This document shows, piece by piece, positions 1 to 35,407 of a stretch of 35,407 nucleotides of DNA (position 1 is the first letter of the stretch; every line of letters starts with the position of its first letter). Below the pieces are notes generated by a model. It saw nothing but the letters and a program-made list of their open reading frames with translations. It did no database searches and was not told the origin of the DNA. This DNA comes from Clostridia bacterium (GTDB taxonomy: Bacteria > Bacillota > Clostridia > Oscillospirales > CAG-382). The stretch is from the NCBI GenBank assembly GCA_017549405.1, contig JAFYUY010000139.1:1-35407 (forward strand). Reading direction: 5' to 3'. Made by a program: the position numbers and the translations under genes.

Positions 1-10
1 AAAACATAAA

Positions 11-44
11 GGGCGATGACCATAACGGCCATCGCCCGATTTTT
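11..44 (-). terminator. Terminator downstream of the tetR-like gene
   Basis: The arms GGGCGATG and CATCGCCC (11-18 and 30-37) form a GC-rich stem that extends inward with one mismatch. It lies directly after the stop of the minus-strand regulator. A T-run follows on the plus strand (40-44), and a weaker T-rich stretch follows on the minus strand, so it may work in both directions. Confidence 0.6.
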
Positions 45-45
45 G

Positions 46-630
46 TCATTTTAGCCCGAAAATACAGTAACGAATTATGTTTGAAATTTCTTCAATACTT
101 TTTCTGCAATCATCCTTCAACCATTCTGTAATAATGGCGGTAATGCCGTTGAGATAAAACATCATGACATAGTTTTGCTCGCTTCGTGGGTAGTGAAACC
201 TGTCCAATATAGGGCTAAAGATATTATCGAACAATCTTTGGAAAATGATATTCGAGTCAAACGTTAACGGTTGTGACAACACAGCAAAAAACACTCGTCT
301 GTTTTCTTTGATAAACAAGAGATACGGGTGCAGATACTTTTCGTTGATATAGTTGAGTTCCTGCAAATCACAGTTTGCAAACCCTGACGTTATATTTTCG
401 GTATCAACATCAAAATATGAAGTAAAATCATTGAGGACATATTCGATTGTTTCTTTTAGCAAGTCCCTTGTGTTTTCATAGTGAAGGTAGAAGGTAGAAC
501 GATTAACACCAGCCTTTTCACAAATTTCGCTGATTGTTATGTATTCAAAAGGTTTCTTTTCAATCAAAGAAAGGAGCGCCTTGTCAAATCTGATGGCAGT
601 ATTAAAATACTTACTTTCCGACTTATTCAT
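46..630 (-). CDS. TetR/AcrR family transcriptional regulator
   Basis: This 194-residue protein has the usual TetR layout. An N-terminal helix-turn-helix spans roughly residues 12-60 and includes the typical segment ITISEICEKAGVNRSTFYLHY. An all-helical ligand-binding/dimerisation domain follows and resembles the TetR_C_8-like type found in Bacillota. The ATG at 628-630 is preceded by AAGGAG at good spacing. The gene sits 27 bp downstream of a small membrane-protein gene on the same strand, so the two are probably co-transcribed. TetR proteins usually repress their own operon and neighbours, but the effector cannot be read from the sequence. The DNA here looks AT-richer than the housekeeping genes from 1554 onward, which fits acquired DNA. 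Confidence 0.85.
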   Translation of the reverse strand: MNKSESKYFNTAIRFDKALLSLIEKKPFEYITISEICEKAGVNRSTFYLHYENTRDLLKETIEYVLNDFTSYFDVDTENITSGFANCDLQELNYINEKYLHPYLLFIKENRRVFFAVLSQPLTFDSNIIFQRLFDNIFSPILDRFHYPRSEQNYVMMFYLNGITAIITEWLKDDCRKSIEEISNIIRYCIFGLK

Positions 631-657
631 ATAATAGACACTCCTTTCATAAAAATA

Positions 658-1011
658 TTATTTATCAGCAATTTCCTTTGCAAGCTGAACGATTTCATAG
701 GCATATTTGGATTTTCCTTTTTCAAGCATTTTCTTGTAAATTGGATAATTAATTCCGCAACCAATCATTCCGATAATTCCAATGATAATGCCAAGTACCA
801 TGCCACCAGCCAAGCCGCTTCCTATTACTTGCATTGCAAGACACATTCCCGTACCAAAAACAAGTGCGGATATTATACCACAAGAATAAGTAAAAATTGT
901 AGCAGGGAGCTTTGCCTTGTTGTCCAGTTTTTTGAGAGCAACAATTTTCGAGCTTTCCTTCGGGGCATAGTCCTTTGCGATTGATTCTGCAATAATTTTG
1001 TCTGTGTTCAT
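658..1011 (-). CDS. Small two-helix membrane protein of unknown function
   Basis: The protein has 117 residues when started at the ATG at 1009-1011, which has a strong AAAGGAGG nine bases upstream (1021-1029). A longer frame to 1050 lacks a ribosome binding site. A charged N-terminal part rich in Lys and Ala is followed by two hydrophobic segments (roughly residues 38-60 and 65-88) and a Lys-rich tail. From memory, homologues in Clostridia are sometimes labelled 'dihydropteridine reductase', but I see no nucleotide-binding or redox motif to support that, so I leave the function open. It is the first gene of a two-gene unit with the downstream TetR regulator, which probably controls it. Confidence 0.75.
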   Translation of the reverse strand: MNTDKIIAESIAKDYAPKESSKIVALKKLDNKAKLPATIFTYSCGIISALVFGTGMCLAMQVIGSGLAGGMVLGIIIGIIGMIGCGINYPIYKKMLEKGKSKYAYEIVQLAKEIADK

Positions 1012-1051
1012 AATTAAAACCTCCTTTGTTTTACAGTTATATTTTAGCAAC

Positions 1052-1080
1052 TAAAAGAGGATATTTGAACAACATAAATA
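1052..1080 (-). promoter_or_regulatory. Candidate promoter of the membrane-protein/tetR unit
   Basis: On the minus strand, a TTCAAA-like -35 is followed after about 17 bases by TAAAAT preceded by TGC (an extended -10), just upstream of the strong ribosome binding site at 1021-1029. The reading is by eye and the -35 match is weak. Confidence 0.35.
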
Positions 1081-1103
1081 TCGTTTTGTGTTGAGTTCTT
1101 CAA

Positions 1104-1150
1104 ATTTTAAAAAACAAGAATACCTCTAATGTCATTGAAGACAAAAGAGG
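1104..1150 (-). terminator. Terminator of tRNA-Arg
   Basis: Immediately 3' of the minus-strand tRNA the arms CCTCT..TGTC and GACA..AGAGG (1123-1150) pair, with a small internal loop. A T-rich tract including six consecutive Ts follows on the minus strand (1104-1122). Confidence 0.55.
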
Positions 1151-1158
1151 CATCCTTC

Positions 1159-1233
1159 TGGCACCCCCGGCGTGAATCGAACACGCGACTAATCCTTAGG
1201 AGGGATTTGTAATATCCACTTTACTACGGGGGC
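1159..1233 (-). tRNA. tRNA-Arg (anticodon CCU)
   Basis: The minus strand folds into a full cloverleaf. The acceptor stem is GCCCCCG with CGGGGGT (a G-U at the first pair). The anticodon stem AATCC/GGATT closes a CTCCTAA loop, giving anticodon CCU, which reads AGG. The T arm GCGTG-TTCGATT-CACGC is canonical and the CCA end is encoded (1159-1161). A copy of the 5' half lies upstream at 1412-1452. Confidence 0.93.
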
Positions 1234-1411
1234 AAATATGAAATTTATGAAAGTTATGCTTTGTAGGCGCAACCCTTGTTTTTGCACGAAAAACTGCATC
1301 AGGGTGCCACACAGGGTGCCAAAGTTCCGCGAGCTTTGCATGAAGCTCGCTTTTTCGCGGCTTTTCGCGCGTTTTCGCACGAATTCTCGCATAGTACACA
1401 GATAGAGCAAA
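1234..1411. other. Spacer between tRNA-Arg and its half copy; no gene recognised
   Basis: This 178-bp stretch contains a short direct repeat of GGCACCCTG (minus strand, near 1300-1320) and a GC-rich run of TTTTCGCG-like segments. Short open frames cross it on the minus strand (up to 73 codons), but none has a ribosome binding site or a recognisable domain. If the half tRNA is an attachment-site scar, this is what remains of the element. Confidence 0.4.
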
Positions 1412-1452
1412 CCCTTAGGAGGGACTTGTAATATCCACTTTACTACGGGGGC
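1412..1452 (-). repeat. Partial duplicate (5' half) of tRNA-Arg
   Basis: About 41 bases match the 5' half of the tRNA at 1159-1233, from the first acceptor base through the D arm and anticodon loop. Differences are an A-to-G in the anticodon stem and a second A-to-G near the end. The sequence then diverges, with no T arm or 3' acceptor strand, so it cannot give a tRNA. The layout resembles an attachment-site duplication left by an element that integrated at the anticodon loop. Confidence 0.8.
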
Positions 1453-1489
1453 ATTTATTTTTTATTTTCGCTAATCAATATGATACAGC

Positions 1490-1540
1490 AAAACCGCGGG
1501 TTTGTCAAGGTGGATGCGCAAACCCGCAGCTTTATTTTTT
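1490..1540 (-). terminator. Terminator of the hrcA-grpE-dnaK-dnaJ operon
   Basis: GCGGGTTTG (1496-1504) and CAAACCCGC (1519-1527) form a perfect 9-bp stem shortly after the dnaJ stop. A GGTTTT tract follows on the minus strand, and a longer T-run on the plus strand suggests it also works in that direction. Confidence 0.7.
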
Positions 1541-1553
1541 ATGTTATGTTTTG

Positions 1554-2705
1554 TTAACCCTGGAACGCCTTTTTCACACGCTCAAAAAACGATGTTTTCT
1601 TTGCACTGTTTTTGCTTTCAAGGGTCGCGTCAAACTGACGAAGCAGTTCCTTTTGCTTTTGAGAGAGGTTTTTGGGTATCTCCACCACCACGGTGAAATT
1701 GAGATTTCCTCTTCCCTTGCCGTTAAGGAACTGAACACCACTGTTCTTTATGGTAAAGGTAGTTCCCGTCTGTGTGCCCTCGGAGATCTCATATTCATAG
1801 TCGCCCTCAAGGGTAGGCACATGAATAACTCCGCCAAGTGCTGCCTCGGCATAAGATATGGGCACCTCACAGAACAGGTCATAGCCCTCACGTTCAAAGA
1901 GCTCGTGGGATCTCACGTTCACGATGATGAACAGATCGCCCGCAGGACCTCCGTTTCTGCCCGCATTGCCGTAGCCCGAACGCTTTATGGTCTGACCGCC
2001 CGAAATTCCCGCGGGAATATTAACGTCGGCCTTCATGCTCTTTTTAATAAGACCGGAGCCCGAGCATTCCTTACAGGGTGTCTTTATTACTGTGCCCTTA
2101 CCGCCGCAGGCATTACATGCGCGGGACTGCTGCATAACACCGAAAGGCGTTCTTGTCTGCACGCGCACCTGACCCTGACCGTTACAGTTTGAGCAGGTCT
2201 CGGGAGAAGTTCCCTTTTCTGCGCCCGTGCCGTTGCAGCAATCGCACTTTTCTATGCGGGAATAGGAAATGGATTTTTTGCATCCGAAAGCGGCTTCTTC
2301 AAAACCGATAGTCACGCGGACCTCGCAATCCGAACCGCGTACGGGTGCATTTCTGCGTGCCGAGGACGAACCCGAGCCTCCGAAAAAGCTGGAGAAGATG
2401 TCGCCCATATCACCGAAGCCGCCAAAATCGCCAAAGCCTCCGAATCCGCCGTAACCGCCGCCCGCACCGTAATTGGGATCCACGCCTGCGTGGCCGTACT
2501 GGTCATAGCGGGCTTTTTTGTCGCTGTCCGACAAAACCTCATAAGCCTCGTTGACTTCTTTGAATTTCTGTTCCGCCTCCGAGTCACCGGGGTTCAGGTC
2601 GGGGTGATATTTTTTTGCAAGCTTGCGGAAGGATTTTTTTATCTCCTCGTCGCTTGCCCCCTTCTGAAGTCCCAGTACCTCGTAATAATCTCTTTTATCT
2701 GCCAT
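1554..2705 (-). CDS. dnaJ: Chaperone protein DnaJ (Hsp40)
   Basis: This 383-residue type I DnaJ stimulates the ATPase of DnaK and delivers unfolded substrates to it in the cytoplasm. The domains are in canonical order. The J domain occupies residues 5-70 with the HPD motif inside [12 protein letters not shown] Gly/Phe-rich linker (about 75-110) follows, then a zinc-binding domain with four CxxCxGxG-type repeats ([32 protein letters not shown]), then the C-terminal substrate-binding region. Length is normal for the family. It is the last gene of the CIRCE operon, six bases downstream of dnaK, and a terminator follows. Confidence 0.97.
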
Positions 2706-2711
2706 AATTAT

Positions 2712-4529
2712 TTAGTTCTTATCTTCAAAATCAGCATTGATCGTGCCGTCGTCGTTCTGAGTGCCGCCCTGAGCATCCTGAGCACCCTGTGCCGCCTGCG
2801 CCTGAGCGTAAAGCTTTTCGCTGATAGCATAGAACGCCTTGTTAAGCTCCTCGATACCCGCCTTTATTTCTTCGGTGGAACCGCCTGCAAGCTTTGTCTT
2901 GAGGCTTTCCTTTGCTGCATTTATGGGAGCCTTTTCTTCTTCGGTGACTTTATCGCCAAGCTCTGCAAGAGTCTTATCGCACTGGAAGATGAGAGATTCT
3001 GCCTGATTCTTTGTATCTACGGCTTCTTTCTGTTTTTTATCTTCCTCTGCGAACTTTTCCGCATCCTTAACAGCCTTTTCGATATCTTCCTTGGACATAT
3101 TGGTGGAGGAAGTGATGGTGATGTGCTGTTCCTTTCCTGTGCCCTTATCCTGAGCTGTTACGTTTACGATACCGTTGGCATCGATATCGAATGTTACTTC
3201 GATCTGAGGAACTCCGCGGGGAGCTGCGGGGATTCCGTCAAGGATAAATCTGCCAAGCGTTGTGTTGCCTGCCGCCATTTCACGCTCACCCGGGAGGATG
3301 TGGATCTCAACGGAGGTCTGGTTATCTGCTGCTGTGGAATATATCTGGCTCTTCTTTACGGGGATAGTGGTGTTTCTTTCGATAAGCTTGTTGAACACAC
3401 CGCCGAGAGTTTCAAGACCGAGGGAAAGGGGTGTTACGTCAAGAAGGATAACGCCCTTTACATCCTGGCTGAGAACACCGCCCTGAACTGCGGCACCAAG
3501 TGCTACGCACTCATCGGGGTTGATTCCCTTGAAGGGTTCCTTGCCGATAAAGCTCTTAACTGCTTCCTGAACTGCGGGAATTCTTGAAGAACCGCCCACG
3601 AGGAGCACCTTGGAGATCTGGGAGGGGTTGAGTCCCGCATCGGAAAGAGCCTGCTTTGTGGGCACCATGGTCTTCTGAACAAGGTCAGCAGTAAGCTCGT
3701 CGAACTTCGCACGTGTGAGTGTCATATCGAAGTGCTTGGGGCCTGTGGCATCAGCCGTAATAAAAGGAAGATTGATGTTTGTGCTGGTCATGCCGGAAAG
3801 CTCGATCTTTGCTTTTTCGGCAGCTTCTTTTAATCTCTGGAGAGACATTTTGTCAAGTCTGAGGTCGATTCCGTTTTCCGCCTTGAATGTATCTGCCATG
3901 TAGTTCATGATCTTATCGTCGAAGTCATCGCCGCCGAGCTTGTTGTTACCGGCTGTTGCAAGAACCTCGATAACACCGTCACCGATCTCAAGGATGGAAA
4001 CGTCAAAGGTACCGCCGCCAAGGTCGAATACCATTATCTTCTGTTCTTCTTCCTTATCCATGCCGTAAGCAAGAGCTGCGGCTGTGGGCTCGTTTATGAT
4101 TCTCTTAACTTCAAGACCTGCGATTTTGCCCGCGTCCTTTGTTGCCTGACGCTGTGCGTCCGTGAAGTATGCGGGAACGGTGATAACAGCCTCTGTTACG
4201 GTTGTTCCGAGATAGCTTTCGGCATCTGCCTTGAGCTTCTGAAGAACCATTGCGGAGATCTCCTGGGGAGTATAATTTTTGCCGTCAATGTCAACGCGGC
4301 GGTCTGTACCCATATCGCGCTTGATGGAGCTTATTGTTCTGTCGGGGTTGGTGATAGCCTGGCGCTTTGCCACCTGGCCCACCATACGTTCACCGCTCTT
4401 TGAAAATGCTACCACGGAAGGGGTAGTTCTTGCACCCTCGGCATTGGCGATAACGACGGGTTCACCGCCTTCGAAAACCGCAACGCAAGAGTTTGTTGTA
4501 CCAAGGTCAATACCTATAATTTTTCCCAT
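2712..4529 (-). CDS. dnaK: Chaperone protein DnaK (Hsp70)
   Basis: This 605-residue ATP-dependent Hsp70 binds and releases exposed hydrophobic peptides with its partners DnaJ and GrpE. The N-terminal actin-like ATPase begins [20 protein letters not shown]. It carries the phosphate-binding signatures [18 protein letters not shown] and [15 protein letters not shown], followed by the substrate-binding domain ([16 protein letters not shown]) and a helical lid with an acidic tail. The short N-terminal lobe without the insertion seen in Proteobacteria fits Bacillota. An AGGAGG stands before the ATG. It lies between grpE and dnaJ in the CIRCE-controlled operon. Confidence 0.98.
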
Positions 4530-4598
4530 AATTGAATTCCTCCTGAATATATAGAATAATTTTTAATTAACGTAGTTTAAAATAAGCCGTGCAAAATT

Positions 4599-5213
4599 TT
4601 AATTTGCCACTTTTACCATGGAATAGCGAATGACTTTATCGCCTATGCGGTAACCCTTCTGGAACACTTCGGTGATGACGTTTTCGCCCACATCGGGATT
4701 ATCCTCTTTCATCACGGCATTGTGCACATTGGGGTCAAACTGCTCGCCCATGGCGGGTATCTCCGAAACACCGAGCTTTTCGAAAATATCTCCGAAGGAA
4801 CGGAGCACCATGGAAACACCCTCGCGGATGGCGGAATCGTTTTCTGTTTCTGCAGAGCATCCCGCCGCACGCTCAAGATTATCAAGCACGGGAAGAAACT
4901 TTTCCACGACCTCAGCCTTCGTGTCGGCATATATGGCACTCTTTTCGGAAGAAGTGCGCTTGCGGAAATTGTCGTATTCGGCAAGCATGCGCAAGTGCAT
5001 ATCTTTTTGCTCCGAAAGCTCTTTTTTGAGTTTTTCGTTTTCTTCAAGGTATTCGGCAAGAAGCTTTTTTGCCGCATCGTCATTTTTCTTTTTCTTTTTG
5101 CAAGCGCTCTTTTCGCACTCGCCGCCCTCTTTACAGGTTTCCTCGTTTTCCGCCTGTGCGGTGTTTTCGGAAACTTCGGTTTCGGGTACGGTGTTTTGAT
5201 TATTACTGTTCAT
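4599..5213 (-). CDS. grpE: Nucleotide exchange factor GrpE
   Basis: This 204-residue protein exchanges ADP for ATP on DnaK. It has a long charged, probably disordered N-terminus (residues 1-55, with the lysine run CKKKKKND), then a coiled-coil helix (about 50-100) including the typical LRMLAEYDNFRKR, and the C-terminal beta-rich head ending with the family signature GDKVIRYSMVKV. The ATG has GGAGG just upstream. The start lies inside the end of hrcA (11-bp overlap), which suggests translational coupling. Confidence 0.96.
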   Translation of the reverse strand: MNSNNQNTVPETEVSENTAQAENEETCKEGGECEKSACKKKKKNDDAAKKLLAEYLEENEKLKKELSEQKDMHLRMLAEYDNFRKRTSSEKSAIYADTKAEVVEKFLPVLDNLERAAGCSAETENDSAIREGVSMVLRSFGDIFEKLGVSEIPAMGEQFDPNVHNAVMKEDNPDVGENVITEVFQKGYRIGDKVIRYSMVKVAN

Positions 5214-6303
5214 TTATGTCCTCCGTATTCTGGTTGTTTTCTATACCTGCTGTCTTTTCCATGTTTTCCGCAAGCACTCGCAGTGCCGATACCGCCTTGC
5301 GGTAATCCATACGCTTGGGTCCAAGTATTCCGATGACCGACTGAGTGTTGCCCATGGGCACCGTGCAGAATACCATGCCCGTGTCGGAAAATGCGGTGCC
5401 GTCATGCTCATTTCCGATATATATTTTCATATCGGAACCGAAGTCCTGCGGCACAAGTCCCAGATTTTCGGCATTTTGCGGATCGGGACTTGACAAAAGG
5501 TTTTTAAGATATCCTTTTTTCTTATCGAACATATCCATAAGGGAGCGCAGTTTTTCCACATCGGAAAATTCGGGGTAGGAAAGCAGATTTGAAAGTCCGC
5601 TTATCTTAACGCTGCCGTCACCCTCGGTCTCGAAACAGCTGAAGGCTATGCGGATAATGGGATTGATAAGGGGAGCAAGTCTGCCCGCCTCGGCTTCCAT
5701 CTTCATTATGAGCGGCATGGTAACGTTTTCAAGGGTTATTCCCGTAAGATTTTCGTTAAGCACACGACGGATGGCACACAATGCCTCATCGTTTATATAA
5801 TATTCGGTCTTTACGTGTTCGCTCCGCACCTGCTTTGTGCCGGATATCATTACCAGCAAAAAGCTTGTTTCGTCAACAAATACCGTGTCGAACCTTGAGA
5901 TAGTATCCGCTCCGTTTTCTCGGGTGAATGAAAGAGTAACACATTGTGTCAGCTCTGACATCACTTTACCCGCCTGAGTGATAATTTTATCAAGCTCGGA
6001 GGCTTTAAAGTGCATGAGCTCGTTTATGACATTGAGCTCCTCCATGGTAAGGCGGTAATTTTCCATAAGTTCGTCTACATAAAGACGGTATGCCGAGCTC
6101 GAAGGCACCCTTCCCGCAGAGGTATGCGGCTTATCGAGATATCCCATGTTTTCAAGCTCCGACATCTCATTACGGATGGTTGCGGGGGAAAGGGAAATGT
6201 TTCCGTAGGAGGTAAGAAATTTGGAACCGACGGGCTCGCCCGAATCGATATAGGCATCGATTATGGATTTCAAAATGCGTTTTTTTCTGTCGCTCAATTC
6301 CAT
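5203..6303 (-). CDS. hrcA: Heat-inducible transcription repressor HrcA
   Basis: This 366-residue repressor binds the CIRCE operator and, with GroEL feedback, holds the class I heat-shock genes off at normal temperature. The N-terminal winged helix (about residues 1-75) contains the conserved YIDSGEPVGSKFLT and SPATIRNEMSELE segments. The rest forms the GAF-like and dimerisation regions, ending with the conserved IGILGPKRMDYRKAVSALR. AAAGGAG precedes the ATG. As first gene of the operon behind its own operator it is autoregulated. Confidence 0.97.
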   Translation of the reverse strand: MELSDRKKRILKSIIDAYIDSGEPVGSKFLTSYGNISLSPATIRNEMSELENMGYLDKPHTSAGRVPSSSAYRLYVDELMENYRLTMEELNVINELMHFKASELDKIITQAGKVMSELTQCVTLSFTRENGADTISRFDTVFVDETSFLLVMISGTKQVRSEHVKTEYYINDEALCAIRRVLNENLTGITLENVTMPLIMKMEAEAGRLAPLINPIIRIAFSCFETEGDGSVKISGLSNLLSYPEFSDVEKLRSLMDMFDKKKGYLKNLLSSPDPQNAENLGLVPQDFGSDMKIYIGNEHDGTAFSDTGMVFCTVPMGNTQSVIGILGPKRMDYRKAVSALRVLAENMEKTAGIENNQNTEDINEQ

Positions 6304-6330
6304 TATGTTTCGTCTCCTTTGCCGCCATTT

Positions 6331-6357
6331 TTAGCACTTTAACTTCACGAGTGCTAA
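6331..6357 (-). promoter_or_regulatory. CIRCE operator (HrcA binding site)
   Basis: The inverted repeat has the exact CIRCE architecture. Read on the plus strand it is TTAGCACTT, nine bases, then GAGTGCTAA. One arm is perfect; the other has a single T in place of the consensus C. It lies between the -10 box and hrcA, where bound HrcA would block transcription. Confidence 0.93.
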
Positions 6358-6365
6358 CATTGATA

Positions 6366-6393
6366 ATTTTACCACTATTTTAGGATTTGTCAA
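6366..6393 (-). promoter_or_regulatory. Sigma-A promoter of the hrcA operon
   Basis: On the minus strand TTGACA (6388-6393) is followed by a 16-base spacer and TAAAAT (6366-6371). The predicted transcript starts at the CIRCE element, the normal arrangement for HrcA-regulated operons. Confidence 0.8.
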
Positions 6394-6592
6394 TAGGCTG
6401 CCGCCTTTTGTTTTGTTAATATTATGTGAATTCTTTTTCGGAGAGTGCCAAAAGGCTGTTTTTTTCATAAATACGGCTGCCCGCAAATAAATTTATATCA
6501 TAATGCAGTTATGCATCCGCCGCAGCAACACCGTTCGCACGCACTTTGCGTGTATATTGCGCGGAAACATATGCAACATTTATGGGGGACAT

Positions 6593-8125
6593 ATGAAAAA
6601 CACAGTAAGCCGCACCGACTCTGCATGGACAAATCTGCGCTGGTCTGCAGCGGGAATACTTTTCAGCCTTATATTCGGGTCCTTTTCCCGCAAGATGTTT
6701 GTGGCAGTGCTGGGCAGGGAATATGTTGGTTTTTCAAGCCTTATCGGCAATATCTGCGCACTTTTGTCGCTGCTTGATTTCGGTGCCTCGGGTGCCGCAA
6801 TATACAGTCTTTACGAACCGCTTGCAAAAAACGATATGCAGACGGTCTCTCGCCTTCTGGCGTGCTACCGCAGGGTGTGCACTTTTTCAGCCTTTGCCAC
6901 CGCAGTTGCGGGAATTGCCGTAATGCCGTATCTTCCAAAGGATGTCCCCGGCGGAAAGAACACCGTTTGCACCGTTTTTATCATATACATCATTTCAAAT
7001 TCTCTCAGCTTTATGTTTTCTGCAGAACGGGTGCTGATATTTGCCGACAGCAAAAACTACCTTGCCGCCATGTTCTCATATGCCTGCGGTATTCCCGCAG
7101 TCTTTGCGGAATACCTTCTCCTTACGGCAACAAAAAGCTATGTTGCATATGTCATCTTCCATGCCGCAGTATCCTTTGCGGAAGATATGGCTTTTGCCGT
7201 GTATGTCAGAAAAAAATACTCTTTTATCAACTTCAGCGAAAAAGCGCAGAAGGGCGGCATATTTCAGAAGCTTTTAAAAGAAATGCTTTATTCCCAGCCC
7301 ACAAATATCGCATCAACTCTTCTGCGCACCTTCGACAATTTCCTTGTGGTAAGCCTTTTCGGAGTGGGAGCAAACGGGGTATACTCCAACTACAATATGC
7401 TGCTTTCCTATGCCTCCATGCTGTCCTCGACCCTTGCGGGAGCAATATCCGCCTGCGTGGGGAATCTCGGTGTATGTGCCGAGAAAAAGCATTCCGAAAA
7501 AGTTTTCCGTGCCCTTTCGGTGGGGTTATTTTTTGCCGTAAACATCTGCACCACGGTCCTTTTTGTCATGTCGGATGACATAATAACCCTATGGCTGGGT
7601 GCTGCTCTTTCGCTTCCCGATAAAGTTTCCTTTTCGGCGGCATTTTTCTTTTTTGTTTCGGGTCTGCGCAAAAGCACTCTAATATTCCGTGATGCATTCG
7701 GTCTTTACAAAAAAGAGCGCATAAAACCGTTTATCGAGCTTGCAGGATTTCTTTTACTCACGGCAATCTTCGGAAAAAGATTCGGCATTGCCGGAGTATA
7801 TCTCGGGCAGGCGCTCTCCTCCTTTGCCGTATGTTTATGGTACGAACCGCGGGTGCTTTACAAATACGGCTTTCATTCAAGTGTCCTGCGTCACTACACG
7901 CTCATGATTAAATTCTGCACCGTGTGTGCCGCCTCCTGTTTTTCGTCTTTTTTGCTGTGCCGTGCGATCCCTCGGTTTTCGCTCAGATGTGCGGTGTGCT
8001 GTGCCGTGCCCTGCATATTTTTTGCGGCAGCATTTTGGGGAAGCGACGAGCTTTGCGAGATCATTTCTGTTGGCAAAAAGATATTTTTCAAACAAAAAGC
8101 TTCCAAAAAACCTATATCCCGGTAA
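6593..8125 (+). CDS. Polysaccharide flippase (Wzx/MATE-like, MOP superfamily)
   Basis: This integral membrane protein of 510 residues has about 12-14 hydrophobic segments along its length. The N-terminal region (REYVGFSSLIGNICALLSLLDFGASGAAIYSLYEPLAKND) matches the pattern of capsule or O-unit flippases of the MOP superfamily, which move lipid-linked oligosaccharides across the membrane. I start at the ATG at 6593, which has GGGGG about five bases upstream. A longer frame to 6503 adds an atypical Cys/Arg-rich stretch. No glycosyltransferases or polymerase are nearby, so this is an orphan flippase and its substrate is unknown. The end overlaps the convergent next gene by 14 bp. Confidence 0.82.
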   Translation: MKNTVSRTDSAWTNLRWSAAGILFSLIFGSFSRKMFVAVLGREYVGFSSLIGNICALLSLLDFGASGAAIYSLYEPLAKNDMQTVSRLLACYRRVCTFSAFATAVAGIAVMPYLPKDVPGGKNTVCTVFIIYIISNSLSFMFSAERVLIFADSKNYLAAMFSYACGIPAVFAEYLLLTATKSYVAYVIFHAAVSFAEDMAFAVYVRKKYSFINFSEKAQKGGIFQKLLKEMLYSQPTNIASTLLRTFDNFLVVSLFGVGANGVYSNYNMLLSYASMLSSTLAGAISACVGNLGVCAEKKHSEKVFRALSVGLFFAVNICTTVLFVMSDDIITLWLGAALSLPDKVSFSAAFFFFVSGLRKSTLIFRDAFGLYKKERIKPFIELAGFLLLTAIFGKRFGIAGVYLGQALSSFAVCLWYEPRVLYKYGFHSSVLRHYTLMIKFCTVCAASCFSSFLLCRAIPRFSLRCAVCCAVPCIFFAAAFWGSDELCEIISVGKKIFFKQKASKKPISR

Positions 8126-8753
8126 TGTAAACGATATTGGAAAAAACAGGACTGCTTTTAAAATACGCAAAATGCGCAAACTCTTTCTTTGAGATATAGT
8201 ACTTCCTGCCCCATGATGATACAGCAAGAAAAGTCCCTCTGTCCTCCGTCACGGTAACATAATGGGAGCGCACATACAATGCGGGGAAAAGGGCATTTCC
8301 CCGCAATTCGTAAAGGATAAGTCCCTTTTTAAAAAAAGCGGGACCTGCGGAAAGTATTACGGGGATCCCGCGGGAAAGCATTTCCTCCATGCGTTTTTTC
8401 AGCTTTTTCATGCTGATACACCATCGTGCACGGTAAGAAAACCCCATATCACGCATGGCACGTGAAAGACCGCAGGCAAGGCGAATGCCGTCTGTCCCGA
8501 AGCGGCTCACCGGAATATATTTTTTATAAAGCATCATGCAAAGCTGCGTATACTCTTCAAGATCCGGAGAGTTTCCCGAAAGTGCGCACAGAACGTTTGC
8601 AGCGGCAATAAGTCCGCACCCGCCGTGGCGCAAGATTTCATTTTCAAAAAGATTCTGATCCCCGCCGTAAAGCGGAAGATCAAGTTGTTTTCCGTTTTTT
8701 GTTTTTATAATAAACGAATCCCTTGCTTTTTGCAGGGGTTTTTTTGATGCCAT
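8112..8753 (-). CDS. Predicted papain-like-fold (C39-like) cysteine peptidase
   Basis: This 213-residue protein of uncertain function shows the residue pattern of a papain-like cysteine hydrolase. The segment HGGCGLIAAANVL places a probable nucleophilic Cys46 at a helix start. A later SHYVTVTEDRGTFLAVSSWG provides a His and a turn typical of C39 and related peptidases. I see no signal peptide, so it is probably cytoplasmic. AAAGGAG precedes the ATG. It converges on the flippase gene with a 14-bp overlap. The substrate is unknown and catalytic activity is inferred from pattern only. Confidence 0.7.
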   Translation of the reverse strand: MASKKPLQKARDSFIIKTKNGKQLDLPLYGGDQNLFENEILRHGGCGLIAAANVLCALSGNSPDLEEYTQLCMMLYKKYIPVSRFGTDGIRLACGLSRAMRDMGFSYRARWCISMKKLKKRMEEMLSRGIPVILSAGPAFFKKGLILYELRGNALFPALYVRSHYVTVTEDRGTFLAVSSWGRKYYISKKEFAHFAYFKSSPVFSNIVYITGI

Positions 8754-8856
8754 TCCCGCTCCTTTGCTGAAAAACGTTTTATTTTTATATTTTCCAAAAC
8801 CTTTCCTTTTATCCCCAACCGGTAATTTTTCAAATTATAAAGAAAACAAAAGTGTT

Positions 8857-8883
8857 TTGACAAAGCGTGTTGTATATTACAAT
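8857..8883 (+). promoter_or_regulatory. Candidate promoter of the dgt-dnaG-rpoD operon
   Basis: A perfect TTGACA (8857-8862) is followed by TACAAT (8878-8883) with a 15-base spacer, which is short of the ideal 17. It lies about 50 bp before the dgt start in a 180-bp non-coding gap. Confidence 0.5.
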
Positions 8884-8933
8884 AAGAGGTCGAAACGGCG
8901 GGAAAACCATTTTTTCATCGGAGGGTCCTGACT

Positions 8934-9956
8934 ATGAATTCTTCATATTCCGAGCTTTGGCAACGCAGGGAACAGCAGTATCTTTCCCCGTTTGCCTTCC
9001 GTTCTTCGAGTACCGAAGGAAGACTTAAACCCATTGACGAATGCGATCTGCGCACCGATTTTCAGCGCGACCGTGACCGAATAATCCACGCAAAATCCTT
9101 CAGAAGACTTATGCATAAAACACAGTGCTTTCTTTCCCCCGAAGGCGACCATTACCGCACGCGTCTCACACACACCCTTGAGGTTTCTCAGATAGGCAGA
9201 AGTGTGGCGCGCCTTTTGTGTCTTAATGAGGATCTCGTGGAGGCGGCATGCCTCGGACACGATCTTGGTCACACACCGTTCGGGCACGCAGGCGAGCGTG
9301 TGCTGAACTCTCTGTGTTCGGGCGGATTTTCCCACAACGAGCAGTCGGTACGCACCGTAACGCTGCTTGAACGTGATGGGCAAGGGCTGAACCTTACCGT
9401 GGAAGTGATAGACGCCATCCTTTGCCACACGGGTCCCGTTTCGGCAAAGACCCTTGAGGGCAGACTTATAAAATATGCCGACAGGATCGCCTACATCAAC
9501 CACGATATAGACGATGCCATACGTGCAGGCATCCTTACCGACAACATGATTCCCGAAAAATACAGCCGCGTTCTCGGAGAAAACCATTCAAAACGAATTG
9601 ATACGATGGTTAAAAGCCTTGTTTCTGCCACATCCAAAAATTTCAGCCGCGGCATTGCCGCCCTTTCCATGGATGAAGATGTGGAAGAAGCAACTCTCGG
9701 TCTTCGGGAGTTTATGTTCGAAAACGTTTACATAAACAGCAAGGCAAAAAAGGAAGAGGGCAAGGCTTGCGAGGTGCTGGCACGCATTTACGAATACTTT
9801 TACAAGAACCCCGAGCGTATGCCCGAGGACAACAAAAAATTTCTTGACGAATTCGGCACGGAACGTGTTGTGGCGGATTACATTGCCGGCATGACCGACA
9901 GATACGCCCTTGAAACATATAACGAGCTGTTTATCCCCAAGATGTGGGGAAGATGA
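8934..9956 (+). CDS. dgt: dGTPase-like HD-domain dNTP triphosphohydrolase
   Basis: This 340-residue HD-superfamily enzyme is of the dGTPase family, which converts dNTPs to nucleosides and tripolyphosphate and tunes DNA precursor pools. The metal site is visible: the first His in RTRLTHTLEVSQIGR, the HD pair in CLGHDLGHTPFGHAGE, and a later Asp in IKYADRIAYINHDIDDA. The N-terminal DxxRIIHAKSFRRLMHKTQ is typical. The length matches the shorter Gram-positive class. GGAGGG precedes the ATG. It is upstream of dnaG in a replication/transcription block, an arrangement seen in many Clostridia. Substrate preference among dNTPs cannot be read. Confidence 0.93.
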   Translation: MNSSYSELWQRREQQYLSPFAFRSSSTEGRLKPIDECDLRTDFQRDRDRIIHAKSFRRLMHKTQCFLSPEGDHYRTRLTHTLEVSQIGRSVARLLCLNEDLVEAACLGHDLGHTPFGHAGERVLNSLCSGGFSHNEQSVRTVTLLERDGQGLNLTVEVIDAILCHTGPVSAKTLEGRLIKYADRIAYINHDIDDAIRAGILTDNMIPEKYSRVLGENHSKRIDTMVKSLVSATSKNFSRGIAALSMDEDVEEATLGLREFMFENVYINSKAKKEEGKACEVLARIYEYFYKNPERMPEDNKKFLDEFGTERVVADYIAGMTDRYALETYNELFIPKMWGR

Positions 9957-9995
9957 TACAGCCATTTGATTTTCACGAAAGGAGGAAAATGCGTT

Positions 9996-11798
9996 TTGGC
10001 ATATCCCCAGAGCTTTATAGAAGAACTTAAAATGCGAAGCAGCCTTGAAACGGTCATAGGAAAATACGTGGAGCTGCGCCGTGCGGGGTCGAATCTTGTG
10101 GGATGCTGTCCCTTTCACAGTGAACGCACTCCCTCCTTTACCGTCTTTCCCGAAAAGAATTTTTACTGCTTCGGCTGCGGTGCGGGCGGAGACGTTATAA
10201 CCTTTATAATGCGCATGGAGAACCTCGACTATCCCCACGCAGTGCAATATCTTGCCGATGCGGCAGGGATAGATGTTCCAAGGGAAGAGGGGTTCATTCC
10301 TCAAAAGAAAAAAGAAATTCTCTCCCGTGAGCGCAATTTCGAAATGAATAAGATCGCCGCTCGCCATTTCCACAGCAACCTCATGTCACCCGAGGGTGCG
10401 GAAGGGTTGCAGTATCTTCTTGACCGTGGGCTTTCTCCCGCAATAATACGGCGGTTCGGACTTGGCTTTGCAAAAAATTCCTTTGACGATCTTTATAAAA
10501 AACTAACTCAATGCGGATTTTCCGTGGAAGAAATGAAAGAAGCCTTTCTTTGCGGCATATCGTCCCGCGGGACGCCCTTTGATATGTTCCGCAACCGCGT
10601 TATGTTCCCGATCATAGACACGGCGGGAAATGTAATTGCCTTTGGCGGCAGAGTCATGGACGATTCCAAGCCAAAATACTTAAACTCTTCCGATACCCCC
10701 GTCTTTAAAAAACGCAGCAACCTTTTCGCCTTAAATCTTGCCAAAAACTCATGCCTTGGCGCCGAGGGTGCCACAGGCGACAGAGCAAAGTCGGGCGAAA
10801 TGATACTGTGCGAAGGCTATATGGACGTGATCGCCCTCCACCAGGCGGGATTTTCGGGTGCCGTGGCAACGCTCGGCACTGCGGTAACACCCGACCAGGC
10901 GCGTGTTATATCTCGCTATGCAAAAACGCTTTACGTGTCCTACGACTCCGACGAAGCGGGCAGGCGAGCTGACGAAAAAGCCATAAAATACATGAATGAG
11001 GTGGGCGTTGAAGTAAAGATACTAAAGGTGACGGGTGCAAAAGACCCCGATGAATTTATCAAAAAATACGGTGCCGAAAGCTTCCGCAAGCTTATGACGG
11101 GGGCATCCGGTCAGATAGACTACCGTCTTTCCGAAATAAAGGCGAAATACAACATGGAAATTCCCGAGGAAAAGCTTTCCATGGTAAACGAAGCCTGCGC
11201 GCTCATTGCAGGCATATATTCCGAAATGACCCGGGAAGTATACATCATGCGGCTTTCGGACATGACGGGCATATCCCGCGATACCATAGCATCCGACATA
11301 AAGCGCAGAACCCGCAAAAACACCTATGTGCAAAAGCAGCAGGTGGCAAAAAGCGGCGAGGAGACCCTGCGCCACTACGGTGACAGGATAAATCCCGATG
11401 CAATAAAAAGTGTGCGCGGTGCCGAGACCGAGGAACATATTCTGGGACTTCTTTTACTCTACCCCGAATATATGGATTCTTTAAACGGAGCTCTTTACGA
11501 GGATGACTTTATAACGGATTTCAACCGCATGGTATTTTCGTGCATGAAGAAACTGCATTCCGAGGGCGGATTCGATATTTCATCGCTCAACGAGCATTTC
11601 ACTCCCGAGCAGATGGGGCGGATACATTCCATGTACCGACGCCGCAGAGCTCTTACGGTGAACGATATCGGAATACTCTCCCAGCTTTGCAAAACACTGA
11701 AACAGGAAAAAGAAAAATTGTCTGCGCCCCGCGGTGAGGATATGACTCTGGAGGAGCTTGCGGCATATATCGCAAGCAAATCAAAGGGCAAGCAGTAA
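9996..11798 (+). CDS. dnaG: DNA primase DnaG
   Basis: This 600-residue primase makes RNA primers at the replication fork with DnaB helicase. The N-terminal CHC2 zinc finger (about residues 30-75) contains CCPFHSERTPSF and FYCFGCGAGGD. The catalytic Toprim domain (about 245-350) has ILCEGYMDVIALHQAGF, the conserved ATLGTA and the metal-binding DSDEAG. The C-terminal region should bind DnaB. I choose the TTG at 9996 because GGAGG (9981-9985) stands ten bases upstream and the protein then begins AYPQSFIEELK, as in the family. The TTG at 9966 lies upstream of that site and has none of its own. The gene begins 39 bp after dgt. Confidence 0.95.
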   Translation: MAYPQSFIEELKMRSSLETVIGKYVELRRAGSNLVGCCPFHSERTPSFTVFPEKNFYCFGCGAGGDVITFIMRMENLDYPHAVQYLADAAGIDVPREEGFIPQKKKEILSRERNFEMNKIAARHFHSNLMSPEGAEGLQYLLDRGLSPAIIRRFGLGFAKNSFDDLYKKLTQCGFSVEEMKEAFLCGISSRGTPFDMFRNRVMFPIIDTAGNVIAFGGRVMDDSKPKYLNSSDTPVFKKRSNLFALNLAKNSCLGAEGATGDRAKSGEMILCEGYMDVIALHQAGFSGAVATLGTAVTPDQARVISRYAKTLYVSYDSDEAGRRADEKAIKYMNEVGVEVKILKVTGAKDPDEFIKKYGAESFRKLMTGASGQIDYRLSEIKAKYNMEIPEEKLSMVNEACALIAGIYSEMTREVYIMRLSDMTGISRDTIASDIKRRTRKNTYVQKQQVAKSGEETLRHYGDRINPDAIKSVRGAETEEHILGLLLLYPEYMDSLNGALYEDDFITDFNRMVFSCMKKLHSEGGFDISSLNEHFTPEQMGRIHSMYRRRRALTVNDIGILSQLCKTLKQEKEKLSAPRGEDMTLEELAAYIASKSKGKQ

Positions 11799-11826
11799 TA
11801 TAAAACTTCGAAAGGTAAGGTAACTC

Positions 11827-12960
11827 ATGGCAAAATCAAAAGCAACCGAAAAAAACGGCGGCGAAAAGGAAAAGAAAAACGAAATACTCCAGCTTATCGA
11901 AAAAGGTAAGGCAAAGGGCTCTCTTTCCACCGAAGAAGTGCTGGAGGTAATTGACGAAACAGAGCTTGACGTTGAACAGATAGAAAAGCTTTACGAAACA
12001 TTCGAAGAACTCGGTATTGAAATAACCGGCTATTCCGATGCGGATATCTCCCTTGACGAAATAGCGGCTGTAAATATCGACAACTACGACGATACCGACG
12101 ACCCCGACGGGCTGATTTCCCAGGAGGGAACGCTTATTGACGACCCCGTAAGAATGTATCTTAAGGAGATCGGTAAGGTAAACCTTCTTGACACCGATAC
12201 AGAGCTTGCTCTTGCCGAAAAAATGGTGAACGGTGACGAAGATGCAAAGAAGATACTTGTGGAAAGTAACCTGCGCCTTGTGGTAAGCATTGCAAAGCGA
12301 TACGTGGGACGAGGAATGTTCTTCCTCGACCTTATCCAGGAAGGAAACCTGGGTCTTATGAAGGCAGTGGAAAAATTTGACTACACCAAGGGATACAAAT
12401 TCTCCACCTATGCCACATGGTGGATACGTCAGGCAATAACCCGTGCCATCGCAGACCAGGCACGCACCATACGTATTCCCGTACATATGGTAGAGACCAT
12501 AAACAAGGTGATGCGCGTTTCCCGTCAGCTCCTTCAGGAACTGGGACACGAAGCTTCCACGGAGGAGATCGCAAAGGTAATGAACATGTCCCCCGAAAAG
12601 GTTCGCGAAATAATGAAGCTGGCGCAAGAGCCCGTAAGCCTTGAAACCCCTATCGGTGAGGAGGAAGACAGCCACCTGGGAGATTTTATCCCCGATGACG
12701 ATGCACCGGCACCGGCGGAAGCCGCATCCTACACACTTCTCCGAGAGCAGCTCAACGAGGTTCTCCACACCCTCACCCCACGTGAGGAGGAGGTTCTGAA
12801 ACTTCGTTTCGGTCTTGAAGACGGCAGAACACGTACCCTTGAGGAAGTGGGCAAGGAATTCAATATCACTCGTGAGCGTATCCGCCAGATCGAAGCAAAA
12901 GCGCTTCGCAAGCTCCGTCATCCCAGCCGCTCCAAGCGTCTGAAGGATTATCTTGACTGA
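11827..12960 (+). CDS. rpoD: Primary RNA polymerase sigma factor (SigA/RpoD)
   Basis: This 377-residue group 1 sigma factor has region 1.1 at residues 15-60, region 1.2 ([17 protein letters not shown]), region 2 ([38 protein letters not shown]), the region 2.4/3.0 segment [20 protein letters not shown] in its canonical form, the finger [11 protein letters not shown], and region 4.2 ([20 protein letters not shown]). It follows dnaG by 28 bp, the standard arrangement in Bacillota. This copy is the housekeeping candidate because region 2.4-3.0 matches the RpoD consensus; a close paralogue lies at 13700. Confidence 0.97.
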
Positions 12961-12979
12961 CAGGGAGGTTGGCATAAAT

Positions 12980-13675
12980 ATGAAAAAAATAGGACTTATC
13001 GGTGCAATGGACAGCGAGATCACAGCCTTCCGCCGCGATTTCCATGCCGTTGAAACACCTCACAAGGGTATCCTTTGCGGAAGCTTTTCCGACTACGAAA
13101 TATACATCTGCTGCAGCGGTGTGGGAAAGGTGAATGCCGCCATTGCCGCACAAAGACTCATTGACCTTTGCGGAGTGCAGTACATGATAAACTCCGGCGT
13201 TGCGGGAGGACTTGCAAAAGAGATAGCAAAGCTTGATATTGTTATATCAAAGCAGCTTACATACCACGATTTTTCACCCCTTGAGCTGCTTGACAAATAC
13301 CCGCCCTGCTCCCACATGATGCAGGCGGACGCAGAGCTTTGCGAAAAAGCACTCCATGCGTGCGATGCCCTTAACGAAAAACTGAAGAAGGACGGCAAAT
13401 TGCCGTTTACATCGCACCTCGGCACCATAGTTTCGGGCGACTGCTTTGTAAGCTCTGCCGAGAAAGCACAGCAGCTGAGAGATGATTTCGATGCACTGTG
13501 TACCGAAATGGAGGGTGCCTCCATTGCACACGTATGCACCGTGGCAAAGATACCTTTCGTTATAATCCGTGCCATATCCGATTTTGCGGACGAGGATGCG
13601 GAAAACTCCTTTGAAAGTTTTGAAACAGTTGCGGCTGACAGAGCAGCTTTCATTGTGAAAGAATTATTATCATAA
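12980..13675 (+). CDS. mtnN: 5'-methylthioadenosine/S-adenosylhomocysteine nucleosidase
   Basis: This 231-residue enzyme cleaves adenine from MTA, SAH and 5'-deoxyadenosine, removing by-products of SAM-dependent reactions. The family residues are visible: KIGLIGAMDSEI with the N-terminal Glu13, NSGVAGGL, SGDCFV, the nucleoside-binding CTEMEGASIAHVC with its catalytic-site Glu, and RAISDFAD with the catalytic Asp near the C-terminus. I start at the ATG at 12980, which has GGGAGG 11 bases upstream; a longer frame from 12953 overlaps rpoD and lacks a site. It lies between two sigma-factor genes, probably in one transcript. Confidence 0.94.
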   Translation: MKKIGLIGAMDSEITAFRRDFHAVETPHKGILCGSFSDYEIYICCSGVGKVNAAIAAQRLIDLCGVQYMINSGVAGGLAKEIAKLDIVISKQLTYHDFSPLELLDKYPPCSHMMQADAELCEKALHACDALNEKLKKDGKLPFTSHLGTIVSGDCFVSSAEKAQQLRDDFDALCTEMEGASIAHVCTVAKIPFVIIRAISDFADEDAENSFESFETVAADRAAFIVKELLS

Positions 13676-13699
13676 ACAAAAAAGACAGGAGAAAAGGCA

Positions 13700-14848
13700 A
13701 TGGCAAAATCAGCGTCAAACAAAAAAAGCGCATCTCCGGATAACAGCATAGTAAACACTCTTGCAGATACTCTTACCGAGCGTGCAAAAGCCACAGGCTC
13801 ACTTTCAAGCTCTGATGTTATTGACTGCATCGATGATACGGGCATTTCCATAGAACAAATAGAAATGCTTTACGATATCCTTGAAACCCGTGGAGTGGAA
13901 ATTTCCGATTTTACCGACGAAGAAACCTTTCTCAACGAAATTATAGCCGAAGAAGACACGGAAGAAGAACAGGAGCTCGACGACGAATACGCAGAGCCCG
14001 AAAGCGACTATTCCATCGTCAACGATTCGGTGCGCGTATATCTTAAGGACATCGGAAAAATAAAGCTTTTAAGTGCCGACCGAGAGCTTGAGCTTGCAGA
14101 AAAAATGGCACTCGGCGACGAAGAAGCAAAAGCCGAAATAATCGAAAGCAACCTGCGCCTTGTGGTAAGCGTTGCCAAAAAATACACAGGCCGCGGTATG
14201 CCCTTCCTTGACCTTATCCAGGAGGGAAACATCGGTCTGATGAAGGCAGTGGAAAAGTTCGATTACACAAAGGGCTACAAATTTTCCACCTATGCCACAT
14301 GGTGGATACGTCAGGCAATAACCCGTTCCATATCCATCCACGGCAGAACCATACCTCTCCCTGTACATATTGTTGAAAAAATAAATAAGCTAAGACAGAT
14401 ATCGCGCAATGCCATGCAGCGTCTGGGACGCGAACCCAACGATGCGGAAATTGCCGAAGAAATGGGCTGTTCCGTGGAAAAGGTGCGCGAGATAATAAAA
14501 TACGCGCAGGATCCCATAAGCCTTGAAGACCGCGTGGGCAAGGAAGAGGACAGCGTTATAGGAGATTTCATTCCCGATGCAAATGCCCCGGACCCCGAAG
14601 AGATAGTTTCCCGCACGATACTCCACGAAAAGATAATGGAAGCTCTCGACAGCCTCACCCCGCGTGAATCCAGCGTCATAAAAATGCGTTTCGGACTCAT
14701 TGACGGCAAGATCCGCACCCTTGAAGAAGTTGGCGAAGAATTCAACATCACCCGTGAACGCATCCGTCAGATAGAAGCAAAGGCTTTGCGCAAGCTCCGT
14801 CACCCCAGCCGCATAAAGATGTTTAAGGATTATGGCTCGGGGAACTAA
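13700..14848 (+). CDS. Second RpoD-like sigma factor (group 1/2 paralogue)
   Basis: This 382-residue sigma factor is closely similar to the one at 11827 across regions 1.1, 1.2, 2, 3 and 4. Region 2.1-2.3 and the WWIRQAITR helix are conserved, and the region 4.2 recognition helix [20 protein letters not shown] is identical, so -35 preference should be the same. It differs where region 2.4 meets 3.0: [12 protein letters not shown] replaces [12 protein letters not shown]. The region 1.1/1.2 linker is very acidic and the finger reads [12 protein letters not shown]. It follows mtnN by 24 bp with AGGAG before the ATG. It probably recognises a shifted promoter set around the -10 or discriminator; which genes is unknown. 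Confidence 0.92.
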
Positions 14849-14852
14849 ATAT

Positions 14853-15058
14853 CCGCCCTTTATGTCAGCAATAACCCAAACGTATACTTGGCGGATACCG
14901 AGTTTTGCTCTGCAAAACTCATTTATATAAGCGAAATCTTCACCCGCCCTTTATGTCAGCAATAAACCAAACGTATACTTGGCGGATACCGAGTTTTGCT
15001 CTGCAAAACTCATTTATGTCAGCGGCATTTCCACCCGCCCTTTATGTCAGAAATAAAC
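14853..15058. repeat. 91-bp tandem repeat, about 2.3 copies
   Basis: Copies start at 14853, 14944 and 15035 (partial), each beginning CCGCCCTTTATGTCAG. The first two are near identical for most of their length; the third breaks off after about 24 bases. Each full copy contains the inverted repeat GAGTTTTGC TCT GCAAAACTC. No open frame with a ribosome binding site is present. Confidence 0.85.
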
Positions 15059-15062
15059 TGAT

Positions 15063-15292
15063 TCAGCTAAATTTTGCGCTCTGCGCAAAGCTAAATTATT
15101 CCGCTTCGCTTCATAGCTAAATTGTTTTTAAAAACAGCTAAATTGAATTTGCCGGGGGCAAATTCAGCTGACTTTCGCCATGATGTCCATGCGCAACTGT
15201 TTAGCTAAATTATCCCGCTACGTTTCATAGCTAAATTGTTTTTAAAAAACAGCTAAATTGAATTTGTCGGGGGCAAGTTCGGCGGACTTTTT
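15063..15292. repeat. AGCTAAATT-bordered hairpin repeat cluster
   Basis: The stretch carries many AGCTAAATT motifs separated by short palindromes: a TTTGCGC/GCGCAAA hairpin (15074-15089), GTTTTTAAAAAC, and GAATTTGCC-GGG-GGCAAATTC. A block of about 90 bp (15089-15175) recurs with small changes 114 bp later (15203-15292). The same family, in the opposite orientation, appears at 33472-33620. Together with the 91-bp repeat it fills the 482-bp gap between the second sigma gene and radC, where I see no gene. Confidence 0.8.
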
Positions 15293-15330
15293 TGTCGATA
15301 CCACAACACATCCCAAGAGGTTTTCACCAA

Positions 15331-16023
15331 ATGCAAAAAAAACACACCCACGAAGAACACAGAAAAAGAATGAAGGCGCGCTTTTTGGAGCACGGGTTTG
15401 AACATTTTAACGATTTTGAGATCCTTGAAATGATCCTTTTTTACTCATTGCCCCGAAAAGACACTCGCCCCATTGCAATAAACCTCATCAAAAAATTCGG
15501 CAGTCTTTCCGCTGTGCTTGAAGCTTCCATCAATGAGCTTTGCAGTGTTGACGGAATATCCTCGCATTCTGCCACCCTCATAAAGCTTATACCCGAGCTT
15601 GCAAGAGTCTATGTTTCCGATAACAATCAGGGCATCACATCATTTTCGGATTATACCTCTGCCGGCAAGTACTTCGTATCTGCCTTTGTGGGAATGCAGG
15701 AGGAACGGATAGTTGTGGCTTTTCTTGACAATTCCATGAATCTCATAAAATCCAAGGTTTTCGATGCGGGAGATGTTTCCAGCTCATTTATCAGCAACCG
15801 CAACATTACCCGCATGGCATTGGAATCGGGTGCCACTCACGTCATGATGGCACATAATCATCCGAAAGGCATTGCCATTCCGTCGGCAGGCGACCTCAGT
15901 GCTACACGCTCGATCTCTGCCGCACTTGAGATCGTGGGAGTGGAGCTAAACGAGCATTTCGTTGTTTCCGGAGATAAATATATGGGCATTTTAAAAATGC
16001 GTGCAAGCTTTGACTCGCCGTAA
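15331..16023 (+). CDS. radC: RadC-family JAB/MPN domain protein
   Basis: This 230-residue protein has an N-terminal helix-hairpin-helix-like part (about residues 10-100, with ELCSVDGISSHSATLIKL) and a C-terminal JAB/MPN metal-binding domain with the motif HNHPKG...PSAGD. RadC proteins were once linked to DNA repair, but the role of the family is unsettled. The ATG at 15331 has AAGAGG ten bases upstream (15315-15320); the alternative TTG at 15292 lies in the repeat cluster and lacks a site. The length is normal. The flanking repeats suggest it forms its own transcription unit. Confidence 0.9.
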   Translation: MQKKHTHEEHRKRMKARFLEHGFEHFNDFEILEMILFYSLPRKDTRPIAINLIKKFGSLSAVLEASINELCSVDGISSHSATLIKLIPELARVYVSDNNQGITSFSDYTSAGKYFVSAFVGMQEERIVVAFLDNSMNLIKSKVFDAGDVSSSFISNRNITRMALESGATHVMMAHNHPKGIAIPSAGDLSATRSISAALEIVGVELNEHFVVSGDKYMGILKMRASFDSP

Positions 16024-16066
16024 ATAAGCCTTTTTGCTCGGATTCAATTATTTTCGTTCCGGCTTA

Positions 16067-16675
16067 TTATGCCGAAAACTTAAACGATACCGCAAACAGA
16101 TATATACATATCCCAATGACCGAAAGGTTGAAGCCGCAGAAAATCACAGTATGCACAGCAACAGCCGTAAGGATCACCAACGACACAAGCTCTGAGAGCC
16201 GCGAGGCTTTCAGAGCTTTTTGATATTCAAGGTGCGAAAAAGCCAAACAGCGCACAATATTCGCACCGTCAAGGGTCGATGCCGGAACAAGATTTACCGC
16301 CAGAAGAAAAAAACTGCACACCGAGCCGAAAAGTATATACGGGCACGGAAAGATCAAAAAAACAACAAGGAAGCTAAGTCCCGATGCAAGATTGAAAAGC
16401 GGTCCTGCGGCATGCAGCAGGATTTCACTGCCGTAAGTGAGCTTGCCTGTTATTTTAAGCTCCGCACCGAACGGCAAAAAGGCAAGCTCGCATATTTCGG
16501 CACGCAAAAATTTTGCGGCACACACATGCCCCAGCTCGTGAACGGCGGCGCAAAACAGTACCATTAAGGAATATACCGAGCTTTCGGCAAGTATCAGACA
16601 CACCGTCGAGAGTACAGAAAGCAAATGCACCCTCACGGGAAAAGAACCGACAAAAAAAGTCTTTTCAAGAGTCAA
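16067..16675 (-). CDS. M50 site-2-type intramembrane metalloprotease (SpoIVFB-like)
   Basis: This 202-residue multi-pass membrane protein has the zinc motif HELGH (about residue 46) in the first membrane-embedded part and the second metal-binding motif NLVPASTLDG near residue 128, the two signatures of M50 proteases. The size and layout fit the SpoIVFB group, which in Bacillus cleaves pro-sigma-K in the mother cell. The start is a TTG at 16675 that overlaps the end of the upstream small gene by 11 bp, and no strong ribosome binding site is visible, so translation is probably coupled. A role in sporulation is plausible with spoIID adjacent but not proven. Confidence 0.85.
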   Translation of the reverse strand: MTLEKTFFVGSFPVRVHLLSVLSTVCLILAESSVYSLMVLFCAAVHELGHVCAAKFLRAEICELAFLPFGAELKITGKLTYGSEILLHAAGPLFNLASGLSFLVVFLIFPCPYILFGSVCSFFLLAVNLVPASTLDGANIVRCLAFSHLEYQKALKASRLSELVSLVILTAVAVHTVIFCGFNLSVIGICIYLFAVSFKFSA

Positions 16676-16865
16676 TTCCGGTCACCGCTCGCTCGTAGAT
16701 ATCATTTGCCACATCTCGCAGGGTCACGCCCGCTCTCACGCAGAATTCGTCATTTCCCGCAGACACGGGGTATGCGGCATTCTGATTTTTCATATCGCAT
16801 ATGCGGATAATGAATGCCTGAAGTATCATCAGAAGTGCCGCAAAAAAATATTTTGCATTTTCCAT
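16665..16865 (-). CDS. Small single-pass membrane protein upstream of the M50 protease
   Basis: The chosen ATG at 16863-16865 gives 66 residues: one N-terminal membrane helix (about residues 5-22, FFAALLMILQAFIIRI) and a short soluble C-terminal part ending LRDVANDIYERAVTGIDS. I do not recognise the family. The frame is open upstream to 17039, but that extension would overlap spoIID and reads like non-coding sequence. The ribosome binding site is weak, so the start could be the GTG six codons earlier. It overlaps the protease gene by 11 bp. The position recalls SpoIVFA before SpoIVFB, but the protein is far too short and lacks an LytM domain. Confidence 0.5.
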   Translation of the reverse strand: MENAKYFFAALLMILQAFIIRICDMKNQNAAYPVSAGNDEFCVRAGVTLRDVANDIYERAVTGIDS

Positions 16866-16934
16866 AAATGTTTTTCCCACAAGTTTCCCCCGCAAAAACA
16901 CAACTTTACGGTAATTATATTTTAAATTCCGCCT

Positions 16935-16963
16935 GAATATTACCCGCAGGACAGGCGTATAAT
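16935..16963 (+). promoter_or_regulatory. Sigma-E-like promoter of spoIID
   Basis: GAATATT (16935-16941) matches the Bacillus sigma-E -35 consensus fully. After 14 bases comes CGTATAAT (16956-16963), which matches the sigma-E -10 (CATACAAT) at six of eight positions. Spacing and position, about 45 bp before spoIID, fit mother-cell expression. Confidence 0.6.
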
Positions 16964-17009
16964 TTGAAAGATACATTTTTTTACAGTGTTTTTTGAAAGG
17001 ACTGCGGAG

Positions 17010-18158
17010 ATGACAAACGACACTTACGGCAATGGGCATAAGAAGTACAGCGCAAAAAAGGCAGCTTTGTTGTTTACTACCGCCTTTTTGTGGATATATG
17101 CATCGTTTTTATACTGTTTTTTTACCTCAGCAAAGCCGACAGAGAAAATATCGGAAAAATATGATACCGCAATATTGGCAAAATCTTTAAAAAACTCCCC
17201 CGCCGTGCTCTTGCGGGAACGGTCGGTGCTTCCCCAAAATGATACGGCAACTACGCAGACCTCCATGCCCGAAAACATCACAACACCTCAAACAGAACCC
17301 GTATTTGAAGCTTTGCCCGAGCTTACAGCCGCATCCGTAACTTTATATGACCCGCAAACGGGAAAGGTCCTTGAATATTCGCAGGAGGATTACGTTACGG
17401 GTGTTGTACTTTCGGAAATGCCCGTATCCTTCGGTCACGAAGCCTTGCGTGCCCAGGCGATCGCCTGCAGAACATACGCTTTATATAACATACTCCGGGG
17501 CAGAGAACACCCATACGGTGCACAGCTTTGCACAGACCCCGCCCACTGTCAGGCTTTTTGCACCCCGGAAAATGCTTCGGAAGAAAAGCTTTTGGCGGTA
17601 AAAAGTGCTGTGCAATCCACCGCAGGCGAAATAATGCTTTACGATGGTGCACCCATCCTTGCCGTCTTCCATGCAAGCTCGGGCAAGAAAACAAAATCCT
17701 CCGCCGAGGTGTGGGGCGGAGAACTCAATTATCTTGTGTCGGTCGAAACACCCGAATGGCAGATAAACGACGGAGTAATAAACAAAAATTATACCTTTTC
17801 GGTGCAGGAATTCTCCTCACGCATACGCACGCTTTGCGAACTTTCGGGTCTTTCCGACCAACAGATAGCAAATAGCATCACGGTGCAAAAGGCGGATTCG
17901 GGAAAAGTCACGGGAGTATCGGTCTGCGGGGAATTTATCGGCGGCACTGCCTTTGCAAACGCTCTCGGACTCAGAACATCGGATTTTGATGTGTTCTGCG
18001 ACGGCAAAAATATAACCGTCACCTGTTACGGTTACGGTCATGGAGTGGGGCTGAGCCAGTACGGAGCACGGGAAATGGCTCGCCAAGGTGCAAATTGCTA
18101 TGATATACTTTCACATTATTATAGCGGAATCACCTTTTCTAAGACAAGCGGAGTTTAA
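17010..18158 (+). CDS. spoIID: Stage II sporulation protein D (peptidoglycan lytic transglycosylase)
   Basis: This 382-residue protein is anchored by one N-terminal membrane helix (about residues 17-40) with the enzyme domain outside. In the family, SpoIID cleaves glycan strands during engulfment with SpoIIM and SpoIIP. Visible signatures are DYVTGVVLSEMP with the catalytic Glu, EALRAQAIACRTYAL, the Cys/His-containing CTDPAHCQAF, the conserved FHASSGKKT-AEVWGG segment and YGYGHGVGLSQYGA near the C-terminus. The ATG at 17010 has AAAGGA upstream; a GTG at 16986 is less likely. A sigma-E-like promoter precedes it. It overlaps the convergent next gene by 20 bp. Confidence 0.94.
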   Translation: MTNDTYGNGHKKYSAKKAALLFTTAFLWIYASFLYCFFTSAKPTEKISEKYDTAILAKSLKNSPAVLLRERSVLPQNDTATTQTSMPENITTPQTEPVFEALPELTAASVTLYDPQTGKVLEYSQEDYVTGVVLSEMPVSFGHEALRAQAIACRTYALYNILRGREHPYGAQLCTDPAHCQAFCTPENASEEKLLAVKSAVQSTAGEIMLYDGAPILAVFHASSGKKTKSSAEVWGGELNYLVSVETPEWQINDGVINKNYTFSVQEFSSRIRTLCELSGLSDQQIANSITVQKADSGKVTGVSVCGEFIGGTAFANALGLRTSDFDVFCDGKNITVTCYGYGHGVGLSQYGAREMARQGANCYDILSHYYSGITFSKTSGV

Positions 18159-18477
18159 AGATACGTATGGGCACACCCATCTTTTTGCATAGCTTTGCGG
18201 TATGTATCGTTCCGCGGCTTTTACCGTCCCAGAAAGCAATAACAGTATCGGCATGACGCACTATCTCCTCGTTGCGAAAAAGCGGTGCCCGTCTGCCGTA
18301 ACGGTCATAATCCGGCAGTATCTCCACAAGGGGGATGCCGTTTGTCACGGCATACTCCGCCGCACATTTATCAACACCATTGGCACCACCGCTTATTATC
18401 TCCGTTGTGTCGGGCGGTAAAAATCTGCCGATGTCTTTTATTATAATGCTCCGCGAGCCTATAACTGCGACTTTCAT
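18139..18477 (-). CDS. SLOG-family (YspA/DUF2493-like) nucleotide-ligand-binding protein
   Basis: This 112-residue single-domain Rossmann-like protein carries the SLOG motifs: KVAVIGSRSI at the N-terminus, ISGGANGVDKCAAEYA in the middle, and RNEEIVRHADTVIAFWDGKSRGT. SLOG domains bind nucleotides or nucleotide-derived ligands; some act with effectors in stress or defence, but this short form has no effector domain and its role is unknown. GGAG lies about 12 bases before the ATG. A strong terminator ends only about 20 bp upstream of the start, so expression may depend on read-through from the structured RNA described next. Confidence 0.82.
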   Translation of the reverse strand: MKVAVIGSRSIIIKDIGRFLPPDTTEIISGGANGVDKCAAEYAVTNGIPLVEILPDYDRYGRRAPLFRNEEIVRHADTVIAFWDGKSRGTIHTAKLCKKMGVPIRIFKLRLS

Positions 18478-18496
18478 AATACTTTATACTCCAAAA

Positions 18497-18704
18497 TCAA
18501 AAGTGCGACCACCGAAGTGATCGCACAAAAATGCAGACTTCGATAGTCGCGAAACTAATCATATGTGAAATCGAATTTGCATTTCCATATAGGCTGAAAT
18601 CTGCATTTTTTACAAATTCACCTATACAAAAAAGACATGAACAAACAGGCGTGGTTCAAAAAGCAACTCACACCGATCTCACACACAATTTAATTAGTTT
18701 CGCA
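18497..18704 (-). ncRNA. Candidate structured non-coding RNA, about 205 nt
   Basis: A complete minus-strand transcription unit is visible without a coding frame. A consensus promoter (18710-18738) predicts a start near 18703-18705. The 5' end pairs perfectly over 11 bp with 18549-18559 (arms at 18693-18703), and the helix continues imperfectly through 18674-18685 with 18562-18573. Inside are a 9-bp hairpin (18665-18673 with 18648-18656, one bulge, 8-nt loop) and a second stem (18613-18619 with 18573-18579). The RNA ends in a UUCG terminator at 18499-18526. I do not recognise a known class; I see no T-box, cobalamin or SAM signature. 6S RNA or another Clostridia RNA family are possibilities. 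It could instead be the leader of the SLOG gene. Confidence 0.6.
18499..18526 (-). terminator. UUCG-tetraloop terminator of the structured RNA
   Basis: On the minus strand GTGCGATCAC-TTCG-GTGGTCGCAC forms a 10-bp stem with one G-U pair, followed by TTTT and, two bases later, another TTTT. This is a strong intrinsic terminator by eye, ending about 20 bp before the SLOG start codon. Confidence 0.8.
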
Positions 18705-18709
18705 CTTTT

Positions 18710-18738
18710 ATTATACACCACTTTTTTAAAAAATACAA
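18710..18738 (-). promoter_or_regulatory. Promoter of the structured RNA
   Basis: On the minus strand TTGTAT (18733-18738), a 17-base spacer and a perfect TATAAT (18710-18715) are followed within about 6 bases by the first paired base of the RNA's closing stem. Confidence 0.75.
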
Positions 18739-18774
18739 GTGGCAATTAAAAACAATTTGCTTTGCACAAATACA

Positions 18775-18799
18775 GGTCTTTGGCAATGTGCCAAAGACC
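18775..18799 (-). terminator. Hairpin downstream of the SLH/beta-helix locus
   Basis: GGTCTTTGGCA and TGCCAAAGACC form a perfect 11-bp stem with a 3-base loop just after the stop of the minus-strand beta-helix gene. The following minus-strand bases are only moderately T-rich (CTGTATTTGTG), so terminator strength is uncertain. Confidence 0.6.
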
Positions 18800-18814
18800 C
18801 GCTGTTTTATATTT

Positions 18815-19972
18815 TTATTTTTCCGGAATAAGTACAAATATTCCGTTTGAATCCTTAAGCTGATCTCTTATCTGAACAGGTGCTTTACCTGATGCCGCAG
18901 TACTTACACCTTTAAGACCTCCGAGCGTCTTGCCCTCGTCCTGAACATAAATATTGCTGTCGAAAAGCTCGCAGCTGCGTTTATCCACGTCGAGAAGATA
19001 TCCCGCGCAGCGGTCTATGATAGTGAATCTGCACAGCATATTTTCATTTTCCGCATCCACTGTGGAGAAGGAGTAAAGGCGGGCATGGCTCTGTCTGTTT
19101 GTAACTATGGACCCCCAGCCGTAACCTCCCATACGCAGCACGTTATACTGCGAAAGATAGTTTTTAAGGCTGGTCGTTTTATTATCGCCCGTAGGCTTTA
19201 TCCAGCATTCTATACCCCAGTGAACATATTCCATAAGGTTTCCGGAATATTCTATTCCGTTCATGCGGAGGTCGTTTCCCTGATGTGTTACGGCTGTATC
19301 GTATATCTGATACATCCAGTTATTCTTTACGTAATAGCCTTCAAGGTTGCCATAAACTTCAACGGCATTTCCGAATTGCGTGGTAGTTTCTCCATGGTTT
19401 CCGAGGAGCGAACCGCCAAGCCACGAGAATTCGCAGTTGGTAACATTCAGGTTTTTTACGCCTCCCAGTCCTATTCCGTGAGTACCCGTGTGCTTTACGT
19501 GTACGTTATCTATTGTGATGTCATTTCCGCCGCCGTCAAAAACATCACCGCTATCGCCAATCTCTATGGACGAAAATCTTTCACCCGGGTTTCCCTGCGT
19601 GCTGCAGAGATAAAGGGTGTTGGGCGAGGAATAGAACTGCAGATCTTTGGTGAGTCCTTTATAATCGGCAATGTTTGCACCGTAAATGCGGTTTTTGCCG
19701 TAAAGGCCGTCGTAATTTCCGTGGGCATCCGATGCGTGATCAAATACGATGATACCAACGTTAACAATGTTTTCCTTCAGCTTATAAACATTGGGGGCAT
19801 CTGTCAATTCCCAAAGGGCGGGATCGGCAAAGTTTTTCCTGGAACCCGAAATCACGGGTTTGTCGCCTGTGCCGTAGGAGCCGTAAAGCATGCCCGATAC
19901 AACGTTTATCTGACCGCGGTATATTCCACCTCGCTCAAACAGCACGGCTGTATTTGCTCCCGGGAAACGCAT
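18815..19972 (-). CDS. Beta-helix (pectate-lyase-like) domain, cut off from the SLH gene by an in-frame stop
   Basis: These 385 residues form a right-handed beta-helix domain closely similar to the protein at 22065. Shared segments include AVLFERGGIYRG versus NILFERGGVWRG, HGIGLGG versus HGVGIGG, and NWMYQIYDTAVTHQ versus NWIYQIYDTAITHQ. The frame is continuous with the SLH gene upstream. After its TAA (20048-20050), 25 in-frame codons lead to the ATG at 19972, and those codons (KNVNDDNDGKSPEKAL) also match the homologue (NSGNDENDGKSPESAW). This is therefore best read as the C-terminal part of one 989-codon surface protein. A weak AAGG before the ATG leaves reinitiation possible. Such folds occur in polysaccharide lyases and glycosidases. 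Confidence 0.8.
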   Translation of the reverse strand: MRFPGANTAVLFERGGIYRGQINVVSGMLYGSYGTGDKPVISGSRKNFADPALWELTDAPNVYKLKENIVNVGIIVFDHASDAHGNYDGLYGKNRIYGANIADYKGLTKDLQFYSSPNTLYLCSTQGNPGERFSSIEIGDSGDVFDGGGNDITIDNVHVKHTGTHGIGLGGVKNLNVTNCEFSWLGGSLLGNHGETTTQFGNAVEVYGNLEGYYVKNNWMYQIYDTAVTHQGNDLRMNGIEYSGNLMEYVHWGIECWIKPTGDNKTTSLKNYLSQYNVLRMGGYGWGSIVTNRQSHARLYSFSTVDAENENMLCRFTIIDRCAGYLLDVDKRSCELFDSNIYVQDEGKTLGGLKGVSTAASGKAPVQIRDQLKDSNGIFVLIPEK

Positions 19973-20047
19973 TTTTGCCTTAAGTCCTTCGATGGTCTTA
20001 AGGGCTTTCTCGGGACTCTTGCCGTCGTTATCGTCGTTTACGTTCTT

Positions 20048-21784
20048 TTAGGAAACATAATATTTGTTTTTACGGGGTTCGTAGATCTCGTAGGTGTTGG
20101 GAGTATTGAGAATATCGTCCTTCATCTTTTCGGAAATGGCATCTATTCCGCGGCGTATGGCATCCCCGGTCAGATTTTTACCCGCCTCGTGAAGCGAGGT
20201 TATATATTCCTGCGCACAATTTCCCGTGAGAACATACTCTTTTGCCGCAGTATCTGTGCTCCATGCGTTTTCAGCAGACGAGCTTGCGGCGGCAACTATC
20301 TGTCCGCTTGCCCAGTGAGCATCGATATCGGAAAATTTTGCACCGTGCAGGCTATCCTGCGGAATTCTTTTGAGAATACGGTTTATTACCGTTACGGTCT
20401 CCGCACGGGTTATGTTTTCCATCGGACGGAATGTGCCGTCCATGTAACCTTCAATTATACCGTTTGACGCTGCGTAAACCACGGCATCGTACCAGCGGTC
20501 GGAGTATTCCACATCGGGAATAACGGGTATTCTCACACTGTCGTAGCTTCTGTCGGATAAAGCATAAATTATTTCCGTAAGCTCCGCCCGGGTTATTTTT
20601 TTGTCGGGTTCAAAGTTTTCGTCAAATATGGCAAGCGCACCGAGTGAATCAAGAAGAGCCACATATTTTAAGTACCATGCATCCGACGGGATATCGGAAA
20701 ATCTTGTGACATTCGCTTCGGGAATATCCGCACCCAAGATCGATGCTATAATCTTTGCAGCCTCTGCACGGGTAACATTTTCCTGAGGCAAAAATGTGCC
20801 GTTGGGATAACCGCTTATATATGAATCCGAAAATGCAGAAAAATTGAATTTGAAGTTGAAGCCCGGCACAAAGAAAATATCCTCTCCGGCAAGCATTTCA
20901 AAACTGTCGCCCGCATTGTATTTCTCACCGTCAAAGGTGCATATCCAATGCGAAAATTCCGCGCCCACGGGGAGCGTTCCGTTAAATCCGGGCAAGATAA
21001 AGCTTTCGAGATCGGTGCATTTTATGGTGGCGATCGCTTTTTCGATGCTGCCGGCATGGGTCTCGTTTTCAAAGAAATATGCAGTTCTTTCACCAAACAC
21101 CGAGTCATCATCGGGGTGCCAGCTCTGAATGGAGATTTCACCGAGATAAAGGGCATCGTTTTTGCCCATGTTGCGCTCCAGCGGGTAGAACTTCATCTGA
21201 TGGAGATAATAGAGTCCATCGGAATACTTATTTCTGATGAGCGCTTCAATAGAAGGGTTGGCAGCCAGCGGAATTATCAGCTTCGACCATTTATTGGCAG
21301 TTATGGTATTTTCGGAAAATGCGTGATTGCCCCATCCGAATTCTATTATCTGAGAAAGGTTTTCTTCGGGAACTATTCTTCCCTGAACCCACCTCATGCG
21401 GGCACCCTCAAGGGCGGGTGATGCATCGGGGGACTCATAGTAATAGTCCATAACGATGTATTTTGCCGTGTGGAGCGGAACGTAATCGCCGTTACCGTCG
21501 GCAAACATACCCCAACGATACATACAGAAGTTTATGGAAGTATCGTCGGAGCCCGTTCTGCCTATATAGCGGACCTCGTGGCCGTCAAAAGTCTCCAGCT
21601 GTGTTTCGTAGCCTCTGTAGTCATCTTCAAAGGCGGAAATGTTTTTTGTGGGAAGAGTCTGCTTTGCAAAAGCATTTAAGTTATCGTTTTTACTTTCGGC
21701 AAACACTGCGGGGAAAGCCTGCAAAACAAGGCATATTGCGAGCATTACCGCAAAAAGCCTTGAAGATACGTTTTTTTTGATCAT
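20048..21784 (-). CDS. Secreted SLH-domain surface protein (N-terminal part of an interrupted gene)
   Basis: These 578 residues begin with a signal peptide (MIKKN then a hydrophobic stretch ending VFAES). A beta-rich region of unknown type follows (about 40-260). Three S-layer-homology repeats (about 310-505) are recognisable by FSDSYISGYPNGTF, TRAEAAKIIASILG, FSDIPSDAWYLKYVA, ITRAELTEIIYAL, YSDRWYDAVVYAASNGIIEGYMDGTF and ITRAETVTVINRIL. SLH repeats tether proteins to pyruvylated wall polymers. The last 70 residues are a helical linker that matches the N-terminus of the protein at 22065, and the frame stops at TAA exactly inside that shared region. AAAGGA precedes the ATG. Without the beta-helix domain the product would be an anchor without its catalytic part. 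Confidence 0.88.
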   Translation of the reverse strand: MIKKNVSSRLFAVMLAICLVLQAFPAVFAESKNDNLNAFAKQTLPTKNISAFEDDYRGYETQLETFDGHEVRYIGRTGSDDTSINFCMYRWGMFADGNGDYVPLHTAKYIVMDYYYESPDASPALEGARMRWVQGRIVPEENLSQIIEFGWGNHAFSENTITANKWSKLIIPLAANPSIEALIRNKYSDGLYYLHQMKFYPLERNMGKNDALYLGEISIQSWHPDDDSVFGERTAYFFENETHAGSIEKAIATIKCTDLESFILPGFNGTLPVGAEFSHWICTFDGEKYNAGDSFEMLAGEDIFFVPGFNFKFNFSAFSDSYISGYPNGTFLPQENVTRAEAAKIIASILGADIPEANVTRFSDIPSDAWYLKYVALLDSLGALAIFDENFEPDKKITRAELTEIIYALSDRSYDSVRIPVIPDVEYSDRWYDAVVYAASNGIIEGYMDGTFRPMENITRAETVTVINRILKRIPQDSLHGAKFSDIDAHWASGQIVAAASSSAENAWSTDTAAKEYVLTGNCAQEYITSLHEAGKNLTGDAIRRGIDAISEKMKDDILNTPNTYEIYEPRKNKYYVS

Positions 21785-21817
21785 GGCGGGATTCCTTTCT
21801 GCTTTTAGTTTGACTTC

Positions 21818-21848
21818 ATAGGGCGTTTTTGTGACCTGAAAACCCTAT
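21818..21848 (-). promoter_or_regulatory. Inverted repeat in the SLH gene leader
   Basis: ATAGGG-CG-TTTT and AAAA-CCCTAT pair (two bulged bases) between the predicted start site and the SLH start codon. It could be an operator or a leader hairpin; nothing identifies the regulator. Confidence 0.35.
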
Positions 21849-21858
21849 TTCATTATGC

Positions 21859-21887
21859 ATTATAGCATTTAAAATCATATTACGCAA
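21859..21887 (-). promoter_or_regulatory. Extended -10 promoter of the SLH gene
   Basis: On the minus strand TTGCGT (21882-21887), a 17-base spacer and TGC-TATAAT (21859-21864) form a good promoter about 75 bp before the start codon. Confidence 0.7.
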
Positions 21888-21996
21888 CATCTTTTTTATA
21901 AAAATATGAAAGGTGCAAGATTTTTGCCGCTCATCTATGCAAAATTGTGTATTTGTTTGCTCGAAAAGATATTTTTTGCAAAAAATGTTATTTCTA

Positions 21997-22025
21997 TTTA
22001 CTTTTTTCATTTTGGGTGTTATAAT
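21997..22025 (+). promoter_or_regulatory. Extended -10 promoter of the beta-helix/lyase operon
   Basis: TTTACT (21997-22002), 17 bases, then TGT-TATAAT (22020-22025). It is divergent from the SLH promoter about 110 bp away. Confidence 0.65.
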
Positions 22026-22064
22026 GCCCGTAAGAGGTAAAGCCTCGCAGAAGGAGAAATTGTT

Positions 22065-23516
22065 ATGTATACAGAAAAACTTACTCCCGCGGCGATAAAT
22101 GCCGTAAAAGCCATTGACGAGCTGAATTCCAAAAACATCACGGACTATGCCCTTTACGAAAAAGGCATTGATGAAGTTTCTGAGCAGTTAAAGCGTGATG
22201 TTATAAATGCCCAAAGCGACTATGACCCGTCGCTTCCCACATTTTATGTTTCAAATTCGGGAAATGACGAAAACGACGGCAAAAGTCCCGAATCCGCATG
22301 GAAGACCCTTGATAAAATAAATGATGCAGGTTCCACACCCGAGCACTGCAACATTCTTTTTGAGCGTGGCGGAGTGTGGCGCGGATGCATAAATCCACCA
22401 CACAACTACATAACCTATTCCGCATACGGCAAGGGCAAAAAGCCTTGCATCTACGGTTCGTGGCGCAATTATGCGGATCCCGCTCTCTGGCAGAAGACCG
22501 AATATCCCCACGTATGGTACACCGATGCGTGCGGCAAGAACATAGGCATCTGTGCCATAAACCACAGCGATGAATACGGAAGATACGATGAGCTTGTGGC
22601 TTTCCGTTGCGTGCAGGGCGTACATGGATTTGAGGGTCCGCAGAACTTTACCCGAAACATGGAATACTGGTCCGAGGTCGAAAAGCCGGGCTTTTATCTG
22701 CGTTGCGAATACGGAAATCCCGGAGAAGTTTTTGAATCCATAGAGCTTGGTGAGCGTGTGAACCTCATTACGGGTGCAGATCATATAAAAATAGATAATC
22801 TCTGCGTAAAATATTCAGGTGCTCACGGTGTTGGCATTGGCGGAAAGACAGATTATACCGTGCAGAACTGCATATTCTGCTATCTCGGCGGTTCCATTCT
22901 TACGGGCTTTAACGGCGGAAACAAAGTTGGCTACGGCAATGCCGTGCAGGTTTACGGAGAATGCTTCGGCTATTACGTAAACGGCAACTGGATATATCAG
23001 ATATACGACACCGCCATAACCCATCAGTTCAGCGGTACACGCTCCGATAAACCAAACCACATGAAGGATGTGGAATATATAGGCAACCTTTGCGAATATT
23101 GCCACTGGTCGATAGAATACTATAATCCTGCAAGCGTGACCGTTCCCGAAACACCGAGAACTGTTAAGAATGTAAATGTTTCCCACAATGTTCTGCGCAT
23201 GGGCTGCTATGGTTGGGGAAGCCGGGGACGTGAGGATAACGGTGCGCTGTTCAACAGCTTCAGTATGACACCCGAAACCGAAAACTTCGAGGCTCATTCC
23301 AATATCATGGACAGATGCCTTGGAAAAATGGTGCGTCTTACTGTGGGCGGCGACGAAAAGCTGATTTCTTCCGATAACACTTTTATTCAGCAGGAGGGCA
23401 GAGCCTTTGGCTGGTGCTACGGTCAGAATTATGCCTTCACCCGTGAAAATGCGGAAAAGTATGCCAACGAGCTTTTCCACGACAAATCGGCTAAGGTGAT
23501 CTTCTCCGAAAGCTGA
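22065..23516 (+). CDS. Cytoplasmic right-handed beta-helix (pectate-lyase-like) protein
   Basis: The protein has 483 residues and no signal peptide. A helical N-terminus (residues 1-65) precedes a parallel beta-helix domain that begins after TFYVSNSGNDENDGKSPESAWKTL, a typical entry motif for such folds. The whole length aligns by eye with the C-terminal end of the SLH protein at 20048 plus the domain at 18815, so the two are paralogues, one surface-bound and one intracellular. The exact activity (lyase, epimerase or hydrolase) cannot be read. AAGGAG precedes the ATG. It is the first gene of a two-gene operon with a heparinase-like lyase 20 bp downstream, so it may process oligosaccharides after uptake. 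Confidence 0.78.
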   Translation: MYTEKLTPAAINAVKAIDELNSKNITDYALYEKGIDEVSEQLKRDVINAQSDYDPSLPTFYVSNSGNDENDGKSPESAWKTLDKINDAGSTPEHCNILFERGGVWRGCINPPHNYITYSAYGKGKKPCIYGSWRNYADPALWQKTEYPHVWYTDACGKNIGICAINHSDEYGRYDELVAFRCVQGVHGFEGPQNFTRNMEYWSEVEKPGFYLRCEYGNPGEVFESIELGERVNLITGADHIKIDNLCVKYSGAHGVGIGGKTDYTVQNCIFCYLGGSILTGFNGGNKVGYGNAVQVYGECFGYYVNGNWIYQIYDTAITHQFSGTRSDKPNHMKDVEYIGNLCEYCHWSIEYYNPASVTVPETPRTVKNVNVSHNVLRMGCYGWGSRGREDNGALFNSFSMTPETENFEAHSNIMDRCLGKMVRLTVGGDEKLISSDNTFIQQEGRAFGWCYGQNYAFTRENAEKYANELFHDKSAKVIFSES

Positions 23517-23536
23517 AATTTTTAAGCGGAGGAAAA

Positions 23537-25405
23537 ATGATGAAGATGTTTACCCCAAAAGAGCTGGCAGAAAAAATTCTCCCGTATGACAGCTTTGATA
23601 TTTTCAACAAAGAATGCGGAATAACCCTGCCGCAGAAAGGCTCGGAAACCTATGCCCTTGCTGTGGATATGGGTGAAAAATACCTTGATTACACAATTCC
23701 GGTCCTCCCCCTTTCGCAGTATATCCGATTTACCGATGACGGTAACAGAAACGGATACGAAACCCCGTATTTTGACAGACGACGCGCGCTCATCTCCCTT
23801 ATGAGTGCGGAGCTTTGCGAGGGAGAAGGCAGATTTATCTCCAAGATCATGGATATTTTGTTTGCCATATGTGAGGAATCCACGTGGGTCGTGCCTGCTC
23901 ACAACTACAGCGTGAAATGCCACACCGAACCTGTGATTGCCAAAATGCCCGAGCCTGTGGGCGACAAAATCTGGGCAATAGATCTCTTTTCAGCGGAAAC
24001 GGGAGCACACGTGGCTCTGGCTCTTTATCTTTTCAAGGAAAAGTTTGAAGAAAAGATACCCCGCCTTTTCTGCGACAGACTTCGCTACGAGCTCAACCGC
24101 CGAATAGTGCGTCCTTATCTTGACACATATGACCTTTGGTGGATGGGCTACAACAGACCTTCCGTAAACAACTGGAACCCGTGGATAAACTTAAACGTAA
24201 TGACGGTTGCCGTGTTTTCCGCAGAGGATACCCGCACGCGCCATGCCCTTGCGGAAAAGTGTGCGGAGAGCATAAACTTTTATGCAAACAGTCTTCCCGC
24301 CGACGGTGGCTGTGACGAGGGACCCAACTACTGGGGTGTGGCAGGTGCGTGTCTTGCGGAATTTGCCGAACTGTGCTTTTATGCCACGGGCGGAAAATAC
24401 AACGTGTTTGATAACAAGCTTCTGTTTGATGCGGTGGATTATATCCGCAAGGCAAATATTGCAGATGATTATTATTTCAACTGCGCCGATTCCCATGCAA
24501 AAACCAGACCCGATCATGCTCTTATCCGCCGCATAGCCAAAAAGCTCGGCAACGAAAACCTTTACTGCTTTGCAAATTCCCACATGAAAGAAGGTGCAAA
24601 AAAGCTGTTTGAAAGAGGTGCCTCGCATCACCTGCCCTGCACTGCGCTGTTTTCCATGTGCGATGCGGAATACGACACCGACGCACCCGGGTATAAAGCA
24701 CTGCGGTGCGAGGTGTTTGAATCCATGGAGGTGGCATGTCTTCGTGAATGCGATGACCCGCAAAAAGGCTTTTACCTTGGCACAAAGGGTGGTCATAATG
24801 CCGAAAACCACAACCATCTTGATGTGGGAAATTATATTGTATATTGCGATGGCAAGCCGGTCGTGATTGATGCCGGTGTGGGAACTTATACAAAATTCAC
24901 GTTTAGCCTCGATACCCGCTACAATATGTTTGCTTTCCGTACCGAGGACCACAATCTGCCTCTTATCAACGGGCACGGACAGTGGATAGAACGGGAGCAC
25001 CATGCCGAAGATTTTACAGTAAAGCGTGCGGAAAATACCGTTTCCATGCAGCTTAAGGAGGCTTATTCCAACAAGGATGAGATAGAAAGCTTTACAAGAA
25101 CCGCCTCTCTTTCGGATGGAAAGATCACGGTTTGTGACAGTATAAAGCTCTTATCCCCGGGAAGTGCGGAATTTTTCGTTACGGTCTTAAATAAGCCCGA
25201 AAAGCTTGGCAAAAACACTTTCCGCATTGCGGAGGATGCCGTTATCAGATTTTCGGATGGCTTTGACGTGACCGCACACCCCATAGTTTTTGAGGATGCA
25301 GCCTTTGCCCGTGACTGGGAAACGGACAGAATATATAAATTCAGCATAAAGAGTGCGGAAAACCTTAAAACAATAGAGCTTGTTGCGGAAATTTCGCACG
25401 GATGA
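23537..25405 (+). CDS. Heparinase II/III-family polysaccharide lyase
   Basis: This 622-residue protein has the two-domain layout of heparinase II/III-like lyases. An alpha/alpha-toroid (about residues 60-350) contains WWMGYNRPSVNNWNPWINLNVM and the conserved DGGCDEGPNYWGVAG. A C-terminal beta-sandwich contains GGHNAENHNHLDVGNYIVYCDGKPVVIDAGVG, whose His and Asn residues are expected in the catalytic and metal sites. Such enzymes cleave uronic-acid-containing glycans by beta-elimination. There is no signal peptide, so it probably acts on imported oligosaccharides. GGAGG precedes the ATG; two further in-frame ATGs follow closely. It is the second gene of the operon beginning at 22065. Confidence 0.87.
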   Translation: MMKMFTPKELAEKILPYDSFDIFNKECGITLPQKGSETYALAVDMGEKYLDYTIPVLPLSQYIRFTDDGNRNGYETPYFDRRRALISLMSAELCEGEGRFISKIMDILFAICEESTWVVPAHNYSVKCHTEPVIAKMPEPVGDKIWAIDLFSAETGAHVALALYLFKEKFEEKIPRLFCDRLRYELNRRIVRPYLDTYDLWWMGYNRPSVNNWNPWINLNVMTVAVFSAEDTRTRHALAEKCAESINFYANSLPADGGCDEGPNYWGVAGACLAEFAELCFYATGGKYNVFDNKLLFDAVDYIRKANIADDYYFNCADSHAKTRPDHALIRRIAKKLGNENLYCFANSHMKEGAKKLFERGASHHLPCTALFSMCDAEYDTDAPGYKALRCEVFESMEVACLRECDDPQKGFYLGTKGGHNAENHNHLDVGNYIVYCDGKPVVIDAGVGTYTKFTFSLDTRYNMFAFRTEDHNLPLINGHGQWIEREHHAEDFTVKRAENTVSMQLKEAYSNKDEIESFTRTASLSDGKITVCDSIKLLSPGSAEFFVTVLNKPEKLGKNTFRIAEDAVIRFSDGFDVTAHPIVFEDAAFARDWETDRIYKFSIKSAENLKTIELVAEISHG

Positions 25406-25413
25406 TAATTTTT

Positions 25414-25651
25414 CGGGACTGTATCAACCGATACAGTCCCGCAGTCTGTTGAAAAAGTATATATTTATGTAAAATATAAATTGAATGCCGTGTTTTTTGG
25501 TGACTTTGTTGCCAAAAAACACACCTATATGAGGTATTTTCGGTGAGAAAATTCCTCATGAGGGGGAGTTCGCGAGGGGGAACTCGTTCCCCTTCGTGAA
25601 GCGTGGAGCACATGCGACACGCTTTGGGACTGTATCAACCGATACAGTCCC
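25414..25651. repeat. Palindrome-rich spacer bounded by two identical hairpins
   Basis: The same perfect palindrome, GGGACTGTATC-AACC-GATACAGTCCC, stands at 25415-25440 and 25626-25651. Between them are further stems: GTGTTTTTTGG with CCAAAAAACAC (25490-25522), GGGGAA-CTCG-TTCCCC (25577-25592) and GCGTG with CACGC (25601-25622). No open frame with a ribosome binding site lies inside. It fills the gap between the lyase and the DUF1294 gene. The boundary hairpins lack T-runs, so they are not typical terminators. Confidence 0.75.
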
Positions 25652-25657
25652 GATCTT

Positions 25658-25942
25658 TCATATATATCCCAATTTTACAGCATACCACAGCACGACCGTG
25701 TGAATCACCGCAAAAAGCGGCACGGTTATAACGAATTTTGCGTGCTTTGTTTTGTGGCGCACAATATACATTCCCGCAAGCATTCCGTAACTGCCAAAAA
25801 GGGCGGATACGCTCAGCAATGTTCTTTCGGAAATGCGCCGTGAACCCAGCTTTGCCGCCGCCTTATCAAAAACACAAAGGGCAAAGGAAAAAAGATTTAC
25901 GGCAAAAAGTGCTAAAAGAAAATAATCTTTCATAAATATCAC
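25658..25942 (-). CDS. DUF1294 family small membrane protein
   Basis: The protein has 94 residues and two to three membrane segments. It carries the DUF1294 pattern: an Asp-Lys pair after the first helix (FDKAAAK), then RRISERTLLSVSALFGSYGMLAGMYIVRHKTKHAKF. The family function is unknown. The start shown is a GTG whose first bases overlap the stop of the upstream kinase gene (GTGA, 4 bp), suggesting translational coupling. An ATG three codons later (25933) is equally possible, and neither has a clear ribosome binding site. It is the last gene of the ECF/pantothenate kinase operon, though the link may be incidental. Confidence 0.85.
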   Translation of the reverse strand: MIFMKDYFLLALFAVNLFSFALCVFDKAAAKLGSRRISERTLLSVSALFGSYGMLAGMYIVRHKTKHAKFVITVPLFAVIHTVVLWYAVKLGYI

Positions 25943-26787
25943 ATGCAGCAGTCGGGTACCGGCTCAAACTGCTTGAGCGCCGTGCCGATAACAGTTCCGA
26001 ACTGACGGTTTTCGGGCATGATAAAGTTCATGGAAAACATTTCGCTGAGTATTCCGAAGGTCTCCTCTGCCTGGGGCACTACGGCAAGGTTGCCGATGAG
26101 AACGATATCCTTTATTCCCCGTGCACGTGCCGCAAATATGGCAAGCATTCCGATGGATTCGAAGACCAGGTTCATAAGACCAAGGGCAATATCCTCGCGC
26201 GTTGCGATCTCCGACATTTTTCCGAAGTTTGATGCCGTCATGCGGTCGGTAAGACCCGGCAGAATGTCTTTTTTTGTAATATCGCTTATTCTAAGGTCAA
26301 CGGTTTCAAGGTTTCCGCCCTCCGCAAGCTCCACGATATGCGAAACGTGAGAGAGTCCGAGAAGCTTTTTGGAAAGTCCCACAAGCGTACCTCCGCCAAT
26401 TCCCGTACCGCCCATATATTCTATCTGACCGCCCGCTCTTGCATGAACTATGGCAGTACCCGTGCCCATGCTTACAATGATGGCATTGTCAAGTCCCGAA
26501 AGATAAAGACCTCCGAGTCCCACGGCATTGAACTCCGTAACGTGCTCCGTGGGGATGCCGAAAAGTCCTTTTTCGGTGAAAGATGAGCCCACGCCCGTCA
26601 TGGATATCTTTTCAATGTCTGCTATCTCAATGCCGTTTTCGGCGGTAAATTTTCCAAAGGCACCGTAGCTTGAGGCGATCGGGTCGTTTGCTTTAACTAT
26701 GAGGGGCTGTATCATATTCTTGTTACTGTCAAAGCCCACTATTTTTGTGGTGCTTCCGCCCACATCTATGCCGATAATTATTCCCAT
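25939..26787 (-). CDS. coaW: Type II pantothenate kinase
   Basis: This 282-residue ASKHA-fold kinase is of the eukaryotic-like PanK-II group known from staphylococci and some Clostridia. It phosphorylates pantothenate, the first step of coenzyme A synthesis. Visible motifs are GIDVGGSTTKIVGFD (phosphate 1), the loop MTGVGSS, EFNAVGLGG, and VSMGTGTAIVHA with EYMGGTGIGGGTLVGLSKKLLG (the phosphate 2 and pantothenate region). AAAGG stands before the ATG. It lies 24 bp after an ECF S-component gene, which together suggests pantothenate uptake followed by trapping as phosphopantothenate. Confidence 0.9.
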   Translation of the reverse strand: MGIIIGIDVGGSTTKIVGFDSNKNMIQPLIVKANDPIASSYGAFGKFTAENGIEIADIEKISMTGVGSSFTEKGLFGIPTEHVTEFNAVGLGGLYLSGLDNAIIVSMGTGTAIVHARAGGQIEYMGGTGIGGGTLVGLSKKLLGLSHVSHIVELAEGGNLETVDLRISDITKKDILPGLTDRMTASNFGKMSEIATREDIALGLMNLVFESIGMLAIFAARARGIKDIVLIGNLAVVPQAEETFGILSEMFSMNFIMPENRQFGTVIGTALKQFEPVPDCCM

Positions 26788-26811
26788 GTTAAGACCTTTC
26801 AGTAAAAACCA

Positions 26812-27420
26812 TTATTTTTTCTGCTTTCCAACCACGGAAACGATGGTGTTTACAGCGGGAGCCAAAATAAGATTCACGGCAAATTCACCAATGAAATTCC
26901 ATCCCGCACACATAATGATGAGAAAATAAGTAAGGGTCGTGCCGCTTACAAAGTTGGCATTCAGGGTGTCGGACAACATGAAAAGACCGCCCAGCACAAA
27001 AATTCCCGTGTTGATGATGGGAGCGGCAGCTGCTGCCAAGAACGAAGCTACAATACTGCTTTTTTTTGCAAAAGCCTTATATATCATACCGGCTCCCCAG
27101 CCTGCCAGGATAGCCTTGCCAAGGCAGAGCAGGGCGGTTTCTGCCGGCTGATTAACAAAAAGTGTGTTTGTGAAAGGGTCAATGCCCGAAACGCCTGCCC
27201 ACAAAGTCATGGCACCAAAAATAAATCCGAGAAAAGCTCCGCCCGATGGACCTATAAGCATTGCACCAATAACAATGGGCACCAACACAAGGGTGATGTT
27301 TGTGGGACCTATGTGAATAAAACTTCCGAGATACTGAAAAACAAGTACGATTGCGGTAAGTATCGCAAGGGTTACCATTTTTCTTACTCCGCTTCTGCTT
27401 GAACGTGACGAAGGACTCAT
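26812..27420 (-). CDS. ECF transporter S component, probably for pantothenate (PanT-like)
   Basis: This 202-residue membrane protein has about six hydrophobic segments, beginning after a Ser/Arg-rich N-terminus with VRKMVTLAILTAIVLVFQYLG. The sequence LVLVPIVIGAMLIGPSGGAFLGFIFG is typical of the S-component fold. S components bind the vitamin and dock on a shared EcfA/A'/T energising module, which is not in this window. The substrate is inferred from the downstream pantothenate kinase only. Two ribosome binding sites (AGGAG, AAGGAG) precede the ATG. A consensus promoter and a leader hairpin lie upstream. Confidence 0.83.
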   Translation of the reverse strand: MSPSSRSSRSGVRKMVTLAILTAIVLVFQYLGSFIHIGPTNITLVLVPIVIGAMLIGPSGGAFLGFIFGAMTLWAGVSGIDPFTNTLFVNQPAETALLCLGKAILAGWGAGMIYKAFAKKSSIVASFLAAAAAPIINTGIFVLGGLFMLSDTLNANFVSGTTLTYFLIIMCAGWNFIGEFAVNLILAPAVNTIVSVVGKQKK

Positions 27421-27470
27421 AATTGTTCTCCTTTTCTCCTGAAGATGATATGTGTTTTTAAAACAAAGCT

Positions 27471-27497
27471 TCCAACGGTCTGCAAAAGACTGTTGGA
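27471..27497 (-). promoter_or_regulatory. Leader hairpin (possible attenuator) of the ECF/pantothenate kinase operon
   Basis: TCCAACGGTCT and AGACTGTTGGA form an 11-bp stem (one G-U) with a 5-base loop in the 5' leader. On the minus strand it is followed by AAGCTTTGTTTT, a moderately terminator-like tail. It could attenuate transcription or simply stabilise the RNA. Confidence 0.45.
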
Positions 27498-27512
27498 GTA
27501 TTATTTTTCCTA

Positions 27513-27541
27513 ATTATACATTAAAAAGCTTTAAATGTCAA
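27513..27541 (-). promoter_or_regulatory. Consensus sigma-A promoter of the ECF/pantothenate kinase operon
   Basis: On the minus strand a perfect TTGACA (27536-27541), a 17-base spacer and a perfect TATAAT (27513-27518) predict a start near 27506, giving an 85-nt leader. Confidence 0.88.
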
Positions 27542-27639
27542 TAATAACAATACGGCACCTGTTAAATTGTGAAAAATGCCAACAACAAGCCACGTTTGGG
27601 AGCCGGGTTTCAAAAATTCCACAAAATGAAAAAAACCTA

Positions 27640-27668
27640 TTGACAAATCGCTTTTGTTGTGGTATTAT
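27640..27668 (+). promoter_or_regulatory. Promoter of tRNA-Lys
   Basis: TTGACA (27640-27645), 17 bases, TATTAT (27663-27668), about 35 bp upstream of the tRNA. Confidence 0.8.
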
Positions 27669-27704
27669 AATAAGGCTGAATTCGTTTGGCACAGATTAAT
27701 ATTC

Positions 27705-27780
27705 GCCCTTGTAGCTCAGTAGGTAGAGCACTTGACTTTTAATCAAGTTGTCCGGAGTTCGACTCTCCGCAAGAGCACCA
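27705..27780 (+). tRNA. tRNA-Lys (anticodon UUU)
   Basis: A full cloverleaf with D arm GCTCAGTAGGTAGAGC, anticodon stem CTTGA/TCAAG around a CTTTTAA loop (anticodon UUU), T arm CGGAG-TTCGACT-CTCCG and an encoded CCA end. The acceptor stem GCCCTTG/CAAGAGC has a C-A mismatch at position 3:70, which is unusual. It has its own promoter and terminator. Confidence 0.93.
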
Positions 27781-27783
27781 GAC

Positions 27784-27811
27784 AAAAAGACATCCTTCGG
27801 GATGTCTTTTT
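27784..27811 (+). terminator. UUCG terminator of tRNA-Lys
   Basis: GACATCC-TTCG-GGATGTC followed by six Ts, and preceded by an A-run that extends the stem. Confidence 0.92.
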
Positions 27812-27829
27812 TATATCAAAAACCGCAAA

Positions 27830-27860
27830 CAGCACCCGGGGAAATCATTTTCGGGTGCTG
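27830..27860 (-). terminator. Terminator of the XRE regulator gene
   Basis: CAGCACCCG and CGGGTGCTG form a 9-bp stem ending exactly at the stop of the minus-strand gene, followed on that strand by TTTGCGGTTTTT. Confidence 0.7.
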
Positions 27861-28061
27861 TTAATTATTAAATTCAATTATTTCGCCGATATCGCAATTA
27901 AGAGTCAGGCAAATACGATCTAAAACATAGCTGTCGTACCTTTTAACTCTGTTTTTGTAGTAATTATCAATTATCTGATACTGTATCCCCGTACGCTTTG
28001 CAAGCTCGTAACGGCTCATGCCATGTTTTTCAAGAGCCTTATCCAAACAGATTCTGACCAC
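27861..28061 (-). CDS. XRE-family (Cro/CI-type) helix-turn-helix regulator
   Basis: This 66-residue protein is a single HTH domain. MSRYELAKRTGIQYQIIDNYYKN covers the two recognition helices, and CLTLNCDIGEIIEF is the typical final helix of small Cro/C1 proteins. The start is GTG at 28061 with AGAGGTGA just upstream. It is divergent from the membrane-protein gene at 28216, and the shared region holds two GTATA-containing palindromes that could be its operators. It therefore probably controls itself and that neighbour. Confidence 0.87.
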   Translation of the reverse strand: MVRICLDKALEKHGMSRYELAKRTGIQYQIIDNYYKNRVKRYDSYVLDRICLTLNCDIGEIIEFNN

Positions 28062-28100
28062 AAAATCACCTCTTATATATTTTAATGCGCATCCACCCTC

Positions 28101-28129
28101 TTGACAATCTGCTTATTTAAGTATATACT
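28101..28129 (+). promoter_or_regulatory. Promoter of the PH/SHOCT membrane protein gene
   Basis: TTGACA (28101-28106), 17 bases, TATACT (28124-28129). The -10 box lies inside a perfect 12-bp palindrome. Confidence 0.7.
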
Positions 28130-28173
28130 TATATAAGGATATATATTCAGGGGGGTATATCTATAATATATAC
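28119..28173. promoter_or_regulatory. Candidate operators for the XRE regulator
   Basis: AAGTATATACTT (28119-28130) is a perfect palindrome covering the plus-strand -10 box. A second inverted repeat, GTATAT with ATATAC (28155-28173, 7-base spacer), shares the GTATA half-site. Placement between the divergent genes fits an autoregulated switch. Confidence 0.5.
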
Positions 28174-28215
28174 GTAAATTAAAAATATAATCGCAATTAA
28201 GAAAGGTGTATGGTT

Positions 28216-28938
28216 ATGGAAGAAAAAGTTATAATCAAAAGTGAACGGTACGATGTGAAAAAATTATTTTTGATCATTGTGATAGTGGGAGCCGTTATAT
28301 CCGCGCTCTGGGCATTGGGAATTACAAAAAAAGGGATTTCAAATGTTTCAAGGTGGTATGATGAAGACCGTGAAGACTATATTTTACATCAAGAGAACGG
28401 ACATTGCAACAGCAGCAATATGTGCTCTTATTGCGAAAGATTTGAAGAATATCCTCCGAAACCCATTTATGTGATAACCGAGTTTTTCGATTGGTATGAA
28501 ACAGAATTGCTTATTTCGTTGATCCCCTTTGCAGCACTATCCCTGATAGGTGCTTTAGCGTACTTCTGGTTGCACAGCTATGAGCTGACAGTTACGGATA
28601 AAAGGATCTACGGAACAGTCGGCTGGGGAAAAAGGGTTGACCTTCCCGTTGACTCGGTTTCTGCAACTGCCACTATCTCCTTGCTTAAGGGCGTTTCTGT
28701 TTCCACCTCGTCGGGCAGAATAAGCTTTTTGGTTATTAAAAACGCAGATGAAATATATAAAACAATGAGCGATCTGTTGATCGAAAGACAGCAGAAAAAA
28801 ACTGTCGCAGCTGCCGAAGCAAATATCCCCGGCAACAATGAAGCAGAACAGCTCAAAAAATTAAAAGAGTTGCTCGATTGCGGTGTTATCACCAAAGAAG
28901 AATTCGACGCAAAGAAAAAGCAACTGCTTGGTTTATAA
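28216..28938 (+). CDS. Membrane protein with PH-like domain and C-terminal SHOCT domain
   Basis: In this 240-residue protein a first membrane helix (about residues 17-37) is followed by a Cys-containing outer loop (HCNSSNMCSYCERFEEYPP). A second helix (about 92-115) leads into a bacterial PH-like beta domain (YELTVTDKRIYGTVGWGKRVDLPVDSVSATATIS). The end, EQLKKLKELLDCGVITKEEFDAKKKQLLG, is a SHOCT motif. The role is unknown; such proteins are often linked to membrane stress. I start at the second ATG (28216) because the AAAGG site is nine bases before it and only three before the ATG at 28210. It is divergent from the XRE regulator, and a terminator follows. Confidence 0.83.
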   Translation: MEEKVIIKSERYDVKKLFLIIVIVGAVISALWALGITKKGISNVSRWYDEDREDYILHQENGHCNSSNMCSYCERFEEYPPKPIYVITEFFDWYETELLISLIPFAALSLIGALAYFWLHSYELTVTDKRIYGTVGWGKRVDLPVDSVSATATISLLKGVSVSTSSGRISFLVIKNADEIYKTMSDLLIERQQKKTVAAAEANIPGNNEAEQLKKLKELLDCGVITKEEFDAKKKQLLGL

Positions 28939-28944
28939 AAAAAT

Positions 28945-28988
28945 ACAGGGAGATGCAGGCTTTATTTGCCGCAGCTCCCTGTTTTATT
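28945..28988 (+). terminator. Terminator between convergent genes
   Basis: ACAGGGAG..TGC and GCA..CTCCCTGT form a stem, with TTTTATT on the plus strand and an A/T-rich flank for the opposite direction. It separates the PH/SHOCT gene from the convergent PHP gene. Confidence 0.75.
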
Positions 28989-28997
28989 ATGTTGTAT

Positions 28998-29996
28998 TTA
29001 TTCTCCCAAAAGCACGCTTACGGGATAAGCATTTGTATATGCACGCTTTGAGCCATGCACCACTTCAAGGCGGACATATTTGCATGAGGGATGCACGGCA
29101 AAGCAGGCGTGATCTTCACCGCACACGCGGGATGCACGTCGGTGACCCGTCACAAGGCGGATCTCCTCATATTTTTCTTTGGTTTCAATGTGAAGCTTAC
29201 CGTCTTCCATGTAAAGTGCGGTGATCTCGGGACCTGTTGAGCAATAAAAATCTCCATTGTCAAAGGCATTTATTATATCCTCGTGGCACAGCTTTTTTGC
29301 AAAGAACATGGTGAAGCCTCCGCAGGTATCGTGGGTGCCGTGGTTATCATCGGTGGCAACACATTTGATGATTTTGCCCGAGCGGAGAATATCATCATAC
29401 ATTCTGCCGTTATATTCATCCCAGCCCGCAACGTAGCAGCCGTGGTTATATACCTCCATGCAGTCTATCTCATCATAGCTCATATAATTGGAATAGTCCT
29501 CCACCGACCAGCAGGGGTGGTTATATGTGACAATAAAGTTTTTGTCACGCAGTATCTTTAAGCAGGCATTGACATTTTCGGGATCATAGCTTTTGCTAAA
29601 GGCTTTTCCGTCGGGACGAAGAAGCTTTCTTGTTTCTTCATTTACCGTCCAGCGCATCTTCTCGGAACGGTATTCCATATCAAGTCCCGGCTGAGTAAAA
29701 TTATCGCGTTCTCTGGGATAAGCGCAGAAATGCGCAGTTTCAAAATCGGCGTAGTCATTGCCGTGAACTCTGTTAAAATCCACTTCGTAGCCCGTAAGTG
29801 CAAGAAAGTCATCCTCGTTCAGATCGTAATGGCTGAAAAGTCCGTTGTGATCGGTTATTGAGAGAATGGAATAACCGTGCTCCTTATAGACCTTTTTCAT
29901 TTCCTCGGGAGAATGGCATCCGTCCGACCAGGTGCTGTGGGAATGAAGGTTTGCTTTATAGGTATTGCAATTTTCGGGTAAAAGATATTTTCTCAT
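28998..29996 (-). CDS. PHP-domain metal-dependent phosphoesterase
   Basis: This 332-residue PHP (polymerase and histidinol phosphatase) superfamily protein shows the metal-binding pattern: KANLHSHSTWSDG near the N-terminus, SILSITDHNGL (about residues 43-53), an internal ALTGYEVDF Glu, YNHPCWS, and a late ATDDNHG. The substrate cannot be named; relatives hydrolyse phosphorylated small molecules or nucleotides. AAGGAGG precedes the ATG. It lies 38 bp after the nnr gene as the last member of the murB-whiA-nnr run. Confidence 0.85.
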   Translation of the reverse strand: MRKYLLPENCNTYKANLHSHSTWSDGCHSPEEMKKVYKEHGYSILSITDHNGLFSHYDLNEDDFLALTGYEVDFNRVHGNDYADFETAHFCAYPRERDNFTQPGLDMEYRSEKMRWTVNEETRKLLRPDGKAFSKSYDPENVNACLKILRDKNFIVTYNHPCWSVEDYSNYMSYDEIDCMEVYNHGCYVAGWDEYNGRMYDDILRSGKIIKCVATDDNHGTHDTCGGFTMFFAKKLCHEDIINAFDNGDFYCSTGPEITALYMEDGKLHIETKEKYEEIRLVTGHRRASRVCGEDHACFAVHPSCKYVRLEVVHGSKRAYTNAYPVSVLLGE

Positions 29997-30034
29997 ATAT
30001 CTGCCTCCTTGATTTTTGTATGTTTATACTTTTA

Positions 30035-31591
30035 TCACGGCTGACAATTTGCCATGTCGTCAATAAGTACATTTTCTGTTTTATCATTTTCGCATCCTCG
30101 TGCAATTTTTACCGCCCAAGGCAAATACCTTACTGTATCGGAGGAGGTCATGGAAATATCCCCCATCTCCTTCCCGGCAAGCTCACCCGCAGCGCCCGCA
30201 ATAAACGCTCCGCAGGCGACGGCTTTAACAGACGGAAAATTATAACCCATGATTCCCGAAAGGATTCCCGAAAGAACATCTCCGCTGCCCGCCGTTGCCA
30301 TTCCTGCACAACCCCGGTCTGTGATATATGTGGTATTTCCGTCGGTTATCACGGTGGCGCGTCCCTTTAAAAGAAGTGTTACCTTGCCGCAGAATCGTGC
30401 GGCATATTTTTTTGCACATCCTACGGGGTCTTTTAATATTTCATCGCACGAAAGACCGGAAAGCCTTGAAAACTCCATAACGTGCGGAGTGAGTATTACC
30501 CCTTGCGGGCGACATTCCGCAAGTATACTTTTATCCATCTGCGCAAGAGTGTTCAGTCCATCGGCATCTATTATGAGAGTGCCGCTGTAATTTTCAAAAA
30601 GGTATGAGAGTATTTTTTCATACTCCACGCTGCTTCCCCAACCCATACCGCAGGCAACGGCACGGGTGTTTTTGCATAGCGCATCAAGGGAATTTTTGTC
30701 AAATATCATCTTGCCGTCATTATCGGGCATTGGGAAAAGGGTGCTTTCAAGAATGTGCGGTGCCACAAAATCGCATAGCGATTTCGGGACCGCAAGCTTT
30801 GCCACACCGCAGCCGCAGCGAAGCGCACTCATGGAAAGGTTTGCAAGCTTTGCCGCTCCGAGATACTCTCGGCATCCGCCAAGAACTGCAACATAGCCGT
30901 AGTTTCCCTTGTGGGTGTTTTGCGTGCGGACGGGAAGGATTTCGGAAAAATCTCCGCTTTCCGGTATGTAGACCGCATCTCCGTAAAGAGCTATTTCAAT
31001 ATCCACATTTGTCAGCTTTTTTATATTGTCTTTTGCATCGCAAAGAAAGTGCCCCGGTTTATAAAATCCCACGGATACAGTAAGATCGGAGCTTACACAC
31101 ACTCCGCAAACTCTTCCCGAATCCCCGCAAAGTCCGCTGTTTATATCGGCACTCACGGTAAACTTTGATGTTCTGTTTATGTCTTCTATGCACTTTGCGG
31201 CTCTTCCCTCAACAGTGCCGCGGAAACCCGTGCCGAAAATGCAGTCTGCCACGGTGTCAAACTCCGAAAAATCCGTATTTTCGCGGTATATTTCGTAAGG
31301 AATTCCCGCCTTTTTGCAAAGGTCGAAATAATACGCCCCGTCTGCCGAAAACTTTTCTTCAAGAAGGAATATTTTAGCATCCTTTCCCGATGCCGCAATG
31401 CTCAGCGCAAGAACATATCCGTCCGCACCGTTGTTGCCCGTACCGCAGACTACGGCGGTCTTGTTCCATTTGCCGTAACTGCGGAATACCGCCTCGCCCC
31501 CACGGCGCACAAGCTCTCGGGAGGGGATGGAATTCTTTATTGTCATGGCGTCGGAATGGCGCATGGTGTTGACGTCTGTTGCAATTATCAT
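30035..31591 (-). CDS. nnr: Bifunctional NAD(P)H-hydrate epimerase / ADP-dependent NAD(P)H-hydrate dehydratase
   Basis: This 518-residue fusion repairs damaged NADH and NADPH. The N-terminal YjeF_N epimerase domain (about 1-210) has VVCGTGNNGADGYVLA and DCIFGTGFRG. The C-terminal ribokinase-like dehydratase domain (about 225-505) has KGNYGYVAVLGG, GMGWG, LIIDADGLNTLA, VILTPHVMEFSRLSG and the ATP/ADP-site AGSGDVLSGILSG. The fused order is the common bacterial form. AAAGGA precedes the ATG. It begins 15 bp after whiA. Acyl carrier protein synthase, its frequent neighbour, is absent. Confidence 0.95.
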   Translation of the reverse strand: MIIATDVNTMRHSDAMTIKNSIPSRELVRRGGEAVFRSYGKWNKTAVVCGTGNNGADGYVLALSIAASGKDAKIFLLEEKFSADGAYYFDLCKKAGIPYEIYRENTDFSEFDTVADCIFGTGFRGTVEGRAAKCIEDINRTSKFTVSADINSGLCGDSGRVCGVCVSSDLTVSVGFYKPGHFLCDAKDNIKKLTNVDIEIALYGDAVYIPESGDFSEILPVRTQNTHKGNYGYVAVLGGCREYLGAAKLANLSMSALRCGCGVAKLAVPKSLCDFVAPHILESTLFPMPDNDGKMIFDKNSLDALCKNTRAVACGMGWGSSVEYEKILSYLFENYSGTLIIDADGLNTLAQMDKSILAECRPQGVILTPHVMEFSRLSGLSCDEILKDPVGCAKKYAARFCGKVTLLLKGRATVITDGNTTYITDRGCAGMATAGSGDVLSGILSGIMGYNFPSVKAVACGAFIAGAAGELAGKEMGDISMTSSDTVRYLPWAVKIARGCENDKTENVLIDDMANCQP

Positions 31592-31606
31592 AATATTTGC
31601 ATCCTT

Positions 31607-32512
31607 TTACATATTTAAAAGTTTATTGAGTCTGCGGTTTACGCAGGATTTTGTGACGGGCGGGTGATGCAGCTGTGCAAGCTCAATAAGCGATGCTTCG
31701 GGGTGCTCAAGCCGCAAATTTGCCGTTTCAAGCAGCTCGTCCGAAAGAGAATTTTTGCCGCCTGCGGAAAAGATCCTGTTTATGGCATCTATCTGCTTTG
31801 TTGCAGTTGCTATCTGCTTTGACATATTTGCCGTTTCGCAGTTGTTCAAGCGGTTTATTTTGTTGCGTATATCCTTTTCTATAAGTCTGTTGTAATACTC
31901 AAAATTCTCCTGCGTTGCACCCACAAGACCCAGAAAATCCACGATCTTTTCGCTTTCCTTGTAGTATATAACGTAGTGGGAACTTCTCTTGGTATATTTT
32001 GCTTCAAAGGAAAGACCTTTGAGAAAATACAAAAGCTCTCGGGAAAGATTGAAATATGCGACTGTCATTTCGAGATGATAACTTTTTTCGGGGTCGCTCA
32101 CATTTCCGCAGGAGAGAAAAACGCCTTTTATAAACTCTGTGCGGCATTTGTCGCAGCGGAAGACCTCCTCGGGAATGGTATAAGACGTGGCACTTTCCGG
32201 ATAACCAAAGTGATCAAGTATTTTGGCGCACAGTGCCTCGTCCCGCACACACAGCTTGTGCTGGTTGGAAAGATCCTCGATATAAGGCGAAAGATCTGTT
32301 CCGACAAGCGTTTTTGCAAGCTTTGCCGCGTGGTGGAATACGGTGGGATTTTCACTCACCATGCGTATTTCTCTGCGGGAAAACACCTGACCGAAAAGAA
32401 GAAGTCCCAAAAGACGGGAGTTTTTGCAGCATCTGCCCGACGGCATTGACGCAAGCACCGCATCCTTGGTATTTCGGTTAAAGGTGGCAGCCTTTATTTC
32501 GTTGTGGTTCAT
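31607..32512 (-). CDS. whiA: DNA-binding protein WhiA
   Basis: The protein has 301 residues, slightly short for the family. The N-terminal half is the LAGLIDADG-like domain (CCKNSRLLGLLLFGQVFS..., then RCDKCRTEFIKGVFLSCGNVSDPEKSYHLEM), and the C-terminal part is a helix-turn-helix ending in SLIELAQLHHPPVTKSCVNRRLNKL. WhiA is a sporulation regulator in Streptomyces and affects division and chromosome segregation in Bacillus. The ribosome binding site is distant (GAGGAG about 15 bases before the ATG), so expression may be coupled to murB nine bases upstream. The usual Bacillota partners rapZ and the YvcK gene are not seen here. Confidence 0.93.
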   Translation of the reverse strand: MNHNEIKAATFNRNTKDAVLASMPSGRCCKNSRLLGLLLFGQVFSRREIRMVSENPTVFHHAAKLAKTLVGTDLSPYIEDLSNQHKLCVRDEALCAKILDHFGYPESATSYTIPEEVFRCDKCRTEFIKGVFLSCGNVSDPEKSYHLEMTVAYFNLSRELLYFLKGLSFEAKYTKRSSHYVIYYKESEKIVDFLGLVGATQENFEYYNRLIEKDIRNKINRLNNCETANMSKQIATATKQIDAINRIFSAGGKNSLSDELLETANLRLEHPEASLIELAQLHHPPVTKSCVNRRLNKLLNM

Positions 32513-32521
32513 TTATGTTTG

Positions 32522-33412
32522 TTACGGCTCCTCTGTTATTTCTATTTCGGGACATAATGTAACACCGAATTTTTCAAAAACTCGCTTTGTTACCTCATCC
32601 ATAAGATTGCGCACATCGGCAGATGTGGCACCTCCGCAGTTTATCACAAAGCCCGCGTGCTTTTCGGAAATTGCAGCACCGCCTATGGAAAAACCTTTTA
32701 ATCCGCAGTCCTCGATGAGCTTTCCCGCAAAATGCCCTTCGGGGCGCTTGAACGCAGAACCGCAGCTTGGAAATTCAAGGGGTTGTTTTTCGCGTCGTGC
32801 GTTCATGTTGGCGCGGTTTTTTGCCGTTATCTCATCGGCATTGCCGGGAGCAAGCTCAAGGAGAGCTCCAAGCACCACAAGGTTTTTATTTTCCATGAAA
32901 ATACTGTGGCGGTAGGAAAATCTGCACTCCTGCACGGGAATGGCATATTCTTCGCCCGTCAAAGTATCAAAAACGTCAACACTTTTTATAACGTTCGAAA
33001 GCTCTCCGCCGTAAGCGCCCGCATTCATAAAAACACCGCCGCCAAGAGTTCCCGGGATTCCGAAGGCAAATTCCAGACCCGTAAGAGAGCGTTTTGCTGC
33101 GTGCAAAGAAATTTCCGTCAGCATGGTGCCGCAGGAGGAATATATTCCAAAATCGCCCGTTTTTTCACAATTTGTCATCTTTGTGGTGAAGATAACGGTG
33201 AGATGAGATGCGTCATCGGGGAAAAGTATGTTGCTGGAATTGCCCACAACAAGACGGTTTTTTTCGTCCTGCGTGGCTTTGAGTATATGAATAAGCTGTT
33301 CTCGTGTTTTCGGAAAAAAAGCATACTTTGCCTTGCCGCCCGTACGCATGGACGAAACTGCGGACAGCGAAAAATCCTGCTTTATGATGTCTGCGGGTAC
33401 ACCGAAATTCAT
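32522..33412 (-). CDS. murB: UDP-N-acetylenolpyruvoylglucosamine reductase
   Basis: This 296-residue FAD enzyme reduces UDP-GlcNAc-enolpyruvate to UDP-MurNAc in cell-wall synthesis. Visible motifs are SSMRTGGKAKY, VVGNSSNILFPDD (FAD pyrophosphate binding), GLEFAFGIPGTLGGGVFMNAGAYGGE, FSYRHSIF with the substrate-contacting Arg, the active-site PSCGSAFKRPEG with the proton-donor Ser, and the C-terminal Glu in CPEIEI. The layout fits type II MurB. I start at the ATG at 33412 with AGGAGG (33418-33423) upstream; the frame to 33481 would run into the promoter/repeat region. It is the first gene of murB-whiA-nnr-PHP. Confidence 0.95.
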   Translation of the reverse strand: MNFGVPADIIKQDFSLSAVSSMRTGGKAKYAFFPKTREQLIHILKATQDEKNRLVVGNSSNILFPDDASHLTVIFTTKMTNCEKTGDFGIYSSCGTMLTEISLHAAKRSLTGLEFAFGIPGTLGGGVFMNAGAYGGELSNVIKSVDVFDTLTGEEYAIPVQECRFSYRHSIFMENKNLVVLGALLELAPGNADEITAKNRANMNARREKQPLEFPSCGSAFKRPEGHFAGKLIEDCGLKGFSIGGAAISEKHAGFVINCGGATSADVRNLMDEVTKRVFEKFGVTLCPEIEITEEP

Positions 33413-33436
33413 GTGCGCCTCCTGAAAAAAATATTG

Positions 33437-33465
33437 TTGACCGTAAATGGCAGATATGATATAAT
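33437..33465 (+). promoter_or_regulatory. Consensus plus-strand promoter facing the 50-bp repeats
   Basis: TTGACC (33437-33442), 17 bases, TATAAT (33460-33465). The predicted start is near 33472, the first base of the tandem repeat. No plus-strand gene follows before 34862. Confidence 0.6.
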
Positions 33466-33471
33466 ATGTTT

Positions 33472-33620
33472 TGCGAAGCACAAAATTCAGCTATGAAGCG
33501 TAGCGGAATAATTTAGCTTTGCGCGAAGCACAAAATTTAGCTATGGAGCGAAGCGGAATAATTTAGCTTTGTGCGAAACACAAAATTTAGCTATGGAGCG
33601 TAGCGGAATAATTTAGCTTA
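33472..33620. repeat. 50-bp tandem repeat, about 3 copies (AATTTAGCT family)
   Basis: CTATGAAGCG, CTATGGAGCG and CTATGGAGCG recur at 33491, 33541 and 33591, with near-identical flanks including GCGGAATAATTTAGCTTTG. The unit matches, in opposite orientation, the sequence at 15063-15119. It fills the space between murB and the alcohol dehydrogenase gene; no open frame is evident. Confidence 0.88.
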
Positions 33621-33628
33621 AACAGCTA

Positions 33629-34738
33629 TCAGACTCCGAAAATCTTTTCCAAAAGCGATACCGCAAATTCCCGGTCTGCCTTTCCGTAGCATTTATTAAG
33701 GCTTTTGTTGTTTTCGAAGCGGGGAGCAAGCTTTTCTATTTCCATGCCTGTCAGCTTCACATTTATCTGCGGCAGATTTTTATTGACAAGACTCGCAAAG
33801 CTTTCTTTATCCGTTCCGAGAGAATCGAAAAATTCTTTTGCATCTTCAGGTGCATTCTTTATATTGTATTCAATAAATTCGCCAAGATATACGGCACACG
33901 CATTTCCGTGCGGAATACCGTGGTTTTCAGAAAGGAAATATCCCATTGCGTGCGGGAAAGCGGTGCCCGCAACACTTATGGCAAGCCCTCCGTAGAGCGA
34001 TGCACAGTAAAGCTTTTCACGGTCATCAAAGGAAAGCACGCAATTTTCGCACTCCGCAGTCTTTTTAAGCATTTCAAGAAGTATTGCTGTTCCGCGCAGA
34101 GCAAAGGTGCGGCATATATCGTTGGTGGTGCGGTTAAAATAGGCTTCCACACAATGACACAGCGCATCAAGGGCTGTGGAACGGGTAAATTGTGCCGAAA
34201 GTGAAAGAGTGTATGAAGCATCGCCAAAGCATACCGCAGGGTAAAGCGATGGTGCTCGGAAGCTTTTTTTAAGTCCCTCGGGAGAGGTTATTACGGAAAC
34301 GGATGTTACCTCGCTTCCTGTGCCCGCAGTTGTTCCGACTGCCGCAACTCGCAGAGGCTGCGTGTCCCATTTGCCGGAAAAAAGAGTTTCCGCATCCATC
34401 GGGCACACTGCAAGCAGTGCCACCGCCTTTGCCGCATCAAGAGGCGAGCCGCCGCCGATGCCCATAACAAATTCCGCTCCCATACTGCGTGCGATATTTG
34501 CCGCATCCATGCAGGTTTTATAAGACGGATTCTGTTCCACTCCGTCAAATATCTCATAAGCTACGCCCACACTTTCAAGGGCGTTTTGCACATCGGATAA
34601 GGCTCCGCACTTGCGGGCAGAGTTTTTGCCCGTTACGATAAGGCATTTTTTGCCGAGTGCGGAAAATTCCGCGGCATTTTTTGCAACACACTCCTTGCCC
34701 GTTATAATACGGACGGGAGCAAAAAAGTTCATTTCCAT
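33629..34738 (-). CDS. Iron-containing (group III) alcohol dehydrogenase
   Basis: This 369-residue NAD(P)-dependent dehydrogenase is of the Fe-ADH superfamily. The N-terminal dinucleotide-binding half has GIGGGSPLDAAKAVALL. The metal-binding C-terminal half has TTAGTGSEVTSVSVIT, an Asp in CFGDASYTLSL, a His in ALDALCHCVEAY, and two more His in FPHAMGYFLSENHGIPHGNA. These four ligands suggest an active metalloenzyme. The substrate is unknown: family members reduce aldehydes or oxidise alcohols and diols in fermentation. GGAG lies about 11 bases before the ATG. Confidence 0.92.
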   Translation of the reverse strand: MEMNFFAPVRIITGKECVAKNAAEFSALGKKCLIVTGKNSARKCGALSDVQNALESVGVAYEIFDGVEQNPSYKTCMDAANIARSMGAEFVMGIGGGSPLDAAKAVALLAVCPMDAETLFSGKWDTQPLRVAAVGTTAGTGSEVTSVSVITSPEGLKKSFRAPSLYPAVCFGDASYTLSLSAQFTRSTALDALCHCVEAYFNRTTNDICRTFALRGTAILLEMLKKTAECENCVLSFDDREKLYCASLYGGLAISVAGTAFPHAMGYFLSENHGIPHGNACAVYLGEFIEYNIKNAPEDAKEFFDSLGTDKESFASLVNKNLPQINVKLTGMEIEKLAPRFENNKSLNKCYGKADREFAVSLLEKIFGV

Positions 34739-34861
34739 AATATCTTATACTCCATACTGTTATGGTAAAGATCAAAATCAAGACCTTTTTCTATTATATA
34801 CTATTTTTTCCAAAAAAACAATACCGCAAAGTGCGGAGTTTTATAAAAAGGAGAACAGAAA

Positions 34862-35209
34862 ATGATCAAAAAGCATGATGAATTCACCCCCGAGCTGCGC
34901 GAAAATATGCGCGGTGGTGACGGAACGGTTTCCGTTTGTAATTTTATTACCGAAGATGACCTCAACGGCAAGGGCAGACTTTTCGGAAAAATAACCCTCA
35001 AGCCCGGCTGCGGCATCGGCTACCATGTGCACGAAAAGGACAGCGAGCTGTTTTATGTGCTCAAGGGCACGGCAACTTATGACGACAACGGTGTGAAGTC
35101 TGTGATAACCGCAGGCGATGTGACCGTGACTCCCGCAGGCTCGGGGCATTCCGTTAAAAACGAGGGAACCGAGGACGTGGAGCTTGTGGCACTTATCGTA
35201 TATGCGTGA
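34862..35209 (+). CDS. Single-domain cupin protein
   Basis: This 115-residue protein forms one cupin barrel. Motif 1 is GCGIGYHVHEKDSELFYVLKG, with the two His and one Glu that normally bind metal, and motif 2 is AGDVTVTPAGSGHSVKN with the last His. The role cannot be named from sequence alone; small cupins may be isomerases, dioxygenases or sugar-binding proteins. AAAGGAG precedes the ATG. It is divergent from the alcohol dehydrogenase, and no clear terminator follows before the insertion sequence. Confidence 0.88.
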   Translation: MIKKHDEFTPELRENMRGGDGTVSVCNFITEDDLNGKGRLFGKITLKPGCGIGYHVHEKDSELFYVLKGTATYDDNGVKSVITAGDVTVTPAGSGHSVKNEGTEDVELVALIVYA

Positions 35210-35292
35210 CAGAAAGCCTTGCGTTTTATGAGGTTTTTATAAGAAAATATATCCTCCTGCGAAAACTGCACAAGTCCGTTAAAAACAGACAA

Positions 35293-35321
35293 TTGAAAAA
35301 AACATCCTCCTATGGTAGAAT
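35293..35321 (+). promoter_or_regulatory. Promoter of the transposase gene
   Basis: TTGAAA (35293-35298), 17 bases, TAGAAT (35316-35321). The predicted start near 35328 falls inside the right arm of the inverted repeat. Confidence 0.6.
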
Positions 35322-35338
35322 AAAAATACCATAGGAGG
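35306..35338 (+). promoter_or_regulatory. Inverted repeat hiding the transposase ribosome binding site
   Basis: CCTCCTATGGTA (35306-35317) and TACCATAGGAGG (35327-35338) form a perfect 12-bp stem with a 9-base loop. The right arm contains AGGAGG, seven bases before the ATG at 35346. Confidence 0.85.
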
Positions 35339-35345
35339 AATTTTT

Positions 35346-35407
35346 ATGCCAAGAAGTTACAGACACATCAAGGATTATGAGAAAGAAATTTTAGAACTAA
35401 AAGAAAG
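35346..35407 (+). CDS. Transposase N-terminal fragment (HTH-type OrfA-like), truncated by window end
   Basis: Only 20 complete codons are present, beginning MPRSYRHIKDYEKEILELK. From memory this resembles the start of helix-turn-helix OrfA proteins of IS3-family elements in Clostridia. The start is firm because of the perfect AGGAGG seven bases upstream. The rest lies beyond the window, so the family call is tentative. Confidence 0.6.
   Translation, partial: MPRSYRHIKDYEKEILELKE

Follow-up and report, generated by a model that had tools for sequence, protein, structure and literature searches.

On the minus strand of contig JAFYUY010000139.1 (assembly GCA_017549405.1), whose 35,407 nt form the window analyzed here and supply all coordinates, a promoter, a structured RNA and an intrinsic terminator precede a short gene for a SLOG protein (Table 1). 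The first-pass annotation had described an unrecognized structured RNA with its own promoter and terminator, and its elements agree with the sequence. TATAAT stands six bases ahead of the first base of the long-range helix P1 (18715-18710 relative to G18703). The 11-bp perfect helix is correct base for base (18703-18693 with 18549-18559, all Watson-Crick pairs) and is followed by a twelfth pair, the wobble U18692-G18560. The 10-bp UUCG terminator reads GTGCGATCAC-TTCG-GTGGTCGCAC (18526-18503) and runs into T18502-18499. Its predicted folding energy as RNA is -81.6 kcal/mol for the whole leader, compared with -47.7 +/- 4.2 kcal/mol for dinucleotide shuffles (z -8.2; 0/200). Absent from that annotation were a 15-bp pseudoknot, an antiterminator, the downstream Shine-Dalgarno sequence and ATG, and the homologues described below.

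Table 1. Elements of the leader and of the gene behind it
Feature	Position	Strand	Evidence
-35-like hexamer TTGTAT, weak, 17-nt spacer to -10	18733..18738	-	sequence
-10 element TATAAT	18710..18715	-	sequence; position kept in 110/112 copies
Leader RNA, about 205-211 nt	18493..18703	-	cmsearch R1 150.1 bits, E 1.7e-28 (this copy belonged to the R1 seed); fold z -8.2
P1 5' strand	18692..18703	-	12 pairs, 99.4% of cells paired, 45 relatives
Apical hairpin, 18619-18613 with 18597-18603, loop 18612-18604	18597..18619	-	312/315 cells paired
Pseudoknot 5' strand AAAAATGCAGATTTC	18596..18610	-	15 pairs, 99.8% of cells paired, double changes in 3 pairs
P1 3' strand	18549..18560	-	as for P1 5' strand
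Alternative 4-bp hairpin UAGU(UUCGCG)ACUA, rival of P1 and antiterminator	18544..18557	-	180/180 cells paired
Antiterminator 5' strand CTATCGAAGT	18537..18546	-	98.4% of cells paired vs <=54.5% slid
Pseudoknot 3' strand GAAGTCTGCATTTTT	18527..18541	-	as for pseudoknot 5' strand
Antiterminator 3' strand ACTTCGGTGG (terminator loop and start of 3' arm)	18509..18518	-	co-change of columns 198/236
Intrinsic terminator, 10 bp, UUCG loop, T run	18499..18526	-	paired and covarying in family alignment
Shine-Dalgarno GGAG of downstream gene	18489..18492	-	sequence; arrangement common across family
Downstream gene, 112 aa, SLOG (YspA/YAcAr, DprA-like) protein, ATG 18477	18139..18477	-	Pfam PF10686 7.7e-08, above curated cut-off

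Elsewhere in the window, two similar large proteins, encoded at 18815-19972 (minus strand, no Pfam match) and 22065-23516 (plus strand), look like divergent paralogues; an SLH-domain protein (20048-21784, minus strand) lies between them.

Distribution and relation to known RNAs

A BLAST search of 99 relatives gave eight copies that could be used, including a pair lying near each other in this genome. Searching genome contigs with a pattern built on the conserved 3' strand yielded at least 118 loci; because the pattern fixed part of this strand, the invariance seen there is partly selected, and P1-5', the apical loop, and the loop and 3' arm of the terminator were left free. Among the matches listed, nearly all come from gut Clostridia/Oscillospiraceae assemblies of herbivores and other animals, one belongs to the isolate Pumilibacter intestinalis CLA-AA-M10 (L070), and two are on viral contigs. 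The covariance model R1 detects members in 42 of 119 relatives, with up to 12 matches per genome; in 298 other genomes sampled from across the phylum and searched under stricter filters, it finds none. Its plus-strand match at 18549-18714 (25.7 bits) was discarded as the mirror of palindromic helices.

The genome itself (59% complete) holds five copies: the window's on contig C137, one on C105 and three in tandem on C53. The tandem copies (L008:1502-2349) share a strand, lie about 130 nt apart and are followed by a 77-aa gene; the middle one belongs to a shorter subtype, and tandem leaders are otherwise rare here. This subtype, of about 165 nt, retains every part; in some members the P1 sequence is replaced by GCGACAUAA...UUGUGUCGC. 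In its members (L044, L049, L098, L167-L172 and others) the 5' arm of the apical hairpin, GUGUUUUU, imitates the pseudoknot 3' strand, so that hairpin and pseudoknot fully exclude each other. Copies also occur in an unannotated human-gut phage record (L203, MT835503.1:377-538) and in two IMG/VR contigs (L129 and L130), where the gene downstream of the RNA resembles a lipoprotein.

Scanned against Rfam at the gathering threshold, the whole window gave two tRNAs only, and a permissive whole-library cmscan (E up to 10) of the window region and seven homologue loci gave nothing credible. Weak miRNA-like matches in the latter were set aside as chance, the pseudoknot strands having been read as a hairpin. 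Thus the Rfam comparison proposed by the first-pass annotation (6S, raiA and others) left the RNA without a matching family; the proposed search for homologues produced a family whose helices covary, and this covariation, together with the conserved promoter and terminator, bears out the claim of a structured RNA. The suggested likeness to 6S RNA did not survive. The two have length and a long closing helix in common, whereas pseudoknot, antiterminator and placement ahead of genes set the present RNA apart. RF00013 matched neither the window region nor the homologues at E up to 10, the genome contains a separate candidate for 6S RNA, and most copies have a gene start behind the terminator. That candidate (C66:8-236) is weak, scoring 37.1 bits and falling under the gathering score; the Rfam model seems to capture this group's 6S RNA poorly. 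What stands of the earlier reading is therefore the novel structured unit, now seen as a cis-acting leader with pseudoknot and antiterminator instead of a free-standing RNA.

The raiA RNA of Clostridia shares a length of about 200 nt, occurrence in Firmicutes and a pseudoknot; its model matched neither the window region nor the seven homologue loci in the whole-library cmscan at E up to 10. T-box leader models gave no match in the Rfam scans. The consensus strings of the RNA did not occur in the main texts of the open-licence papers searched, nor did we meet a name for the family in that literature. In the parts of PMC11109978, PMC8632094 and PMC8040213 matched by our search terms, these bacteria were not among the matches. 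The family is widespread in gut Clostridia and apparently undescribed.

Covarying helices and strand exchange

In A3, a structure-blind alignment of 45 diverse members, P1, pseudoknot and terminator together are paired in 99.4% of cells, and 12 pairs carry double changes. None of 500 shuffles scored as high, and sliding the strands against each other left at most 47.5% of cells paired. In the pseudoknot, AAAAAUGCAAAUUCC of the apical hairpin pairs over 15 bp with GGAGUUUGCGUUUUU immediately 3' of P1, and even the lengths of the homopolymer runs are matched: loops with four As face five Us in 28 of 28 copies (4/6, n=0), and loops with five As mostly face six (59 of 77; 5/5, n=16). The window copy contributes double changes of its own: P1 pair 3 has gone from C-G to G-C, and two pseudoknot pairs have changed, one from A-U to G-C and the other from C-G to U-A. 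The internal region, P2-P4, is poorly conserved in sequence, in contrast to most metabolite aptamers.

The strand 3' of P1, CUAUCGAAGU, is complementary also to the loop and 3' arm of the terminator, ACUUCGGUGG, and their pairing constitutes an antiterminator. Across the family, CUAUCGGAGU and ACUUCGGUAG are paired in 98.4% of cells, compared with at most 54.5% when slid, and CUAUCGGAGU also supplies the first part of the pseudoknot 3' strand. The antiterminator has one variable pair: A198 faces U236 in 23 of 26 copies, and U198 does so in 4 of 85. Ten of 111 copies break the helix at columns 198/236, and one subtype II copy, with a GAAA loop, has a weakened antiterminator. A classical antiterminator formed from the terminator 5' arm alone had been tried and rejected after a swap test showed no co-evolution (own better in 0.517 of comparisons; positive control 0.849); the antiterminator identified later uses the terminator loop and 3' arm, not the 5' arm alone.

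Column 198 has a further partner. P1 column 187 is complementary to it in 110 of 111 copies, as required by the alternative hairpin. When changes were mapped on a tree from which these columns had been left out, each of the 12 inferred at column 198 was accompanied by a complementary change at 187, and 9 of them also by one at 236; these event counts are approximate, as a tree from about 200 columns of a short RNA overcounts events. Because column 198 changes with both 187 and 236, the neighbors of a single base are linked in a chain that runs P1-5' / P1-3' / antiterminator-5' / terminator-3' / terminator-5', in which each strand pairs with one neighbor or the other. Terminator, antiterminator and pseudoknot thus share strands and change together, the arrangement of an expression platform with mutually exclusive structures. 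For the window copy, the antiterminator and terminator folds are predicted to lie 0.9 kcal/mol apart (-83.1 against -82.2 kcal/mol; mean difference in the family 1.8). Such near-equal energies of the 3' folds suggest a poised switch, whose outcome could be decided by a factor that tips the pseudoknot or P1.

Position ahead of genes

The -10 element lies six to eight bases ahead of P1 in 110 of 112 relatives (exactly six in 95), compared with 83 of 555 control positions, and 93 of 110 family promoters match the -35 consensus at four or more of six bases. At the other end, 84 of 105 copies are followed by a Shine-Dalgarno sequence and ATG no more than 115 nt away; the divergent strand gives 5 of 105 and random positions give 9.2. 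Together with the conserved promoter position, this places the RNA in the 5' leader of a gene, where a riboswitch would be expected. Gene starts mostly fall 15-35 nt past the T run, a gap with scarcely any space for a second promoter; about one fifth of the copies have no close gene start behind them.

The 91 downstream proteins match 70 Pfam families and do not point to a single metabolite or signal. Among them are BspA-type leucine-rich repeats (8), dockerins (4), List_Bact repeats (4) and MazE/AbrB-like proteins (4); zinc ribbons, trypsin-like proteins, EcoRI methylase-like proteins (2) and SLOG proteins (2) also occur. The genes right after the RNA at L077 and L081 appear to be the two EcoRI-type adenine methylases of this tally. 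By a simple hydropathy rule, 34 of 72 downstream proteins carry an N-terminal signal or membrane segment, compared with 62 of 382 neighbors (p 5e-8), and lipoboxes, scored by the same rule, are found in 15 of 72 and 19 of 382, respectively.

A leader fixed to SLOG genes was considered and rejected: of 30 SLOG homologue loci in relatives, the window's is the only one that carries the RNA, which marks the leader as portable. Two further copies, L063 and L091, both in assembly SIG706, each precede a SLOG gene resembling the window's.

A proposed attenuation mechanism and its alternatives

Taken together, these features make it probable, judging from sequence and its comparison, that the RNA is a cis-acting leader that regulates its downstream gene through transcription attenuation, in the manner of a riboswitch. 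The poor sequence conservation of P2-P4, the copies without a close gene start and those with a broken or weakened antiterminator speak against this reading. We infer that the switch operates and which state is ON, the latter from the logic of the terminator. Transcription would begin with the first base of P1 or close to it. The strand right after P1 (CUAUCGAAGU, then CUGCAUUUUU) would have two competing partners. If it paired with the apical loop to form the pseudoknot, the terminator could fold and transcription would stop after about 205 nt. If P1 were kept and the pseudoknot absent, the strand would pair with the terminator loop and 3' arm instead, allowing readthrough into the SLOG gene. 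The P1 3' strand, in turn, may pair with ACUA, competing with both P1 and the antiterminator. One state would then consist of P1 and the antiterminator, the other of the alternative hairpin and the terminator, with the pseudoknot.

Leader position, closing helix, pseudoknot, exclusive terminator and antiterminator, and tandem copies are all shared with transcription-attenuating riboswitches as a kind; unlike these, the RNA matches no Rfam class, its internal region is poorly conserved in sequence and its downstream genes have no common pathway. We put forward as a tentative proposal, drawn from the alignments, that it may represent a new and widespread riboswitch class of gut Clostridia, often with several copies per genome, that acts on accessory and cell-surface genes through a five-strand exchange gated by the pseudoknot. 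The signal could be a small molecule, a protein, or folding kinetics alone. Cyclic di-GMP as a general signal was rejected, as 27 of the 42 RNA-bearing genomes, several of them more than 95% complete, have no GGDEF domain. A less likely form of the attenuator reading has a protein or polymerase-bound factor, not a small molecule, as the reader of the same structure. The conserved sequence consists of P1, apical loop and 3' strand and does not form a compact unpaired core, and the regulated genes share no pathway, both in keeping with such a reader; no gene recurs beside the RNA across copies that could encode the factor. The eps-associated RNA (EAR) and the put antitermination RNAs are structured RNAs that help polymerase pass terminators, whereas readthrough here would be explained by a base-paired antiterminator, and neither matched in Rfam.

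With its promoter, paired 5' end and terminator the unit is complete in itself and would also suit a small RNA of the 6S-like or base-pairing sort, standing on its own and ending at the terminator beside an incidental gene; the roughly one-fifth of copies without a nearby gene start would fit this too. We consider this unlikely: such an RNA would have no use for an antiterminator, gene starts lie just past the terminator far more often than in the controls, and the 6S-like version lacks an RF00013 match in a genome with its own 6S candidate. Slightly less credence still goes to a portable promoter-leader cassette or selfish repeat inserted before genes without regulating them. The patchy, multi-copy occurrence with three tandem copies in this genome, the single carrier among 30 SLOG loci, and the copies on two viral contigs and a phage record would all fit, but long-term compensatory evolution of three competing helices is unexpected for a passive repeat. 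Type III toxin-antitoxin systems such as ToxIN also line up a promoter, a pseudoknotted RNA (ToxI), a terminator and a gene, the toxin, in this order. We give this identity almost no weight, since the RNA lacks tandem repeats, none of the 25 commonest families among the 91 downstream proteins is ToxN-like, and the window's gene encodes a SLOG protein.

All parts of a complete RNA switch are present at more than 100 loci in herbivore and other gut genomes, and no Rfam family covers them. Its competing helices allow exact single-base tests. The hosts are mostly uncultured bacteria, and the enrichment of secreted proteins and lipoproteins among the downstream genes suggests that the signal may serve in managing contact with the host or its diet.

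Follow-up and report, generated by a model that had tools for sequence, protein, structure and literature searches.

In Salmonella, 346 of 378 pseudogenes carry a single inactivating mutation, which is a premature stop in 131 of the 346, and in most of them sequence change is accelerated little or not at all, according to the excerpted text of Kuo and Ochman (2010; PMC2916853). For gut bacteria, nonsense mutations have been proposed to be reversible, as stated in excerpts of a further study (PMC11379459). Two groups of proteins are also relevant, namely SLH-anchored surface proteins (e.g., the S-layer protein Sap) and GH136 lacto-N-biosidases (LnbX, ErLnb136 and TnX). The latter have a right-handed β-helix in common with the family described here, and the available part of one report gives the catalytic Asp pair of ErLnb136 (PMC7335108). 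A literature search on SLH β-helix proteins and on premature stops in assembled genomes found nothing on this SLH β-helix family among the papers listed.

The window (the whole stretch of 35,407 nucleotides that was analysed) corresponds to contig C137 of an assembly of 1.69 Mb, which comprises 156 contigs and is 58.9% complete. It holds a gene for an SLH and β-helix protein that is broken by an in-frame stop. Like the young Salmonella pseudogenes of the excerpted study (PMC2916853), the gene has a single inactivating point mutation in one genome, an intact remaining frame and change without acceleration. Unlike that set, the window is compared with one genome per species, none of them close. 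As in SLH-anchored surface proteins, there are three SLH stretches, and profile matches extend to solved SLH domains; unlike in those proteins, the anchor is severed from the enzyme domain by the stop.

The interrupted gene and its family

Translated on the minus strand, a detail that the first-pass annotation did not give, positions 18815-21784 form a single frame that is interrupted exactly once, by the TAA at 20050-20048, and the gene's own terminal stop is the TAA at 18817-18815. This translation bears out the first-pass annotation, in which a single in-frame TAA cuts an SLH and β-helix protein. The features of the locus are as follows.

18815..20047, minus strand: downstream open frame P0002, 410 codons plus terminal TAA; β-helix minus its first strand (translation, AlphaFold2 model, structural matches)
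19970..19972, minus strand: earliest in-frame ATG past the stop, at residue 26 of P0002; a weak candidate start (sequence)
20039..20041, minus strand: Val codon; every aligned relative with a letter in this column has Gly (alignment)
20048..20050, minus strand: in-frame TAA in a column that is Glu in 37 of 39 aligned relatives (translation, alignment)
20048..21784, minus strand: upstream open frame P0001, 578 amino acids (translation; PF00395)
20270..20830, minus strand: SLH repeats, approximate extent, residues about 319-505 (family rows matching only 319-505; Pfam)
22065..23516, plus strand: intact SLH-less β-helix paralogue of another branch (translation, tree)
23537..25405, plus strand: neighbouring gene whose product ends in a heparinase II/III-like domain (PF07940, E 1.3e-6)

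P0001 starts with a signal-peptide-like hydrophobic stretch, followed by an N-terminal domain, several SLH repeats (PF00395 in three stretches, E 3.1e-29) and the start of the enzyme domain. The 410-codon downstream part has no Pfam match at E 0.001, and of the five intact SLH-linked relatives that were scanned, four give Beta_helix matches, all under the cut-off of that family. The nearest relative (G004:C51) has no stop and matches residues 7-987 of the 989 in the query at 59% identity. This similarity across the stop is far beyond chance.

The family search covered 40 genomes, one per species, with at most 21 candidates scored in each, and returned at least 150 rows. Among the matches listed, 121 span the junction and 94 cover both halves, with a stop in two of these 94 (the broken gene and G006:C8:57592-59733). 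The relatives whose contigs are named lie mostly in Clostridia and Oscillospiraceae metagenome-assembled genomes, one of them labelled water buffalo colon. The genus as a whole (G000-G004) shows a strong expansion of SLH and β-helix and related proteins, with at least 15 to 23 matches per genome. The second SLH and β-helix member with an internal stop, L124 (G006:C8:57000-60500), contains one TAG just before its first SLH repeat.

The position of the stop within the fold was located on an AlphaFold2 model of an intact relative, L055 (mean pLDDT 81.1, pTM 0.66). The model places a strand at residues 569-572 and the conserved Glu at 574, and structural matches to β-helix enzymes start at about residue 566. 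The model thus indicates that the stop lies inside the enzyme domain, after its first β-helix strand and away from a domain boundary. Structural comparison gives a right-handed β-helix, a fold found in many glycan lyases and hydrolases, and members of the family are surface-anchored (SLH) right-handed β-helix proteins and probably enzymes that act on glycans. GH136-like activity, and with it a putative membership of GH136, is suggested by a profile match confined to the N-terminal strand region (7v6m, E 6.7e-14) and by a weak NCBIfam match of the paralogue to LnbX, far under the cut-off. The structural Z scores to GH136 enzymes are 17.7 to 21.3, and other β-helix enzymes do as well or better, with BT_1002 at 24.6 and the alginate and pectate lyases at about 22. 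A phmmer search of the downstream part against solved structures returned no match.

Origin of the stop codon

Forty SLH-linked relatives were fetched for alignment (14 full-length, six others from the same genome and 20 more), drawn from the family listing and forming part of its members; L124 was set aside for its own stop, leaving 39. The column of the stop holds Glu in 37 of these (35 GAA, two GAG), the exceptions being L133 with Ser and L122, which is one codon shorter. The solved GH136 enzyme 7v6m also aligns across the position without a gap. The prevalence of Glu in this column indicates that the stop is a substitution at a conserved codon.

The first-pass annotation had instead read the TAA as an inserted codon, from a gapless alignment to the intact paralogue at 22065. 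The letters that it compared are correct, but the paralogue is the wrong yardstick, as it has no SLH part and comes from a different branch, in which this point is by nature one codon shorter, and the deduction of an insertion fails with it. In a 47-row tree of the β-helix domain, the downstream half of the broken gene and the 14 full-length SLH relatives form one group of 15 rows (100/100), whereas the 22065 protein groups with short SLH-less rows and L122 (eight rows, 100/99). L122, the sole SLH-linked relative among those aligned that is one codon shorter, falls in the paralogue's branch; long branches leave the finer placement around the 22065 protein unsure. The case shows how a substitution can be mistaken for an inserted codon when the wrong paralogue serves for comparison. 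Gene conversion from a stop-bearing paralogue was rejected as a source, given that no such donor occurs among the relatives aligned.

Gene order was of limited help in assigning orthology. The SpoIID neighbour of the broken gene lies on other contigs in the relatives, and in G004 the SLH gene shares its contig with the heparinase-like gene and a short β-helix gene, at a distance of about 16 kb. With synteny broken in this way, the relative L104 is regarded as a putative orthologue only.

Constraint downstream of the stop

The frame after the stop was described at first pass as undamaged, and this holds: it contains no second stop and retains 122 of the 126 positions that are invariant in the 14 full-length relatives. 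In a leave-one-out comparison, L104 and L112 each retain 126 of 130 downstream invariant columns. Upstream of the stop, 106 of 120 such columns are retained, and the SLH half departs from family-invariant residues more often (14/120) than the β-helix half (4/126).

Against 13 outgroups, changes specific to the window's copy numbered 30 to 42 downstream and those specific to L104 numbered 23 to 35, and the window:L104 ratio downstream was never above the upstream ratio. With L112, L116 and L117 as outgroups, the window branch carried more downstream changes than L104 (39:23, 42:26 and 42:27, respectively), an excess that is also present upstream.

By codon count, a stop would arise from 157 of the 3690 single changes that the downstream codons allow. 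At equal rates, three further stops should have appeared once neutral changes reached about 0.057 per site, and none was observed. Third positions are saturated, with about 41% identity to L104. One downstream change stands out, a Gly to Val substitution three codons past the stop (about ten bases away) in a column that is otherwise invariant, which could reflect relaxed constraint, a local error or chance.

Explanations of the stop

The stop is probably a nonsense allele of very recent origin that affects one member of a large paralogous family. In this explanation, a point substitution would have created the TAA from a conserved sense codon that directly follows the first β-strand of the enzyme domain. 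Translation should stop there and yield an exported 578-amino-acid anchor that lacks the enzyme domain, and the 410-codon remainder, which lacks both a nearby start and a signal peptide, would probably not be made as a working enzyme. The mutation would be too young for decay to show in the rest of the gene. We infer that the TAA is a real base rather than a consensus error, and that function has been lost. A very recent mutation and an assembly error, both named at first pass, remain the leading explanations, and the locus looks like an ordinary loss of one gene copy or such an error and not like a new genetic device. If real, it adds one more young nonsense allele, and the many SLH β-helix paralogues per genome could buffer such losses; its wider importance is small unless strains prove to switch between two states.

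The main rival, which is appreciably less likely, is a sequencing or assembly error, i.e., a wrong consensus base in a gene that is intact in the cells. The incomplete and fragmented assembly fits an error, as do the proximity of the stop to the odd Gly to Val change and the lack of damage in the rest of the gene. However, the changes are substitutions and not frameshifts, the other genes of the window that have a Pfam or NCBIfam match are open frames, so that the contig, as far as seen, is not rich in errors, and the 25 β-helix-half rows listed from the same genome have no internal stop (the row of the broken gene itself begins just after its stop).

The remaining readings offered at first pass, i.e., phase variation, two proteins and read-through, gain little or no support. 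A very improbable one is that the stop represents a passing loss, favoured locally, of one surface enzyme among many paralogues, with populations carrying both states and toggling between them by mutation and reversion. Pressure from phage or diet would be an example of what favours such a loss, and reversal would be easy since the rest of the gene is intact. The product is predicted to sit at the cell surface, and premature stops are frequent within the host in Bacteroides fragilis (28 of 325 nonsynonymous changes), according to excerpts of the gut study (PMC11379459). However, the codon signature used in that excerpted study for reversible nonsense is absent from the family of the broken gene: stop-adjacent codons are not enriched (66 of 852 Leu and Ser codons in the family versus 81 of 1148 in the other window genes, p 0.60). 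Nor are there repeats that would allow slippage; switching driven by slippage or repeats was rejected for lack of tandem or direct repeats, and the repeat search returned two inverted repeats, both imperfect and separated by more than 240 bases.

It is still less probable that the two parts are made as separate proteins, an SLH anchor and a stand-alone β-helix enzyme, in the manner of split GH136 enzymes. The excerpted text on these enzymes describes the GH136 domains of Roseburia as separate gene products that need co-expression and those of E. ramulus as fused (PMC7335108), and the in-frame ATG at 19972 is preceded by a weak purine-rich stretch. In the Roseburia case, as excerpted, the genes are separate and the split falls between domains, whereas here the cut lies within the β-helix, past its first strand and at no domain boundary. 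The 25 codons before the ATG are also conserved like coding sequence save for the one Val, and the remainder starts without a signal peptide. Neither the matches listed nor the 39 aligned relatives include one in which the anchor and the β-helix are distinct genes divided at this position.

Read-through of the TAA to yield some full-length enzyme is the least credible of these explanations: the intact downstream constraint and a hairpin from about 35 bases past the stop (z -2.35 with 200 shuffles, -2.19 with 60) would suit it, but TAA is the usual terminator, nearly all relatives have a sense codon at the position and, among 38 relatives folded over the corresponding stretch, the stop-free L141 reaches a z of -2.26, no higher than the 60-shuffle value. 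The hairpin, which is modest, far from the stop and equalled by one intact relative, was therefore rejected as a signal, as was a suppressor tRNA, none being among the 15 tRNA genes found in this 58.9% complete genome. Reassignment of TAA to sense throughout the genetic code was rejected because TAA ends 15 of the 23 window genes (the final stop of the broken gene included); it also ends 11 of the 14 full-length relatives.

Elsewhere in the window, two genes for RpoD-type sigma-70 factors lie near each other (11827-12960 and 13700-14848), with a phosphorylase-superfamily gene between them.
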